From assembly GCA_029960885.1 (NCBI GenBank), contig JASBVV010000054.1:1-64000 (forward strand): a stretch of DNA of 64,000 bases. The letters are read 5' to 3'. The notes below the pieces were generated by a model. The model was not told where the DNA came from and searched no databases. It saw nothing but the letters and a program-made list of their open reading frames with translations. Below, one piece after another: positions 1 through 64,000 of this stretch. This stretch comes from Kyrpidia sp. (lineage in GTDB: Bacteria > Bacillota > Bacilli > Kyrpidiales > Kyrpidiaceae). The position numbers were made by a program, and so were the translations under genes. Numbering within the stretch: position 1 is the stretch's first letter; every line of letters begins with the position of its first letter.

Positions 1-96
1 TGGTTCCTATGAATTTCCTCACCTCTTCGGCAAGTATACGCAAGATAGTATAAGGCTTTCCCCCCGGGTTTGCAACTTAAAAATCTGCACGAGGCG

Positions 97-861
97 TCAT
101 TCTTTTCCCCGTTTCGACAAAAATGGGCGCATGGCCTCCAGGTGGGCCTCCCGCCCCCAGAGTGAGACGCAGGTCTTCGATTCCGCGTCCATCGCTTCCG
201 CCAATCCGCCCTTGGGCCGCACGATAGAAAGAACTCCCGCCACCGCGTCGCCGTCCCACCGGGCCCACTCCTCCACGCGCCGGACGGCCCGTTCAAGCAA
301 CTCCTCCCGGGGAACCACTTCATCCAGAAGTCCCAGTCCCACCGCCTCGCCGGCCCCGTACACATCCCCGCCGAGGAGAATGCGCAGCGCCGCCGCTTCG
401 CCCAATTGCCGCACCAAAATAGACCCGCCGCCCCATCCCGGAGTGATCCCCAGCTTCACCTGGACAAAACCCACCGTGACATCCGGCGTCCCCAACCGCC
501 AGTGGCAGGCGGCGAGCACTTCCGCCCCACCGCCCCGCACGGCTCCGCCCGCCGCGGCCACCACCGGTTTCGGGGAGAAATAGATCCGCTCCAGCACATA
601 CCGCATTCGGGACATGACGGCGTACACCGCCGTCTTGCCCCCTTCCTTCTCCAAGTATTGCTTCACATCCCCGCCCGAGATGAACGCCCTGTCGCCGGCC
701 CCGGTCAAAACGATCCCGCGGACCGATGGATCCTCCACACATTGCCGCAAAGTCTCCGCCAACCGGTCGGCAGTGGTTTCATCGATGGCATTGCGCACAT
801 GGGGGCGGTCGACGGTGACCACCGCCGCCACACCTCGTCGTTCCACGCGAATGCCCTCCAT
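97..861 (-). CDS. Enoyl-CoA hydratase/isomerase (crotonase) family protein
   Basis: The 254-residue product has the crotonase fold signatures: an N-terminal VDRPHVRNAI-type strand, the oxyanion-hole segment FISGGDVKQYL near residue 60, and GGGAE near residue 110. The family acts on CoA thioesters (hydration, isomerisation, decarboxylation). The first catalytic glutamate of classical hydratases is kept (GGGAE), but the second, normally in a GQPE motif, is replaced by Gln in VGFVQVKLGITPGWGG. From memory this segment resembles ethylmalonyl/methylmalonyl-CoA decarboxylase-like members more than standard hydratases, so the substrate is open. The ATG start follows an AGGGGG-type ribosome site. It lies 177 bases downstream of the ThyX-like gene on the same strand and could be cotranscribed. 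Confidence 0.85.
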   Translation of the reverse strand: MEGIRVERRGVAAVVTVDRPHVRNAIDETTADRLAETLRQCVEDPSVRGIVLTGAGDRAFISGGDVKQYLEKEGGKTAVYAVMSRMRYVLERIYFSPKPVVAAAGGAVRGGGAEVLAACHWRLGTPDVTVGFVQVKLGITPGWGGGSILVRQLGEAAALRILLGGDVYGAGEAVGLGLLDEVVPREELLERAVRRVEEWARWDGDAVAGVLSIVRPKGGLAEAMDAESKTCVSLWGREAHLEAMRPFLSKRGKE

Positions 862-1038
862 TTGTTCTCAACCCCCTGTGAGGAACGCGGCTGTTCAGCA
901 CCCAGCCCCGCGGTTTTTGTTGTTCCGTGAAGAGCCCGGCCCGAAGGCCTGCCCATCGCCAACGGTCGGCAGTCTATCCAAACGCGAACTTCGGGAACGG
1001 CTTCGCCACTCCCGGTACAGGCGCCGGATGACCGCCCC

Positions 1039-2595
1039 TCACCCCCTCCTCCGCGCCCCTGTGATCAGCGCGGGATGCCGAAGACGGAGTTGTTCAAACA
1101 TCATTTCAAAGGTCTTGCGAATGTCCCACTGGGCTTCCGGCGACGTGCGCAGATTGATCAAGTGATACAATTCCCACAGATCCACGGTCATCACGACCTC
1201 CCGCCGGTGGGCGTTGGTCACGCAGTACCGGGCCGCCTCGGGACAACAATCCTCCAACCGTTCGCGCACGACATCGGCAAACTCCAGAAAACCCCTCAAT
1301 TCCCGACCCAATCCGGCCTCTTCAATCCGAGGCGGGATGACCCACCCTCCGATCACACCGGGCGGTCCGTAGGTGAAACCCGCACCTCGGTTGTGCCGAA
1401 GCAATTGATGCCAATTCGCTTCAGAGATCCGCAGCATCACTTGATACACAATGGTGCGAAACGCCTCATGGGGATGTTCGTAAAAAGGTAGCTTTTCCCA
1501 CGCGCACCGCGCCACCTGCTCCAGCTGGGTCATATCCATCCTTTCGGCCCTTCGCTGCGCCTGTTCAAAAGAATGGGTTCCAAACGCCACCCACAACCCC
1601 ACCGCCAAGTCGATCAACGCTTTCCTATAATCGGGCAAGGAGAGCCAGTGAACCTCCGGACCCTCGGACCATCCGGACATCCCTGCCCCCTCCGGCCGGC
1701 CGGGGGACACCTTACCGCCGGCGTCAGGGCCAAAGCCGCATTCACGGACGCCGCGGGCCGAATCGGCACCGGACCCGGGCGGGCGGGACCACTTTCGCGC
1801 CAGATCCCCCAAATAGTCGCTGGGCGCCACATGGCGCAACAACGTCGGAAGTCGCCCGCCCACCTCCCGCTCCAACTCCCTCGCCAGCTCCCGGCATTCC
1901 GCATACGGCCCGGACAGGAGCCGAACAATGGCGTCCCGGATGGCGCGGCCGTTGCCGGTCATCCCCAGGCTGGTCAGCGTCGCCAGAGTCAGCGCGTATC
2001 TGGCGTCCTCAAAAGCCATTTTTTCCAAGCGCCCCCGATACGCCCGGTCCGACTCCCCCTCCCTTTTCGGGATGCGATTCGGCAAGTCCGCCATCAGCCC
2101 CGCATACAATGCTTCGTAAACATCATAGGCCCTGCACTGAAAGGATTCATACAGGGCCAGAGCCTCGGGATGCCGGCCCAACTCCGGCGGAACGTACACG
2201 TCACCCCGGCGGGGGCGCTGATACCTCTGGCTGTATTCGGTAAAACTGTTAAATCGGCTGGCCAGCTCCAACTCGGACGAGGCCAGGCGGCTGATCCCCT
2301 CGATACCCACGTGGGCCACGGCGTGTTCGGCAACACTGGAATGCCCGTACCCGATCACCCACCGTTCGTGAAAGTCCCCCGCAATCTTTTGCGCTCTCGC
2401 CAAGTCCGAATCGCCTCCGGACCCGGGCTCGTACACCAATTGGCCGTCGGCCAGAAGTTTCGCCAGGTTCTCCCGAAAGCCGTTTGGACTCCGGCTGACA
2501 TAGGCAAAGATGACGGCGATCACTTCCTCCGGGAGGTTGTCGATGGTGTACACGCGTTTGTCCACATTGGACACATAGGTGGTCAGAGCGTTCAT
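1039..2595 (-). CDS. Long ThyX-like (FAD-dependent thymidylate synthase family) protein
   Basis: The 518-residue product is about twice the length of a classical ThyX (roughly 220-250). The N-terminal half has a ThyX-like region around residues 85-125 (YGHSSVAEHA, then FNSFTEYSQRYQRP). The C-terminal half repeats the pattern (NWHQLLRHNRGAGFTYGPP, then ELYHLINLRTSPEAQWDIRK), the latter resembling the C-terminal nucleotide-binding part of ThyX. ThyX makes dTMP from dUMP using methylenetetrahydrofolate and FAD. The canonical RHRx7S motif is not intact in either half, so activity is uncertain. The stretch around residues 265-305 (positions about 1680-1800) is Gly/Ser/Pro-rich and looks like a linker between the halves. 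ATG with an upstream GGGAGAGG. Family assignment is good; enzymatic function is inference. Confidence 0.75.
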   Translation of the reverse strand: MNALTTYVSNVDKRVYTIDNLPEEVIAVIFAYVSRSPNGFRENLAKLLADGQLVYEPGSGGDSDLARAQKIAGDFHERWVIGYGHSSVAEHAVAHVGIEGISRLASSELELASRFNSFTEYSQRYQRPRRGDVYVPPELGRHPEALALYESFQCRAYDVYEALYAGLMADLPNRIPKREGESDRAYRGRLEKMAFEDARYALTLATLTSLGMTGNGRAIRDAIVRLLSGPYAECRELARELEREVGGRLPTLLRHVAPSDYLGDLARKWSRPPGSGADSARGVRECGFGPDAGGKVSPGRPEGAGMSGWSEGPEVHWLSLPDYRKALIDLAVGLWVAFGTHSFEQAQRRAERMDMTQLEQVARCAWEKLPFYEHPHEAFRTIVYQVMLRISEANWHQLLRHNRGAGFTYGPPGVIGGWVIPPRIEEAGLGRELRGFLEFADVVRERLEDCCPEAARYCVTNAHRREVVMTVDLWELYHLINLRTSPEAQWDIRKTFEMMFEQLRLRHPALITGARRRG

Positions 2596-2724
2596 GGAAC
2601 CGTTCCTCTCCCATCCGATTCCTCAGATCCATACGCACCTATTGTAACAGAGCATCGGGACACTGGGCGCGGTAAAATCGATATCAAAAAACCAAGCCCG
2701 GCCCCCGGGAGATCGGTATAACGT

Positions 2725-2753
2725 TTGACTGTACGGTTATCTTTTCGTACAAT
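2725..2753 (+). promoter_or_regulatory. Sigma-A promoter of the merR-htpX unit with embedded dyad operator
   Basis: TTGACT (2725-2730) and TACAAT (2748-2753) are separated by exactly 17 bases. A perfect inverted repeat, TGTACG (2730-2735) and CGTACA (2746-2751), is centred in the spacer. A dyad between -35 and -10 is the classical position for MerR-family operators, and the first gene downstream encodes a MerR-family protein. Autoregulation is inferred from position. Confidence 0.75.
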
Positions 2754-2806
2754 AAGAAATGTGGTCGGGCGATTCGCCAGGCGAGTGTGGTGAAGGGGGG
2801 GACTCG

Positions 2807-3265
2807 ATGGAGTCGGCCAATCTCTATCGTATTGGTGAGCTTGCAAAGTTGGCGAGGGTCAGCCGGCGAACGGTGGACTTTTATACGCGCTTGGGCCTGG
2901 TGTCCCCGGAAGAGCGCACCGAGGGGAACTACCGTTTGTACGGCGAGAATGCTCTCAAACGGTTATTGTACATCCAGGAGTTGAAAAAACGGAAATATAC
3001 CCTGGAGGAGATCCGGGGTCGCCTCGACGCCATGGACCAACGGATACCTCCCTCCGAAACGGTCCACCGGGTGGAAAGACTCCAGGAATTGATGAAGCAA
3101 TTGGAAAGCGAATTGTCCGATCTTCGTCCCGAACTGCGCCAGTGTGCCGGACGTTTGACCGACTCGTTCCAACGGACGGCGGTCCAGCGCACCCTGGCAC
3201 AAGGGCTGTCCCTGGCCCAAGCTCTGCTGTTGTTTATCTGCGACTCTCAATGGCTGAATCTGTGA
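2807..3265 (+). CDS. MerR-family transcriptional regulator
   Basis: The 152-residue product begins with a MerR winged helix-turn-helix (YRIGELAKLARVSRRTVDFY, then TEGNYRLYGENALKRLLYI). A dimerising coiled coil follows (about residues 75-125, ETVHRVERLQELMKQLESEL), then a short hydrophobic C-terminal tail. No metal-binding cysteine cluster of the CueR/ZntR type is visible, only one Cys in each of two C-terminal stretches, so the effector is unknown. ATG 2807 was chosen over 2759 because a GGGGGGA site sits just upstream and because 2759 lies only six bases beyond the -10 element. It is 10 bases from the next gene, so it probably forms an operon with the HtpX-type protease. Confidence 0.88.
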   Translation: MESANLYRIGELAKLARVSRRTVDFYTRLGLVSPEERTEGNYRLYGENALKRLLYIQELKKRKYTLEEIRGRLDAMDQRIPPSETVHRVERLQELMKQLESELSDLRPELRQCAGRLTDSFQRTAVQRTLAQGLSLAQALLLFICDSQWLNL

Positions 3266-3275
3266 GGTGCCGAGG

Positions 3276-4118
3276 ATGAATTCCTTGAAAACGTGGCTTT
3301 TGATGGGTGTATTAACCGTCCTGTTGGTTCTGATGGGCCGATGGGTCGGCGGACCGTCCGGAGCCTTGGTGTTCCTGCTCTTGGCCGTGGCTATGAATTT
3401 TGTCGGCTATTTCTTCAGCGACTCCATCGCTCTGAGCATGGCCGGGGCACGGGAACTTCCCGAATACGAAGCGCCCCAGCTGCACGCGATGATCCGACGA
3501 CTGGCGGACCGGGCGGGTCTTCCCATGCCCCGGGTGTACATCACGCCTTCCCCTCAGCCCAATGCGTTTGCCACAGGGCGAAATCCGCAACACGCTGCGG
3601 TCGCCGTCACCGAGGGGATCTTGAGGCTGTTGACCCCCCACGAACTGGAGGGCGTCTTGGCTCATGAGCTCGCCCACGTCCGCAACCGGGACATTCTGAT
3701 CAGCAGCATGGCGGCCATGCTGGCCGGCGCCATCACCTGGATCGCCAATGTCATCCAGTGGGGAGCCATGTTCGGGCTTGGGCGCCAGGACGAAGAGGAC
3801 GGACCCGGACTGGTCGGCGGACTGTTCATGGCCATCCTCGGCCCGATTGCCGCCACTTTGGTGCAACTCGCCATTTCCCGCGCCCGGGAATTCAAAGCGG
3901 ACGCCACCGGAGCCCGGATCGCGGGAACGGCGGACGGATTGGCCAGTGCGTTGTTGAAACTGGAAGAAGCCGCCGAGCGAATTCCGTCTTTCGTAAACCC
4001 GTCGACGGCCCATATGTATATCGTAAACCCGCTCCGGGGTTCGACGATTGCCCAGTTGTTCAGCACCCATCCGCCCATCCCGGAGCGGGTTCGGCGGCTG
4101 CGGGCCATGCAGATTTAA
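3276..4118 (+). CDS. htpX: HtpX-type membrane zinc metalloprotease (M48B)
   Basis: The 280-residue product has two N-terminal membrane segments (about residues 7-50), the zinc-protease motif HELAH near residue 135, two further hydrophobic segments, and the downstream glutamate ligand in REFKADATGA. HtpX proteases degrade damaged or misfolded membrane proteins with the active site on the cytoplasmic side. The length matches the family (about 280-290). ATG 3276 follows GAGGTG at 7 bases; a GTG nine bases earlier lies inside that site. The preceding MerR gene suggests stress-responsive control, which is inference. A strong hairpin terminator follows. Confidence 0.9.
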   Translation: MNSLKTWLLMGVLTVLLVLMGRWVGGPSGALVFLLLAVAMNFVGYFFSDSIALSMAGARELPEYEAPQLHAMIRRLADRAGLPMPRVYITPSPQPNAFATGRNPQHAAVAVTEGILRLLTPHELEGVLAHELAHVRNRDILISSMAAMLAGAITWIANVIQWGAMFGLGRQDEEDGPGLVGGLFMAILGPIAATLVQLAISRAREFKADATGARIAGTADGLASALLKLEEAAERIPSFVNPSTAHMYIVNPLRGSTIAQLFSTHPPIPERVRRLRAMQI

Positions 4119-4150
4119 GGAGCATCCCACGTCACACGCCTTGTTCAACA

Positions 4151-4189
4151 AAAGCCCCCAAAACGGCACCCGGCCGGATTGGGGGCTTT
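4151..4189. terminator. Bidirectional intrinsic terminator
   Basis: A perfect 11-bp stem pairs AAAGCCCCCAA (4151-4161) with TTGGGGGCTTT (4179-4189). It sits between the end of htpX and the end of the convergent gene at 4195 and carries A and T runs on both flanks. Confidence 0.85.
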
Positions 4190-4194
4190 CTTGA

Positions 4195-4500
4195 TCATCG
4201 TCTCTGGATCATCCTGTCAATCACTGAAACCCGAAGTTCCCATATCGGCAGGCGGGTGGTTTTCCCGGAGCGGGTGACCACCCGCCTGGGTCCCATCTCT
4301 CCGGACACCCGATACGTCCCGCCCTTTTCCACGGTGGTGCCGGCGGGGAGGATGAGCAGGACCTCTTCCACCCGATGACCTTCGTACTCCAGAGGTTCAA
4401 TCGACAACCTGGCCACCGTGAGCCGGACGGCCCTTTCCACATCCGAGTAGACAAACGCGTCTTCTCTGGCGCGGCCCACCACTGTGACAGGCAAGCCCAT
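4195..4500 (-). CDS. Conserved-looking hypothetical protein
   Basis: The 101-residue protein has no domain I recognise. It is predicted soluble and beta-rich (MGLPVTVVGRAREDAFVYSD at the start, then SIEPLEYEGHRVEEVLLILP), with many charged residues and no Cys. The start at 4500 is supported by GGGAGGCG seven bases upstream; the frame stays open further upstream but would then overlap the pit gene. It lies 40 bases upstream of nothing it obviously serves: the neighbour pit, on the same strand, is transcribed first, so it may be the last gene of the DUF47-pit unit. Confidence 0.6.
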   Translation of the reverse strand: MGLPVTVVGRAREDAFVYSDVERAVRLTVARLSIEPLEYEGHRVEEVLLILPAGTTVEKGGTYRVSGEMGPRRVVTRSGKTTRLPIWELRVSVIDRMIQRR

Positions 4501-4540
4501 GTTCTGCGCCTCCCACCCGTAATTCCTGCGTGTTCCCCGA

Positions 4541-5554
4541 TCAACGGGGGATATACACCAAAAAAGCCAACACCTGATACACCGCCGCGGCCAACAGAGC
4601 ACTGACCGGCAAAGTCACGACCCACGCGGAAACAATTCGCCCGGCGACTCCCCACTTGACCTTGGCGAACCCCCTGGCCGCCCCCACCCCCATCACGGCG
4701 GAAGCGATCACGTGGGTCGTGCTCACCGGTTGTTTAGCCAAGGTCGCCCACAACAGGACAAAAGAAGAGGTCAAATCGGACGCGAATCCATTGATCGGCC
4801 GCATATTCATGATACCACGCCCCACCGTGCGGATGATGCGCCAACCGCCGATGGACGTGCCCAATCCCATGGACGTCGCCGCAGCGATCTTCACCCACAG
4901 CGGGATCTCGGCGGAATGGAGATAACCGGCAGAAATCAAGGCAAAGGTAATGACGCCCATCGTTTTTTGGGCGTCGTTCGTACCGTGCATAAACGCCTGA
5001 AACGCGGCGGAGAGCACCTGGGTGCGGCGGAACCCCCGGGTCACCCTGGCCGGAGCCACGTTTCGAACCAGCCACAAGAGAATCGTCATCATGGCAAAAC
5101 CGAAAACCAACGCCATGAGGGGAGACAGAATCAACCATTCGATAATCCGCCAAAACCCGGCCCAATGTACCGCCTGCCAGCCGTGGGAGGAGAGGACCGC
5201 CCCGGCCACGGACCCGATCAGGGCATGGGACGAACTGCTTGGAATTCCGTAATACCACGTGATGATGTTCCAGACAATCCCGGCGATCATGGCCGATGCA
5301 ATGATCCACAGGCCGTCCTTCAGCTCAAACGGATTGGCGATCTCCTTGCCGACCGTCTGGGCCACGCCGGTGAACGTGAGGGCACCCAACAGATTGAGAA
5401 ACGACGCCATCAGGACGGCGTTGCGGGGGCGAAGGGCCCGGGTGGAAATCGACGCCGCGACAGCGTTGGCCGTGTCATGAAATCCGTTGATAAAATCAAA
5501 GATGAGTGCCAGGCTGACGACGACCGCGACCAACGCGATGTCGGTATCAAGCAT
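4541..5554 (-). CDS. pit: PiT-family inorganic phosphate transporter
   Basis: The 337-residue membrane protein carries the PiT signature FINGFHDTANAVAASI near residue 22, repeated in degenerate form as FMHGTNDAQKTMGVI near residue 195, with about ten hydrophobic segments. PiT carriers take up metal-phosphate complexes driven by cation gradients. The start overlaps the stop of the upstream DUF47 gene by 8 bases, so the two are translationally coupled, the usual partnership in Bacillota. The length is typical of the short bacterial PiT type. Confidence 0.93.
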   Translation of the reverse strand: MLDTDIALVAVVVSLALIFDFINGFHDTANAVAASISTRALRPRNAVLMASFLNLLGALTFTGVAQTVGKEIANPFELKDGLWIIASAMIAGIVWNIITWYYGIPSSSSHALIGSVAGAVLSSHGWQAVHWAGFWRIIEWLILSPLMALVFGFAMMTILLWLVRNVAPARVTRGFRRTQVLSAAFQAFMHGTNDAQKTMGVITFALISAGYLHSAEIPLWVKIAAATSMGLGTSIGGWRIIRTVGRGIMNMRPINGFASDLTSSFVLLWATLAKQPVSTTHVIASAVMGVGAARGFAKVKWGVAGRIVSAWVVTLPVSALLAAAVYQVLAFLVYIPR

Positions 5555-6170
5555 TCTTCAGAATAACCCCTTCGACCAAATTCGACACATCTTCGCAAAA
5601 GTCCATTCCATCTTCAAGTTTCTCATAAATCTCTTTCCATTTAATTACATACAACGGATCATATCCCGGTTCGTTGAGCAGTTTCGCCACCGAGCGACGG
5701 TACACCTGATCGGCATCCATTTCCCACCGTTTCACTTCTTCGCAGAGAGAACGGACGGATTCAAACGACAGGCGCCTCATCTCGTGAATCAATTTCACCA
5801 AAGTCGCCGTCGCCCGCTCCATATCCTTGCACAATTCGACCACTTCGGGGGTCGGTCGTCCAACCTCGTATAACAGCATCCGATCGGCCACACCGGTGAC
5901 CATGTCCAGGATCTCGTCGATGGTGAACGCCAGCCCGGAGATGTCCTCGCGCTCAATGGGCGTGATGAACGTCTTGTTCAGCCGCTCCATGATCTCCCGC
6001 GTGATATCGTCGCCTTTGTGCTCCACCTCCAGCAGGCGGTCGACTTTTTTCGGCGCATCGCTGTAGTCGTTCACCAAATCGAGCAGCAGCCGTGCACCGT
6101 CGTGAAGATTGGTCACCTCCCGTTCCAACAGATCAAAAAACATATCATTGCGCGGCCCCAGACGCAACAT
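5547..6170 (-). CDS. DUF47-family Pit accessory protein (YkaA-like)
   Basis: The 207-residue, largely helical protein resembles the PhoU-like DUF47 family (HDGARLLLDLVNDYSD, VEHKGDDITREIMERLNKT, then FTIDEILDMVTGVADRMLLY). These proteins accompany PiT carriers and are thought to regulate phosphate transport. The E/D-rich helices follow the metal-cluster pattern of PhoU homologues. It is the first gene of a two- or three-gene leftward operon with pit. Confidence 0.88.
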   Translation of the reverse strand: MLRLGPRNDMFFDLLEREVTNLHDGARLLLDLVNDYSDAPKKVDRLLEVEHKGDDITREIMERLNKTFITPIEREDISGLAFTIDEILDMVTGVADRMLLYEVGRPTPEVVELCKDMERATATLVKLIHEMRRLSFESVRSLCEEVKRWEMDADQVYRRSVAKLLNEPGYDPLYVIKWKEIYEKLEDGMDFCEDVSNLVEGVILKNA

Positions 6171-6349
6171 GCGGACATCCCCCTATGGACAACCTCCGTG
6201 AAATCTGATAAACGGCTTTCTCTCCCATTGTACCGAGGCTCTTCCACCCGAGGCAAGCCAAAGACAAAACTTCCCTAACACATTCTTCACGATTCCGATC
6301 CATACTACGAAGGGCGTTTCGGATCCGACGCGCGAGAGGAGGAGGTCCA

Positions 6350-6502
6350 ATGCCCGGAAAACCGGTCCGGCGGCACTACCGGGAGGTAAAATACTTCTAT
6401 TTCGATATCGCCGACTCATCCCACACCCGAATCGCCGAGTATCTCCGCCGGGAGAGGCCGGAAAAACTCCTCACCAAGCTGACGCGAAATGATGAATACT
6501 GA
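6350..6502 (+). CDS. Small basic/aromatic protein (50 aa)
   Basis: A short frame starts at ATG 6350 directly after an excellent GAGGAGGAGGT site (6335-6345) and ends at TGA 6502, 21 bases before the LytH-like gene. The product has 50 residues, is rich in Arg, Lys and Tyr (HYREVKYFYFDIADSSHTRI, then EYLRRERPEKLLTKLTR) and has no signal peptide. The ribosome site and tight spacing to the next gene argue that it is real and cotranscribed. I do not recognise it. Confidence 0.55.
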   Translation: MPGKPVRRHYREVKYFYFDIADSSHTRIAEYLRRERPEKLLTKLTRNDEY

Positions 6503-6523
6503 CTCGAAGGACGGGATGGTGAG

Positions 6524-7528
6524 ATGGGTTTCAGCTTTGCGGTGAGCCTGTTCGCCTTGGTGAGCTGCCTGACCCTCGGGCCCATGACCGCCGTTGCCTG
6601 GCCGTCTGATCGGCCGAATCCCGCCGCCGCGCCTCGAACCTCGAACGATGCGGCCGTCGCCCATTGGTCCAAAACCTATCGCATTCCGGCTTCGTGGGTC
6701 CGGGCGGTGTGGGCCTATGAAAGTCATATCCGCCTGGGCAAATTCACCCGGTTGAACGGTCCACGGCGAGAACTGTGGTTGGGAATCGGTAACCCGGGAC
6801 AGACCGACCCCGCCTCCGTGGCCGTATTTGACGGCGTGGGCCGGGACGGTGACGGTGATGGGCAATGCGACCTGCGCAATCCCTACGATCGCACCTGTGC
6901 GGTGCTGGATTATTTGGCCAGGGGTGGGCGAACGTCTTCTCCCGAGATTCGGCGCGGTTTGTGGGAATGGTACCGGGACGGCGCCGTCGTGGAACGGATC
7001 ACCGCTTTTTCCTCCCTGTTCGCGACTCATTCCCCGGAAGAGCTGAAACAGCACGCCTTTCCACTGCCTCTCCGCAGCGACTACACCTACCGCGACACCT
7101 GGGGCGAAGCCCGAGGGTGGGGCGGGCGGCGGATTCACGTCGGTACGGACCTGTTTGCCCCGTACGGGACGCCGGTGCACAGCACCGCATGGGGGTATGT
7201 GGAAAACAAGGGCTGGAACTCCTACGGAGGATGGAGGGTCGGCATCCGGGACATCAGCAACACCTATCATTATTTTGCACATCTGTCCGGGTTTGCCAAA
7301 GGATTGCACGTGGGAGAGATCGTCAAGCCAGGGCAGGTGGTCGGGTACGTCGGCAGTTCCGGGTACGGTCGAAAGGGAACTTCCGGCAAATTCCCGCCCC
7401 ACTTGCATTACGGCCTGTACGTGGACGCGGGCAGTGAAGAGTGGCCGATCAACCCATACCCGCATTTGACTCAATGGGAACGGGAGGAACGCAAACAGGC
7501 CGGGCGGCCGCCGGGGATCCGCAGATAG
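6524..7528 (+). CDS. lytH: LytH-like M23 endopeptidase, exported
   Basis: The 334-residue protein has an N-terminal signal peptide (residues 1-25, ending TAVA). A lysozyme-like middle region follows (RIPASWVRAVWAYESHIR, GDGDGQCDLRNPYDRTCAVL), then an M23 peptidase domain with zinc-binding HVGTD near residue 205 and HLHYG near residue 295. The C-terminal half (GGWRVGIRDISNTYHYFAHL) closely resembles, from memory, B. subtilis LytH, an L-Ala-D-Glu endopeptidase that trims stem peptides in spore cortex. That role is inferred. The gene follows the 50-residue frame by 21 bases and ends before a strong terminator. Confidence 0.8.
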   Translation: MGFSFAVSLFALVSCLTLGPMTAVAWPSDRPNPAAAPRTSNDAAVAHWSKTYRIPASWVRAVWAYESHIRLGKFTRLNGPRRELWLGIGNPGQTDPASVAVFDGVGRDGDGDGQCDLRNPYDRTCAVLDYLARGGRTSSPEIRRGLWEWYRDGAVVERITAFSSLFATHSPEELKQHAFPLPLRSDYTYRDTWGEARGWGGRRIHVGTDLFAPYGTPVHSTAWGYVENKGWNSYGGWRVGIRDISNTYHYFAHLSGFAKGLHVGEIVKPGQVVGYVGSSGYGRKGTSGKFPPHLHYGLYVDAGSEEWPINPYPHLTQWEREERKQAGRPPGIRR

Positions 7529-7564
7529 TTCGGACGGGGGAATCGCGATCACCGACCATCCGCG

Positions 7565-7590
7565 AAAACGGGGGCCAAGGCCCCCGTTTT
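7565..7590. terminator. Bidirectional intrinsic terminator
   Basis: A 12-bp perfect stem pairs AAAACGGGGGCC (7565-7576) with GGCCCCCGTTTT (7579-7590). It separates the lytH gene from the convergent small gene. Confidence 0.85.
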
Positions 7591-7841
7591 CATTCATTTC
7601 GGTAGGTGACGTCCCGTATGGGGTGCATAAACAGCTCCCCCATCCGAAGTTTGCGCTCCAGGGAGTTCGCGGTCAGCGCTTCGTTTTCGTCCGTCTGAAG
7701 GCCGGGGTCCCGCTGCCCGTCCGCCCATTGCTCTCCGGACATGACCGTGGGATCGACATCGACACTCCAGTAGTCCAGGGGCGTCTCTCGCCATCGGGCC
7801 TCCGCCTCGACCTTCTGTTCAGCAGGACGTCGGGGTTTCAT
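7590..7841 (-). CDS. Small hydrophilic hypothetical protein
   Basis: The 83-residue, highly charged protein (MKPRRPAEQKVEAEARWRE, later TANSLERKLRMGELFMHPIR) has no Cys, signal peptide or membrane segment. ATG 7841 follows GGGAGGTGA at 7 bases, a near-ideal site. The composition (Glu/Arg/Asp-rich) resembles small spore-associated or structural proteins, but I do not recognise a family. It is downstream of the flippase gene on the same strand (51-base gap) and probably shares its transcript. Confidence 0.55.
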   Translation of the reverse strand: MKPRRPAEQKVEAEARWRETPLDYWSVDVDPTVMSGEQWADGQRDPGLQTDENEALTANSLERKLRMGELFMHPIRDVTYRNE

Positions 7842-7892
7842 GTCGTAGTCACCTCCCACCCGTACTTTACCCGCTTCGGCGGGGCTTGACCC

Positions 7893-9566
7893 CTACCGCT
7901 GCGCCCCCCGCGGGTTGGCCCCCCGGAGGAGCCGGGCCAACGCGGGGCCGATTCGGGGCAGGGCTTCCACCTCCGCGGGGGCCACCGCACCCAGAAACAC
8001 GGCGAATACAGCGAATCCCGCCACGCCTGCCAAAACCGCTCCAAAAAGGTCGAATGTCAGAAACCATCGGGACGGATGAGCTCCTGACAGCCCGCCGGTC
8101 AACCATTGCCAGAGGCGGACCACGCCAACCATGGCCGCGGTGGCCAGAACCGGTTTGCCCCACAGCGCAGCCGGCGACAATCGAAGCGACGTGAGGCGCT
8201 TCATATGGTATAAGTTCAGTTCGGCGGCCACCCAATACGCCACCACCGAGGCCGCGGCGGCACCCTCAATCCCCCATAAAGGAACCCACCAGAGATTGAG
8301 GATAATCTTGATGATCAAACCGATGAACAAATTGACCACCGGCCTCATGGTCATCCCCATCCCCTGCAGCACGCTGGATGACACCGATTCCAAGGTGCTG
8401 AACACCGTGGATAGGGCGAGGATGGCGATCGCTGCCGTTCCCGCGTCATTGCCGAACAAAACGATGTTGGTCGGACCCGCCAGTATCGCCAGACCGACCC
8501 CGGCGGGCAAAGCGATCAGGATGGAAGCGCGCAGCGACAGGGCCGCAAACCGCCGCACCCCGGCGTGATCCCGCATAGCATAGGCCTCGGCGACCAACGG
8601 AATAATCGTCAGGGCGACCGTGGTGGCAAAGGTGGCGGGAATCGCGATGATCTTTTGGGCCCGCCCGCTGAGAATCCCGAATTGGGCCATGGCTTCATCT
8701 TTCGTCATCCCCGCATGGTGCACCAGAGACACCGTCACCGTGGACACGTCCGCCTGGTTGAAGAGCGGAACAACCAGCGCGCCCAAACTGATGGGTACGG
8801 CATACACCGCCACCCGGACCAATAACCTGCGCATCGACACGGCATTGCGCACCATGGCCCGCCTCAAAAGCAAACGAACCGAGGGCCTGTGCCGGCGTGC
8901 GGTTCGAACGAGCCACCACAGAGCGGCCAGTCCTCCCGTGAACGCCCCGAGGGTGCTCAGAGCGGCAATATCTTCCACCGGAGCGCCCCGGGCGGTCATC
9001 ACATACGCCACGCCGAGTACGGTGGCCACCCGGATCACTTGTTCCGCCACCTGGGAGTACCCGGTGGGTTCCACCATTTGCCATCCCTGAAAATAACCTC
9101 TCATGAGGGCGATCACCGGGAATACCAGCAACGCCGGGGCCATGGCGCGAACCGCGGGAATCACGTCACTGTTGTCTCCGGCAAAATATTTCACGTACAG
9201 GGGCGCCCCAAAATACTGCACAACGGCAAACAACAGTCCACTGACCCACATGATCACCGACAGCGACCGATACAAGCGTTCACTGGTCCGATAGTCCCCT
9301 TTGGCGTTGTATTCCGAAACAAATTTGGAAATCGCCAATGGAAGCCCGGCGGTGGAGATCTGCAAAAAAATGTTATAGATCGGATAGGCCGCGTTGTAGA
9401 TCCCGACACCCTTGTCTGCGATCAGGTGTTGCAAAGGCACAATGTATACGAGTCCTAGAAATTTACAAAAGAACACCGCTGCGCTGAGAAACACGGTGCC
9501 GTGGATAAAATGCTGAGCGGCACTGCGTTTTTGCTTCAATCGCCCCATCGCCTTTCCCGCGGTCAA
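7893..9566 (-). CDS. MATE/MOP-superfamily lipid flippase (MurJ/YtgP-SpoVB type)
   Basis: The 557-residue polytopic protein shows about 14 hydrophobic segments and the family start FFCKFLGLVYIVPLQHLI, YPIYNIFLQISTAGLPLAIS, then FPVIALMRGYFQGWQ. Members move lipid-linked cell-wall precursors (lipid II) or polysaccharide repeats across the membrane. YtgP/MurJ and SpoVB are both in this clade, and without alignment I cannot choose between vegetative and sporulation roles. The start is either TTG 9566 (AAGGA at 9 bases) or ATG 9548; I kept TTG. It lies alone, without polysaccharide synthesis genes, which favours a cell-wall rather than capsule role. Confidence 0.85.
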   Translation of the reverse strand: MTAGKAMGRLKQKRSAAQHFIHGTVFLSAAVFFCKFLGLVYIVPLQHLIADKGVGIYNAAYPIYNIFLQISTAGLPLAISKFVSEYNAKGDYRTSERLYRSLSVIMWVSGLLFAVVQYFGAPLYVKYFAGDNSDVIPAVRAMAPALLVFPVIALMRGYFQGWQMVEPTGYSQVAEQVIRVATVLGVAYVMTARGAPVEDIAALSTLGAFTGGLAALWWLVRTARRHRPSVRLLLRRAMVRNAVSMRRLLVRVAVYAVPISLGALVVPLFNQADVSTVTVSLVHHAGMTKDEAMAQFGILSGRAQKIIAIPATFATTVALTIIPLVAEAYAMRDHAGVRRFAALSLRASILIALPAGVGLAILAGPTNIVLFGNDAGTAAIAILALSTVFSTLESVSSSVLQGMGMTMRPVVNLFIGLIIKIILNLWWVPLWGIEGAAAASVVAYWVAAELNLYHMKRLTSLRLSPAALWGKPVLATAAMVGVVRLWQWLTGGLSGAHPSRWFLTFDLFGAVLAGVAGFAVFAVFLGAVAPAEVEALPRIGPALARLLRGANPRGAQR

Positions 9567-9692
9567 TCCGCCGTTCCTTCAACTGCCCCTACTCTAACCC
9601 GTTTTCCCCGCTCAGACAAGAAGTGGACATGTACCTGCGCGACGCGCGTAAATATTGTGGGAAAACCGGCATTCGGAAAGGAGGGGACGTCA

Positions 9693-10019
9693 TTGCCCAG
9701 CCCGGTGTTCGGCGGACGGCTGCTCGCCTGGCTGTGTTTTGGAGCCGGCCTGTATCTTCGCAGCATCCCTCTCGCCCTGGCCGGCATCGCCGGAATGGCC
9801 CTCTGTCGCTTCGGCGAGACCGCCGCCGCCCGTTACGTGTTGATCGCCAGCCTGATTTTCCTGTTGCACCCTTTTCTCTCCCTGTGGTGGCCGAGGGCCG
9901 CCACGTGGTTCGATTCTTCCGGCCGCACCCTGTGGTGGGAGGCCGCGCTGGCCTTGGGCGGCTTGGCGGCATGCAATTTTGCCGGGTGGACGGGACATAT
10001 TAAGGGCGGGAGGGGATGA
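9693..10019 (+). CDS. Small membrane protein (108 aa)
   Basis: A TTG start at 9693 is supported by AAAGGAGGGG just upstream; the frame extends further back without a better site. The product has three hydrophobic segments (LLAWLCFGAGLYLRSIPLAL, YVLIASLIFLLHPFLSLW, ALALGGLAACNFAGW) and a short tail. I do not recognise a family. It ends 4 bases before the CBS-domain gene and is almost certainly cotranscribed with it. Confidence 0.6.
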   Translation: MPSPVFGGRLLAWLCFGAGLYLRSIPLALAGIAGMALCRFGETAAARYVLIASLIFLLHPFLSLWWPRAATWFDSSGRTLWWEAALALGGLAACNFAGWTGHIKGGRG

Positions 10020-10023
10020 GTCC

Positions 10024-10443
10024 ATGAAACTCAAGGACCTAATGACCACCCGGGTGTCCCACGTATCCCCGGCCTCGACCTGTAAAGACGCCGCCCGCAT
10101 CATGAAGGACATCAACGTGGGATCTGTGCCGGTGGTGGACAACAACCAGTTGGTCGGAATCTGCACCGACCGGGACATTGTCTTAAAATGCATCGCCGCC
10201 GGGAAAGATCCCGCCACCACGGCGGTCAAAGATTGCATGACCACCAACCCCGTCACAGGAACCCCGGACATGGACGTCCACCAAGCTTCCGACCTGATGT
10301 CGCAACATCAAATTCGCCGATTGCCGGTGGTCGACCAAGGTCGGTTAGTGGGGATCGTGGCCATCGGGGACCTGGCCGTGACGTCGATCCACCAGGACGA
10401 AGCCGGCGAGGCGCTGAGCGGGATTTCCCAGGGCGTTCATTGA
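10024..10443 (+). CDS. Tandem CBS-domain protein (YhcV-like)
   Basis: The 139-residue protein is made of two CBS motifs (MTTRVSHVSPASTCKDAARI with VGSVPVVDNNQLVGI; then MTTNPVTGTPDMDVHQASDL with IRRLPVVDQGRLVGI). Stand-alone CBS pairs bind adenine nucleotides and act as energy or stress sensors. The C-terminus ends soon after the second domain, as in B. subtilis YhcV. ATG 10024 follows GGAGGGGAT. It is tightly linked to the preceding membrane-protein gene. Confidence 0.85.
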   Translation: MKLKDLMTTRVSHVSPASTCKDAARIMKDINVGSVPVVDNNQLVGICTDRDIVLKCIAAGKDPATTAVKDCMTTNPVTGTPDMDVHQASDLMSQHQIRRLPVVDQGRLVGIVAIGDLAVTSIHQDEAGEALSGISQGVH

Positions 10444-10481
10444 CAGCCGGAGATGGACCGCATCGACCATGCATCCGGGCA

Positions 10482-10505
10482 GCAGGGGCTCAGTTGAGCC
10501 CCTGC
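10482..10505. terminator. Perfect hairpin overlapping the holin stop codon
   Basis: GCAGGGGCTCA (10482-10492) pairs perfectly with TGAGCCCCTGC (10495-10505) across a 2-base loop. It lies between the convergent CBS and holin genes and contains the holin stop codon. There is no strong T run on either side, so intrinsic termination is likely but not certain. Confidence 0.5.
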
Positions 10506-10984
10506 TTGCCGTTCACACCCGTTCGCCCGACGCGGCAACCGGGCAAACCCGCCAGTCCCCCGGGAGGATCATACGGCCAATCCGTCCCGGGCCCCTGCGT
10601 ACCCTCTGTCCCCGAACCGACCGGGAAGTTGGTACCACCGGGTGAACGAGTGCGCCGATCCCATAGCCACGCCTGCTCGACGGCCGCCCGCATCTCTTCG
10701 GGGGTGACCGTCACACCGTGCTGCCGGAGACGCTCGCTCAAATATCCCATGGCTTGTTCCAGTTTAGCCGGACCGTTGTACTGCTTATACACCGTCTCCG
10801 CAAAGGAAAACGCCTCCCGGGCGAGACAGGCCAACAGATCCCTCTGGGCCCTGGTGGTGTGCAGGCGAAGATAATCGGCGACCCGGCGGCCGGCCACGTG
10901 CAGCAAGGCCAGAGCCAAAGCAGCCAGGAATTGCAAAACGAACAACACCACCTGGTTGGCGATGGGGACCCACCACGGGTCCAT
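10490..10984 (-). CDS. LL-H-family phage-type holin, orphan
   Basis: The 164-residue protein has one N-terminal membrane segment (VPIANQVVLFVLQFLAALAL). An amphipathic, coiled-coil-prone region follows (AREAFSFAETVYKQYNGPAKLEQAMGYL, beginning near residue 50, then LRQHGVTVTPEEMRAAVEQA), as in holins of the LL-H family (PF09682, from memory). Such proteins form membrane lesions that release endolysin. The last 45 residues are a Gly/Pro-rich tail. ATG 10984 follows AAGGAGGGA. No other phage gene is nearby, so this is either a domesticated host gene or a remnant. Confidence 0.72.
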   Translation of the reverse strand: MDPWWVPIANQVVLFVLQFLAALALALLHVAGRRVADYLRLHTTRAQRDLLACLAREAFSFAETVYKQYNGPAKLEQAMGYLSERLRQHGVTVTPEEMRAAVEQAWLWDRRTRSPGGTNFPVGSGTEGTQGPGTDWPYDPPGGLAGLPGCRVGRTGVNGKQGLN

Positions 10985-11188
10985 GGGCGTTCCCTCCTTC
11001 CTTTTTTCCACCGTATGCAACCTCGCCTCTCCGCGGCCACGCATGTCATCCCTCCCTGTCAACCCCTATCAACGACATGCGGGATCAAAACCAAAAGGGA
11101 AAGTGGTGTTGAGTGAGGAAGAAAGTGTTAGGCTAGAGCCGTTGCGCCCGGGAACAATAAGATCACACCACCAAAGGAGGTGAAGGAG

Positions 11189-11404
11189 ATGGCCCAGGGA
11201 CAGAAACGAAACGTCCTGGTCGTGCAGGCCGCCTCCAGGGCTCTGGACCAACTGAAGTATGAAGTGGCTTCCGAGCTCGGCATTGCGACCCCTCAAGACG
11301 GCTATTGGGGGACGATGACGACCCGGGACACCGGCGCCATCGGAGGAAACATTACGCGGAAACTGGTCGCCCTGGCTGAGCAGCAGCTCGCCGGTCGTCA
11401 ATAA
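11189..11404 (+). CDS. Small acid-soluble spore protein, alpha/beta type
   Basis: The 71-residue product has both family signatures: the germination-protease cleavage region KYEVASELGI and the C-terminal TGAIGGNITRKLVALAEQ. Alpha/beta SASPs coat and protect DNA in the spore core and are degraded on germination. An ideal AAAGGAGGTGA (11174-11183) precedes ATG 11189; the GTG at 11180 falls inside it. Expression in the forespore from a sigma-G promoter is expected, but I could not identify convincing sigma-G boxes upstream. Confidence 0.95.
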   Translation: MAQGQKRNVLVVQAASRALDQLKYEVASELGIATPQDGYWGTMTTRDTGAIGGNITRKLVALAEQQLAGRQ

Positions 11405-11429
11405 CCACGCCCTTGTTCGGTGCATGAAG

Positions 11430-11457
11430 AAACCCCCCGCGCAGCCGCGGGGGGTTT
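11430..11457. terminator. Bidirectional intrinsic terminator
   Basis: A 12-bp stem pairs AAACCCCCCGCG (11430-11441) with CGCGGGGGGTTT (11446-11457) across a 4-base loop, between the SASP gene and the convergent citrate synthase gene. Confidence 0.85.
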
Positions 11458-11488
11458 CCCCGGTTTCAGCGAAAACCGCCGCACTCCA

Positions 11489-12616
11489 TCATCGCTGATC
11501 CAAGGGAACGTAGGTCAATGGTTCCGGTCCAACGTATTCCGCCCGGGGCCGGATCAACCGATTGTTCTCGTATTGCTCCAGCACGTGCGCCGTCCATCCG
11601 GCGATGCGGCTCACGGCGAAGATCGGGGTGTACAGATCGACAGGGATGCCCATCGAATAGTAGGTCGATGCCGAGTAGAAATCGACGTTGGGATAGAGTC
11701 CCTTTTCTTCTTTCACGACCCGTTCGACGACCTGGGACATGTGGAACCATTTCAGTTCTCCCGCTTCCCGCCCCATCTCTTCCGACATCTTCCGCAGATG
11801 CATCGCCCGGGGATCCTCGGTCCGGTATACCCGATGGCCGAAGCCCATGATCTTCTTCTTTTGCGCCAATGCCTCTTTCACCCAGGACTCCGCCCGGTCG
11901 ACCTCCCCGATCTCCAGCAGCATCTTCATCACCTGTTCATTGGCTCCTCCGTGGAGCGGGCCCTTCAGGGTGCCGATGGCCGAGGTGACGGCGGAGTACA
12001 GGTCCGACAGGGTGGCCGCGGTCACCCGGGCGGAAAAGGTGGACGCATTGAGCTCGTGATCGGCATGAAGAATCAGGGCCGTGTCAAACACGCGCTCATG
12101 GGAAGAACCGGGTTCCTTTCCGAACAGCATGTACAGGAAATTGCCCGCCATGGACAAATCGTCCCGGGGTGCCACGGGGTCCCGACCCTGCCGCAGATAT
12201 TCCCACGACGTGACCACGGTGGGCAGTTGGGCCACCAGTCGAACGGCTTTCCGAAGATTCGCCTCCCGGGAATGATCGGCATGGTCCGGATCATACATGG
12301 ATAATGCCGACACGGTGCTCCGCAACACATCCATGGGGGACGCCGATCGCGGATAATTGCGCATCGCCGCCAATACCGGTTCCGGCAAAGGCCTTTGTCG
12401 GCTCAATTGGGCGCTCAACTCGGCCAATTCCGTTTTCCGAGGCAGCCGGCCGTGCCACAACAGATAGACCACTTCCTCAAAACTCGAGTTCTGCGCGAGA
12501 TCGTGAATATCGTATCCGCGATAGATCAACCGGCCCTTTTCCCCGTCAATAAAACAAATTTGCGACTCCGCCGCAACAACATCCTCAAGGCCTTCGCGAA
12601 AGGTTTCATTCGGCAT
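11489..12616 (-). CDS. Citrate synthase family protein (copy 1)
   Basis: The 375-residue type II-like short citrate synthase shows LIYRGYDIHDLAQNSSFEEV, the HELNAST active-site His segment, GPLHGGANE with the second His, and a MGFGHRVYRTEDPRA motif, with the catalytic Asp further on in NVDFYSAS. It condenses acetyl-CoA with oxaloacetate; propionyl-CoA (2-methylcitrate synthesis) is possible in this family. A second homologue lies at 32616-33719. It is separate from icd-mdh at the other end of the window, unlike the citZ-icd-mdh order of B. subtilis, so which copy serves the TCA cycle is unclear. ATG 12616 follows GGGGG. Confidence 0.9.
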   Translation of the reverse strand: MPNETFREGLEDVVAAESQICFIDGEKGRLIYRGYDIHDLAQNSSFEEVVYLLWHGRLPRKTELAELSAQLSRQRPLPEPVLAAMRNYPRSASPMDVLRSTVSALSMYDPDHADHSREANLRKAVRLVAQLPTVVTSWEYLRQGRDPVAPRDDLSMAGNFLYMLFGKEPGSSHERVFDTALILHADHELNASTFSARVTAATLSDLYSAVTSAIGTLKGPLHGGANEQVMKMLLEIGEVDRAESWVKEALAQKKKIMGFGHRVYRTEDPRAMHLRKMSEEMGREAGELKWFHMSQVVERVVKEEKGLYPNVDFYSASTYYSMGIPVDLYTPIFAVSRIAGWTAHVLEQYENNRLIRPRAEYVGPEPLTYVPLDQR

Positions 12617-12694
12617 TCCATTTCCCCCAACTAATGAGATTTCCCGTGTTAGGATGCCCGATCCCCTGCCGCCGAATCCTCCATCACAGGGAGT

Positions 12695-13141
12695 TTATCG
12701 TGGCCCCAACTGGTGTCCGATCCAGGCCGTCCCGTCCTCCCAATGCTCCTTTTTCCAGATGGGGACCACCTGCTTAATCCGTTCAATCCCATAGCGACTC
12801 GCCTCAAAGGCGTCGGCGCGATGGGGCGAAGCCACCGCCACCACCACGGCGATGTCTCCGATCTCGAGCCGGCCGATCCGATGGACGATGGCGGCCCGGG
12901 ACCCGGTCCAGCGCGATTCGATCTCTTCACCGATCCGGATCAGCATCCGTTCGGCCATGTCCATATACGCATCATATTCTAAGTACAGCGTCCGCTTCCC
13001 GTTCGTCCACTCCCGCACCATTCCCAAAAAGGGAACGACGGCACCCATCCCCGGGCCCGCGACCAAAGCCACCGTTTGTCCCACATCGATCGGTTCGGTG
13101 ACGATCCGAAACCGCTGTCCGCGTTCCGCGTGTTCCCGCAT
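12695..13141 (-). CDS. moaE: Molybdopterin synthase catalytic subunit MoaE
   Basis: The 148-residue protein carries GAVVPFLGMVREWTNGK, then YLEYDAYMDMAERMLIRIGE, IVHRIGRLEIGDIAV and VPIWKKEHWEDG, the lysine-containing active-site motif. With MoaD it converts precursor Z into molybdopterin. ATG 13141 lies 5 bases after the moaD stop and follows GGAGGG, so the pair is translationally coupled. No other Moco genes are in the window. Confidence 0.93.
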   Translation of the reverse strand: MREHAERGQRFRIVTEPIDVGQTVALVAGPGMGAVVPFLGMVREWTNGKRTLYLEYDAYMDMAERMLIRIGEEIESRWTGSRAAIVHRIGRLEIGDIAVVVAVASPHRADAFEASRYGIERIKQVVPIWKKEHWEDGTAWIGHQLGPR

Positions 13142-13146
13142 CGTCC

Positions 13147-13392
13147 TTACCCTCCGCTGACCGGCGGGATGAACGCCACCCGATCACCCGGGCGCAACAC
13201 CCTGTCGAGCTCCGCATATTCTCCGTTCACGGCCACCATGCACCGAGCCAAAAGATCGGCCACCTGCCGGAACTGCCCACCGAGCAGATCACGCATCTGC
13301 ATCACCGTGGCACCTTGGGGTATCTCCACCCCTGTTTGGCGCTCCATCATACGATCCGCCAACTCGGCAAACCACAAAACGGTCACCGTCAA
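13147..13392 (-). CDS. moaD: Molybdopterin synthase sulfur-carrier subunit MoaD
   Basis: The 81-residue ubiquitin-like protein ends in AFIPPVSGG, the diglycine tail that is thiocarboxylated and inserted into the MoaE active site. TTG 13392 is taken as start with GGAGGAG 11 bases upstream; a GTG six bases inside the frame is an alternative. The gene is the first of the moaDE pair. Confidence 0.9.
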   Translation of the reverse strand: MTVTVLWFAELADRMMERQTGVEIPQGATVMQMRDLLGGQFRQVADLLARCMVAVNGEYAELDRVLRPGDRVAFIPPVSGG

Positions 13393-13581
13393 CCTGGTTC
13401 ACGCTCCTCCCCCACCAAGGGTTTCGCTTACTGCCATTGTACCCCGACGGGCTGGAAAGACCAACGGGATTTGTCGTAAAATCGACAGTTTCCCGCAGCC
13501 AGGGGACGGTTGTCAGCCCCGATTTTTGGGTATATCCTAAAGGTGACCTTGTGTGCGTCGGCGGCCCGGGAGGTGAACGCC

Positions 13582-13794
13582 ATGCTGTCGAACATCGGAT
13601 TTCCGGGTTTAATTCTGATTCTGATCATCGCCCTGGTGATTTTTGGTCCGAGCAAGCTTCCCGAAATCGGTAAAGCCATGGGCAGGGGACTGCGGGAGTT
13701 CAAAGATTCGGTACGGGATGTGACCGATGTGGATAACAAGCCGGAGACCCTCTCCACGGAGACGGCGCAGAAATCAAAAGACCGCGAGATTTGA
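13582..13794 (+). CDS. tatA: Sec-independent translocase subunit TatA
   Basis: The 70-residue protein has the TatA layout: a short N-terminal membrane helix ([20 protein letters not shown]), the [20 protein letters not shown] hinge and amphipathic helix, then an acidic tail. TatA forms the pore of twin-arginine export. ATG 13582 follows GGGAGGTGA. No tatC is nearby. The Rieske protein at 56202 has a twin-arginine leader and is a plausible substrate. The end of the gene contains the left arm of its terminator. Confidence 0.92.
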
Positions 13795-13808
13795 CCCCGC
13801 GGTCTTTT
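13776..13808 (+). terminator. Intrinsic terminator of tatA
   Basis: AAAAGACCGCG (13776-13786, inside the end of tatA) pairs with CGCGGTCTTTT (13798-13808) and is followed by a T run. It also faces the convergent queF gene. Confidence 0.85.
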
Positions 13809-13838
13809 TGCAGTGAAAAGAGTGAAAAGACGGGAGGA

Positions 13839-14267
13839 TCAGCGGCTCCGCCGCTCAGGCCAAGGCGGCGCGGCCGGCCCCTCGGCCAGCGACGGGTCCG
13901 ACGGCATCCACTGGGGATCCCGGTACACCGCCCGTACAGTGGTATAAATCCCGCCCCGCACATTGAACGCCCCGGTGACCTCCAACCAGCGGGGGCGGGC
14001 GGCGGCGACGAAATCTTTGAGAATGCGGTTTGTCACGTCTTCGTGGAAATGGCCTTCATCCCGGAAACTCCACAAATAGAGTTTCAAGGATTTTAACTCC
14101 ACAATGAAAGGACCGGGAACATACCGGAAGTAAATCGTGGCAAAATCGGGTTGCCCGGTTTTGGGGCACAGCGCTGTGAACTCGGGACATTCAATCCGCA
14201 CTTCGTAGTCCCTGTCCGGATGTGGATTGGGCACGACTTCCAGTTGTTTGGATGGACTGGTGGGCAA
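13839..14267 (-). CDS. queF: 7-cyano-7-deazaguanine reductase QueF
   Basis: The 142-residue short (unimodular) QueF carries the catalytic cysteine segment [17 protein letters not shown], the [19 protein letters not shown] substrate-binding strand and [10 protein letters not shown]. It reduces preQ0 to preQ1 with NADPH in queuosine synthesis. It starts 19 bases after pyrE on the same strand. The preQ0-forming genes (queC, D, E) are not in the window. The C-terminus has a Pro/Arg extension of about 15 residues. Confidence 0.93.
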
Positions 14268-14286
14268 GGTCCTCCTCCTTTCTCCG

Positions 14287-14940
14287 TTAGGGTTGTCCGA
14301 TCACCGGAGGCCAGTGATGCGGATCGGCCCGGAATTCCTCGAGGACAGCCCTTTGATCGGCGGACACCAGGCCCCGCTCGGCGGCCAGTTCGATCAGGGT
14401 GGAATAATCGGTCAGGGCGAACCAGGGAATCCGTGCCCGGGTAAACGCGGCCGCCGCTTCGGGAAACTCGTAGGTCGCCACCGCCGCCACCCCCACGGGG
14501 TTGTAGCCGGCGCCGCGCAGGGCCGCAACGGTCCCCAGGGCACTGCCTCCGGTGGAAATCAAGTCCTCGACCACCACCGTCCGGCTTCCGGGGTTCAGGC
14601 GCCCTTCGATCTGGCCCGTCGTTCCATGGCCCTTGGGTTTTGACCGCACGTACACCATCGGCAGCCGGAGCCGGTCCGCGACCCAGGCGGCGTGGGGAAT
14701 GCCCGCCGTGGCCGTGCCGGCCACCGCTTCGGCATCCGGCCATCGTCTCCGAATCTCCGCGACGAGAGCGCCGGCGATGACTTCCCGCACCTGCGGGTAA
14801 GAAATCGTCAATCGGTTGTCGCAGTAGATCGGCGACCGAATGCCCGACGTCCAGATGAACGGCTCATCCGGCCGGAAAAACACCGCTTCAATGTCCAGAA
14901 GAAGCCCGGCGATGACCCGGGCCGTGGCTTTGTGCTCCAT
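14287..14940 (-). CDS. pyrE: Orotate phosphoribosyltransferase
   Basis: The 217-residue protein has the PRPP-binding loop [13 protein letters not shown] near residue 125 and [11 protein letters not shown] before the flexible catalytic loop. It transfers the phosphoribosyl group of PRPP to orotate to make OMP in pyrimidine synthesis. The start codon lies one base after the stop of glutamate dehydrogenase, so the two are coupled. The rest of the pyr genes are absent, an unusual place for pyrE. Confidence 0.92.
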
Positions 14941-14941
14941 G

Positions 14942-16228
14942 TTACACCCACCCGCGCAACTGTACCGCTTCCGCCAAACGCCGGATGCCGACCATGTATG
15001 CGGCCAGCCGAGTGTCGACCTGATGGTGCCGGGCCGTATCCAGCACCTTATGTACCGCCTCCACCATCATCTCTTCCAAGCGCCGGGTGACCTCTTCCTC
15101 GGTCCAGTATAACCCCTGATTGTTCTGCACCCATTCAAAATACGACACAGTCACTCCCCCGGCGTTGGCGAGAATATCCGGGACGATCAGCACCCCGCGG
15201 CGGTCCAGGATTCGGGTGGCCTCGAGTGTCGTCGGCCCGTTTGCCGCTTCCACCACGATCCCGGCCTGAATCTGATCGGCGTTGTCCTCCCGAATCTGAT
15301 TCTCAATGGCCGCCGGGATCAGGATCTCGCAAGGCTTGGTGAGCAGATCGGCGTTAGTGATCACTTCGTCTTGAAACAGATTGGTCACCATGCCGAATGA
15401 ATCCCGGCGGTCCAGAAGGTACGGAATGTCCAGACCTTCCGGTTTATACAGCGCGCCGTTCGCGTCACTGATACCCACCACCTTGGCGCCCTGAGCATGC
15501 AGGAGTTCCGCCACATGGCTGCCCACGTTGCCGAACCCCTGAACAATCACCTTGGCTCCGGCCAGATCGATGTTGCGGGTTTTGGCCGCTTCCCGGGCCG
15601 CCACCACCACGCCGAGCCCGGTGGCTTTGTCCCGACCTTTCGATCCTCCGAGAACGATGGGTTTGCCGCTGATAAACGACGGGGAGTCATATTCCCGAAT
15701 GCGGCTGTACTCATCGTACATCCAGGCCATGACCTGAGCGTTCGTATAGACATCCGGAGCGGGGATGTCCTTGGTCGGGCCGACGATTTGGCTGATCGCC
15801 CGAACATATCCCCTGGACAAGCGCTCCAACTCCCCGAGAGACATGGTCCGGGGATCACAGACGATGCCGCCCTTTCCTCCGCCGTACGGAAGTTCAAAAA
15901 TCCCGGCTTTCAAGGACATCCAAAGCGCCAGGGCCTTGACCTCTTCCTCGGTCACGTCGGGATGAAAGCGAATCCCGCCCTTGGTGGGACCGGTGGCGTC
16001 GTTGTGCTGCACCCGATAGCCCGTGAATACCCTGACCGACCCATCGTCCATGCGTACCGGAATCCGAACGGTCAACACCCGCAACGGTTCCCGAAGCAGT
16101 TCATACGTGGCTTCGGAATAACCAAGTTTTTCCAATGCCTGTCGGATGATTTCCTGGGTCGCCTCGAGCAAACTGGGCGACGCCGACGGCATGTTGGCGC
16201 CTTGAATCAATCGTTTCTGTGCCTTCAT
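14942..16228 (-). CDS. Glutamate dehydrogenase (Glu/Leu/Phe/Val family)
   Basis: The 428-residue protein shows TGYRVQHNDATGPTKGGIRF, the catalytic lysine segment ELPYGGGKGGIVCDP, the NAD(P)-binding VIVQGFGNVGSHVAELLHA and PAAIENQIREDNAD. It interconverts glutamate and 2-oxoglutarate plus ammonia; the length and sequence style match GudB/RocG-type catabolic enzymes. ATG 16228 follows GGAGGGG; the frame is open upstream into the AbrB-like gene, but that is not a better start. It is followed by pyrE with one base between. An AbrB-like gene ends 108 bases upstream on the same strand. Confidence 0.93.
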   Translation of the reverse strand: MKAQKRLIQGANMPSASPSLLEATQEIIRQALEKLGYSEATYELLREPLRVLTVRIPVRMDDGSVRVFTGYRVQHNDATGPTKGGIRFHPDVTEEEVKALALWMSLKAGIFELPYGGGKGGIVCDPRTMSLGELERLSRGYVRAISQIVGPTKDIPAPDVYTNAQVMAWMYDEYSRIREYDSPSFISGKPIVLGGSKGRDKATGLGVVVAAREAAKTRNIDLAGAKVIVQGFGNVGSHVAELLHAQGAKVVGISDANGALYKPEGLDIPYLLDRRDSFGMVTNLFQDEVITNADLLTKPCEILIPAAIENQIREDNADQIQAGIVVEAANGPTTLEATRILDRRGVLIVPDILANAGGVTVSYFEWVQNNQGLYWTEEEVTRRLEEMMVEAVHKVLDTARHHQVDTRLAAYMVGIRRLAEAVQLRGWV

Positions 16229-16335
16229 ACTGTCCCCTCCCCGTGCCGTCCCTCTTTCTCTTTCGGGAGCTCCTTCGGCCTCTCCCCCATTATAAGCGAA
16301 ATAAAAATCAGGGACATCGGGTCCCCGCCCGCGGG

Positions 16336-16509
16336 TCACGGACGTCCCCTCCGCAATTCGAGGCCATCTCCGGAGATCAACCATTCCACCGGGTCCCCGG
16401 GCTCGATGCCCAAGGCCCGCATGACCGGCGCGGGGAGGTGCACCGCACCTTCCTCATCCACCCCGAGAATCCAGCCGTCCAGGTCCTCCGCGCGTTCATC
16501 GCGCATCAT
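16336..16509 (-). CDS. Small AbrB/SpoVT-like swapped-hairpin protein (57 aa)
   Basis: The frame starts at ATG 16509 (a second ATG follows immediately) after GGTGA and ends at 16336. The 57-residue product contains GVDEEGAVHLPAPVMRALGI and PGDPVEWLISGDGLELRR, the AbrB beta-hairpin pattern (an ideal match has G.i.lP..vr..lgi..GD.v). Such domains bind DNA as dimers in antitoxins of the MazE type and in transition-state regulators. There is no toxin gene next to it; the following gene on the same strand is glutamate dehydrogenase. Function as a local regulator is inference. Confidence 0.7.
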   Translation of the reverse strand: MMRDERAEDLDGWILGVDEEGAVHLPAPVMRALGIEPGDPVEWLISGDGLELRRGRP

Positions 16510-16649
16510 TCGTCACCGCCCACGATAAATTTGATCCCACGGTTCATTTATACCCCCTCGCCGCGGCGTCCATACCGCGCCGCATATCCGCCGGGACCGG
16601 ACTCCCGGGATGGAAGCCGGCCCGAAAGACATGCTATCACTGACGGAGA

Positions 16650-16847
16650 TCACGTCCAACGCGGCGGGTGCGGGGTGCCGCCCGTGGTCGATGAGGCCGG
16701 GTCCGTTTGCATCTTGCGGCGCAATTCCGGGCGCGGACAGGTCAGGCCCGCCTCCTTCCAATCTTTCCGCCATCGCAAGGGGCGGACGGGACAATCGGGG
16801 TGGGTGAACCAGTGAATGGGACAGCGATACCGATCAATACAGGACAT
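16650..16847 (-). CDS. Small cysteine/histidine-containing protein (65 aa)
   Basis: ATG 16847 is preceded by GGAGGAGGT at 9 bases. The product begins MSCIDRYRCPIHWFTHPDC and continues with PVRPLRWRKDWKEAGLTCPR; the Cys and His spacing could bind a metal ion. The C-terminal third is low in complexity (Ser/Thr/Pro). I know no family for it. The strong ribosome site and clustered Cys/His residues are the only support. Confidence 0.4.
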   Translation of the reverse strand: MSCIDRYRCPIHWFTHPDCPVRPLRWRKDWKEAGLTCPRPELRRKMQTDPASSTTGGTPHPPRWT

Positions 16848-16963
16848 CAAGATCGACCTCCTCCGGTGCAGTTCTGTGACCGGACCTTTACAAAAATTTG
16901 ACGCCCTCGTATGGAGGAGCAGAAAATTGTACACAATATATTCAAATTCATTTTGTCGATTTG

Positions 16964-16972
16964 TGTTATAAT
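16964..16972 (+). promoter_or_regulatory. Extended -10 promoter of codY
   Basis: TGTTATAAT (16964-16972) is a consensus extended -10 element; no good -35 lies 16-18 bases upstream. The leader of about 105 bases before codY contains a 15-base palindrome, AAGTCTT-C-AAGACTT (16995-17009). Confidence 0.55.
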
Positions 16973-17085
16973 ACTGTATGAAATCGTTGGCGCGAAGTCT
17001 TCAAGACTTTCGATAGATCGGGTATCTTTCTCCCCCGACGCTTCGCCGAATGTCCAACACATATCCTAAGAAGGAGTGGATCACA

Positions 17086-17868
17086 ATGGGTACCATGTTG
17101 GAAAAGGTTCATCGAATGAATGTACTCCTGCAGAAATCGGCGGCTGAGTCCATCGATTTTAAAGAGATGTGCGAGCTGCTGAGCGAGACCCTGCGGGCTA
17201 ACGTCTACGTGGTCAGCAAAAGCGGAAAGATCCTCGGTTACGGCATGGCCGAGTACGCTCTCACCGCCGAATGGGAGCGAATCATGAACGTCGACGGGCG
17301 GTTCCCCGGCGAGTTTAACGATACGCTCCTGAGCTTCAGTGAAACGGCGGTCAACCTTCAGAACAAAGAGAAACTGTATGTGTTTTCCGAGGAGGAAAAC
17401 GAGACGTTCCGCCAGAAGAACATCACCATCGTTCCCGTGGTCGGCGGGGGAGAACGACTGGGAACGATGCTGCTCGCCCGACTCGATCGAAAGTTCACCG
17501 ACGAAGACATCATCCTCGCGGAATACGCTGCAACCATCGTCGCCATGGAGATCCTTCGCGCGAAACAGATCCAGCGACAGGAGGAAACCCGCAAACGCAT
17601 GATGGCCCAACTGGCCTTCGACAACCTCTCGTACTCGGAGGTGCAGGCGGTGATGTCCATCATGAACGCGCTCAAAGGCGACGACGGCGTCATCGTCGCC
17701 AGCCGGGTGGCGGACGAAGGCGGAATCACCCGTTCCGTGGTCGTCAATGCGGTACGCAAGCTGCAGAGTGCCGGATTGGTGGACAGCCGGTCCCTGGGCA
17801 TGAAAGGCACCTACCTGCGCATTCTCAATCCGTTCTTGCGGGACGTGCTCAAAAAAGCGGTGGTCTGA
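17086..17868 (+). CDS. codY: GTP-sensing global regulator CodY
   Basis: The 260-residue product has the CodY N-terminal GAF domain (LLQKSAAESIDFKEMCELLS onward), a linker helix and a C-terminal winged helix-turn-helix (VIVASRVADEGGITRSVVVN, then ARKLQSAGLVDSRSLGMKGT with VRKLQ at its start). CodY binds branched-chain amino acids and GTP and represses stationary-phase and amino-acid synthesis genes. ATG 17086 follows AAGGAG; ATG 17095 is an alternative. Here it stands alone rather than after the xerC/clpQY (codVWX) genes of B. subtilis. leuCD and gdh in the window are plausible targets by family knowledge. Confidence 0.95.
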   Translation: MGTMLEKVHRMNVLLQKSAAESIDFKEMCELLSETLRANVYVVSKSGKILGYGMAEYALTAEWERIMNVDGRFPGEFNDTLLSFSETAVNLQNKEKLYVFSEEENETFRQKNITIVPVVGGGERLGTMLLARLDRKFTDEDIILAEYAATIVAMEILRAKQIQRQEETRKRMMAQLAFDNLSYSEVQAVMSIMNALKGDDGVIVASRVADEGGITRSVVVNAVRKLQSAGLVDSRSLGMKGTYLRILNPFLRDVLKKAVV

Positions 17869-17909
17869 CGGCCCCGCCCGCAAGACCAAAAACTCCGCAA
17901 CTATTCTAT

Positions 17910-17944
17910 GATCGGGGCGTTGGGATGATCCCAACGCCCCGATC
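17910..17944. terminator. Long hairpin between codY and the PASTA gene
   Basis: A near-perfect 17-bp inverted repeat starts GATCGGGGCGTTGGGAT (17910-17926) and ends at 17944, with a minimal loop. It separates convergent genes and probably terminates both, although the flanking T runs are poor. Confidence 0.65.
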
Positions 17945-17972
17945 CTTGTGGTACACCCGGCACGCCGGGGGA

Positions 17973-19562
17973 TCAGGAACCGCGACTCACCCGAAAAACC
18001 GCCTGGTCCTTGTCCCCGACCCGGGTCCCAGGGGAAGGGCTTTGATCAATAACCGTTCCTTTGGGCCGATCGGAGGAAACGATCTCGTACCGAAAATGAA
18101 TGCCGAGGTTCAGGAGCTGGCTCTGGGCTTGGTCCAGCGTGAGCCCGGTCAGGTCCGGCATCGTCTTATCCCCCGGGCTTCCCGCAGCCGGCGGTTGCAC
18201 AACGGAAGGCCCGGGCCCGGACCCTTCCCCGTCCGGCGTCGCCTGCCCGGGCATCCCTTGACCCGGCGGCGCCCCCTGTCCGGACGAGTTCGGCGGGACG
18301 GCCACCTGCAGGTGAACAACCCGATCGGGTTTCAAAGTCTTTCCGCCGTACGGATCCTGGCCGATCACCGTTCCGGGGGGTTGAGTGCTGGATTGGGGCT
18401 CTTTGACGACCTTGGAAGGATCCAGTCCGGCTTGCACCAGGGCCCCCACCGCGGCATCGTAGGATTTACCCACCACAAAAGGCATGGTGACCTCGCCCGG
18501 CCCCCGCATAAACACGGCATACGCCAGACTTGCGCCGCCCACGACGGCCAAAAGGATCACCATGGCCGCCATGGCCGCCCGGGACCAATGGAACCGGTAC
18601 AGAAATCCGGAAGCACCGCCTCCCGGCCTGTGTCGCATCGCCTTGCCCCCGGGCCCTCCCATGAGAGCTTTGCGCGGGTTTGGCGCCCGATGGCCTCGAC
18701 CAAAAGCGAATTCCCGCACGCTCTCGAGTGCGTCCCGCCCCAATGCCGCGCGGTGCCCCTTCGTCCCGGTTCCCCGCTTGGCTCCCGGAACCGGACCTCC
18801 GTCCTCTTTTCGAGCCCCGACGGTGCCCGCCGCAGTTCCGGCGGGGCGCGTGTCCCCGGAGACCGGCGACATCCCGCTCATCACCTCGCGCAGTGCACGC
18901 ACACACGCCTCCAGATCGGGAAACCGAGTCTCCGGATCCTGGGACGCCGCCCGCAGCCACCAATGCCCAAACGCCTGAATCCATAACGGTGGGTATTGTT
19001 CCTGGGCCAGCCAACTTTCAAGGGCCTCCCATTGTAGAGGAGCGTCGATGTTCCCCGTGGCAAGCTGCACCGCTGTCCTTGCCAACTGTCGAGTCAAAGG
19101 CGTCTCTTCGGCCCCCAAACCGTACAATACAATGCCGCCGTCTGATCTCACCCAAAGCCAGCGCGGGTCCACCGACAACATGGACAGGCCCGCCCGATTC
19201 CATTCCAGAACCGCCCCGCCCAGGTCAGCCAGCCGGGACTCCCACTTTCCGGCACCTCCTTTTGGCGATTCAACACATTCTTTCCAAAACGGTCGTCCCT
19301 CGGTTCGGCCGTAAACGACGTACACCGTGCCGCCGTCCATGCCCACATCGTAGATCTCGGGCAACGAAGGCCATGACTGACCCGCGGCCGTACGGATCTC
19401 CCGGAGCAGGACATCCCGCTGTTCTCCGGCCATTCCCTTGAACACACCCAAAGCGACCGGCCGGTGGAGGGAGCGATCCCACCCCAAGTGCAATTCACCC
19501 GCCCGCGTCGATCCGACCAGCGCCTGAGACTCGTACCGCTCGCCCCAGACAAGACTCACCAT
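17973..19562 (-). CDS. Membrane pseudokinase with two PASTA repeats
   Basis: The 529-residue protein has a kinase-like N-terminal part (about residues 10-210; GWDRSLHRPVALGVF, LLREIRTAAGQSWPSLPEIY, VYVVYGRTEGRPF), a basic Gly/Pro linker, one membrane segment (MAAMVILLAVVGGASLAYAV) and two external PASTA repeats (MPFVVGKSYDAAVGALVQAG; MPDLTGLTLDQAQSQLLNLG). The layout is that of PrkC/StkP kinases. However, the ATP-binding lysine of VALK is Gly, the HRD loop reads LSMLSVDPRWLWV and DFG reads LYGLG, so catalysis looks lost. PASTA domains bind muropeptides or lipid II. ATG 19562 follows GGGAGG; an upstream GTG falls inside that site. A sensory or scaffold role is inference. Confidence 0.8.
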   Translation of the reverse strand: MVSLVWGERYESQALVGSTRAGELHLGWDRSLHRPVALGVFKGMAGEQRDVLLREIRTAAGQSWPSLPEIYDVGMDGGTVYVVYGRTEGRPFWKECVESPKGGAGKWESRLADLGGAVLEWNRAGLSMLSVDPRWLWVRSDGGIVLYGLGAEETPLTRQLARTAVQLATGNIDAPLQWEALESWLAQEQYPPLWIQAFGHWWLRAASQDPETRFPDLEACVRALREVMSGMSPVSGDTRPAGTAAGTVGARKEDGGPVPGAKRGTGTKGHRAALGRDALESVREFAFGRGHRAPNPRKALMGGPGGKAMRHRPGGGASGFLYRFHWSRAAMAAMVILLAVVGGASLAYAVFMRGPGEVTMPFVVGKSYDAAVGALVQAGLDPSKVVKEPQSSTQPPGTVIGQDPYGGKTLKPDRVVHLQVAVPPNSSGQGAPPGQGMPGQATPDGEGSGPGPSVVQPPAAGSPGDKTMPDLTGLTLDQAQSQLLNLGIHFRYEIVSSDRPKGTVIDQSPSPGTRVGDKDQAVFRVSRGS

Positions 19563-19675
19563 GGGCTCGCCTCCCACTCGGTCATCCTTACCCCTATCAT
19601 ATAGCTTTACGACTTCGCCGTTATTTTTCAGACCGCCGCTTTTTCGGAATCACTCCAACCCGACCGATCCGCACT

Positions 19676-19704
19676 TAGACAAAGTGAGAAATTCGTGATA
19701 CACA
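19676..19704 (+). promoter_or_regulatory. Candidate promoter of leuCD
   Basis: TAGACA (19676-19681), a 17-base spacer and TACACA (19699-19704) with an upstream TGA giving an extended -10. It lies about 40 bases before the leuC start. Moderate match only. Confidence 0.4.
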
Positions 19705-19745
19705 TATTAGTATAGTCCCAGGTGGGCCGGAGGAGGGAAAGCGAG

Positions 19746-21146
19746 TTGCCGAAAACATTATTCGATAAAATTTGGGAACGCCACGTGGTCGACGAGGAAC
19801 CGGGGAAGCCGCCCCTGCTGTACATCGACCTGCATTTGGTGCACGAGGTCACCTCGCCTCAAGCGTTTGAAGGGCTTCGGTTGGCCGGGCGCAAGGTGCG
19901 CCGGCCGGATCTGACGTTTGCCGTGGTGGATCACAACGTCCCCACCACCGATCGGAACCTGCCCATCGCAGATCCCGTCGCCGCCGAACAGATTGAAACA
20001 TTGGCGAGGAATTGCCGGGATTTCGGGATTCGACTGTGGGACCTTCACGCCGTCGAGCAAGGCATTGTCCATGTCATCGGCCCTGAACTCGGTCTGACCT
20101 TGCCGGGAAAGACGATCGTATGCGGGGACAGCCACACGTCCACTCACGGGGCGTTTGGGGCTTTGGCTTTCGGAATCGGCACCAGCGAAGTGGAGCACGT
20201 GCTCGCCACCCAGTGCCTCCCCCAGAGCAAACCCCGAACCACCGAGGTGAACATCACCGGCCGGCGCCGTCGGGGCGTCTCGGCGAAGGACGTCATCCTC
20301 GCCCTCATCGCCCGAAACGGCACGGATTTTGCCACCGGTTCGGTAATTGAATACACGGGAGAAGCCATTCGAGAAATGACCATGGAAGAGCGGATGACCG
20401 TGTGCAATATGTCGATTGAGGCCGGTGCCCGGGCGGGGCTGATCGCTCCGGATGAAACCACCTTCGCCTATGTGAAAGGCCGCCGTTTTGCCCCCCGGGG
20501 CGAACAGTGGGAAGAAGCGGTCCGGGATTGGAAGGAATTGTACACCGACCCCGGGGCTGTTTTCGACCGTCGGGTGGAACTGGACGTCTCCACCCTGGCA
20601 CCCCAGGTGACATGGGGGACGAACCCGGGAATGGGGACCGACGTCACCGGCGTGGTGCCGAGCCCGGAGGACTTTGCCGACGAGGCCCGGCGCCGCGCTG
20701 TGGAACGGGCGCTGCAGTACATGGACCTGAAGCCGGGGACGCCGATCACCTCCATTCGCATCGACCGGGTATTCATCGGATCCTGCACCAACAGCCGACT
20801 CGAAGATCTGCGGGCGGCCGCGGCCATTGTGCGAGGCCATAAAGTGGCTCCTCACGTCCGGGCCATGGTGGTGCCCGGATCCGGCCTGGTCAAACGGCAG
20901 GCGGAGGCGGAGGGACTCGACCGGATCTTTCGGGAGGCGGGCTTCGAGTGGCGGGAGGCCGGCTGCAGTATGTGTCTGGGGATGAATCCGGACATCCTGC
21001 AACCGGGGGAGCGGTGTGCATCCACGTCGAACCGGAATTTTGAAGGACGCCAGGGCCGGGGCGGACGGACCCACCTTGTCAGTCCGGAAATGGCGGCGGC
21101 TGCGGCCGTGGCCGGTCATTTTGTCGATGTTCGCGAGTGGTTTTAG
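19746..21146 (+). CDS. leuC: 3-isopropylmalate dehydratase large subunit
   Basis: The 466-residue aconitase-family protein shows [20 protein letters not shown] near residue 130 and the iron-sulfur cysteines in FIGSCTNSR and [10 protein letters not shown]. With LeuD it isomerises 2-isopropylmalate to 3-isopropylmalate in leucine synthesis. The TTG start at 19746 is chosen because GGAGGAGGGAAA lies just upstream and no ATG fits. leuD follows after 24 bases. leuA and leuB are not adjacent. Confidence 0.95.
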
Positions 21147-21170
21147 CCGGGTGAGGAAAGGTGGGAAACC

Positions 21171-21782
21171 ATGAAACCATTTACGCAGCATGAGGGACTG
21201 GTCGCCCCGTTGGATCGGGTCAACGTCGATACGGACCAAATTATTCCGAAACAGTTTCTCAAGCGCATCCAGCGGACGGGATTCGGCCAATTTCTCTTTT
21301 ACGATTGGCGGTTTCGCGAGGACGGGACTCCGGATCCGGACTTTGTGTTGAATCGGGCGGAGTATCGACAGGCGTCGATTCTGCTGGCCCGGGACAATTT
21401 TGGCTGCGGTTCGTCCAGAGAACACGCCCCATGGGCGCTCCAGGATTTCGGATTTCGAGTCATCGTCGCCCCGTCCTTTGCCGATATTTTCTATAATAAT
21501 TGTTTCAAAAATGGTCTATTGCCGCTCCGTCTGCCCGGGGAGGTCGTGGACCGACTGTTTGCCGAAGTGCAGCGGCGGCCGGGCTACCGCCTCACGGTGG
21601 ATCTGGAGTCCTGTGAGGTTCGGGACGGACAGGGGTGGAAGACGGGATTTGACATCGATCCCTTTCGACGGGAGTCGCTGCTCAAAGGTCTTGACGACAT
21701 CGGGATGACCTTGTCGAAAGAAATGCAGATCAGCCGGTATGAGCAGAAGATACCCGGTTACATGGTGCCGACGGAAGCCTGA
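21171..21782 (+). CDS. leuD: 3-isopropylmalate dehydratase small subunit
   Basis: The 203-residue swivel-domain protein carries [17 protein letters not shown] and the substrate-loop region [19 protein letters not shown], typical of the bacterial LeuD of about 200 residues. It completes the isomerase with LeuC. ATG 21171 follows GAGGAAAGG. A GC-rich hairpin follows the gene. Confidence 0.95.
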
Positions 21783-21814
21783 CGGTGCGCCGCCAGCGAC
21801 GGCGTCAACATCAC

Positions 21815-21841
21815 GGGCCCGGGGAGCCGTTCCCCGGGCCC
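21815..21841. terminator. GC-rich hairpin after leuD
   Basis: GGGCCCGGGGA (21815-21825) pairs with TCCCCGGGCCC (21831-21841) across 5 bases, between leuD and the convergent CotF gene. There is no T run, so this is a probable rather than certain intrinsic terminator. Confidence 0.55.
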
Positions 21842-21882
21842 TGGTCGGCATGGGGGCAAACCGCCCGAACGGACGGCCCCGG

Positions 21883-22455
21883 TTACTGATAAGCGGGCTG
21901 AGCCCCGGCGGGTTGTCCGACGGGTTGATAATGATGGAGCAGGGTTTGCGCCGTTTTGTCCAGCAAAGTCGGGACCTGGTACCATCCCTTCTGGTTCATG
22001 AACAGGAACGTTTCATAGGCGTGCTGGGCACAGGTGACCGCCCCGTTGATCATCATCTGGCGCAAATTGGGGTCGGCGCACTCCAGAGCCGCCTGCATTT
22101 GGTTGCGGGCGGAGTTTTTGTGCCAAGACAGAACCGCCCCGGCAATCTGTTGATCAGTGAACGAGGTCACGCCGGTCTGGGGGGTCACCGGAGCGGGTTG
22201 GCGCAGGCCGTAAGCGATCTGCTGCGGCTGGGCCAAGCGCATATCGGGCTGATGGGGGGTTGCCGCTTTATAGGTGTGCGTATAGCTGACCATTTCGTTG
22301 TACCCGGCCACCGCCGCCTGTAAATGGCGTTCGATCATCTGCCTGAGGCTCTGGTCTTGGCATTGACGGGTATAGAACGAAAAATGTTCGATCTGCAACC
22401 TTTTGTCGTTCAAAATTTCATGGGTTTCCATCGCTTCGTGGGCACCGTACGGCAT
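21883..22455 (-). CDS. Spore coat protein, CotF family
   Basis: The 190-residue protein has two ferritin-like helical repeats typical of the Coat_F family: LNDKRLQIEHFSFYTRQCQD near residue 20 and SFTDQQIAGAVLSWHKNSAR near residue 100, then CADPNLRQMMINGAVTCAQH. The C-terminal tail is Gln/Pro-rich (YQPVGQPAGAQPAYQ). Coat_F proteins are components of the spore coat. ATG 22455 follows AAGGAGGAAT. It stands alone between leuCD and the ABC ATPase. Confidence 0.88.
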   Translation of the reverse strand: MPYGAHEAMETHEILNDKRLQIEHFSFYTRQCQDQSLRQMIERHLQAAVAGYNEMVSYTHTYKAATPHQPDMRLAQPQQIAYGLRQPAPVTPQTGVTSFTDQQIAGAVLSWHKNSARNQMQAALECADPNLRQMMINGAVTCAQHAYETFLFMNQKGWYQVPTLLDKTAQTLLHHYQPVGQPAGAQPAYQ

Positions 22456-22575
22456 CCTGATTCCTCCTTGGCAGATATCTTGTTCCTTCCGTAGCATGGC
22501 GTGGATCGGCCGGCTTTATGCATCAACGCACGCCCGGACCCGCCAAGCGCACCAAGGAGTCCGTTTACCGTTCGG

Positions 22576-23670
22576 CTACCGAATGGCTTCTTCCGTTTCC
22601 TCATCAAACAGATGAACTTTGTCCGGGTCGACGGCCACGCCCAGAGACTCACCGGGGGACACCTTCAAGGATGGATCCACCCGCATGGTCATCGTCATGT
22701 CCCCCTTGCCCAGATACAGGTACGTCTCAGCCCCGGTCGGTTCCACCACCTCAACGGTCGCCCTGAACACCGCCGGCTCTCCGTCCGCACCGGCGGGCCT
22801 CAGGTGTTCCGGGCGCACCCCGAGAACCACCCGGCGCCCGCCGTCGTGTTTTTTCAGTGCTTCAGCCGACAAAGGCGGAAGCGGCACGCGCAGGTCTCGC
22901 GCCACAAAGAATACGGCCCCGCCGTCCTCCATCCATTCCCCCGGGATGGTGTTCATCGCCGGAGAACCGATGAATCCCGCCACGAACAGGTTGGCCGGGA
23001 CGTGATAGATGCGCTCCGGGGTGTCCACCTGCTGCACGATGCCGTCTTTCATCACTGTGATCCGGTCCCCCATCGTCATCGCTTCGGTCTGATCATGGGT
23101 GACATAAATCGTGGTGGTCTCCAGCCTGCGATGAAGCCGAATGATCTCCGCGCGCATCTGCACCCGCAGCTTCGCATCGAGGTTCGACAACGGCTCGTCC
23201 ATTAAAAATACCTGGGGATTTCGCACAATGGCCCGCCCCAAGGCCACCCGCTGCCTCTGTCCGCCCGACAGAGCCTTGGGTTTGCGGTCCAAAAGATGGT
23301 CGATCCCCAGTGTTTTCGCCGCTTCCCGCACCCGGCGATCGATCTCGGCTTTCGGCACCCTGCGCATTTTTAACCCAAAAGCCATATTGTCGTATACCGT
23401 CATGTGCGGGTAGAGCGCATAATTCTGGAACACCATGGAAATGTCTCGATCTTTCGGGGGCACATCGTTAACCAGGCGATCCCCGATGTACAGTTCCCCG
23501 GACGTCACTTCCTCCAACCCGGCCACCATCCGCAAAGTCGTGGATTTCCCGCAGCCGGACGGCCCCACCAACACCATGAACTCCCGATCCCGAACGTCCA
23601 AATTCAATTCATGCACCACGACGTGCTGTCCGAACGCCTTCACCACATGGTGAAATGTCACCCGCGCCAC
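22576..23670 (-). CDS. Sugar ABC transporter ATPase, MsmX/UgpC/MalK type
   Basis: The 364-residue ATPase shows Walker A GPSGCGKST, the signature LSGGQRQRVALGRA, Walker B VFLMDEPLSNLDAKLR and the H-loop YVTHDQTEAMTMG, followed by a C-terminal TOBE/regulatory region (VLGVRPEHL). This clade energises several carbohydrate importers from a single unlinked gene in Bacillus, and here too there is no permease or binding protein nearby. GTG 23670 is selected since the ABC domain begins at once (VARVTFHHVV) and GGGAGGGG lies upstream. The 275 bases before the start hold no gene I can support. Confidence 0.92.
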   Translation of the reverse strand: MARVTFHHVVKAFGQHVVVHELNLDVRDREFMVLVGPSGCGKSTTLRMVAGLEEVTSGELYIGDRLVNDVPPKDRDISMVFQNYALYPHMTVYDNMAFGLKMRRVPKAEIDRRVREAAKTLGIDHLLDRKPKALSGGQRQRVALGRAIVRNPQVFLMDEPLSNLDAKLRVQMRAEIIRLHRRLETTTIYVTHDQTEAMTMGDRITVMKDGIVQQVDTPERIYHVPANLFVAGFIGSPAMNTIPGEWMEDGGAVFFVARDLRVPLPPLSAEALKKHDGGRRVVLGVRPEHLRPAGADGEPAVFRATVEVVEPTGAETYLYLGKGDMTMTMRVDPSLKVSPGESLGVAVDPDKVHLFDEETEEAIR

Positions 23671-23945
23671 GTTTCCTCGCCCCTCCCGGCGGAGCCACAA
23701 CCCGTCGTTCCTGCCGCAATCGCCGGAACCGCCGGTCCGGCAGGCCATCACACCCGCTCGCCTCCCGTCTCGGCGACCGCCCGAACCCGAGTCCGCCTTC
23801 GGTCATGGCGTCCACCCCTGTCGCCAACCCTCCGGAGCGGGGCCGTCAACCCCATCCCCGGCTCTCGGGGTCGTCTCCACCGCCGAGACGGGCTCGCACC
23901 CAGCCCAGGCACTCCGCCCCCTCACGGCTCATCCCTCGGTGCACA

Positions 23946-24698
23946 TCACGCCGGGGGCGGACCCAACTGCATCAACAGGTTATGAGTGCCCCACGACGCC
24001 GCGGCCAGGAAGGCGACGAGTCCAAAATATACCAGGCCGTACCGTATGCGGGAGACGGTCGGTATCCACAGGTCAGGCTGCCGGCGCATCCGCCAAAATT
24101 CGATAAACCCGAAAATGAGAATCAAAAACAGGATCACATTGGGTCGCGTCACCGCCAGAGCGGCGGCCACCGCCAACCCGACGCCCCACAATTTCCGATG
24201 GATCGCCCTCACCACCCTGCCCCCGTCCAACGGGTACACGGGAAGCAAGTTGAAAAGGTTGATAAAAAAGCCCACGTAGGACAGAAACAGCATCAGGACC
24301 GACCCGGTCCAGCCATAGACCAGCCAACAAACGAGGGCACCGATCGTTCCTGCGATGGGACCCGCAATGCCCACAAAAGCATCCTCTCTCGGATCGAGAA
24401 ACTGCGTGCGAAGGCGAATAAACGCCCCCAAAAACGGAATGAAATACGGAAGCGAGGCGTCCCCTCCCTTGAGCCTAATAGCCACCACATGGCCCATCTC
24501 GTGCACAAACAGCAGGAGAACAAACCCCACGGCAAACTGCCAGCCCAAAAAGAGCGCATACGTGACCACCGTCAACAACATGGTCAAGATGGGCCCTTTG
24601 GCCAAGGCCAACAACTTGGCGACCGCCCACAACTTCGCCCCGAATTTCCCGAGAATCAGAGCGATGGCCGCAAGAACGCCGGCCGTTCGCCGTTTCAT
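23946..24698 (-). CDS. M50-family membrane metalloprotease (site-2 protease-like)
   Basis: The 250-residue polytopic protein has the zinc motif LFVHEMGHVVAIRLKGG near residue 68 and the second conserved segment FNLLPVYPLDGGR near residue 150, with about six hydrophobic segments. M50 proteases cut transmembrane substrates within the membrane. No PDZ domain is present, as in the compact family. ATG 24698 was preferred to 24710 because the AAAGGA site directly abuts the latter. The substrate is unknown; the ECF sigma/anti-sigma pair at 47.9 kb is a distant candidate only. Confidence 0.85.
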   Translation of the reverse strand: MKRRTAGVLAAIALILGKFGAKLWAVAKLLALAKGPILTMLLTVVTYALFLGWQFAVGFVLLLFVHEMGHVVAIRLKGGDASLPYFIPFLGAFIRLRTQFLDPREDAFVGIAGPIAGTIGALVCWLVYGWTGSVLMLFLSYVGFFINLFNLLPVYPLDGGRVVRAIHRKLWGVGLAVAAALAVTRPNVILFLILIFGFIEFWRMRRQPDLWIPTVSRIRYGLVYFGLVAFLAAASWGTHNLLMQLGPPPA

Positions 24699-24763
24699 GA
24701 ACAGAATCATCCTTTCCGCGGGTGGAATACACCCACGAGGCCATTATACCATCGACACCCCCG

Positions 24764-25357
24764 CTAGGGCAGTTTCCCGTCCCGAATCAATCGGCGCTGG
24801 CGATCTAGCAGATATTTCAAAAGAACGTCCAAGTGCCGATCGTCCATATCGAGGAATGTAACGGCAATGCGATGTCTGGAGTCCAACAGCGGCTCGACGC
24901 GGACCACCCTGGCCGATACCGGAATGGCCAGGGTGGGCAGCTCCACCGTCATCTCAAGCTCTTGGCCGACATTCAGGGGCGCCGGCGCAATGAACAGACA
25001 GCCATTGCCGCTGAGATTCACACAGCGCCCCTTATGCTCGTCCCATCGCACCACAAGATCCACCGGAACCCGGAAATACTTGCGGCGCCGTTCCCTATCC
25101 CACCGCTCCGGCATCTCCAACTCCAGGAGCTCCGCCTGGCCGTGAACCCGGCCCAATACCCGGGTGTTCGCCACATAACAGTCCCCTTTCCGAGGAAATA
25201 CCCGCAGCCGAATTTCTGTCCGATTCTTGAGCCCGCTCACGTTCGGATAGAGAATCCACAGCTTATTGTCCTGAATATCGTACACCACCGACTCGAATTG
25301 CACCGTTTCATCTCCGACGGCACACTCTCCATGCACCTTGAACCCCGGCTTGATCAT
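24764..25357 (-). CDS. PilZ-domain protein (YcgR/YpfA-like)
   Basis: The 197-residue protein has an N-terminal YcgR-like beta domain and a C-terminal PilZ domain with the c-di-GMP-binding arginines in ERRRKYFRVPV near residue 92 and the NLSGNGCLF motif near residue 113. Such proteins act as flagellar brakes or secretion regulators when c-di-GMP rises. There are no flagellar or cyclase genes next to it. It is the last intact gene before the degraded region at 25.4-26.2 kb. Confidence 0.85.
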   Translation of the reverse strand: MIKPGFKVHGECAVGDETVQFESVVYDIQDNKLWILYPNVSGLKNRTEIRLRVFPRKGDCYVANTRVLGRVHGQAELLELEMPERWDRERRRKYFRVPVDLVVRWDEHKGRCVNLSGNGCLFIAPAPLNVGQELEMTVELPTLAIPVSARVVRVEPLLDSRHRIAVTFLDMDDRHLDVLLKYLLDRQRRLIRDGKLP

Positions 25358-25483
25358 GAAAATAGGCCCCCTGTGGCGACAATTCGACCCATTCGCACCC
25401 GGACCGGCAAAACCGGCCCGTGCCGCCCTCCGTTTGCTCCACTTCTATGAGTGATTATTCTTCACGGAACCGCGAAAATCCTG

Positions 25484-25768
25484 TCAGAGGAACTTCGCCG
25501 CCGGCCCCCCGTCGACGGCCCGGTGATCGAACGTCAAACTGAGAGGCAACCGCTGCAGTTGCTCGATCCCCTTCTCGAACAACACGAGAAACGACTCCAC
25601 CCGGCCCACACCCAGCAGCGCCACTTCCGGGGCCGGAGGAACAGCCGTCTTCATACCGCCATCCGGCGCATCGGGCGCCAGAGCCCGCGCCCCGGCCGCC
25701 CGGCGCACATCTTCTTCGATGGGGCGTCCGCGGCGCCGCTCCCCTGTCGCGGACAGATCCACGCCCAA
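25484..25768 (-). pseudogene. Remnant of a dihydrolipoyl acyltransferase (E2)
   Basis: In one frame the sequence reads LGVDLSATG...GRPIEEDVRRAAG, the E3-binding (PSBD) domain, then jumps to APEVALLGVGRVESFLVLFE and LSLTFDHRAVDGGPAAKFL, the catalytic C-terminus with its HRxxDG motif, before a stop. The core of the catalytic domain (over a hundred residues) is missing between the two, as are the lipoyl domain and a start. This is a deleted fragment of an E2 such as those of acetoin, branched-chain or pyruvate dehydrogenase. It abuts the sigma-54 fragment. Confidence 0.8.
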
Positions 25769-25769
25769 G

Positions 25770-25961
25770 CAGGAAATAATTCGCCAATTCCGGAATGTCT
25801 TCTTTCCGTTCCCGAAGCGGCGGAACACGAATGGGCAGGACATGAATCCGGTAAAAAAGATCTTCCCGAAATTTCCCGCGCCGCACCAGATCCCATAGAT
25901 CCCGATGGGTGGCCGCAATCAACCAAATGTCGACGCGACTTTCTTTGCGCCCGCCCAGTGG
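25770..25961 (-). pseudogene. Fragment of a sigma-54-dependent transcriptional activator
   Basis: About 63 codons encode the middle of the AAA+ domain: LGGRKESRVDIWLIAATHRD, then REDLFYRIHVLPIRVPPLRE and ERKEDIPELANYFL. A stop lies just upstream in frame, and the frame runs into the E2 fragment near 25769. No start, Walker A, sensor or DNA-binding domain remains. Sigma-54 activators of the AcoR/BkdR type control acetoin or branched-chain dehydrogenase operons, so this and the E2 remnant may derive from one lost locus. Confidence 0.85.
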
Positions 25962-25968
25962 TCAATAA

Positions 25969-26181
25969 TGGATCGATACCACACCATGGCAAATATCCTC
26001 CGTTCGCCAACCGGCGACCTTGACACCGGACGATCATGCCCAGCACCCGGTCGGTCGAGTCGGCGTCCCGGAGGACATCGCCAGAGCCGTGTTGTTCCTC
26101 GCCTCCCGCGAGGCCGACTTTATCACGGGAACCCATCTCATTGTGGACGGAGGAATGACGGTCAAGATGATTTACGTCTGA
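25969..26181 (+). pseudogene. C-terminal fragment of a short-chain dehydrogenase (SDR)
   Basis: The plus strand encodes about 70 residues: [34 protein letters not shown] and [20 protein letters not shown], ending at TGA 26181. This is the canonical C-terminal third of a classical SDR. The Rossmann fold, the YxxxK active site and a start are absent; an in-frame stop lies immediately upstream at 25966. The fragment touches the oppositely oriented sigma-54 fragment with no spacer, marking a rearrangement junction. Confidence 0.85.
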
Positions 26182-26225
26182 AGGGACAGGCGGACACCGG
26201 TGACGTGGGGTGTTTCCGCGCCGGA

Positions 26226-26519
26226 CTAAAACTGCTCGCCTTGAGGTGGATACGACAGAATCGTGGTCAGGTAATGACCCAACTCAGTGGCCGTTTCGGG
26301 ATCCTCAATCCCGAAATGCTGGGCAATTCGCTGCGGATCTTCGGCGTCGTGGGCATCCATGATCGTCGCCCGCCCGGTCTGCAGGCACATCACAATGCTT
26401 TTGCCCATAAAATGCCGGGAATACGTCACCGCCACATCAAATCGCGTGCCGGCCACATCCAATGTGGCGTAATGGGTCCGGGTATCTTCCGTTTCCGAAA
26501 ACAGGATATGATCACCCAT
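26226..26519 (-). CDS. DUF3055/SAV0927-family protein
   Basis: The 97-residue protein (MGDHILFSETEDTRTHYATL, VAVTYSRHFMGKSIVMCLQT, IEDPETATELGHYLTTIL) matches, from memory, the DUF3055 family of Bacillota, whose function is unknown. ATG 26519 follows AAAAGGGGGG. It is the first intact gene downstream of the c-di-AMP riboswitch on this strand, about 150 bases after the terminator. A 23-codon frame ending three bases before its start is visible but lacks a ribosome site. Confidence 0.78.
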   Translation of the reverse strand: MGDHILFSETEDTRTHYATLDVAGTRFDVAVTYSRHFMGKSIVMCLQTGRATIMDAHDAEDPQRIAQHFGIEDPETATELGHYLTTILSYPPQGEQF

Positions 26520-26666
26520 CCGTCAATCCCCCCTTTTCAGTGTCGAACGCGGAAGGTACCCGCCGTTTCGCACGCCATCGGACTTTGCCATAGATTACGG
26601 CATTCCGGCGCACATCATGCACAGTACGGCTTCAACGACGGAGACGCGAATGTTCGAAAGAGACAC

Positions 26667-26713
26667 AAAAGCCTCGCCTCCTGTGACGTCCTTTGTCAAG
26701 GCGAGGGCTTTCA
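26667..26713 (-). terminator. Expression-platform terminator of the c-di-AMP riboswitch
   Basis: On the minus strand AAAGCCCTCGCC (near 26712-26701) can pair with GGCGAGGCTTT (near 26679-26669), followed by TTTTGTGTCTCTTT. It lies directly after the aptamer, the expected place for a riboswitch-controlled terminator. The 26520-26666 interval holds no supportable gene. Confidence 0.7.
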
Positions 26714-26729
26714 CCGTCGCTCCCTCGTA

Positions 26730-26866
26730 CGCTTGCGAAGTTAGCTGACGGGTTCGGGTGGAGAGCTCACCCTACCGGCCGGTGCGAACATTCTAAAATC
26801 TTCTGAGAACACCGGCCCAGATTCACCCCCTTCACGGGTCCTCCGCTTCCGAAACGGAACTCAGCG
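26730..26866 (-). ncRNA. c-di-AMP riboswitch (ydaO-yuaA type)
   Basis: Read on the minus strand the element contains the hallmark blocks of the ydaO aptamer: GAAGCGGAGGACCCG, GGGGGTGAATCTGGGCCGGT, CACCGGCCGGTAGGGTGAGC and CGAACCCGTCAGCTAACTTC followed by GCAAGCG, which closes with the 5' CGCTGA. The variable stem GCCGGTG/CACCGGC is well formed. This class binds c-di-AMP and usually switches off potassium transporters or cell-wall hydrolases. Here no such gene follows; the next gene is DUF3055. Recognition is from memory of the consensus, not from a covariance search. Confidence 0.88.
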
Positions 26867-26881
26867 TCTCCTGTTTCTCTC

Positions 26882-26910
26882 ATCATACATGAAAAAGGGA
26901 ATTTTGGCAA
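26882..26910 (-). promoter_or_regulatory. Sigma-A promoter of the riboswitch transcript
   Basis: On the minus strand TTGCCA (26910-26905) and TATGAT (26887-26882) are separated by 17 bases, ending about 15 bases before the aptamer. This indicates that the element is transcribed leftwards. Confidence 0.7.
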
Positions 26911-26943
26911 TCACCAATTCACCCGCGTGTGGGAGGGAACAGC

Positions 26944-27126
26944 ATGCATCCACTACCCGCTTCCATTGTGTCCTTGGCGGTGGCGATGGGCGCCGGACTG
27001 TTCCTGGGATTACATCCCCTTGTGGCCTTGGTGATCGGGGCGGGGTCCGTCGCCGGGGCCGCGGTGCTGCGCTCGGCTTACCAAGAGGTCGAACGCCGCT
27101 TTCGGGGAGCCCGTCCCCGCCGGTGA
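26944..27126 (+). CDS. Small two-segment membrane protein (60 aa)
   Basis: ATG 26944 follows GGGAGGGAAC. The 60-residue product has two short hydrophobic segments rich in Gly/Ala (ASIVSLAVAMGAGLFLGLHP, ALVIGAGSVAGAAVL) and a basic tail (VERRFRGARPRR). It resembles small Gly-zipper membrane proteins, but I do not recognise a family. It is transcribed away from the riboswitch. Confidence 0.5.
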   Translation: MHPLPASIVSLAVAMGAGLFLGLHPLVALVIGAGSVAGAAVLRSAYQEVERRFRGARPRR

Positions 27127-27185
27127 CCTCCGGGGCCGCCCCGCGGCCGGGCGCCGGCCCGCGGACGGCCCGCGCCCGACCGCCG

Positions 27186-27656
27186 TCATTCTCGGCCCAA
27201 CCTTCGCACATCCTCCAACACTTGCTCCATATGCCCGTCCACCTTCACCCGAGGGTACACTTTGCGCACCACGCCGTCACCGTCGATGAGGAACGTGGTG
27301 CGTTCGATCCCCATCGACTTCCGCCCATATTGATTTTTCTCTTTATATACCCCGTAGGCCGTGGAAACCGCCGCATCTTCGTCGGACAACAGCGGAAACG
27401 GCAATTGGTAGTTGTTTGCAAATTTTTCATGGGAAACCGGGGAATCGGTGCTGACTCCGAGGATCACCGCGCCCGCATCGGAAAACGCCTGATACAGATC
27501 GCGAAAGCCGCACGCTTCCTTGGTACATCCGGGCGTATTATCCCGGGGGTAGAAGTATAGCACCACCGTCCGCCCCCGGAGATCCGACAGGGTAATCGTC
27601 TCTCCGGAACCTGTGGGAAGCGTGAAATCCGGCGCTTTCTGTCCCTCTGCGACCAA
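27186..27656 (-). CDS. bcp: Thioredoxin-dependent peroxiredoxin (Bcp/PrxQ)
   Basis: The 156-residue protein has the peroxidatic cysteine in PRDNTPGCTKEACGF near residue 44, with the second Cys five residues later, the Bcp/PrxQ arrangement, and GVSTDSPVSHEKFANNYQL. It reduces hydroperoxides using thioredoxin. TTG 27656 is the start, supported by GAGGGGTGA. It stands alone. Confidence 0.95.
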   Translation of the reverse strand: MVAEGQKAPDFTLPTGSGETITLSDLRGRTVVLYFYPRDNTPGCTKEACGFRDLYQAFSDAGAVILGVSTDSPVSHEKFANNYQLPFPLLSDEDAAVSTAYGVYKEKNQYGRKSMGIERTTFLIDGDGVVRKVYPRVKVDGHMEQVLEDVRRLGRE

Positions 27657-27811
27657 TGTCTCTCACCCCTCGTTGTAGGCTCCCCCTCGTTTTCGGTCAC
27701 CGGGAGGAAGCCGTGATCGGATACCCGGATCCTCCATGTCCGGGTGATTCCGTTGTCAGGATATCATATCTTCCGGGATCCGGCACGTCCATCCGGTTCA
27801 TCCAGCCGCCC

Positions 27812-27840
27812 TTGCCCTCGACATGCGCGTCCCCTACAAT
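27812..27840 (+). promoter_or_regulatory. Promoter of the DUF815 ATPase gene
   Basis: TTGCCC (27812-27817), a 17-base spacer and TACAAT (27835-27840), 37 bases before the ATG at 27878. Confidence 0.6.
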
Positions 27841-27877
27841 GAAGGCATATGTGACAAGACATTGCGGAGGTTTTCAA

Positions 27878-29224
27878 ATGGAGAGGGAATGGACACACGA
27901 CTCGAACGCTCCGTGGTTTTTTTTCGATGGACTGGCGCGCGACCCGGCCGTTCAGGCCGTACAGCGATGGCTCGACTCCAAAGACCGGGAAGCCGCCGGC
28001 CGGTGGTTTCGCGAATTGGTACGATTCGCCGCAACGGAAGAACCCGTCCCCCTGTCCGGGGATGTGACCCTGTGGAAGTCCTACCTTCTGCATCGGCTCC
28101 TGTTCTCACCTGTGCCGCCCCTTGCCGGGGATAGCATGTGGAACGCCGCCCTCCGCGGCGGTCTGGCATTGGATCTGAGACGACTTCAACCCCTGTGGCA
28201 CCTGGACGCTTCCCCGCTCCTCCAGGCATTGGGCCTGGGTCCGGAAACGGTCGCCGCCGGGGCTGTTCCACCCGCGGGCGACAGGGAACGGGGAGCCGGC
28301 ATTCTCACCCGATGGTTGACCGAACAATTGTCCGACTTGGCCCATCGGCTGGAAACCGCCGGGGACTGGGCAAATCTGGTCGGCCCGCTGTATCAAGCTT
28401 TTCAGAAGATCGGGACGGGACCAGCGGCGCGCCACTGGGTATTTAAATGGGAAAGCCCCGAGCGAAAACTCGTCCCGGTGACGCGGCCCGATCCCATCCG
28501 CTTGGCCGATCTGATCGGATATGAATCCCAACGAAAACAGGTGCTCCAAAACACCGAACAGTTCGTGCGCGGCTATCCCGCCAACAATGTCCTGCTTCAC
28601 GGCGACCGCGGAACCGGGAAATCTTCGCTCGTCAAAGCGCTCGTTCACGAATTCGGTCCCAGGGGACTTCGACTGGTGGAAGTGTCCCGGCGGGACTTGG
28701 CGGATTTCCCCATCCTCGTACGATTGTTGCGCGGCCAACCACAAAAATTCATCCTTTTTTTCGACGACCTGTCCTTTGACGAGGAAGAGACGTTCTACAA
28801 GGACCTCAAAACCCTTTTGGAAGGAGGCGTGGAACGGCGACCGGACAATGTGCTGCTCTATGCCACCTCGAATCGCCGACACCTGGTCAAGGAGCGGTTC
28901 AGCGATCGAGGCTGGCCGAGCCGCGCCGATGAGGGGGACGACCTGCATCTGGAGGACACGGTCCAGGAAAAATTGTCGCTTGCTGACCGGTTCGGTTTAA
29001 CCGTGTCGTTCCTGTCGCCCGATCAAGAGCTGTTCCTGCGGATGGTCCGGCATATGGCCGAGCGGGCGGGCTTGGACGTGGACGAGGCGTCGCTGCGGCG
29101 CCGGGCCCTCCAGTGGGAACGCCGGCACAACGGCCGTTCCGGGCGAAGCGCGCGACAGTTCATCGACCAATTGGCAGGGGAATTGGCCATGGAACGGGAA
29201 GGCCCAGAGTTGGGGTCGCGCTGA
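27878..29224 (+). CDS. DUF815-family AAA+ ATPase
   Basis: The 448-residue protein has an N-terminal helical region of about 180 residues and a C-terminal AAA+ domain with Walker A LLHGDRGTGKSSLVKALVHE near residue 248, Walker B KFILFFDDLSFDEEE near residue 290 and LLYATSNRRHLVKE. The family is widespread in Bacillota and Proteobacteria, of unknown role. ATG 27878 follows GGAGG at 8 bases; the open frame extends 74 codons upstream, but the promoter lies inside that stretch, so the extension is excluded. Confidence 0.85.
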   Translation: MEREWTHDSNAPWFFFDGLARDPAVQAVQRWLDSKDREAAGRWFRELVRFAATEEPVPLSGDVTLWKSYLLHRLLFSPVPPLAGDSMWNAALRGGLALDLRRLQPLWHLDASPLLQALGLGPETVAAGAVPPAGDRERGAGILTRWLTEQLSDLAHRLETAGDWANLVGPLYQAFQKIGTGPAARHWVFKWESPERKLVPVTRPDPIRLADLIGYESQRKQVLQNTEQFVRGYPANNVLLHGDRGTGKSSLVKALVHEFGPRGLRLVEVSRRDLADFPILVRLLRGQPQKFILFFDDLSFDEEETFYKDLKTLLEGGVERRPDNVLLYATSNRRHLVKERFSDRGWPSRADEGDDLHLEDTVQEKLSLADRFGLTVSFLSPDQELFLRMVRHMAERAGLDVDEASLRRRALQWERRHNGRSGRSARQFIDQLAGELAMEREGPELGSR

Positions 29225-29233
29225 ACACACGAT

Positions 29234-29276
29234 GAAAAAACGCGACAAGGCGCGACCACCTCGCCGCGCCCATCGC
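29234..29276 (-). terminator. Intrinsic terminator of the HU gene
   Basis: On the minus strand GCGA...GGCGCG pairs with CGCGCC...TCGC (29276-29242) and is followed by a run of six T (29240-29235). Confidence 0.65.
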
Positions 29277-29296
29277 CGTGTATTCCGGAGCCGCGT

Positions 29297-29575
29297 TCAC
29301 GCGCTCTTGACCGCTTCTTTCAGGGCCTTGCCCGGGCGGAACACCGGCGTCTTGCCGCCCGCAATTTCGATCGTCTCCCCGGTTTGCGGATTGCGGCCGG
29401 TCCGCGCGGAACGCTCGCGCACTTCAAAACTGCCGAATCCGGTCAGCCCGACGCTCTCGCCCGCTTGAAGCGCTTCCTGAATGGTTTCCAACACGGCGTC
29501 CACGGCCGCGGCCGCGGCCTTTTTCGTCAATCCCGATTTTTCCGCCACCTTGGCGATCAGATCCTGTTTGGTCAC
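29297..29575 (-). CDS. hup: HU-family DNA-binding protein
   Basis: The 92-residue protein is a textbook [42 protein letters not shown], the DNA-clamping arm with [10 protein letters not shown] and the end [14 protein letters not shown]. It compacts and bends DNA as a dimer. GTG 29575 follows AAGGAGGTG, an ideal site, and gives the usual length of about 90. Confidence 0.95.
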
Positions 29576-29684
29576 AGCCCCACCTCCTTCCCGAAACCCC
29601 GGCCAGAACCCATTCCGGCTTATACGTCCTTTAGTTTCGCCGGAATCGCACGGGGCCAAACCTGTTCCGGGAAGTTCGCACAGT

Positions 29685-31250
29685 CTAACTCCGCTGATCG
29701 CGAAGGGCGCGCCGCAGGATTTTTCCCACCGAGGTTTTGGGCAGTTCGTCCCGGAACTCCACCTGGGTGGGGGCCTTAAAGTGGGCCGTCCGTTCCCGAC
29801 AGAACTGAATCACCCCGTCCTCGGTCAACGTGACGCCGGGTTTGGGGACCACATACGCTTTCACCGTTTCTCCCCGATAGGGATCCGGTACGCCCACCAC
29901 CGCCGCCTCTTGAATACCCGGATGGGTATAGAGGACTTCTTCGACTTCCCGGGGATACACGTTGAATCCGCTGGCGATGATGAGATCTTTTTTCCGATCG
30001 ACGATATAATAATAACCGTCCTCGTCCCGGGTTGCGATGTCCCCTGTATACAGCCATCCGCCTCGCAGCACCTCGGCGGTGTCTTCGGGTCGATTCCAGT
30101 ACCCTTTCATCACCTGGGGACCGCGGATCACCAGCTCTCCGGGCTCCCCCGGAGGCAATTCCTGAACACCCGTGGCCACGTCGACGATTCGGGCCTCGGT
30201 GCCCGCCACGGGCAGGCCGATACTCCCGACCTTGCGCCGGCCGTGGAACGGGTTGGTGTGGGTGACCGGACTGGCTTCCGTCAGGCCGTACCCCTCCAGA
30301 ATGTTCCCGCCGGTCTTGGCTTCGAATTCTTTCAACACCTCCACCGGGAGCGGGGCCGAACCGCTGTTGCAAATTCGGATGGAGTCGATGCCGTATTCCC
30401 GGGCTTTGGGATGCCCGTTCACCGCGACGTACATGGTCGGCGCCCCGGGGAACATGGACGGTTTCGCCCGTTTGATCGTCTCCAGCACTTCCTCCAGTTG
30501 GAAGCGGGGCAACATCACCAAATTCGCACCGACGGCGATGCCCAGATTCATGCCCACCGTCATCCCGTAGACGTGAAACAGGGGGAGAACCAAGAGAATG
30601 ACCTCTTCCCCATCCCTCAATCCGTCACGAAAATCAGCCAGACATTGGTACACATTGGCCACCAGGTTGCGGTGCGTCAGCATGGCCCCCTTGGAGCGTC
30701 CGGTGGTCCCTCCGGTGTACTGCAACACCGCCACATCTTCGGGAGCCACGGCCACCGGCGGGGGATCCCCCGGAGTGCCCAGAAGAGATTCCACCGGTTG
30801 AACCCGGTCCGACGCGGGTGTTTGAACCGGGCCGGGAAACTGAACCAAGTACGCCCGCTGCAAGTGGGTCTTGTCCCACACGGTTTGCACCTTCTCCCAC
30901 AGCGGCTCGAAGACCACGATCACTTTGGGATCTGCATCCGCCAACAGGTGTTCCAGTTCGGCACCGGTGTACATGGGATTGACCTGGACCACCACGCAGC
31001 CGAGGGCCAGGGTGGCGTAGTAGGCAATCACATAATGGGGGCAGTTCGGCAACATGATCGCCACTCGATCCCCGTTGCGCACCCCGGCGGCGGCAAGCCC
31101 CGCGGCGGCTCTCTGAACCATCCGCCACACCTGTTCGTAGGTCAGGGTCACATGATAGAAAGAGACCGCGGGGCGATCCGGAAAACGCTCCGCGGTCCGG
31201 CGCAGCATCTCCGGTAGCGGCACCTCGGGAAACGCAAAATGATCGGCCAT
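29685..31250 (-). CDS. Long-chain fatty-acid-CoA ligase (AMP-binding family)
   Basis: The 521-residue protein has the AMP-binding P-loop [18 protein letters not shown] near residue 173, [15 protein letters not shown] near residue 320, [20 protein letters not shown] and the C-terminal lysine motif [16 protein letters not shown]. It activates fatty acids to acyl-CoA via acyl-AMP. The length and motif style match FadD/LcfA. It is separate from other beta-oxidation genes, although a crotonase-family gene lies at the window start. Confidence 0.92.
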
Positions 31251-31343
31251 TGTCTCACCTCAATCCGTTTCTCTCGGAATCCGACCCCGTGCATTTCAAC
31301 CAACCGGTCATTCGGGACCCGGCGCAACAAATCCTGCGCTCGT

Positions 31344-31745
31344 TCACGACACCCGCACCAGTTCGCGTCCACGAAATCGCAGTTCCCCACCCCCTTGCAG
31401 GCCCAGGACGAGCAACCGAAACTCCGGGCGAAATTCGGTTCGTTCGACCAACCCCGGATGAAATTCCAGCCGGCCTTCCACCTGATTCCCCGGGATCTGC
31501 GGATCGACCACCAAGTACTCCGTGCCGCACAGGTTTCCCGTTCCGGCGCCCCGGTGTACGGGCATGATGCCCCGCAGATTACCCGGCCCACAGGGAATCG
31601 AGAAACCGACCTCTACGGACCGAAAAGCGGCGCAAAAGGCGTTCACCGCTTCGGCCACGCGGCCGGTATCGAGCAGATCCCGAATGCGCTGCACATCTTC
31701 CGCTTTCATGTTCACCAAGGCGTGGCGTACAGGCAAGGTTTTCAC
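31344..31745 (-). CDS. Hypothetical protein (133 aa)
   Basis: The GTG start at 31745 lies after GAAGGGGAT; an internal ATG 12 codons later (MKAEDVQRIRDLLDTGRVAE) is an alternative. The product begins with a helix and continues into a beta-rich domain (EVGFSIPCGPGNLRGIMPVH, VEGRLEFHPGLVERTEF, LLVLGLQGGGELRFRGRELV). I recognise no family. The coherent amphipathic pattern favours a real gene over the antisense frames. It is 93 bases upstream of the acyl-CoA ligase gene on the same strand. Confidence 0.55.
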   Translation of the reverse strand: MKTLPVRHALVNMKAEDVQRIRDLLDTGRVAEAVNAFCAAFRSVEVGFSIPCGPGNLRGIMPVHRGAGTGNLCGTEYLVVDPQIPGNQVEGRLEFHPGLVERTEFRPEFRLLVLGLQGGGELRFRGRELVRVS

Positions 31746-31817
31746 ATCCCCTTCTTCTCCTTATGTTCATTCGCGATCGGAAGCCGACTTTCCTGCCGCG
31801 GTGACCGCTGTGCGGCA

Positions 31818-31846
31818 TTGCGCGGCCCGAGAACCTCCAGTATACT
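31818..31846 (+). promoter_or_regulatory. Promoter of the pseudouridine synthase gene
   Basis: TTGCGC (31818-31823), 17 bases, TATACT (31841-31846). It places the transcript start after ATG 31849 and so supports GTG 31894 as the true start. Confidence 0.6.
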
Positions 31847-31893
31847 AGATGTCGTTCCACACCCATCATGCATGGAGGAAAGGAAGGTCCACC

Positions 31894-32640
31894 GTGGCCA
31901 CAAAACGACTGGACCGCGTCTTGAGCGAGGTGGGCCTCGGTTCTCGCAGGGACATCAAGAAATGGGCCAGGTCGGGACTGATCGAGGTGGACGGGCGCAT
32001 CGTTCGGGATCCTTCCCTGCACATTGATCCCTCGATCCAAACGGTGCGGGTCGCGGGAGAGTCCGTCCGCTACCGGCCTTTTCATTATTGGATGATGAAC
32101 AAACCCGCCGGAGTGGTCTCCGCCGCCCGGGACCGAGTGCACAACACGGTACTGGACCTGCTCGATGAACGGGATCGCACCCCAGATCTGTTTCCCGCCG
32201 GGCGCCTGGACATCGACACGGAAGGGTTCATCCTGATCACCGACGACGGAAAACTGGCTCACGACATTCTGTCGCCCAGACAGCACGTCCCCAAGACCTA
32301 CCGCGCCACGGTGAAGGGCCGGGTGACCGAGGCGGACGTCGACGCTGTTGCGCTGGGCATCGCACTCGACGACGGATACGTCACCCTTCCCGCCCGATTG
32401 CACATCCTCGCCGCCGGAGACACCTCCGAGGTCGAGTTGGTCCTGAGAGAAGGGAAATTCCATCAGGTCAAGCGCATGTTTGCAGCCCTCGACAAACCCG
32501 TGGTGCACCTCAGGCGCACCGCCATCGGCGGCGTCTGTCTGGATCCGGCTCTGGCCCCGGGGGAGTACCGGGCGCTCATCGAGGAAGAGTTGGCCCGGCT
32601 CCGGGACCGGCAAAGTCATCTCGGCATGGGACCCGTGTAA
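31894..32640 (+). CDS. rsuA: RsuA-family rRNA pseudouridine synthase
   Basis: The 248-residue protein has an N-terminal S4 domain (RLDRVLSEVGLGSRRDIKKW) and the synthase domain with YWMMNKPAGVVSAARD, the catalytic aspartate motif FPAGRLDIDTEGFILIT and GKFHQVKRMFAAL. RsuA makes pseudouridine 516 in 16S rRNA; related RluB/E/F enzymes act on 23S. The S4 domain and length fit RsuA best. GTG 31894 follows GGAAGG. The 3' end overlaps the convergent citrate synthase gene by 25 bases. Confidence 0.88.
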   Translation: MATKRLDRVLSEVGLGSRRDIKKWARSGLIEVDGRIVRDPSLHIDPSIQTVRVAGESVRYRPFHYWMMNKPAGVVSAARDRVHNTVLDLLDERDRTPDLFPAGRLDIDTEGFILITDDGKLAHDILSPRQHVPKTYRATVKGRVTEADVDAVALGIALDDGYVTLPARLHILAAGDTSEVELVLREGKFHQVKRMFAALDKPVVHLRRTAIGGVCLDPALAPGEYRALIEEELARLRDRQSHLGMGPV

Positions 32641-33719
32641 ACCGACTGCGGACGAATCAATCGATTGTCGGCCGCCTGCTCCAGAACATGGGCCGTCCAC
32701 CCGGCCATTCGAGAAAGGCTGAATGTGGGCGTATACAATTCCTTCGGCAGCCCCACCGCCCGGAGGACCGCCGCCGCATAAAACTCCACGTTCGTGTACA
32801 GACGCCGGCCGGGCTTGTACTCTTCGAGCAGGCGAATGGCCACATCTTCCACATGGACGGCCAGATCGAGCCAGGGATCGTCCCCCGCCACCCGCTTGGC
32901 AACGATGGACAGCGCCTCGGCCCGGGGATCCCGGGTCTTGTACACCCGGTGTCCAAAACCCATCAACCGCTCTCCCCGTTCCAAAAGCCCGCGCAGGTAG
33001 GGCTCGGCGTTTTCCTTCGTGCCGATGGCCGAGAGGGTCTCGTCCACTTCCGAGGGCGCTCCGCCGTGCAACGGACCTTTCATGGTTCCAATGGCCGTGG
33101 TCACCGCCGATGCCATATCGGAACGCGTGGAGGCGGTCACCCGGGCGGAGAATGTCGAAGCATTCATCCCGTGTTCAGCCGTCAGGACCAGGTAGGCGTC
33201 CAAAGCGGACACGTGGGCGGGAGCCGGCTCTTTTCCGAACAACATGTACAGGTAATTCGCCGTATGGCTCAAATCCTCCCGGGGCTCGACGGGCGGTTGG
33301 CCCTGTTGTCGACGGTACCGGTACGTGATGATGCCCGGAACCTTGGCGGTCAACTCCATCGCCTGTTCCACGGTCGGCGGCCATCCGTACGTCTCGTTGC
33401 CCACCGCCGATACCGCCGTGCGTAAGACGCTCATCATGTCCACTCCGGACGGAATGGCATCCAAAATGGTCTTCAAGTAATCGGGCAGTACCCGATAGGC
33501 CGCCATCTTGCGGCGGAATCCCTCCAATTCATCATCGGTTGGCAATTTTCCAAACCAAAGCAAATAGGCCACATGTTCATACGTGTACCGGAGTGCCAGA
33601 TCCTTCGCCCAATATCCCCGATAGACCAGGTGGCCCCGCTCCCCATCCACCAGGCCGAGTTGGGTGTCGGTCACGGTCACCCCCTCGAGCCCTTTGTGAA
33701 TCGCCAATTCCTGGGTCAC
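32616..33719 (-). CDS. Citrate synthase family protein (copy 2)
   Basis: The 367-residue protein shows HLVYRGYWAKDLALRYTYEH, the LTAEHGMNASTFSARV histidine region, GPLHGGAPSEVDE, LMGFGHRVYKTRDPRA and NVEFYAAAVL with the catalytic Asp replaced by Glu in this alignment by eye (copy 1 has NVDFYSAS). It could be a citrate or 2-methylcitrate synthase, as many Bacillota carry two or three paralogues. GTG 33719 follows GGGAGA; an upstream ATG would extend the leader into the promoter. It is monocistronic. Confidence 0.88.
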   Translation of the reverse strand: MTQELAIHKGLEGVTVTDTQLGLVDGERGHLVYRGYWAKDLALRYTYEHVAYLLWFGKLPTDDELEGFRRKMAAYRVLPDYLKTILDAIPSGVDMMSVLRTAVSAVGNETYGWPPTVEQAMELTAKVPGIITYRYRRQQGQPPVEPREDLSHTANYLYMLFGKEPAPAHVSALDAYLVLTAEHGMNASTFSARVTASTRSDMASAVTTAIGTMKGPLHGGAPSEVDETLSAIGTKENAEPYLRGLLERGERLMGFGHRVYKTRDPRAEALSIVAKRVAGDDPWLDLAVHVEDVAIRLLEEYKPGRRLYTNVEFYAAAVLRAVGLPKELYTPTFSLSRMAGWTAHVLEQAADNRLIRPQSVYTGPMPR

Positions 33720-33775
33720 AGCAATCACTCTCCCTTTCCGAGAAAAACACATCTTGTTCACCGATGTATAACACA

Positions 33776-33804
33776 AGTATAACAGGTTTCTCCACGGCCT
33801 CCAA
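33776..33804 (-). promoter_or_regulatory. Promoter of citrate synthase copy 2
   Basis: On the minus strand TTGGAG (33804-33799), a 17-base spacer and TATACT (33781-33776), about 57 bases before GTG 33719. Confidence 0.6.
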
Positions 33805-33878
33805 TACAGTGGAGAAAAGTCATGGCGAAAATGTTACAGGTACGAAGGGTCATATGGGACACCGTGAGGAGAATTTTA

Positions 33879-33907
33879 TTGTCTCCCAAAGCGTCGACAG
33901 GTATAAT
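33879..33907 (+). promoter_or_regulatory. Sigma-A promoter of the PspA island
   Basis: TTGTCT (33879-33884), 17 bases, TATAAT (33902-33907). A consensus -10 lies about 70 bases before the pspA start and rules out the longer upstream reading frame. Confidence 0.75.
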
Positions 33908-33980
33908 GATAGTGGAGTCGGCTCAGCGTATCATGCAGCCGGACCGCGACAATCTCCACAGAGGGGGAGAACAGCCGTTC

Positions 33981-34652
33981 ATGGGCCTGTTCAAACGATT
34001 GCGGGACATCAGTCTCGCCAATATCAACGCGATGCTGGATCGGGTCGAGGATCCGGTCAAGTTGCTGGATCAGTATTTGCGCGATATGGAAGAGGACCTG
34101 AAAGATGCCGAGGAAGCGGTGGCCAAGGCCATCGCCGTGGAAAAGAAACTGAAAGCCCAGTATGAAGAGGCGCAGAGCCTCGCCGACAAGCGGGCAAAAC
34201 AGGCGGAAGAAGCGGTCTTGGCCGGCAACGATGACCTGGCCAGGCGGGCGCTGGCGGATAAACGGGAGCAGGAAACCAAAGCGAGAGATTTTCAGAGCCA
34301 GTATGAAGCGGCGAAAGCCAACGCCGACACGCTGCGGGAAAAGCTCGCCGAGATGAAAGAAGAAATCGGCAAGATGCGGAACAAACGGGATACCTTGGTG
34401 GCTCGGGCCCAGACTGCGAAAGCCCAGAAAGAAATCAGCCAGGCCATGTCCGGGATCGGAAGCGATAACGCCGTGCGGGGTTTCCAAAGGATGGAGGAAA
34501 AAGTGCTCCAACTGGAGGCCGAGGCCGAAGCTTCCGGCGAGGTGTATCGAAAGGAACGGTCCCTGGACGACGAATTCAACGAATTTCGGCGAAACGCCGA
34601 TGTGGAAGACGAACTGGCCGCACTGAAAGCGAAGTTGAACAAGGCCAACTGA
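33981..34652 (+). CDS. pspA: PspA/IM30 (LiaH/Vipp1) family protein
   Basis: The 223-residue, almost entirely coiled-coil protein starts MGLFKRLRDISLANINAMLD, the amphipathic membrane-binding helix, and continues VEDPVKLLDQYLRDMEEDLK and long Glu/Lys/Ala helices, as in all ESCRT-III-like PspA proteins. They form oligomers that stabilise damaged membranes. ATG 33981 follows GGGGGAGA. It heads an island with DUF350, DUF4178 and DUF4247 genes, with a terminator-like hairpin directly after it, so pspA may be made in excess of the rest. Confidence 0.95.
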   Translation: MGLFKRLRDISLANINAMLDRVEDPVKLLDQYLRDMEEDLKDAEEAVAKAIAVEKKLKAQYEEAQSLADKRAKQAEEAVLAGNDDLARRALADKREQETKARDFQSQYEAAKANADTLREKLAEMKEEIGKMRNKRDTLVARAQTAKAQKEISQAMSGIGSDNAVRGFQRMEEKVLQLEAEAEASGEVYRKERSLDDEFNEFRRNADVEDELAALKAKLNKAN

Positions 34653-34672
34653 AGCCTGTTTTGAAACGGGAG

Positions 34673-34700
34673 AAACGGGGAGACGGCGATCTCCCCGTTT
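34673..34700 (+). terminator. Terminator-like hairpin inside the PspA island
   Basis: AAACGGGGAGA (34673-34683) pairs perfectly with TCTCCCCGTTT (34690-34700), followed by TCTT and then the ribosome site of the next gene. Partial readthrough would explain how downstream genes are expressed; no separate promoter is visible between. Confidence 0.75.
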
Positions 34701-34722
34701 TCTTAAGGAGGGGTCTCTCCCG

Positions 34723-35133
34723 TTGACGCTAACCGTCCATCAGCTGTTGACCATGGGATTCTGGTTCATCCTGTTCATGGCCCTTCTTTTCGTACTCATG
34801 GCCGTGGATGTCACCATCACCCGATACAATGATTTTGAACTGATCAGGCAAGGGCGCACCGCGGTTGCCCTGCGCTTGGTCTGCAAACTGTCGGCGCACG
34901 CGCTGATCATCACCCGGTCGATGATGGTCAGCCAAGTGGTGTGGGACGCCGTGGTCATCTCGGCCTACGCGTTTGTCCTGTTGCTCATCGTCCAGTGGCT
35001 GTTCGACCTGTTGATGAAACGCGCGTTTCGTATCGACATGAGCCGGAACATTGCGGAGAACCATATGCCCAGTGCCCTGTTGTCCGGATTCCTTCACGTG
35101 GTCGGGGCCGTGATTCTGATGGGATCCATGTAA
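34723..35133 (+). CDS. DUF350-family membrane protein
   Basis: The 136-residue protein has four hydrophobic segments (FWFILFMALLFVLMAVDVTI; AYAFVLLLIVQWLFDLL; LLSGFLHVVGAVILMGSM), the DUF350 pattern. TTG 34723 is the start, preceded by AAGGAGGGG. DUF350 proteins often sit with PspA, DUF4178 and spermidine-synthase-like genes and are proposed parts of a membrane-stress module; their activity is unknown. Confidence 0.78.
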   Translation: MTLTVHQLLTMGFWFILFMALLFVLMAVDVTITRYNDFELIRQGRTAVALRLVCKLSAHALIITRSMMVSQVVWDAVVISAYAFVLLLIVQWLFDLLMKRAFRIDMSRNIAENHMPSALLSGFLHVVGAVILMGSM

Positions 35134-35146
35134 AGGAGGGACGCGG

Positions 35147-35659
35147 ATGTCGATGTGGAAAAGAGTCTCAGACCTGATCCGTTCCAGGGATCCCCGCCCT
35201 CCGGCCGTACAAAAGACGTGGTTTACCCTGCGGCCGGGAGATATTGTCCAGGTGGAGCTGACGGAGTATATCATCGAAGCCGCCGCGGCGTTCAATCCCA
35301 TCCAGAGCGTGCATTATGTCCTCCGGGACGGTCACGCTTACCGCCACCTGGTGGTGGAGCGCGCCGAGGGCCTGATATTCCGCCTGTACGAAACCTTGGA
35401 CGGACGGCTGGACAATGTCGACGAGATCCCGGAGACCGTTGAGCTCGACGGAATCCGCTACCATTTGGAGTCCCGGCAGGAGTCGCCGGCGTGGGTGGAT
35501 GGTCCGATGCATCTGGTGCACGGGGATACGGTATACATCTGGAACCACCAAAGTGACGACCGCCGCCTGTTCCGGGTCGAATGGCAGAATGGAAAATCTT
35601 GGTTTGGCCTGGGCCGCTTCACAGAAGCATTTGACGCAAGGATCGTCGCCGGCACATGA
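35147..35659 (+). CDS. DUF4178-family protein
   Basis: The 170-residue soluble beta-rich protein carries RPGDIVQVELTEYIIEAAAA, VVERAEGLIFRLYETLDGRL and HQSDDRRLFRVEWQNGKSWF, resembling DUF4178 from memory. It sits in the PspA island; ATG 35147 follows AAAGGAGGGA and its stop overlaps the next start as ATGA. The biochemical role is unknown. Confidence 0.72.
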   Translation: MSMWKRVSDLIRSRDPRPPAVQKTWFTLRPGDIVQVELTEYIIEAAAAFNPIQSVHYVLRDGHAYRHLVVERAEGLIFRLYETLDGRLDNVDEIPETVELDGIRYHLESRQESPAWVDGPMHLVHGDTVYIWNHQSDDRRLFRVEWQNGKSWFGLGRFTEAFDARIVAGT

Positions 35660-36393
35660 TTCGGCGCAGTTGGAAGAATCGCTCTTTGCGCCTGTTCGCC
35701 CTTTTGGCCCTGGCCTTTTCCGTTCTGTTGGCCGGCTGCGGCATTGACTCCTACGTCTCGAAAAACTATCAGTTTCAATCCGCCGCGGACCAGGGGCAGA
35801 CCCTGCAAAAAGTCTACCGGGCGGAGAATAAGTCTGTTCCCGAGGTGGCCCGCGAGCTGGAGGCTCAGGAGAAGCCGGACGACGTCTCCAAAGAATCCAC
35901 CCAGGAGATGTTTCTTGCGTATCCGGACCGTTTGGTGCATCTGCAGCAAGATCCCGCCCGGCCCCAGGACACTGTCATCGAGATTGACGACCGCCAATTC
36001 GTCAAAGACAACTATGACCCGTCCTTCCTGGAAGGATTCCTGCTGGCGTCCACCCTGGACCGGATATTCGGAGGCGGCTGGCACTTCGGCGGCGGACATT
36101 ACGGGCATTACCGGGGATATGAACGCAATCCGGATTATACCCCCAACCCGCCCACGGGACCTCCTGCAGCCAAGAAGACCTCCCTGGAGATTCCGAAGAC
36201 GGTGGCCGGTTCGGGCACCTTCACTCGAAGGAGCGACCTTCCTTCCTCGCCATCCATCTCCGGGGCGGACGCGGCCGGATCCCCGTCCAAAGGGAGCCAG
36301 GGGATTTCATCCTCCGAATCCCGGCCGTCCCGGGGCTTTTCCACCCCGCCGAAAACGCGATCGGGAACCGGATCATTCACCCGGCGACGATGA
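35656..36393 (+). CDS. DUF4247-family lipoprotein
   Basis: The 245-residue protein has a lipoprotein signal peptide with lipobox LLAGCGID (Cys 29), then a conserved N-terminal part (SYVSKNYQFQSAADQGQTLQ, VHLQQDPARPQDTVIEIDDR) resembling DUF4247. A GGGWHFGGGHYGHYRGYE Gly/His/Tyr-rich segment follows, then a long Ser/Pro/Gly tail ending SGTGSFTRRR. The tail repeats the GSGTFTRR pattern seen near residue 190. It would be anchored on the outer face of the membrane, giving the island an external component. Confidence 0.75.
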   Translation: MIRRSWKNRSLRLFALLALAFSVLLAGCGIDSYVSKNYQFQSAADQGQTLQKVYRAENKSVPEVARELEAQEKPDDVSKESTQEMFLAYPDRLVHLQQDPARPQDTVIEIDDRQFVKDNYDPSFLEGFLLASTLDRIFGGGWHFGGGHYGHYRGYERNPDYTPNPPTGPPAAKKTSLEIPKTVAGSGTFTRRSDLPSSPSISGADAAGSPSKGSQGISSSESRPSRGFSTPPKTRSGTGSFTRRR

Positions 36394-36398
36394 CCGCA

Positions 36399-36437
36399 GG
36401 GCCGGCACCGAAGCGCATCGGCTTCGCGCGCCGGCCC
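36399..36437. terminator. Hairpin between DUF4247 and lutC
   Basis: GGGCCGGC (36399-36406) pairs with GCCGGCCC (36430-36437), with an inner GAAGC/GCTTC stem. It separates two convergent transcription units. Confidence 0.6.
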
Positions 36438-36456
36438 CGGGTTTGTCCCCGGGAGG

Positions 36457-37167
36457 TCAGCGATCCTCGAGAACCAAGGCGTACACCCGGCCCGGTCCGT
36501 GGACCCCGATCGTCAGGTCATTTTCAATGTCCGCCGTGCGGCTGGGGCCGGTGATGAAATTGAGAGAGGAAGATAACCCCCGTTCCACCGCCTCCCGCAT
36601 AACCCGGGTCAACCGCGGCACCACCCGGGATGCGGGTACCAGGGCAAGATAGGCCGGCGGCAAGAGGCTGACCGACCGCGGCGTGTCGCCTCCGGAGAGA
36701 AGGACCACCGTGCCGGGCTCGGCCGCCGCCCAGTGTACCGTCGTGATCCCCAGATCCGCCCGTTGTGCCTCCCGAATCGCCTCTTCCCGATTGACTCCGG
36801 TCCGCCACACGTAGACGGACGCCCCCGCGTCCTTCAGGGCCCGGTCCACCCCCGTCTCATCCAGCAGGGGATCATTCCAGCGCACCACGCGCTGACCTTT
36901 CCATTCCCCGAGAATCTCCGCGGCCCGTGCCGCCGCCCGGTCCGCACTCACCACATCCGCCTCGCCGCCGAGGGCGCGCCAATTCGCCAAAAACAGTTCC
37001 AGGGCCTTCCCGGGACCGCCTTCCGTCATCTCCGCCAACCCGCGAATGCCCCGCACCTGGGAATCCGGAGCAGACGTCAGGAGCGGACGCCCCAACGCTT
37101 CCGCCACGCGTCCCAAAAACCGCCGCTCCTCCGGGGTGCGACCCGGCGGCGTCACTCGTTCACTCAT
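36457..37167 (-). CDS. lutC: Lactate utilization protein LutC (LUD domain)
   Basis: The 236-residue LUD-domain protein shows VVRWNDPLLDETGVDRALKD, DLGITTVHWAAAEPGTVVLL and SLNFITGPSRTADIENDLTI-type motif with GVHGPGRVYALVLEDR at the end. In B. subtilis LutC, LutB and LutA form an L-lactate oxidation complex feeding electrons to quinone. The start overlaps the end of lutB by 8 bases. Confidence 0.92.
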   Translation of the reverse strand: MSERVTPPGRTPEERRFLGRVAEALGRPLLTSAPDSQVRGIRGLAEMTEGGPGKALELFLANWRALGGEADVVSADRAAARAAEILGEWKGQRVVRWNDPLLDETGVDRALKDAGASVYVWRTGVNREEAIREAQRADLGITTVHWAAAEPGTVVLLSGGDTPRSVSLLPPAYLALVPASRVVPRLTRVMREAVERGLSSSLNFITGPSRTADIENDLTIGVHGPGRVYALVLEDR

Positions 37168-38602
37168 CCGCGGCGCCCCCTTTTTGTCCGGTCTCGGCGG
37201 CCAATTCCGGCCAAAGGTCCCGAAACGATTTGGGCGCCACCGCGGGAAAATCCCGGCTTTCCGTCCATCCCGCCAGTCCGGGAAGCCGCGCGGAGAGATG
37301 GCGGTCTTTGACCAACGGCCGCTGGAGCGCCACCGCCGTTTTCAGCGCCAGACGGAACCGTCCGGGGTTCGTGAACGTGCGCCGAAACAGCCGAAAAGCC
37401 AGGCGCTCGCCGGAGGGCGTCTTCCCCGCGGCCACATACCGGGCCCGGTGGCGCACCAACATGTCGTGCAAGGGGATTTTCACCGGACAGGCCTCATAAC
37501 AAGCCGCACACAGCGATGAGGCATAGGGGAGATCCCCCCATTTGTCCAAGTCGTCCGTGAGGAGCGGCGTGATCACCGCACCGATGGGGCCCGGATAAAC
37601 CCAGCCGTAGGCGTGGCCCCCGATCTGCCGGTAGACGGGGCAGACATTGAGGCAGGCTCCGCAGCGGATGCAATGCAGGGCTTCCCGAAATTTCGAGTCC
37701 CGAAGGATGCGACTGCGGCCGTTATCCACGATGACCAAATGAAACTCTTCCGGCCCGTCCACCTCCCCTTCCCGCCTGGGGCCGGTGATCACCGTGACGT
37801 AACTGGTCAGCTTTTGCCCGGTCCCGCTGCGGGGAAGCAGGTGCATCATCACTTCGAGATCCTCAAAAGTGGGCACCACCCGCTCCATCCCCATGACGGC
37901 GATGTGCACCGGTGGAAGAGTGGTCACCATCCGCCCGTTTCCCTCGTTGGTGAACAGCACCACCGACCCGGTCTCCGCCACGGCGAAGTTGCAGCCGGTG
38001 ACCCCGATGTCCCCGTTCAAAAACTCCTCCCGGAGTTTTTGCCGGGCAAACGCCGTCAACGTCCCCGTATCGTCGGCCAACGGACGACCCGCCACACCGG
38101 CGAACAACTCCGCGATCTGGCGGCGGTTCTTATGTATGGCCGGAGCGATGATGTGAGAGGGCGTCTCGTGAGCCAGTTGGATGATGTACTCCCCGAGGTC
38201 TGTCTCCACCACTCGAACCCCGATTTCTTCCAGGGCCTGATTCAGATGGATCTCCTCGGACATCATGGATTTCGATTTGATCACCGACCGCGCCCGGCGT
38301 TCCCTGACAATTCCCGCAACGACCCGCACCGCGTCTTCCGCCGTATCGCACAGGTGCACCCGGCCGCCCCGGTCTTTCACGCGGTCGATCAATTGGCCCA
38401 GGTAGTAATCCAAATGGGCCAGTGTATGAGCACGGATCGCCCGGCCCCGTTCCCTCCACGCTTCCCAATCCCCGAGCGAACGCTGGGCCAGCGCCTTGCC
38501 GCCAAAAAATTTGTTGGTGGTGGTTTTTACGGCCCCGCGAAGAAAATCGTCCTTCAGGGCCAGAGCCGCCCGTTCTTTCATCGTCTTTGGCTGCACCGTC
38601 AT
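37160..38602 (-). CDS. lutB: Lactate utilization iron-sulfur protein LutB
   Basis: The 480-residue protein has an N-terminal LUD domain (KSKSMMSEEIHLNQALEEIG, GVTGCNFAVAETGSVVLFTN) and two 4Fe-4S motifs, CIRCGACLNVCPVY near residue 308 and CAACYEACPVKIPLHDM near residue 358. ATG 38602 follows GGAGGAGGGG and overlaps the lutA stop as ATGA. It is the electron-carrying subunit of the Lut complex. Confidence 0.93.
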   Translation of the reverse strand: MTVQPKTMKERAALALKDDFLRGAVKTTTNKFFGGKALAQRSLGDWEAWRERGRAIRAHTLAHLDYYLGQLIDRVKDRGGRVHLCDTAEDAVRVVAGIVRERRARSVIKSKSMMSEEIHLNQALEEIGVRVVETDLGEYIIQLAHETPSHIIAPAIHKNRRQIAELFAGVAGRPLADDTGTLTAFARQKLREEFLNGDIGVTGCNFAVAETGSVVLFTNEGNGRMVTTLPPVHIAVMGMERVVPTFEDLEVMMHLLPRSGTGQKLTSYVTVITGPRREGEVDGPEEFHLVIVDNGRSRILRDSKFREALHCIRCGACLNVCPVYRQIGGHAYGWVYPGPIGAVITPLLTDDLDKWGDLPYASSLCAACYEACPVKIPLHDMLVRHRARYVAAGKTPSGERLAFRLFRRTFTNPGRFRLALKTAVALQRPLVKDRHLSARLPGLAGWTESRDFPAVAPKSFRDLWPELAAETGQKGGAADE

Positions 38603-39324
38603 CGCCCCCCCTCCTCCAGCAGTTGCGCCAGATGCATGACTCGCACCGGTGAACCGAGCCGCCGGAGCCGGCCCTGAATATTCATCAGGCACCCCATGTC
38701 CGTCCCCACCAGGAGATCGGCCCCGGTTTCCTCCACGCGGCGCACTTTGTCCGTCGCAATGGCTGCGGATACGTCGCCCATTTTCACCGAGAATGTCCCG
38801 CCGAACCCGCAGCATTCTTCCGCAAAGGGCAGTTCAGCCAATTCCAGGTCCCGGACGTGCCGCAAGAGCCGCAGCGGGGCGTCTCCAACCCCCATCAACC
38901 GGGAGGCGTGGCAGGACGGGTGGTACGTCGCCCGTCCCGGGTATCGGGCGCCCACATCCTCAATCCCCAGGACCTGAACGAGGAACTGGCTGAGTTCATA
39001 AATTCTGCCTTTCAGATTCCCGACCTGTTCCAACCGGGCAGGATCATCGGCAAACAGTTCTTCATATCCGTGCACCACCATCCCGCCGCACGATCCGGAT
39101 GGACTGACAATGTACTCGCTGGACGAAAAGGCATCCAGCCAGGTCTCGGCCACCGCCCGGGCCTCGGGATGGTATCCGGCATTGAAGGCGGGTTGGCCGC
39201 AGCAGATCTGATTTTCCGGAAAATCGACATCCACCCCGAGCCGGCGAAGGAGCCGGACCGTGCTCACCCCGACCTCGGGGAACAAGCTGTCCACCAGGCA
39301 GGTGACAAAGAAAGAGATCCGCAC
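38599..39324 (-). CDS. lutA: Lactate utilization protein LutA (CCG-domain)
   Basis: The 241-residue protein has two cysteine-rich CCG motifs, ENQICCGQPAFNAGYHPEAR and FAEECCGFGGTFSVKM, typical of LutA/GlcF and heterodisulfide-reductase-like subunits. It heads the lutABC operon. No regulator (LutR/LldR) and no lactate permease are adjacent in the window. Confidence 0.93.
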   Translation of the reverse strand: MRISFFVTCLVDSLFPEVGVSTVRLLRRLGVDVDFPENQICCGQPAFNAGYHPEARAVAETWLDAFSSSEYIVSPSGSCGGMVVHGYEELFADDPARLEQVGNLKGRIYELSQFLVQVLGIEDVGARYPGRATYHPSCHASRLMGVGDAPLRLLRHVRDLELAELPFAEECCGFGGTFSVKMGDVSAAIATDKVRRVEETGADLLVGTDMGCLMNIQGRLRRLGSPVRVMHLAQLLEEGGR

Positions 39325-39405
39325 TCTCTCACCCCCTGATCTGATCCTTCAGACAAGGGTATTGTATCACACGGCATCCGCGGGAGGTTTCCTGCGGACG
39401 GCCGC

Positions 39406-40260
39406 CTACCGCAGCCCCGATTCGAGCCCGAGAGAACGGCGCCATCCCACCCGCCGACCGGCCGCCAGGGCCACGATCCCGTAAACCAGCGCGGCGGTGA
39501 GCACGATGGATGCTCCGGAAGCCACGTTCAAATAGTAGGAAGCGTACAAACCGGCCACGGCGCTGAAAAGAGCCACCCCGACGGCAATGGCGATCATCTG
39601 GGCCATGCTTCGGGCGACCTGCCACGCGGTGGCGGCGGGAATGACCAGCAGGGCGGTCACCAGGATCACTCCGACGGTCTGCATGGCCGCCACCACCCCG
39701 ATCCCGATCAAGGCCAAAAACCCGTTCTCCAACCAATCCACGGGCAAACCGGCCGCCCGGGCTCCTTCCGGATCAAAGGAAAGAAAAACCATGTGACGAT
39801 AAAATACCGACAGGAACACCGCCACCAACCCCAGGACGGTCAGCACCGCAACCAGATCCCCGGTGCGCAAAGCCAGAACATCTCCGAACAGGTAAGCGGA
39901 CAGATCGGTGGTATACCATTTGACCACGCTGATGAGCAGGACCCCCAGAGCCAGGGAGACGGAAAAGACGATGCCCACCGCCGTGTCCATTCGGCTGCGC
40001 CGCCGTCCGCCGATCCGCGCAATCAGCAGGGCGAGTCCCACGGTGTAGGCGCTTCCGAACACATAGAGATTCCACCCCAGGGCATACGCCAAGGCCAGCC
40101 CCCCGAGCGACCCGTGAGCAAGTCCCTCGCCGATGAAAGACATCCCCCGGAGAACGACAAACACCCCGAGAAGTGCCGCCAGGACCCCCACCGCCGCCGA
40201 CCCGATCAGGGCCCGCCACATGAAATCAAACTGAAAAGGAGCCAAGAGAAACATCTCCAC
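39406..40260 (-). CDS. znuB: Zinc ABC transporter permease (ZnuB type)
   Basis: The 284-residue polytopic protein (about eight segments) shows FVVLRGMSFIGEGLAHGSLG near residue 38 and LVTALLVIPAATAWQVARSM near residue 200, the ABC-3 family signatures for Zn/Mn permeases. It starts with GTG 40260 (or ATG 40254) and overlaps znuC by about 35 bases, so it is the third gene of the leftward znuACB unit. The Zur-like box at the operon head argues for zinc. Confidence 0.92.
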   Translation of the reverse strand: MEMFLLAPFQFDFMWRALIGSAAVGVLAALLGVFVVLRGMSFIGEGLAHGSLGGLALAYALGWNLYVFGSAYTVGLALLIARIGGRRRSRMDTAVGIVFSVSLALGVLLISVVKWYTTDLSAYLFGDVLALRTGDLVAVLTVLGLVAVFLSVFYRHMVFLSFDPEGARAAGLPVDWLENGFLALIGIGVVAAMQTVGVILVTALLVIPAATAWQVARSMAQMIAIAVGVALFSAVAGLYASYYLNVASGASIVLTAALVYGIVALAAGRRVGWRRSLGLESGLR

Positions 40261-41011
40261 GCCCCCTCTCCTCGCCGCCCGTCTCCGTCCCGGCCGGAAT
40301 GCCGAAGGTCTCGGCCAGAGTTCCCCGGCGCCGGATCTCCTCCAATGTTCCCCGCCCCACCAACCGGCGGTTGACGCACCAGATACGGTCGAAGCATTTC
40401 AACCGGGCCGGCTCCAGGTCGTGGGTCACTTGAACCAACGTCACACCGTCTTCCCGCAGTTGTTCCAGGAGCCGTTCCATCACTTCCCGGGTCGGCGCAT
40501 CCAGCCCGGTCACCGGCTCATCGAGAAGCCACACCGGCGCCTGACGCACCAAAGCACGGGCAATCAACACCCGCTGCCTCTGGCCGCCCGAGAGACTGCC
40601 GAAAGGCCGGTCCCGCCCGGCAAGCATATCGACCGCCTTCAAGGCTTCCTCCGCTGTCATCCGTTCGCGTTGCCCGAGCCGCTTCGGCCGGATCCCCCGG
40701 TGAAGAAACCCCATCGCCACAACATCCCACACGGTCACCGGCATATCGAGGCCCACCACCTGGGATTGCGGGACATAGGCCACCCGGGACGGGGGATGGC
40801 CGGGCGTCACCCGGTCTCCCGCCACTTCGACCCGCCCGACCACGTGCGGTACCAGACCGAGCATCACTTTCAGCAGGGTACTCTTGCCGGCGCCGTTGGG
40901 TCCCACCACGGCAATTCGCTCCCCGGCCGCCGCCTCCGCCGAGAGTTCCGTGAGGATCGCTTCTCGCGCGTAAGCGGCATGGACGCCCTCCAGTCGAACC
41001 ATGGCACTCAT
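40226..41011 (-). CDS. znuC: Zinc ABC transporter ATPase (ZnuC type)
   Basis: The 261-residue ATPase has Walker A VGPNGAGKSTLLKVMLG, signature LSGGQRQRVLIARALVRQ, Walker B VWLLDEPVTGLDAPTRE and the H-loop VTHDLEP. ATG 41011 overlaps the znuA stop as ATGA. It powers the znu importer. Confidence 0.93.
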   Translation of the reverse strand: MSAMVRLEGVHAAYAREAILTELSAEAAAGERIAVVGPNGAGKSTLLKVMLGLVPHVVGRVEVAGDRVTPGHPPSRVAYVPQSQVVGLDMPVTVWDVVAMGFLHRGIRPKRLGQRERMTAEEALKAVDMLAGRDRPFGSLSGGQRQRVLIARALVRQAPVWLLDEPVTGLDAPTREVMERLLEQLREDGVTLVQVTHDLEPARLKCFDRIWCVNRRLVGRGTLEEIRRRGTLAETFGIPAGTETGGEERGRGDVSLGSFSV

Positions 41012-41952
41012 GGGGTTGACCTCTCCTTCAGCGCGTTCACGATGGTCTGGACATCGAATTTCATCATCTCGAGGTATGTGGCCGCCCCCCGTGCGCCCAC
41101 GGTGTCGTCCAAAAGGCCGTCCACATAGCGGACGCCGGCATCTTCCGCCAAGCGCTGAACCAGTTTCGGATTGAAGCCCGCTTCTCCAAACACCGCAGGC
41201 ACGTGCCGCCGGCGAATCGTTTGGACCATGTTCGCATAATCCTGAGGCGACGGTTCGGCCTGATCCGACGACACGAGATACATGTAATCCAACCCGTATT
41301 CTTTACAAAAATAAGGCCAGGCGTCGTGGAACACCACCATGGTGCGCCGGTCGGCGGGAATCTGGCCGATCTGCGAACGGATCCATCCGTCGAGTTCCCT
41401 GAGTTGGCCGATGTACGCCTGGGCTCGGGTCCGGTACTCCTGGGCGCCCGCCGGATCCACCCGGGACAGGGCGTCCCGGATCTTTTCCACGTAATGCACC
41501 GCATAGGTCGGGGCCAGCCACATATGGGGATTGCCCGCCCCTTCCCCGCCTTCGCCCCGGCCCGAAACCGGCAGGCCGTCCGAAAGGGTGACCACTTCGA
41601 GATCCGAGCGGCCGCCGCTCCGGATGAGTTTTTGTATATACGTCTCTTCTCCGAGACCGTTGGCGATAAACAATCGGGCCCCCGAGACCGTGCGCACGTC
41701 GGCCGGAGTGGGGGCATAATCATGGGGATCCGCTCCAGGCGGCACCAAAGCGGTCACATTCACCCGATCGCCGCCCACCTGCCGGATCAGATCGGCCAAA
41801 GGCGTGATGCTCGTCACCACCTGGACACCGGCGGCATGGTCCACCGTGCCGCCGGAGGGGCCGGGAGCAGAGAGGCCCGCCCCGCACCCGGCGAGAAACA
41901 CCGACACAAGAGCAACCACGAGCCGCGAAAATCGCCGACCGGCACGACCCAT
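41008..41952 (-). CDS. znuA: Zinc-binding lipoprotein (ZnuA/cluster 9 family)
   Basis: The 314-residue protein has a lipobox (VSVFLAGCGAG, Cys about 22) and the metal-ligand segments DPHDYAPTPADVRTVSG, NPHMWLAPTYAV, VVFHDAWPYFCKEYG and VFGEAGFN, the cluster-9 solute-binding fold for Zn or Mn. There is no His-rich loop. ATG 41952 follows AGGAGGG. It is the first gene after the promoter and Zur-like box. Confidence 0.92.
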   Translation of the reverse strand: MGRAGRRFSRLVVALVSVFLAGCGAGLSAPGPSGGTVDHAAGVQVVTSITPLADLIRQVGGDRVNVTALVPPGADPHDYAPTPADVRTVSGARLFIANGLGEETYIQKLIRSGGRSDLEVVTLSDGLPVSGRGEGGEGAGNPHMWLAPTYAVHYVEKIRDALSRVDPAGAQEYRTRAQAYIGQLRELDGWIRSQIGQIPADRRTMVVFHDAWPYFCKEYGLDYMYLVSSDQAEPSPQDYANMVQTIRRRHVPAVFGEAGFNPKLVQRLAEDAGVRYVDGLLDDTVGARGAATYLEMMKFDVQTIVNALKERSTP

Positions 41953-41965
41953 TCCACACCCTCCT

Positions 41966-41986
41966 ATTCGTAATGATTTCGATTTT
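41966..41986 (-). promoter_or_regulatory. Zur-like operator upstream of znuA
   Basis: ATTCGTAATGATTTCGATTTT (reverse AAATCGAAATCATTACGAAT) matches the Bacillus Zur box AAATCGTAATNATTACGATTT with few mismatches. It lies between the promoter at 41999 and the znuA start, where binding would block transcription. A near-identical copy is at 42047. Confidence 0.85.
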
Positions 41987-41998
41987 GGATGCACACCG

Positions 41999-42028
41999 AG
42001 TATAATATGGATAAAGGGAAAGGGTCAA
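41999..42028 (-). promoter_or_regulatory. Promoter of znuACB
   Basis: On the minus strand TTGACC (42028-42023), 18 bases, TATACT (42004-41999). Transcription would start close to the Zur-like box. Confidence 0.65.
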
Positions 42029-42046
42029 AAAGCCCTGATGGCTCTA

Positions 42047-42066
42047 TTTCGTAATGATTTCGATTT
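42047..42066 (+). promoter_or_regulatory. Second Zur-like operator upstream of zur
   Basis: TTTCGTAATGATTTCGATTT shares an identical 19-base core (TTCGTAATGATTTCGATTT) with the first box, 81 bases away. It is next to the divergent regulator gene and may serve autoregulation. Confidence 0.82.
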
Positions 42067-42176
42067 ATCAGTTCCGACCGGCCTTTTTTCGGCCGCGCGC
42101 GGGATCGGACGTTGCAAGCCGGCCGACGATTCGACGGAACCGATGTCAAGACCACAGGGAAAGGACGGGACCGGCG

Positions 42177-42599
42177 GTGGAAGTGGAAGCGTATCTGGAC
42201 CGACTGCGGGACCAAGGATTGAAATTGACCGGACAGCGCCGGTCTATTCTGGAAATCTTGCTGGCCGAGGACAGGTACATGACGGCCAAGGAGCTGATGG
42301 ACCGGATGCAGGAACAGTATCCCCACATCAGTTATGACACCATTTACCGGAATCTCCGGGTGCTCCATAACGAGCACATCATCGAAGAGTCCATGTTCCA
42401 GGACGGGAGCAGCCGATTCCGCATTCGCTGCTATGATCCGCACCACCACCATTTTATTTGTACACGATGCGGGGCCACGATTCCCATCGAGGCCTGTCCC
42501 ATGGAACTTCCGGTTTCGGTGCCCGAGGGATTCCACGTCAGCAGTCACCGGTTCGAGATTTTCGGAGAGTGCGCCCACTGCAGCACTGTAACGAAATGA
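42177..42599 (+). CDS. zur: Fur-family regulator, probable Zur
   Basis: The 140-residue Fur-fold protein has the winged helix (LRDQGLKLTGQRRSILEILL, ISYDTIYRNLRVLHNEHIIE), the metal-site histidines in YDPHHHHFICTRCG and a second CAHC pair at the end (GECAHCSTVTK), the two CxxC motifs that hold structural zinc. It lies beside znuACB with two Zur-like boxes between, so zinc repression is the likely role. GTG 42177 follows AAAGGACGGG; the longer upstream frame runs through the operator and is rejected. Confidence 0.9.
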   Translation: MEVEAYLDRLRDQGLKLTGQRRSILEILLAEDRYMTAKELMDRMQEQYPHISYDTIYRNLRVLHNEHIIEESMFQDGSSRFRIRCYDPHHHHFICTRCGATIPIEACPMELPVSVPEGFHVSSHRFEIFGECAHCSTVTK

Positions 42600-42653
42600 G
42601 GGACGCGTTCGTCTGTATTCTATGGAAACTATTGATGAAGAGGCGGGAAACGG

Positions 42654-43466
42654 ATGTTTGTGTTGCGGCGCCGTCGACGGCAACTGGCCGCCTTTGCCGT
42701 GATGGGTTTCTCACTGCTGACGGGGTGCGCCCCCGCGGGGTCCCCGCCCACCGGTCTTCCTCCCGGATCGACGCCTTCCGACGCCCTCCAGGCCGAAAAT
42801 GCGCAATTGAAAAGTGAGGTGGACGAGTTGCGGCGACGACTTGCCGCTCTGGAACCCGATTCGCCCACCACTCGCCCCCTCTCGAGTATCGAGCGGCAAG
42901 TGACGCTGTTCGAAGCCACCCATGCCGTGCTCCCGGTGGCCGATGTCCTGCGGTCAGGCACGGATCTTCCATTCGTTCCGGTGGTCACCGACACCCGGTG
43001 GCATCGTCCCGGATACTCGGGGATTTGGCACAGCACGTATATGGACGGGAAATACAGTAACGTCGAGCAACTGGTGGAATGGGCGGCGCACCGGGGTTAC
43101 GTGTACACGGGAGGGCTGTCCGCCGCCCAAGACTTGCTTTACGGCCTGGGCATCGTCACCAATCCGGACAGTGCGGCCGCCCGAGGCGGCAACCTGCCGC
43201 TTCAGGACACCCGCTCGGACCATGTGAGTCTTTTGGTGGTGTACGGAGAGGTGCAAAAAGTCACTCGGTTGGGAAAACAGGTGGTGGTGACGGTCAAGCC
43301 CGGAACATCGGGTTATCAGGAGGCGCGCCTTCGGCCCCGGGACATCACGGGGGCATCGGGGCCCGAAGCGGGCGGAGCCGGGAATGTCATTCTCTTTCAA
43401 TTCATCACCCCGGACGGATCGCCTTTTGACACCTGCGTGGCCGATCTGGCCGGCGTGCAAGAGTAG
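42654..43466 (+). CDS. Hypothetical lipoprotein with coiled-coil segment
   Basis: The 270-residue protein has a lipoprotein signal peptide (AAFAVMGFSLLTGCAPAG, Cys 25), a Pro/Gly-rich spacer and a short heptad helix (ALQAENAQLKSEVDELRRRL). A C-terminal domain I do not recognise follows (PVVTDTRWHRPGYSGIWHST, YVYTGGLSAAQDLLYGLGIV, VVVTVKPGTSGYQEARLRP). ATG 42654 is preceded by GGCGGGAAACGG. It follows zur on the same strand by 55 bases and might be coexpressed; an outward lipoprotein beside a zinc regulator is worth noting, but no metal ligands stand out. Confidence 0.65.
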   Translation: MFVLRRRRRQLAAFAVMGFSLLTGCAPAGSPPTGLPPGSTPSDALQAENAQLKSEVDELRRRLAALEPDSPTTRPLSSIERQVTLFEATHAVLPVADVLRSGTDLPFVPVVTDTRWHRPGYSGIWHSTYMDGKYSNVEQLVEWAAHRGYVYTGGLSAAQDLLYGLGIVTNPDSAAARGGNLPLQDTRSDHVSLLVVYGEVQKVTRLGKQVVVTVKPGTSGYQEARLRPRDITGASGPEAGGAGNVILFQFITPDGSPFDTCVADLAGVQE

Positions 43467-43499
43467 TGGACCGCTTGGGGCCTCTGGACCGGAGCAAAA

Positions 43500-43527
43500 A
43501 ACTCCCTGCCTGCCCCGGCGGGGAGTT
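43500..43527. terminator. Hairpin between lipoprotein and zinc-ribbon genes
   Basis: AACTCCC (about 43500-43506) pairs with GGGAGTT (about 43521-43527), with additional G/C pairs inside. It lies between convergent genes and touches the zinc-ribbon stop codon. Confidence 0.5.
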
Positions 43528-43655
43528 CAACTCTGATCCTTACAGCGTTTTGGCCCGTCGTCCAAACGGCGATGGCATTCCGGGCAGATGTTGTATTCCC
43601 GCTCCATTTCATCACCTTCGTAAAATTGACCACATTCCAGACAAATATACTGCAT
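43527..43655 (-). CDS. Zinc-ribbon microprotein (42 aa)
   Basis: ATG 43655 follows GGGAGGTGCCGCA and the frame ends at 43527. The 42-residue product has CLECG near the N-terminus and CPECH about 18 residues later (MQYICLECGQFYEGDEMERE, then YNICPECHRRLDDGPKRCKD), a classical treble of cysteine pairs for one zinc. Such minimal zinc ribbons are often missed in annotation; the function is unknown. Confidence 0.8.
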   Translation of the reverse strand: MQYICLECGQFYEGDEMEREYNICPECHRRLDDGPKRCKDQS

Positions 43656-43761
43656 TGCGGCACCTCCCACCGGAATCAGTCCTCTTCGCAATTCCCGCAA
43701 AAATCACGGGTTAAAACGATTCCTATGCGTATTATATCGCCGGGAGTGCCTTCCGAGCAAG

Positions 43762-43800
43762 AAAAAACCGGGCGCGGCCCCTGACGGAACCGGTGCCCGG
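43762..43800 (-). terminator. Intrinsic terminator of sodA
   Basis: On the minus strand CCGGGC (43800-43795) pairs with GCCCGG (43773-43768), followed by six T (43767-43762). Confidence 0.8.
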
Positions 43801-43826
43801 CCGGACGGAGATGTTCAGAAAGCCCC

Positions 43827-44441
43827 TCAGGCCCGAGCGGCGGCGAGACGCTTCGCCACGCCATCCCAGTTGACGACGTTCCACCATGCCGCAATGTAAT
43901 CGGGCCGTTTGTTCTGGTACTTGAGGTAATAGGCGTGCTCCCAAACATCCAGGCCGAGGATCGGCGTATCGCCGTCCATGTACGGACTGTCTTGGTTCGG
44001 GGTGCTCGTTATGGCCAATTTGCCGTCCTGTTTCACCACCAGCCAGGCCCAACCGCTTCCGAACCGGCCGGCCGCCGCTTTGGAAAACTGATCCTTAAAG
44101 GAATCGAAACTGCCGAACGTGCCGTTGATCTCATCGGCCAGGGCCCCGGTGGGCTGTCCGCCGCCGTTCGGGGTCATGATCTCCCAAAAGAGGGTGTGAT
44201 TGGCATGGCCGCCCCCGTTGTTCCGAACCGCGGTTCGAATGTTTTCGGGGACGCTGTTGATCCCGCGCAAAAGATCCTCGATGCTCTTGGCCTGGAGGTC
44301 CGCATGCCCCTCCAGGGCCGCGTTCAAATTGTTCACGTACGTCCCGTGGTGGCGGTCATGGTGAATCTGCATGGTGAGCTCGTCGATGTACGGCTCGAGG
44401 GCATTGTACGCATATGGCAGCGGCGGCAGTTGATGTGCCAT
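43827..44441 (-). CDS. sodA: Superoxide dismutase (Mn/Fe family)
   Basis: The 204-residue protein shows the metal ligands in [18 protein letters not shown] (His 27), GHANHTLFW (His about 82) and [20 protein letters not shown] (Asp and His near residue 167). GSGWAWLVV and the N-terminal [16 protein letters not shown] fix the family. It dismutates superoxide; residues around the active site suggest Mn, but a metal call from sequence is uncertain. ATG 44441 follows AGGAGGG. Confidence 0.95.
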
Positions 44442-44575
44442 TGTAATCCCTCCTATGTAATCAGAATGAGTGGTACATCTTTATCCTACACGATCCGCGG
44501 GAAGAATGCCAAACCCCGCCATCGGTGCCGACAGGCTCCCAGGGCGACTCGGCTCTCCGGGACTCGCGGTCCGGT

Positions 44576-44603
44576 TTGCGGACGCCCCGATCAATGATAC
44601 AAT
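44576..44603 (+). promoter_or_regulatory. Extended -10 promoter upstream of the spermidine-synthase-like gene
   Basis: TTGCGG (44576-44581), 16 bases, TACAAT (44598-44603) preceded by TGA, an extended -10. It lies 37 bases before ATG 44640. Confidence 0.6.
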
Positions 44604-44639
44604 CACTGTTATATAAGACCCGTTCAAATGGAGGATTTT

Positions 44640-46193
44640 ATGAAACTCCGTTTTTGGTGGTACGCCTTCGTGTTCGTCACCGGGGGAGCCGTGATGGCCC
44701 TGGAAATGGCCGCCGGCCGTTTCGCGGCGCCGTTTTTCGGCACGTCCCAAATCGTCTGGGCCAATATCATCGGACTGATTATGATCGCACTCTCTCTCGG
44801 ATACTGGCTGGGCGGCCGTCTCGCCGACCGGCACCCGTCTTGGACGCTTTTATTATTCGCGGTGGCGGCGGCCGGCCTTTTGGCCTGCGCCATCCCTTGG
44901 ACGGGGCCGTGGGTGTTCCGGCAACTGAACGCCGGAATTACGGGCACGCCGGTTCACATCATCGTCTTTTCGTTTTTGGGGATTCTGATTATGTTCGCGC
45001 CCCCCGTATTTCTTCTCGCCATGGTGAGTCCCTTTGTCCTGCGACTCACCGGCGGATCTGCGAACGACCTGGGGAAAACGGCCGGAGCTCTGTACGCATG
45101 GTCCACCGTCGGGAGCATCGCCGGAACGTTTCTCACCGCCTTTGTCATGATCCCCCATGCGGGTACCCGCATGACCATCGCCCTGACCGCCGGCGCGCTG
45201 CTGGTTTCCGCCGCCGTCGGGCTCACCGCGCTACGGCCTCGACGCTGGTGGTGGGTCTGGCTGCTACTGCTTGTTCCGATTTCCACAACCGCAATCGGGC
45301 CCCGGGCCGTCAAACCGGTGCCGGGGTTGATGGTTGAACGGGAAACCGTTTATCAATACGTACAGGTCGTCGCATGGCCCGATGGGTCCACGGCACTGGT
45401 CTACAACGAAGGCGGAGGCGTTCAATCCCTGCGCCGGCCAGGGGATGCGCTGTTGCCCCGGGATTATTACAGCTACATGACGCTTCTCCCTTACTTCGTG
45501 CGGGAACCGTCCCCCGACCCCCTGCGGGTCTTGGTCATCGGGGCGGCCGGCGGTACGATTCTTCACCTCATCGACCGTTATGACCGACATGCGTTCCCGG
45601 GGCTGCAGTTGGAAGGGGTGGAAATCGACCCCGCGGTGGCCGAACTCGCGCCGCGATATTTCGGCCTTGACACGTCCCGAATCCCCATCCATGTGGCAGA
45701 TGGGCGTTCGTTTGTCGCCGCATCCGGGCAGCGGTGGGACACCATCGTCGTGGATGCGTACAGCCAGCAGATCTATATTCCGTTTCACCTGACCACCCGG
45801 GAGTTTTTTTCCGCCCTTGCGGACCACCTGAATCCCGAAGGGGTCGTCGCCTTCAATGCCAACGCCACCCGTCCCGATTCCATCCTGCTGGCGTCCCTCC
45901 TCCGGACGGTTCGGGACGTGTTCCCGAACCTCATGGTCATCCGGGTGCCGAACAGTTACAATTACTTGGTGATTGCAGGGCGCGGCTCTTGGCCGGCGAA
46001 CATCTTGGCGAGGTTGGCCGCCCAGGAGTCACCGGCGGCGGCCATCGCGCAATCGGCCGCCCGGCACCGCGTGGAACCGACCCCCGCCCAAACAGTTCGG
46101 GGGATGGTTCTCACCGACGACAGAGCCCCGGTTGAATACTTGACAGATTCCATGATTTGGGACATCGCACGACGGGGATGGATGGTTCCGTGA
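44640..46193 (+). CDS. Membrane-fused spermidine-synthase-like protein
   Basis: The 517-residue protein joins an N-terminal domain of about seven membrane segments (TGGAVMALEMAAGRFAAPFF, VGSIAGTFLTAFVMIPHAGT) to a C-terminal aminopropyltransferase-like Rossmann domain (LVIGAAGGTILHLIDRYDRH, GVEIDPAVAELAPRYFGLDT, IVVDAYSQQIYIPFHLTTRE). Polyamine synthases bind decarboxylated SAM; the usual catalytic aspartate region here reads VVDAYSQQ, so the true substrate is uncertain. ATG 44640 follows GGAGG at 5 bases. Such fusions often neighbour DUF350 genes; here the PspA island is 8 kb away. Confidence 0.78.
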   Translation: MKLRFWWYAFVFVTGGAVMALEMAAGRFAAPFFGTSQIVWANIIGLIMIALSLGYWLGGRLADRHPSWTLLLFAVAAAGLLACAIPWTGPWVFRQLNAGITGTPVHIIVFSFLGILIMFAPPVFLLAMVSPFVLRLTGGSANDLGKTAGALYAWSTVGSIAGTFLTAFVMIPHAGTRMTIALTAGALLVSAAVGLTALRPRRWWWVWLLLLVPISTTAIGPRAVKPVPGLMVERETVYQYVQVVAWPDGSTALVYNEGGGVQSLRRPGDALLPRDYYSYMTLLPYFVREPSPDPLRVLVIGAAGGTILHLIDRYDRHAFPGLQLEGVEIDPAVAELAPRYFGLDTSRIPIHVADGRSFVAASGQRWDTIVVDAYSQQIYIPFHLTTREFFSALADHLNPEGVVAFNANATRPDSILLASLLRTVRDVFPNLMVIRVPNSYNYLVIAGRGSWPANILARLAAQESPAAAIAQSAARHRVEPTPAQTVRGMVLTDDRAPVEYLTDSMIWDIARRGWMVP

Positions 46194-46249
46194 CACCCCC
46201 CGTCCCGCTGTTGGCCGACTGCTCTTTTTTGCGTAAGGAGATGACCAAG

Positions 46250-47782
46250 ATGAAACAGACCAATCGCAAATGGGTCACCGTATGTCTGATGGCGGCGATG
46301 TTTCTCTCCGCGATGGAGGCCACCATAGTGGCCACCGCCATGCCCACCATCGCGGGAAAATTGGGGGGCTTTTCCCAATTCACGTGGGTATTCTCGATTT
46401 TTCTGTTGACACAAGCGGCCTCCATCCCGATCTACGGTAAGTTGGCCGATCTGTACGGGCGAAAACCGGTATTTGCCGCAGGCACGGGCTTGTTTATCAT
46501 CGGTTCGGCCCTTTGCGGCTTTGCCCGGTCGATGCCGATGCTCATCGCCTTTCGGGCGGTGCAAGGATTGGGCGCCGGCGCCGTCCAACCGATCGCCACC
46601 ACCATCATCGGCGATCTCTATCCCGGACCCGAGCGGGCGAAGGTGCAAGGATTGTTGAGCAGCATGTGGGCCATCGCCGCCATCGTGGGACCGGCCCTTG
46701 GCGGACTGTTGGTGCAAACCATCGGCTGGCCGTGGATTTTCGAGTTGAACGTGCCTTTGGGCATCCTCACCATTGCCGGCATCGTCCTCTTTCTCCACGA
46801 GCGGGTGCAGCGAAAACAGCACCGGATCGATTACGGAGGGGCCGCCACGCTGTTCATCGCGGTGACCGCGCTCTTGACGGCTTTGCTTCAGGGGGGAGTG
46901 GCGTGGCCCTGGAATTCTCCGAAGATCCTCGGTTTGTTCGCCGTCTTTCTGGTGTTTCTGGCACTCTTCCTGTGGATTCAGACAAAAGCGGAAGAGCCGA
47001 TGCTGCCCCTGACATTGCTCCGCCGGCCGGTGATCGCCGCGGCCAACCTCTGCGCATTGATCACCGGCGGGATCATGTTGGGAGCGTCCTCGTTTTTGCC
47101 GACCTTTGCCCAGGGGGTGCTGGGCACCTCCGCCATCCTCGCCGGAGGGACCATCGTGACCGTGTCAATCGGGTGGCCGATCGCGTCCACCCTGTCCGGG
47201 CGGCTGATCTGGCGATGGGGCTACCGGGCCCTGGAAGTCGCCGGACTCCTGTTTTGTACCCTGAGCGGCGCTCTGTATTTAACCATCACTCCGGACACCC
47301 CGCCCTGGTATCTGGCCGGTTGCAGTCTCATTCTCGGCGTCGGCCTGGGTCTTGCTTCCACGACCCAGATTGTCGCGATCCAGACCAGCGTCCCCTGGCA
47401 ACAGCGGGGGATCGCCACGGGTTCCAATATGTTCGCCCGGATTCTCGGAAGCACCCTGGGAGTGGCGGCGATGGGGACCGTGGTGAACTCGGCGCTGAGC
47501 CGACTGTTGTCCGCAACTCCCCTGGCGCACAAATACCAAACGAGCGATCCGGTTGCGATGACCAATCTCCTGCTTGATCCGGCCCGCCGGGCTCTGCTGC
47601 CGCCCGGTGACCTCACGGTACTGACCGGAGCCCTGGCGCGCAGCATCCATCTTACGTTCTGGGTTCTTCTGGCAGCCGGACTGGTCGGTACGGCGGTTTC
47701 TGTGGGCATGCCCGGCGGCGTCCCGAAACCGGCCGAGGAACCGGAGCGGTCATCGCAGCCGGAATCCCGGGGAAATCCTTGA
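46250..47782 (+). CDS. MFS drug exporter, DHA2 (EmrB/QacA) type
   Basis: The 510-residue protein has 14 predicted membrane segments, motif A as GKLADLYGRKPVF and motif C-like GPALGGLLVQTIGWPWIF, the DHA2 pattern. The N-terminal LSAMEATIVATAMPTIAGKL carries the motif D1. ATG 46250 is chosen because AAGGAG lies 9 bases upstream; another ATG overlaps that site. It follows the preceding gene by 56 bases and may be cotranscribed with it. The substrate is unknown; it has no local regulator. Confidence 0.88.
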   Translation: MKQTNRKWVTVCLMAAMFLSAMEATIVATAMPTIAGKLGGFSQFTWVFSIFLLTQAASIPIYGKLADLYGRKPVFAAGTGLFIIGSALCGFARSMPMLIAFRAVQGLGAGAVQPIATTIIGDLYPGPERAKVQGLLSSMWAIAAIVGPALGGLLVQTIGWPWIFELNVPLGILTIAGIVLFLHERVQRKQHRIDYGGAATLFIAVTALLTALLQGGVAWPWNSPKILGLFAVFLVFLALFLWIQTKAEEPMLPLTLLRRPVIAAANLCALITGGIMLGASSFLPTFAQGVLGTSAILAGGTIVTVSIGWPIASTLSGRLIWRWGYRALEVAGLLFCTLSGALYLTITPDTPPWYLAGCSLILGVGLGLASTTQIVAIQTSVPWQQRGIATGSNMFARILGSTLGVAAMGTVVNSALSRLLSATPLAHKYQTSDPVAMTNLLLDPARRALLPPGDLTVLTGALARSIHLTFWVLLAAGLVGTAVSVGMPGGVPKPAEEPERSSQPESRGNP

Positions 47783-47900
47783 GATGCAAACCCTGGTTCC
47801 TCATCTTACCATATATACACATCCCGCCGATAACTTTATGATAAAATGGAACCGCTAGACCTGCGGGAAATTCGTTGCAGCAAAGTGGGGTCGATGGCCC

Positions 47901-48479
47901 GTGCATGTATGGAACCGGTTGTTCGGGTCCCACGACGACGAACGGCAGGTTTTCGAAGAGATGTGGGACAAGATGTACCGCCATGCCTACATGATTGTTC
48001 GGGACAGCCATCTCGCCCAGGATGTCGTGCAGGAAGCATGGATCAAGATCTGGCGTCAGATCAAGACTCTTCGGGAACCGGACCGTTTGGGGGCGTGGGC
48101 GACAAAGATCGTTCACCACACGGCGATCGACCTGGTACGGCGCCGTCAACGATGGAACGAAATTTCTTCGGCGGACGTCTATGAAATAGAGGGGACACAG
48201 GAAGGTCCCGGGTCGGAAGGACCGGAGGAGGTCTTCCTTCGCAAAACAAGCACGGATGAACTGGTGCACGCCCTGCAACAGCTGTCGGACGACCATCGGG
48301 TCATACTCGTTCTGCGGTTTTATTACGACTACAAGTATGACGAAATGGCGGAACTGCTGGAGATTCCCGTCGGTGTTGTGAAATCGCGCCTGCACCGGGC
48401 CAAAACGGCTCTAAAGCAGATCTTGGAACAAGACCGGTCTCCTTTGTCGGTGCGGGAGGTGAGCGTCACAGATGAATGA
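47901..48479 (+). CDS. ECF-type RNA polymerase sigma factor
   Basis: The 192-residue protein has region 2 (MWDKMYRHAYMIVRDSHLAQ, DVVQEAWIKIWRQI) and region 4 (LSDDHRVILVLRFYYDYKYD, EMAELLEIPVGVVKSRLHRA). It belongs to the ECF/SigW-SigV style group. It starts at GTG 47901 with a weak GTGGGG site. The next gene overlaps it by 8 bases and encodes its probable membrane anti-sigma factor. Autoregulation is usual but I could not confirm an ECF promoter upstream. Confidence 0.9.
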   Translation: MHVWNRLFGSHDDERQVFEEMWDKMYRHAYMIVRDSHLAQDVVQEAWIKIWRQIKTLREPDRLGAWATKIVHHTAIDLVRRRQRWNEISSADVYEIEGTQEGPGSEGPEEVFLRKTSTDELVHALQQLSDDHRVILVLRFYYDYKYDEMAELLEIPVGVVKSRLHRAKTALKQILEQDRSPLSVREVSVTDE

Positions 48480-49518
48480 ATTCGAACAACAGATTCGCCG
48501 CGCCTTTGACCACATGTTCGAACACATCCCCGTCCCGCCTCCTGACCAGGCCGTCGAGCGCCTGGAACGGAACCGGCGCAAGAGGCGGGTTCAGCGATAT
48601 TGGATGGGCGGCGTAACCGCCGCCGCTGCGGCCGGTCTGCTGGCTCTGGCGTCGTGGCCGCAATGGCAGGGAGGCATGCACGACCAGGGTGTGGCCTATC
48701 ATCCCCATTCGACGGCAACACCGGCGCCTTCGTCGGAAGGATCGAGTTCCCATCCGGATCAGGGGAACCTCGGGCGGCAAAGCGGAGCCGGATCCCAGAC
48801 AGAGCACGGCGAAACGGCTGGAACCGTCTCTTCCGGACAATCGGGTTCTGAAACATCCGGGGGAAAGCCGGGCATTGGCTCCGGTTCCGTGAATCCGGGA
48901 GTAGTTGCACCCGGCGACGGAAAAGTCTCCCCACCCGCAGTCCCGAACTCGGGAGGCAATGCGGCGATTGGACCGAACAACGCATCCCAGCCCGGAGGGA
49001 AAACACCGGGGACGACGGACAGCGGTCCATCGAAGACCACCGGCGGGTCGTCGGATAAAGCCGCGGCATCGGCGACACCGGCCCCGTCGGGTTCCATCGT
49101 CCTCCCCTCCGCCTGGGCGATGCGGTGGACGCCTTATCAGCCCTCGTTTATTCCGGCGGGATACGAACCGGTGGTGGACTTCGCTTCAGCGACGGACCCA
49201 TCCTCTTCAGGTGCAAAAACGACGGGAGTGCGGTGGACGTACCAGGGTCCGAGCGGAGAACTGCTCATCATTGTTCAGCAGCCCATCGGCCCGGGGACGG
49301 ACGCACCGTGGACATCGCCCGCATCGCCGTACCCGCGGGAGCAAACGACCGTGCACGGGCAGGCGGCGGTCTTTCAGATGGGAAACAACAATCTGCTCCA
49401 TTTGATCTGGGTCGAAAGCAACACGCGGTTCGACATCGCGACCAATGCCGACAAACAGATTTTGCTCCAGGTGGCGAACGGCTTGGCCCCGTCTCCCTCT
49501 GCGCCGCAACAGCCGTAG
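48472..49518 (+). CDS. Probable membrane anti-sigma factor with external C-terminal domain
   Basis: The 348-residue protein has a short cytosolic N-terminus (about 45 residues), one membrane segment (MGGVTAAAAAGLLALASW), a long Ser/Gly/Thr/Pro-rich linker of about 140 residues and a C-terminal globular domain (TPYQPSFIPAGYEPVVDFAS, RWTYQGPSGELLIIVQQPIG, LLHLIWVESNTRFDIATNAD) resembling DUF4367. The usual HxxxCxxC anti-sigma zinc motif is missing. The 8-base overlap with the sigma gene supports an anti-sigma role; the external domain would be the sensor. Confidence 0.72.
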   Translation: MNEFEQQIRRAFDHMFEHIPVPPPDQAVERLERNRRKRRVQRYWMGGVTAAAAAGLLALASWPQWQGGMHDQGVAYHPHSTATPAPSSEGSSSHPDQGNLGRQSGAGSQTEHGETAGTVSSGQSGSETSGGKPGIGSGSVNPGVVAPGDGKVSPPAVPNSGGNAAIGPNNASQPGGKTPGTTDSGPSKTTGGSSDKAAASATPAPSGSIVLPSAWAMRWTPYQPSFIPAGYEPVVDFASATDPSSSGAKTTGVRWTYQGPSGELLIIVQQPIGPGTDAPWTSPASPYPREQTTVHGQAAVFQMGNNNLLHLIWVESNTRFDIATNADKQILLQVANGLAPSPSAPQQP

Positions 49519-49541
49519 TTCGACGTTGGTGTACCAAACGG

Positions 49542-49573
49542 AAAGCTGCACAGGTGGGTGTGCGGCTTTTTTT
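49542..49573 (+). terminator. Intrinsic terminator after the sigma/anti-sigma operon
   Basis: AAAGCTGCACA (49542-49552) pairs with TGTGCGGCTTT (49559-49569), followed by seven T. Confidence 0.85.
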
Positions 49574-49607
49574 GTGTTTTTTATGTTATATTATTTCACA
49601 TAAATAC

Positions 49608-49636
49608 TTGTCGACAAGGCCTTTCGTCGATAAAAT
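49608..49636 (+). promoter_or_regulatory. Promoter of the chemoreceptor-like gene
   Basis: TTGTCG (49608-49613), 17 bases, TAAAAT (49631-49636). The -35 lies in a TTGTCGACAA palindrome. The surrounding stretch is unusually AT-rich for this window. Confidence 0.55.
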
Positions 49637-49673
49637 GAAATAAAAAATGACACGAGAGTGAGGGGGAAGCCTC

Positions 49674-51074
49674 ATGTGGAAGCGACTCCGGCATCGCCCT
49701 TCGGAAGGGACGGACTTGCGGCCGGGGGATGTGGACCACCTGCGGACGTTTGTCTACGGATCCCGGGTGGCGGCGGATCGCCTGGCCGCGGTGGTCCGAC
49801 AGGTGGAAGCATGCGCCGAAGACTTGCACCGCATTGCCGGGGATGCGTCCAATATTCAGGCCGCAATCCGTTCCCAGGGACAAACCGCCTTGGCCGATCT
49901 TCAGGAAACGGCGGCCGCCACCGGAGAGGTGTCCGCCGCCGCCGACTCCATCGCCGTTTCCGTGGACAATATCCGGCGCCAAAGTGAGGTCGCTCACCGG
50001 TTGTTGCGGGAAGTGGTGGATTCCCTGGCGGTGACCGAACACGCCATGGAAGACGTAAAAACCAAGGTGGGCGACATCCGGACCCATATTGTGCGTTTTG
50101 TCAAACAGGCCGGCCAGATTCAGGAGATCCACCAGATCATTCAGAAAACGGTCTCCCAAACGACCCTCCTGGCTCTCAACGCCGGCATTGAAGCCGCCCG
50201 GGCCGGAGAGGAAGGCAAAGGGTTTGCGGTGGTCGCCAGAGAGATCCGCAAGCTGGCCGAGCAGGGTCGGGCGGCGGTGGGTCGCTCCGCGGACATCCTC
50301 GAGGATCTCGGTCGCGGCATGCATTCGATGCTCCAGGCGGCCGAAGCCGGGGAGGCGGCGGTCAATGCCGGTGTCGGACAGGTCAAAGGAGTCATCGAGC
50401 GAATCGCGGCCATGACCGACCCGTTCGCCCAAGTGAACCAATGGGCGGCTTCCACCGCCGAAGCCGGCCGCCGCCAGTCCGCTCTCACGTCGGAAACCGA
50501 TCGTCGAACGTCCCAGGCCGCCTCCGCCATCGAGACGGTCATCCAGGATGTCGGATCGATTCTTCTCTACATGGAACAACAGCGGCGCCACATAGAAACC
50601 CTTCGCACCCTCGCGAACCATCTCCGGGAAACGTCCGACGACTTGGCCCATTCCTTCAACCTGGTCTCCCAGTGGGTGAAGGAAGACCACATCGTCATCG
50701 ACACCGACCGGTTGAACGCATGTCGCGCACTTCTGATTGAACTGTCTCACGATCCGGAGATCACCCGGATGGATCCGGGGGGCCACGAACGCCGCCTGAA
50801 GGCCTTTCTTCAGAAGCATCCGGACTTCGAGGCCATCTGGTCCAACCGAACCGACGGCTCGTTTATCGTCTCCGAACCCCCGGCCGGACTGGTGAACGCC
50901 AAGGAGCGGGAGTGGTGGACACGAGCCATTCAAGGCGAGGTATATGTCTCGGACCCGTACATTTCGGTGATCACGCACAGATCCTGTATCACTCTTGCGG
51001 TGCCCATTCACAACGCCGCCGGAGACGTGGCGGGCTGCTTGGGAGCCGACCTCAAACTGCGTCGGACGGACTGA
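49674..51074 (+). CDS. Soluble methyl-accepting chemotaxis-like protein with C-terminal Cache-like module
   Basis: The 466-residue protein has no membrane segment. Residues about 40-340 are coiled-coil MCP signalling domain with the conserved tip [40 protein letters not shown] and [10 protein letters not shown]. After a short linker, residues about 370-460 ([60 protein letters not shown]) look like half of a dCache domain, which normally is extracellular and N-terminal. Cytosolic and C-terminal placement is unusual. It may sense a soluble ligand inside the cell. It overlaps the convergent glucokinase gene by 23 bases. Confidence 0.8.
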
Positions 51075-52020
51075 CGGCGAAGCCACCGTTCGCCCGTTGC
51101 CAGGCCAGCCCTGCCGCCCCCAGCATCCCGGCTTCCTCCCCGAGAAACGCGGGCGTCAATCGACAGTTCTCCGCCACCAGGGGCAGGGCCCAGCGTCGAA
51201 ACTCTTCTTCCAGAGGGCGGAACCACAAATCCCCCGCCCTGGACACGCCTCCGCCCAAAATGATGATGTCCGGATTCAACAGGTTGGCGGCCGACGCCAA
51301 TCCGCGCCCCAGCCAAAACGTCGCCTCCCGGATGACATCGGCGGCGCGTTCGTCCCCGCGCCGCACCAGTTCAAAAAGATCTTGCGTCGAGAGAACCCCT
51401 TCCCCGCCGGGGCCGCGAAGCCCCCGGCGCCGCCCCTCCCGGACCAGGGCCGTCGCCGAAGCGAGCGTCTCCAGGCACCCGCGACGGCCACAGGTGCACG
51501 GTTCACCATCGGGTTTCATGGGCACATGGCCGATTTCGCCGGCCGTGGCCGCGGCTCCGCGGTAAATCCTCCCGTCCAACACGATCCCGCCGCCGATCCC
51601 GGTGCCCACGGTCACGCACAATGCCGTTTTCGCCCCTCTTCCCGCTCCGATCCACGCTTCCCCCAGGGCGGCCACGTTGCCGTCGTTGTCGATGACCACC
51701 GGTTTCCCCAGTTCCCGCTCCATCATGGCCAGAATGGGCACATCGCGCCACCGCAGATTCGCCGCTTCTATGATTCGGCCGGTTCCCATATCGAGAAACG
51801 CCGGCCACCCGGCGCCGACGCCGACCACATCCTCCCAACTCACCCCCGCTTCTTGCGCCATCGTCCGCATGTCCGCGGCCAGCCGGCCGACCACCCGGTT
51901 CGGGCCCCGATTCGGCTCGGTGGCCCACTGCCGCCGGGCCAGCACCGTCCCGTCCTGAAACACCAATCCCGCCTTAATCCGGGTACCGCCGACATCAATC
52001 CCCGCCACCACCGGCCTCAC
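51052..52020 (-). CDS. glcK: ROK-family glucokinase
   Basis: The 322-residue protein begins with the phosphate-binding motif [20 protein letters not shown], has [40 protein letters not shown] and the ROK zinc motif [19 protein letters not shown]. It phosphorylates glucose with ATP. GTG 52020 is preferred because GGGGGGAGAG lies upstream; the frame continues to 52065. It overlaps the convergent MCP gene. The MsmX-type ATPase at 22.6 kb is a possible functional partner in sugar use. Confidence 0.9.
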
Positions 52021-52142
52021 CGCCCTCTCTCCCCCCTGCCTCCCGTTTTCATCCGCCGCGACCACAGAATCACAGAATCGGCCGCATCACGCAACGCCAT
52101 CCATCGTCAGCCGCCGTCTTCGAAGACACAAAACCAGCGGCC

Positions 52143-53903
52143 CTACCGCCGCTCCGGCGGCTCGATCACATCCCTCCAGCAGCGATCCACCCGGGCGGCC
52201 ACCTCGGGGTCCGACTCCACCTCCCCCGGATAACCGGGCTTCATCCGAGCATCGACGACCAAAGGAAACCCGTATCGCGGCCGATGCCGGCCCGGCCGCA
52301 CCTGGGCGTAAACATCCCTCGCCGGATCAAACCGAGTGAACCACGCCCAGAGGCCGTTCGTCTCGTCCTTAGCGAGCCGGGCGTCGTCCACCAGCACCAC
52401 CACCGGCCACGGCGCCAAATCCGCCTCTACGGCCACCCTCGCCGCCAGATCCGGAGCACGGGGAAAGGGCTCCGCCTGAACAAACAAGACGCCCGGTGCG
52501 AATACCCGAGCTTCGGACAGATACGAAGGCAACCGGCCCCGGAACTCCTCGGGCAGGCGGCGACGAAGTTCTCCGGTACCGATCCACACCGACTTGCTGC
52601 CGTGATTCAGCCGTTCCCCGGTGTAATCCAACGTATCCATGGGCGTATCCGGAAAAATATACAGATCCCGGGCCGGATCCATGCGTTCCAACACCGCCCG
52701 ACAGACGTGGCGGAAGTCTTTCACATCCACCGGCTGGTCCGTGAGAAATAAACATTTGGTCAAGGACAGTTGCCCCTCGCCGAGAATGCGAAACCCGTGC
52801 ACCAAGGCTTCCCCGGGATAACTTTCCCGGATCACCGCCGCGCACAGCGGATGGAATCCCGTTTCCGCAAACGTCCACAAATCCCGTACCCCGGGCATCG
52901 CCAGCGGAAAAAACGGGGAAAGAAGCCGCTGCAGAAACTCTCCCAAAAAATAATCCTCTTGTTTCGGCTTCCCCACCACCGTGGCGGGGAATACGGCGTC
53001 TCGGCGCCGGACGATCCCTTCCACTTCAAACACCGGAAACGGATGGGCCAGGGAATAGTACCCGTAATGGTCGCCGAAAGGTCCCTCCAATCGTCGCCGT
53101 CCGGGAGGCACCCGGCCGAACAGCGCGAATTCCGCCTCGGCGATCAGCGGATGCGGCACTCCGGGCAACCGTCCCACCGCAATTTTCTCGCCGAGGATCA
53201 ACGACGCCAGCATCAACTCGGGCACAAACTCGGGCAACGGCGCGATGGCCGCCGCCGTGAGCGCCGGCGGCCCCCCCAGGAACACCGTCACAGGCAGAGC
53301 TTCATTCCGCTGCTCGGCCACATGATAATGAAATCCGCCTCCCTTATGGATCTGCCAATGCATCCCCGTCGTCCGGTCGTCAAAGATCTGCATCCGATAC
53401 ATGCCCAGATTGTGCCGCCCATTTTGCGGGTTCTCGGTGTACACCAGGGGCAGAGTGAGAAACGGCCCCCCGTCCTCCGGCCAGCAGGTCAGCGCCGGCA
53501 AGGTTCCCAACGCGGCGGGATCCTCCACCACCTCCGCCACCGGGAGGCTTTGCGTCCGGCGAACGCCCACCCGGGCCACCCGGGCGACCAGGCCCCGGAG
53601 ATCCCAAAGCGCCGACCACCTCGGCGGCATCAGGCGCTCCGCGGCGGCGGCCAACTCCCGGACCAGACGTTCCGGCCGGGAACCAAACGCCAGTTCCACC
53701 CTCCTGGCCGTGCCAAAGAGGTTGGTCACCAGCGGAAACGGACTTCCCTTCACCTTATGAAAATACAGGGCCGGCCCTCCTTGGGCGATGACCCGCCGGT
53801 GGATCTCCGCCGCCTCGAGATACGGATCCACCGGCGCTTCAATCTCGAGCAACTCTCCCTCCCTGCGGAGGGCGGCCAAAAAATCTCGTAAACTCCGGTA
53901 CAC
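52143..53903 (-). CDS. UbiD-family decarboxylase
   Basis: The 586-residue protein has YRSLRDFLAALRREGELLEI at its start, the substrate/prFMN region GMYRMQIFDDRTTGMHWQIH with KGGGFHYH, the EGPFGDHYGYYS motif and FPDTPMDTLDYTGERLNHGS. UbiD enzymes use prenylated FMN to remove or add carboxyl groups on aromatic or polyene acids; in menaquinone-making Bacillota a member acts in the futalosine pathway. The length of about 590 fits. GTG 53903 follows AAGGAGGG. The prenyltransferase UbiX is not seen. Confidence 0.88.
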   Translation of the reverse strand: MYRSLRDFLAALRREGELLEIEAPVDPYLEAAEIHRRVIAQGGPALYFHKVKGSPFPLVTNLFGTARRVELAFGSRPERLVRELAAAAERLMPPRWSALWDLRGLVARVARVGVRRTQSLPVAEVVEDPAALGTLPALTCWPEDGGPFLTLPLVYTENPQNGRHNLGMYRMQIFDDRTTGMHWQIHKGGGFHYHVAEQRNEALPVTVFLGGPPALTAAAIAPLPEFVPELMLASLILGEKIAVGRLPGVPHPLIAEAEFALFGRVPPGRRRLEGPFGDHYGYYSLAHPFPVFEVEGIVRRRDAVFPATVVGKPKQEDYFLGEFLQRLLSPFFPLAMPGVRDLWTFAETGFHPLCAAVIRESYPGEALVHGFRILGEGQLSLTKCLFLTDQPVDVKDFRHVCRAVLERMDPARDLYIFPDTPMDTLDYTGERLNHGSKSVWIGTGELRRRLPEEFRGRLPSYLSEARVFAPGVLFVQAEPFPRAPDLAARVAVEADLAPWPVVVLVDDARLAKDETNGLWAWFTRFDPARDVYAQVRPGRHRPRYGFPLVVDARMKPGYPGEVESDPEVAARVDRCWRDVIEPPERR

Positions 53904-53950
53904 GCCCGGCCCTCCTTCAATGCTTGGTGCAACCCTCGCCGGTACCACTC

Positions 53951-54520
53951 TCAGAGATAAATTTCTTTGTATCGATCGAAGGTGAAAAACACCCGTTGGA
54001 CAAAATGTCGAGTCTCTCCCACCGGGATGCGGTCCGCCTGATCCAAGGTCCCGTCCCACTGGCCCTCCTTCAGCCATCGCTCCACCCGGTTCGGCCCGGC
54101 GTTATACGCCGCCACCGCCGCCACCGAATTGCCCTGGAACCGGTGCACGAGGTAACTCAGGTACCACGTGCCCATGGCGAGACTGGTCTTGGGATCCTTC
54201 AGGGCGTCCGGCGAGACCCGCGGCGCCCCGGGTTGTTGCACAATCCACTGAGCCGTGTCCGGCATGAGCTGCATCAGGCCGACGGCGCCCACCTTGGAGA
54301 CGCGATCTTCGACGAACGAACTCTCCACCCGGACCACCGCCGCCACCAGCAGGGGATCCAGGTCGTAACGGCCTGCCTCGGCCCGGATGTCGTCATAATA
54401 ATACAAGGGATACATCCAGCGGGCGACCCACTTGGACTGCATCAAGGCAAACACGATGGCCAGGAGAACGAACAGCAACACCATCCATCGCCGGCGGCGC
54501 CCCGAGGCGGATCCTTTCAT
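53951..54520 (-). CDS. Membrane-anchored lytic transglycosylase (SLT domain)
   Basis: The 189-residue protein has an N-terminal membrane anchor (WMVLLFVLLAIVFALMQS) and a goose-type/Slt70-like lysozyme domain: LDPLLVAAVVRVESSFVEDR with the catalytic Glu, then GLMQLMPDTAQWIVQQ and AVAAYNAGPNRVERWL. It cleaves peptidoglycan between MurNAc and GlcNAc with anhydro product. ATG 54520 overlaps the coaE stop as ATGA, so it belongs to the coaE operon, as in many Bacillota. Confidence 0.9.
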   Translation of the reverse strand: MKGSASGRRRRWMVLLFVLLAIVFALMQSKWVARWMYPLYYYDDIRAEAGRYDLDPLLVAAVVRVESSFVEDRVSKVGAVGLMQLMPDTAQWIVQQPGAPRVSPDALKDPKTSLAMGTWYLSYLVHRFQGNSVAAVAAYNAGPNRVERWLKEGQWDGTLDQADRIPVGETRHFVQRVFFTFDRYKEIYL

Positions 54521-55125
54521 GCGCCACTCCGCCGATCGCACAACTTTTTCCACACCCTTTCCACCTGTTTCCGGGTCCAGGCCAGATCCCGACTGTTGTC
54601 GATGATGTAATCGGCGTACCGTCGCTTCTCCTCCAAGGGCATCTGGGACCGAATCCGAGCCAGCGCCTCCTCCCGGGAAAATCCATTACGCGCCATGAGC
54701 CGATCCAACTGGACCGCTTCCGGCACGTAAACCAGAATGCAGACGTCCACCGCATGAACGAGACCGCCCTCGATGAGCAGCGGAACATCCCACAAGACCA
54801 CCGCCGTGGGATCGTCGTCGAGGATCCTCCGGGTCCATTCCCCCATCCGCCGCCTGACCCTGGGATGAACGATCGCATTGAGCCGCGCCAATTGGTCTGG
54901 ACGGCCAAACACCCTGCTTCCCAGTTTGGCCCGATCCAACCCGCCGTCCGGCAGCAAAATGTCCTCTCCGAAGGCGGCGACCAGCTCCGCCAGACCCTCG
55001 GTCCCCGGCTCCACCACCTCTCTGGCCACCTGATCGGCATCGACCAATCGCACCCCCAGGTCCACGAACATCCGGGACACGGTGCTTTTCCCGCTGGCGA
55101 TCCCGCCCGTCAATCCCGCGATCAC
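54517..55125 (-). CDS. coaE: Dephospho-CoA kinase
   Basis: The 202-residue kinase begins MIAGLTGGIASGKSTVSRMF, the P-loop, and has LVDADQVAREVVEPGTEGLA and VVLWDVPLLIEGGLVHAVDV. It phosphorylates dephospho-CoA, the last step of CoA synthesis. It lies 15 bases after mutM, and its stop overlaps the transglycosylase start. Confidence 0.95.
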   Translation of the reverse strand: MIAGLTGGIASGKSTVSRMFVDLGVRLVDADQVAREVVEPGTEGLAELVAAFGEDILLPDGGLDRAKLGSRVFGRPDQLARLNAIVHPRVRRRMGEWTRRILDDDPTAVVLWDVPLLIEGGLVHAVDVCILVYVPEAVQLDRLMARNGFSREEALARIRSQMPLEEKRRYADYIIDNSRDLAWTRKQVERVWKKLCDRRSGA

Positions 55126-55140
55126 CGAGTCATCCCCTCT

Positions 55141-56055
55141 TCACCCGCTCCGGGCTTCACCTTCCGAAGCCCTGTGCGTCTCCCCAGGTTTGTGTGCTCT
55201 CCCGGCACCGCGACCCGCCTTCGCTCCGCCCGGATCCGTCGGCTGGCACACCGTGCAAAGATGGGTCCCCCGACCGGCGACCACCCGCCGTTCCACGGGA
55301 TGGCCGCAGATACGGCACGGTTCCCCGGCGCGCCCGTACACGAACAGCCTTTCCTGCATCAGACCCGGCCGGCCGTCGCTGCGCACATAGGTCCGCACCG
55401 TGGCGCCTCCGGCCTCCAGGGCCTCCTTCAGCAGCGCCCGCATATTGGCCAAGAGCGATTCGGACTCTTTCCGGGTCAACGATTGACCCGGACGTTCCGG
55501 ATGGATTCCCGTGCGAAACAGCACCTCGTCCACATAGATATTGCCGAGTCCGGCGAGGACCGACTGATTCAACAGCAACCCCTTGATTCGACCCGCTTTG
55601 GCCAGGCGCCGGCGAAGCGCTTCGGGCGTCAGGCCGGGATCAAACGGTTCGGGACCCAGGGAGGCGATACAGGCAAACCGCTCCCACTCCCGCCGATCGA
55701 CGACATCCATCGTGCCGAACTTGCGGACATCCCGGTATCGCAATTCCCTCCCGTCATCCAAACGGAACACAGCCCGGGTGTACGGGTCGGCGGGGACCCC
55801 GGGGTTGACCACCAGATACCGGCCCTCCATCCGAAGATGGGAAATCAACGTCCACCTCTCTCCATGAAACAATAAATACTTCCCCCGCCGGCCGATTTCC
55901 TGCAGGGTCTCTCCGCGGAGGCGATAAGCAAATTCCTCCGGATCCCCGGGCGTGCGAATGATGCGGTCGCACAGCACGCGCACCTCGGTGAACCGGCGCC
56001 CCGCGAGCACCGCCAATTCCCTGCGAATCTGTTCCACCTCCGGCCATTCAGGCAT
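55141..56055 (-). CDS. mutM: Formamidopyrimidine-DNA glycosylase
   Basis: The 304-residue protein starts MPEWPEVEQIRRELAVLAGR (catalytic Pro 2 and Glu 3 after Met removal; Trp instead of the common Leu at the fourth position), has GRRGKYLLFHG with the conserved Lys, LLNQSVLAGLGNIYVDEVLF and a C-terminal CRICGHPVERRVVAGRGTHL zinc finger, then a basic Gly/Arg-rich tail of about 35 residues. It removes 8-oxoguanine and opens the strand. ATG 56055 follows GGAGGAC. It is followed by coaE. polA, its usual upstream neighbour, is separated by the Rieske gene. Confidence 0.95.
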   Translation of the reverse strand: MPEWPEVEQIRRELAVLAGRRFTEVRVLCDRIIRTPGDPEEFAYRLRGETLQEIGRRGKYLLFHGERWTLISHLRMEGRYLVVNPGVPADPYTRAVFRLDDGRELRYRDVRKFGTMDVVDRREWERFACIASLGPEPFDPGLTPEALRRRLAKAGRIKGLLLNQSVLAGLGNIYVDEVLFRTGIHPERPGQSLTRKESESLLANMRALLKEALEAGGATVRTYVRSDGRPGLMQERLFVYGRAGEPCRICGHPVERRVVAGRGTHLCTVCQPTDPGGAKAGRGAGRAHKPGETHRASEGEARSG

Positions 56056-56201
56056 GGTGCGACGTCCTCCTCTGTTCACAAAACTGTACCAAAACCGTCA
56101 TGACCCCTTCCTCTCATCCGCGCCAATCCGTTGTACCATCGAAAGAGGAATCGAAAACGGCAGTCCGATTTCGCCGCATCCTTCGGCAAGGAGTGAGACT
56201 T

Positions 56202-56747
56202 TTGGAGAAAGACGATCAGAAACAAAACGCGACGCCCGAAGGGAAAGACGGACTCACCCGCCGTCAATTTCTGACCTATGCCCTCGGCGGAACCGGGGCT
56301 TTTATGGCGGCCTCGATCGGTGCGCCTCTTTTGACGTTCGCCCTGGCTCCGCTCAAGTCCGCCGGCGCGGCCAATATGGTGGATACCGGCCACAAGGCGA
56401 GCGAATTCAACGGGCAGGAGCCCAAACCGATCACCTTCAAACTTCACGTCAACGACGGGTGGAACTCCAAGGACGTCGATAAACAGGCGTATGTCATTCA
56501 GCAGGGAGACAAGCTGTTGGTCATGTCTCCACTGTGCACCCACCTGGGCTGTTTGGTCAGCAAAGCGGACACCCAGTGGAGCGAGGGAGGCAAGTGGTAT
56601 TTTCACTGCCCTTGCCACAACAGCAAGTTCGACAAGTACGGCGTTCAAAGCCCGGATTCGCCGGCCACCCGCCCGCTGGACATCTATCCTTACGAAGTCC
56701 GCAACGGCCAGTTGTTCGTCTCCGGTCAACTACAAAAACGCGGCTGA
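56202..56747 (+). CDS. qcrA: Rieske iron-sulfur protein (QcrA-like), Tat-exported
   Basis: The 181-residue protein has a twin-arginine leader (LTRRQFLTYALGGTGAFMAA) and the two Rieske cluster motifs, CTHLGCLVSKAD and CPCHNSKFDKYG. The N-terminal helix and the TYALGGTGAFMAA style resemble QcrA of the menaquinol:cytochrome c reductase. No qcrB or qcrC is adjacent, so its complex is elsewhere. TTG 56202 is used because AAGGAG precedes it by 8 bases. It is inserted, in the opposite direction, between mutM and polA. A strong terminator follows. Confidence 0.88.
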   Translation: MEKDDQKQNATPEGKDGLTRRQFLTYALGGTGAFMAASIGAPLLTFALAPLKSAGAANMVDTGHKASEFNGQEPKPITFKLHVNDGWNSKDVDKQAYVIQQGDKLLVMSPLCTHLGCLVSKADTQWSEGGKWYFHCPCHNSKFDKYGVQSPDSPATRPLDIYPYEVRNGQLFVSGQLQKRG

Positions 56748-56770
56748 GCTGCGAAACGCGGGCGACCGGC

Positions 56771-56799
56771 CCCGGGACCGCACGGTCCCGGGTTTTTTT
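56771..56799 (+). terminator. Intrinsic terminator of the Rieske gene
   Basis: CCCGGGACCG (56771-56780) pairs with CGGTCCCGGG (56783-56792) and is followed by a run of seven T. Confidence 0.9.
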
Positions 56800-56820
56800 C
56801 GGCACCGGCCGGATGGCCGG

Positions 56821-59502
56821 TCATTTCGCCTCGTACCAGTTCTCTCCGATGTGAATGTCCACCTTCAGAGGCACATCCAACGGAACCGCCGACTCCATGG
56901 CGGTTTTCACCAGTTCCCGAATCCGCCCCAATTCATCCGGGGGCACTTCAAACACCAGTTCGTCGTGCACCTGGAGCAACATCCGCGCGCGAACACCCGA
57001 AGCTCTCATGCGGCGGTCCACCTCCACCATGGCCCGTTTGATGATATCCGCCGCGCTGCCCTGGATCGGCGTGTTCATGGCCGTCCGCTCGGCAAAACTG
57101 CGCAGATTGTAGTTGGACGAATGGATGTCCGGCAGATACCTCCGGCGTCCCAACAGGGTCGTTACATACCCGTCCCGTCGGGCCCTTGCCACCATCTCTT
57201 CCATAAACGACTTGACCAAGGGGAATTTGGAAAAATACCGCTCAATAAATTCCGCCGCCTGTTTTCTCGGGATTCCTAAGTTCTGGGACAGCCCGTAATC
57301 ACTGATTCCGTACACGATCCCGAAATTGACCGCCTTGGCCTGGCGCCGCATCGCGGGCGTGACCTCCTCCTGCGGAACCTCGAACACCTCGGCCGCGGTC
57401 CGGGCGTGAACGTCCAGATCATCCCGGAAAGCTTGGATCAGCGCCGGATCTTTGGAAAAATGGGCCAATACCCTGAGTTCAATTTGGGAGTAGTCGGCGG
57501 AAACCATTTTCCACCCCGGCTCTGAAGGGATAAACGCCTGGCGCAGACGGCGCCCCTCTTCGACGCGCACCGGGATATTCTGCAGATTCGGGTCGGTGCT
57601 GGACAACCGTCCGGTGGCGGTGACCGCCTGTTGAAAGCAGGTGTGAATCTTTCCGGTCTCCGGCCGGATCATCTTTAACAAGCCTTCGACGTAGGTGGAC
57701 TGCAACTTGATCAACTGGCGCCAGTCCAGGATCTTCGCCACAATTTCGTGATACGGCGCGAGTTTTTCCAACACATCCGCCCCGGTGGAATAGCCGGTTT
57801 TCGTTTTTTTCAAGGGAGGCAGGCCCAGCTTATCAAATAAAATCTCCCCCAACTGCTTGGGGCTATTGAGATTGAATGACACCCCCGCCAGAGCGTGGAT
57901 CTCGCTCTCCAACCGGGCGATCTCTTCCGTAAAGGCCTCCCCCAGAGTCCGAAGCCGGTCGGCGTCCACCCGCACCCCGGTGCGCTCCATCCGGGCGAGG
58001 ACAGAGCTGAGAGGGATTTCCAGTTCATGATACAGCGGCCAAAGGGAACGCTCTTCCAATTCCCGCTGCAAAGCCGGCTGCACCCGAACCATCGCCGCGG
58101 CGTAGACGGCGCACCATCTCGCCCGCTCTTCCCCTTCCGGGGCACCCCTGCCCGTCAACGGCGGCACGGACAGCCCCAGATGCCGCCGGAACACCTCGGC
58201 CAAATCCGGATGCCCATCCTGGGGGTTCACCAAATACGCGGCCAACAGTACATCAAACCCGTCTTTCGGAAGGGCGAACCCCAGCCGGTCCGCCAGGACG
58301 GCCCAGGCCTTGACATCATAAAGCACCCGCGATCCCGGGGTGGACATCAGCCCCGCCAATCCCCGCACCCAATCCTCGTCTGTGCCGGACGGCAGGTACC
58401 ACGCCCGCTGTTCATCGGCCACCGCCACACCCCGAACGGCACCGAATTGATAACCGCCGTCGAGGTCTAGAAACAGTCCCTTTGCACCCGCCCATAAGTC
58501 CGGCCCGAACCGGCTCCATGCCTCGATGCGGACCCGGGCCGGATCCGGGCCGCCGTCCCGGGCGGCTGCGGGCCCCGGCCGTTCGGCCGAGGTTCCGGAC
58601 GGGGGATCCCCGTCGGGCGGAAACATCTCCCGAACCCGCTCCAAGAGGGAGCGAAAGCCGAGTTGCCGGAACACGGCGCGCACCGTCTCGTCCCGGCCCG
58701 GGGTCCAGTGCAGTTCCTTCCAAGACCGGGGCAAGGGCACCTCCCGATGAATCCGCGCCAAACGTTTGGACAGAAAGGCCTGGTCCCGGTGTTCCGCCAA
58801 CCGTTCTTTCAGTTTGCCTGACACTTCGTCCAGATGCCGGTACACACCCTCCACATCGCCGTATGCTTGGAGAAGTTTCGTCGCCGTCTTTTCGCCGACA
58901 CCGGGCACCCCGGGGATATTGTCCGAGGAATCCCCCATCAACCCCTTGAGGTCGACGATCTGCTCGGGCTTTAGGCCGAACCGGCTTTGGACGCCCTCGG
59001 GATCATACCGTTCCACCTCGCGGATTCCCCGGCGGGTGAGAACGGCGGTGATCCGCCCGGACACGAGTTGGAGCAAATCCTTATCCCCGGAGACCACCAC
59101 CACGTGAGCCCCGTCCGCCTCCGCTTCCCGGCTCACGGTGCCGATCAGGTCGTCCGCTTCGTACCCCTCCGCTTCAAGCACGGGGATACCCATCGCCCCG
59201 AGCATGTTCCGGGCCAAGGGGAACTGTTCGGACAGTTCATCGGGGGTTTTGTCCCGGGTTCCCTTATAATCCTCAAAATACTGGTGCCGGAACGTCTCCT
59301 TGCCCACGTCGAAAGCGACGGCCACATGGGTCGGTCGCTCTTCCTCAAGCAGCTTCAGCAGCATCATGGCAAAGCCGTATACCGCGTTGGTGTGTTTCCC
59401 TTCGGCGTTGGAAAGGAGGGGGAGGGCGAAAAACGCCCGGTACAGAATGCTGTTCCCGTCGATGAGCAAAACCTTGTCCTTGGACTCCGGCAACAGGGTC
59501 AC
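56821..59502 (-). CDS. polA: DNA polymerase I
   Basis: The 893-residue protein has the 5'-nuclease domain (KVLLIDGNSILYRAFFALPL, GYEADDLIGTVSREAEADGA, RVSGDKDL-type region) and the polymerase domain with motif A DYSQIELRVLAHFSKD, motif B RRQAKAVNFGIVYGISDYG and motif C LLQVHDELVFEV. The middle 3'-5' exonuclease-like region (LFLDLDGGYQFGAVRG, LYDVKAWAVLADRLG) lacks the DxE and other acidic residues, so proofreading is probably absent, as in Geobacillus and Taq enzymes. GTG 59502 is the start. It fills gaps in repair and Okazaki processing. Confidence 0.95.
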   Translation of the reverse strand: MTLLPESKDKVLLIDGNSILYRAFFALPLLSNAEGKHTNAVYGFAMMLLKLLEEERPTHVAVAFDVGKETFRHQYFEDYKGTRDKTPDELSEQFPLARNMLGAMGIPVLEAEGYEADDLIGTVSREAEADGAHVVVVSGDKDLLQLVSGRITAVLTRRGIREVERYDPEGVQSRFGLKPEQIVDLKGLMGDSSDNIPGVPGVGEKTATKLLQAYGDVEGVYRHLDEVSGKLKERLAEHRDQAFLSKRLARIHREVPLPRSWKELHWTPGRDETVRAVFRQLGFRSLLERVREMFPPDGDPPSGTSAERPGPAAARDGGPDPARVRIEAWSRFGPDLWAGAKGLFLDLDGGYQFGAVRGVAVADEQRAWYLPSGTDEDWVRGLAGLMSTPGSRVLYDVKAWAVLADRLGFALPKDGFDVLLAAYLVNPQDGHPDLAEVFRRHLGLSVPPLTGRGAPEGEERARWCAVYAAAMVRVQPALQRELEERSLWPLYHELEIPLSSVLARMERTGVRVDADRLRTLGEAFTEEIARLESEIHALAGVSFNLNSPKQLGEILFDKLGLPPLKKTKTGYSTGADVLEKLAPYHEIVAKILDWRQLIKLQSTYVEGLLKMIRPETGKIHTCFQQAVTATGRLSSTDPNLQNIPVRVEEGRRLRQAFIPSEPGWKMVSADYSQIELRVLAHFSKDPALIQAFRDDLDVHARTAAEVFEVPQEEVTPAMRRQAKAVNFGIVYGISDYGLSQNLGIPRKQAAEFIERYFSKFPLVKSFMEEMVARARRDGYVTTLLGRRRYLPDIHSSNYNLRSFAERTAMNTPIQGSAADIIKRAMVEVDRRMRASGVRARMLLQVHDELVFEVPPDELGRIRELVKTAMESAVPLDVPLKVDIHIGENWYEAK

Positions 59503-59610
59503 CTCATTCCGATCTTGACGAGCCTATTCTACCACACCGAAACCGCCCCGCCGACGCTCCTCCGGAATCCGGCACCCGAAGACCTCTCGGGTGACGGCCC
59601 GCCGAGATGC

Positions 59611-61272
59611 TCAGCGCTCTTTGGACTTCCCTTCGATGTAGGCCTGTGTCAAGTCCCAATCCAATCCGACGGGAAAATAGACCACATCTTTGATGTACGG
59701 CTTCTGCAACCACACCTTCCGGCGAAAAAAAAGGGGCGCCACCGGCATATCCTGAATTAACACCCGTTCCGCCCGCTCCAATTGTTCCACCCGGGTCGGA
59801 TTGTCCGGAGCCTCGTCGGCGGCGGCGATGAGGCGATCGTATTCGGGATTGCGATAATGCACGAGATTGTCCGGGCTGTCGCTCACCCATAGATGAAGAA
59901 ACGCGGAGGCATCATCATCTTCGGCTCCCCAGCCGGCCAGGGCCATTTGGTAATTCCCGGCCCTCTGGCGTTGCAGACGCACCGGAGGCGAAACCCGGTC
60001 GATCCGCACATCGATACCCAGGTTTTTCATCCACTGGTCCCGCAGCCACTGCGCCGTTTTTACCGACGGCTCGGAGTTGTCGGATAAAAAGGTCAGCGGC
60101 GGCAACGCGTTCAGATGCATATCCCGAAGGCCGTCCTGCAACAACGCCCGGGCCGCTTCCGGACAATGATCCACAAACAGGTCGCCGTTCTCCTGACGAA
60201 ACGGCGCCCTTCGCCCAGAGATAGGCGGAGGCACCATCCCATAGGCGGGGTCGGCCGCGCCGTCCCAGATTCGCCGCACATAATCCCGGCGGTCCAAGGC
60301 GTAAGACAGGGCCAGGCGAATTTTCACATTCCCAAAGGGCGGGTACCGCTCCGGGTTAAACACCAGGAAAAACACGCTCGCCTCGGGGATCGACACCCCG
60401 TCCGGGCGCCCTTTCCACCGGTCCATCCAGGCCCCGGCCACCCCGGTTTGCTCCAATCCGCCCGTTTCATACATGGGGATCCGCTGGGCCAGATCTTTCA
60501 CGATTTGAAACGTCACGTCCGTCAGCCGCACGCGACGGGCATCCCAGTAAGCCGGATTCTTGATCAAGGTCACCCGGCGGTCGTGTTCCCATCCCGACAG
60601 TCGGAACGGTCCGATGAACACCATCTTTGCCGGTCCCGTTCCAAAGCGATCGCCGAATTTCTCCACCGCGTCTTTCCGCACGGGATAGTATGCGGGAAGG
60701 GCGGTGAGCCACGGGAAATCCGGGTTCGGCCTCTCCAGGGTCACTTGCAGCGTCCGATCGTCCGGCGCCTCCACGGCCACCTGCTCCTTTCCGGCTTTTC
60801 CTTCGTGGTAGGCCTTTGCCCCCTTGATCGGAAACAGCAGACGGGCGGAGGGCGATCGATTCGCCGGGTCCAGGGCCCGCAGCCATGCGTAGCGAAAATC
60901 GGCCGCTTTCAGCGGAACTCCATCGCTCCACCGGGCGGACCGAAGGTGAAACACAAACCGGGCATTATCCGGCGACACATCCATCCACTCCGCCAACGCC
61001 GGCCGGGGCTTCAAATCGGGCCCCCAGCGCATCAGTCCTTCCTCCACCGCCCCCAGCAAATCCATGGCCCACTGATCTCCCGTCAACCCGGGGTCGAGAG
61101 GTGCCGGCTCGTCGCCCAACCAGAGCGTGACCTCCTGGTGTTTGTCCGGCGACGCCCCGGCCGCCCATCCCCACAACCCCGCAACAGCACTTCCCAGCAC
61201 CACTATGCCGGCGGCCGCGATCGCCCATCCCCGCCGGTTGCCCCGGAACCTCTCCCACAGGTTAACCTTCAC
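59611..61272 (-). CDS. Oligopeptide ABC transporter substrate-binding protein (family 5)
   Basis: The 553-residue protein has an N-terminal membrane segment (RGWAIAAAGIVVLGSAVAGL) and the family-5 pattern: GDEPAPLDPGLTGDQWAMDL, FRYAWLRALDPANRSPSARL and IRLALSYALDRRDYVRRIWD. Such proteins capture peptides for Opp importers. There is no cysteine in a lipobox, so it may be anchored by the uncleaved segment, unusual for the family in Gram-positives. GTG 61272 follows GGAGGTGG. Permease and ATPase genes are not nearby. Confidence 0.85.
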   Translation of the reverse strand: MKVNLWERFRGNRRGWAIAAAGIVVLGSAVAGLWGWAAGASPDKHQEVTLWLGDEPAPLDPGLTGDQWAMDLLGAVEEGLMRWGPDLKPRPALAEWMDVSPDNARFVFHLRSARWSDGVPLKAADFRYAWLRALDPANRSPSARLLFPIKGAKAYHEGKAGKEQVAVEAPDDRTLQVTLERPNPDFPWLTALPAYYPVRKDAVEKFGDRFGTGPAKMVFIGPFRLSGWEHDRRVTLIKNPAYWDARRVRLTDVTFQIVKDLAQRIPMYETGGLEQTGVAGAWMDRWKGRPDGVSIPEASVFFLVFNPERYPPFGNVKIRLALSYALDRRDYVRRIWDGAADPAYGMVPPPISGRRAPFRQENGDLFVDHCPEAARALLQDGLRDMHLNALPPLTFLSDNSEPSVKTAQWLRDQWMKNLGIDVRIDRVSPPVRLQRQRAGNYQMALAGWGAEDDDASAFLHLWVSDSPDNLVHYRNPEYDRLIAAADEAPDNPTRVEQLERAERVLIQDMPVAPLFFRRKVWLQKPYIKDVVYFPVGLDWDLTQAYIEGKSKER

Positions 61273-61345
61273 CCCGCCACCTCCCGGTTGGACAAGATCC
61301 CTTGTCCAGATGTCTATTCGGCAACGGAGTGGAACATGAAACCAC

Positions 61346-61372
61346 AAAAAAACCGCCGGGCGTCTCCGGCGG
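61346..61372 (-). terminator. Intrinsic terminator of the icd-mdh operon
   Basis: On the minus strand CCGCCGG (61372-61366) pairs with CCGGCGG (61359-61353), followed by seven T (61352-61346). Confidence 0.85.
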
Positions 61373-61399
61373 CTTTGGCATGGACGGCACGGGCGAGCG

Positions 61400-63669
<2,270 letters not shown>

Positions 63670-63779
63670 GCGACAATCCCTCCTTCGACGACTCACATAT
63701 GCGCCCTTCCAGCCGTGTTGACGGCAAAAAAGCCGGCGCAAGGCCGGACAACAGCGCGGAAGCGTTTGAACCACTCCCA

Positions 63780-63808
63780 TGATAACACAGAATCCTTTCC
63801 TTCTACAA
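63780..63808 (-). promoter_or_regulatory. Candidate promoter of icd-mdh
   Basis: On the minus strand TTGTAG (63808-63803), 17 bases, TTATCA (63785-63780) with TG-rich flank, about 110 bases before the icd start. Confidence 0.45.
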
Positions 63809-63851
63809 CTTTCTTTCTCGCCTACTGAACCTTCGTTTCGTATAATGAAAC

Positions 63852-63890
63852 AAAAAAGACCCCGGCTTTTCCCGGGCACATCCCCGGGTC
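63852..63890 (-). terminator. Hairpin after the partial edge gene
   Basis: On the minus strand GGGTC/GACCC ends and an inner CCCGGG repeat can fold, followed by a run of six T (63857-63852). It separates the edge gene from icd. Confidence 0.5.
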
Positions 63891-63893
63891 CTG

Positions 63894-64000
63894 TCAGCGA
63901 TCGGCCAATTCATGAAGGCGGAGGTCCAGTTCCTCACTGAAACGGGCCGGACGCAAAGGGCGGCCGTCCCGGGTGGTGAAAACATGTTCCGTCCAGCCCT
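63894..64000 (-). CDS. Partial CDS at the window edge, C-terminal 34 residues (possible thioesterase)
   Basis: Read leftwards from the edge the frame encodes [20 protein letters not shown] and ends [14 protein letters not shown] before TGA at 63894. The pattern is reminiscent of the last beta strand of hotdog-fold acyl-CoA thioesterases (VFT...GRPLRP), but 34 residues are too few to be sure. The start is outside the window. Confidence 0.45.

Follow-up and report, generated by a model that had tools for sequence, protein, structure and literature searches.

Which gene does a c-di-AMP (ydaO-class) riboswitch control when the only gene downstream of it is a DUF3055 homologue and the region beyond is made of gene fragments? 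This arrangement was found on the minus strand of a 64-kb stretch of Kyrpidia sp. DNA (the window), which sits in an incomplete 2.04-Mb assembly. Either DUF3055 is a new c-di-AMP-controlled gene or the switch has lost its gene, and the original prediction left both readings standing. We consider it likely, with good confidence, that a functional termination-type OFF riboswitch of this class controls the single gene DUF3055.

The riboswitch and its expression platform

When the whole window was searched with cmscan, RF00379 was the sole Rfam match. The hit on the minus strand (26876-26715) is a full-length c-di-AMP aptamer with an E-value of 5.6e-19, and its score of 87.2 bits compares with an Rfam gathering score of 38 bits; the covariance search thus agrees with the aptamer that had been predicted. 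The elements of the switch are as follows:

26882..26910, minus strand: promoter TTGCCA-17-TATGAT (promoter scan; all 29 bases the same in K. tusciae)
26715..26876, minus strand: c-di-AMP riboswitch aptamer, RF00379 (cmscan; 88 % identity to K. tusciae)
26760..26768, minus strand: loop GAGCTCTCC, in which GCUCUC could pair with GGGAGC 3' of P1 (putative pseudoknot)
26719..26727, minus strand: CGAGGGAGC, 3' pseudoknot strand, which could alternatively pair with CCCUCG of the terminator 5' arm (putative antiterminator)
26664..26711, minus strand: intrinsic terminator, AAAGCC-CUCGCC...GGCGAG-GCUUUU (folding; compensatory change in K. tusciae)

The alignment spans model positions 1-134 of 134 with two non-standard pairs, and the aptamer has a long 36-nt apical stretch that is incompletely represented in the RF00379 model. 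The conserved blocks are GGGTGAA and CAGCTAAC. The GCUCUC/GGGAGC pairing agrees with the pseudoknot known for the c-di-AMP riboswitch class, and the two segments covary in relatives, where UCUCUUAA is matched with UUAAGAGA (genomes G037 and G053, see below). The promoter, which had also been predicted, was recovered at 26910-26882 directly upstream of the aptamer; the scan of 26200-27250 found no other promoter-like site, with 0.4 expected. The upstream neighbour of the switch is a PrxQ-type peroxiredoxin gene. As is usual for members of RF00379, the aptamer lies 5' of a same-strand gene and is followed by a terminator-like hairpin as expression platform, and then by DUF3055.

The terminator hairpin folds as originally described and is strong, with a moderately U-rich tail (UUUUGUGUCUC). 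A strict terminator scan returned only a weaker overlapping stem, which is within the shuffled expectation. The corresponding stem of K. tusciae is CCCCGCC...GGCGGGG, and a compensatory change from U-A to C-G keeps the pairing. When growing 3' ends were folded stepwise, alternative hairpins were observed at 26690 and 26680, and the terminator from 26670 on.

From the aptamer to the DUF3055 start codon (26519) there are 195 nt, and from the terminator about 145 nt, in near agreement with the 210 and 150 bases of the original prediction. This long gap is not odd, because 143 bp separate terminator and start codon in the proven kdp switch of B. thuringiensis (PMC6488665). In the window, no further RNA element was found in the 137-nt leader past the terminator with permissive Rfam settings. 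If DUF3055 had its own promoter in this leader, the riboswitch would give only a short regulatory RNA. The leader is 77 % conserved and that of one relative (G067, see below) may contain a second promoter, which would fit such an arrangement; however, a sigma-70-type scan found no sigma-70-like promoter there in either the window or K. tusciae, and we regard a separate promoter as very unlikely.

The DUF3055 gene and its product

The gene is intact and is the next one on the minus strand after the switch:

26226..26519, minus strand: DUF3055/SAV0927-like gene, 97 aa (PF11256, E-value 2.3e-27; dN/dS about 0.09 against K. tusciae)

It has a well-matching Shine-Dalgarno sequence (AAGGGGGGA at 26535-26527). 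Its product matches PF11256 over positions 1-79 of 80 with 95.4 bits (cut-off 25). The dN/dS value, from the comparison of the window with K. tusciae, indicates purifying selection, and the gene is therefore not decaying.

A single-sequence structure model (pLDDT 73) gave the S. aureus SAV0927/DUF3055 structures 6iy0 and 8xfu as best fold matches (E-value about 1e-3, probability 1.0), of which 6iy0 was the best (probability 1.00, E-value 1.2e-3, TM 0.62); the search with this model found no other fold near these two. The predicted model thus places the protein in the SAV0927 fold. It belongs to the same family as SAV0927 of Staphylococcus aureus (PF11256; PDB 6iy0, 8xfu) and the predicted fold agrees, whereas sequence identity between the two proteins is about 22 %. 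DUF3055 proteins were found in at least 209 of the 301 Bacilli genomes sampled (about two thirds), and also in S. aureus. In most of the Bacilli checked, the PF11256 copies have no c-di-AMP aptamer nearby.

Conservation within Kyrpidia

The original prediction had proposed comparing what follows the aptamer in related genomes, and in both K. tusciae (G001) and Kyrpidia sp. EA-1 (G002) it is DUF3055. Aptamer, terminator and DUF3055 stand in the same order, with no gene between switch and DUF3055, so that the pair is present in all three Kyrpidia genomes compared. The chance expectation in Kyrpidia, counted as same-strand aptamer/PF11256 pairs in the right order within 700 nt, is about 0.001 pairs. 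Between the window and K. tusciae, identity is 100 % for the promoter, 88 % for the aptamer and 84 % for DUF3055; in the spacer upstream of the promoter it is 56 %.

Two other c-di-AMP riboswitches were observed in Kyrpidia. The second (L001:1501-1948, L070:5826-6262) is directly followed by a conserved ORF of about 100 aa with no Pfam match, possibly another non-classical target, and past this ORF lies a HIT/GalT-like gene (DUF4921/DUF4931). The third (L069:6976-7882, L003) precedes a gene for a secreted 3D-domain protein, a cell-wall target of the classical type.

Recurrence in a second order

Among 41 relatives, the best c-di-AMP aptamer of genome G037 (118 bits) was found just 5' of a PF11256 gene; the other relatives that carry both aptamer and PF11256 showed no linkage. 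In G004, for example, the two elements are 7 kb apart and the switch precedes a gene for a secreted RlpA/3D-like protein. When the search was repeated with a subfamily alignment, G053, G067 and G081 were also linked among the matches listed, and cmscan placed RF00379 on the same strand upstream of DUF3055 in these three genomes with 111, 110 and 106 bits, respectively. The four genomes belong to two families of one order, represented by 14 genomes, which also contains Tumebacillus. From the full lists, 4 of the 28 PF11256 copies of this order are linked, in 4 of the 14 genomes, and the chance expectation is about 0.017 pairs; related genomes are not independent samples, and two separate orders are involved. 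The tree of DUF3055 copies has too little resolution to group or to separate the linked copies, which may have one origin or several.

The linked loci differ in detail. In the case of G053, the linked DUF3055 copy (L106:2590-2880) may be decaying, because a normal start codon is missing and there is an in-frame stop just upstream; two other copies are present in that genome. In G067, aptamer and DUF3055 are separated by a 450-nt gap that contains a short ORF and perhaps an additional promoter. This ORF (L103:2650-2810; about 49 codons, no Pfam match) is placed after the riboswitch terminator and before DUF3055. No clear U-tract terminator was seen in G081, where the switch may act on translation.

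In G037, a 90-aa ORF located between the aptamer and DUF3055 was also considered as the gene under control. We rejected it, because it gave no match in Pfam and shares sequence with a terminator-like hairpin that has a U run; it is therefore probably leader sequence.

The genes 3' of DUF3055 vary by lineage: K. tusciae has acoR, G067 a histidine-kinase-like gene, G037 DNA-repair-polymerase and YolD-like genes or fragments, and G053 genes unrelated to aco. Judged by gene order, DUF3055 is the common factor across the linked lineages. Because the pairing recurs in other bacteria, DUF3055 is very probably a real c-di-AMP target and not a leftover.

Downstream remnants and the acetoin operon

The fragments noted past DUF3055 proved to be real. 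They include a short-chain dehydrogenase C-terminal end on the plus strand and two remnants, both outside the switch and found by tblastn with K. tusciae proteins (aco gene names were assigned from sequences):

25755..25961, minus strand: acoR remnant, sigma-54 activator, residues 364-432 of 540
25487..25630, minus strand: acoC remnant, acyltransferase subunit, residues 355-402 of 417

At the corresponding place in K. tusciae the acetoin operon acoR-A-B-C is intact, and by these matches the "graveyard" past DUF3055 is the remains of this operon. Positions 25455-26181 of the window are a deletion scar, in which the acoR and acoC fragments adjoin the opposite-strand dehydrogenase end.

Could AcoR, the sigma-54 activator, and the acetoin operon be the true target, lost here and present in K. 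tusciae? In that genome acoR begins about 250 bases past DUF3055 on the same strand. However, a terminator-like site lies between the two genes in K. tusciae, so the aco operon is probably not under the switch; in addition, the genes after DUF3055 in G037, G067 and G053 are not aco genes, and the window retains switch and DUF3055 despite the aco loss. We therefore hold AcoR and the acetoin operon to be a very unlikely target.

The degraded downstream region of the window genome would also suit a switch that lost its original target, with DUF3055 merely the next gene along. Against this stand the identical, gene-free order of switch and DUF3055 in the two other Kyrpidia genomes, the recurrence of the association in another order, and the position of the lost acoR-acoC beyond DUF3055 with a likely terminator before them. 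A lost target is accordingly most improbable. Thus, of the two branches of the original prediction, DUF3055 as a new target is supported, since the pair is conserved across Kyrpidia and recurs in a second order, whereas the loss of the controlled gene is contradicted, as no gene intervenes in G001 and G002 and DUF3055 is under purifying selection.

Proposed mechanism of control

With DUF3055 as the controlled gene, leftward transcription would start near 26875. At high c-di-AMP the aptamer would bind the ligand and fold, and the pseudoknot would take GGGAGC just 3' of P1; with the aptamer folded, the terminator would form and RNA polymerase would stop near 26660. At low c-di-AMP the GAGGG strand would instead pair with CCCUC of the terminator 5' arm as a predicted antiterminator, and the resulting read-through would allow DUF3055 to be made. 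The direction of control is predicted from the alternative pairing of CGAGGG with CCCUCG and from the earlier alternative hairpins, by which ligand binding would favour termination. Terminator-based OFF control is established for the c-di-AMP riboswitch class (PMC6488665). The genome carries two diadenylate cyclase (DAC-domain) genes and so has the capacity for making c-di-AMP. By analogy with other c-di-AMP switches, a drop in c-di-AMP would be expected under K+ limitation or osmotic stress.

Comparison with known systems

The riboswitch itself is ordinary; the novelty is its target. It shares aptamer sequence and structure, the terminator platform and a promoter directly upstream with the c-di-AMP (ydaO/yuaA) riboswitch RF00379, but the known targets named in the original prediction and in PMC6488665 are K+ transporters and cell-wall hydrolases, whereas here the target is DUF3055. 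The kdpFABC switch of B. thuringiensis (PMC6488665) has the same layout of aptamer, intrinsic terminator and about 140 nt to the start codon. Its OFF control is proven, while that of the window switch is deduced, and it controls a K+ pump operon, whereas the window switch precedes a single small-protein gene. A literature search by the names DUF3055, SAV0927 and PF11256, outside which the target list of the 2013 discovery paper falls, found no paper on the family. DUF3055 as a c-di-AMP target is apparently unreported, and its novelty is provisional.

DUF3055 may take part in osmotic or envelope physiology. More broadly, DUF3055/SAV0927 proteins, or at least this subgroup, could act in a c-di-AMP-governed osmotic, K+ or envelope response, a suggestion that we make tentatively and with somewhat less than even confidence. 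If they do, the riboswitch would be the first functional handle on a Bacilli-wide family with solved structures. The probable c-di-AMP control of some DUF3055 copies suggests the conditions under which the protein would be relevant, namely low c-di-AMP and, by analogy, K+/osmotic stress.
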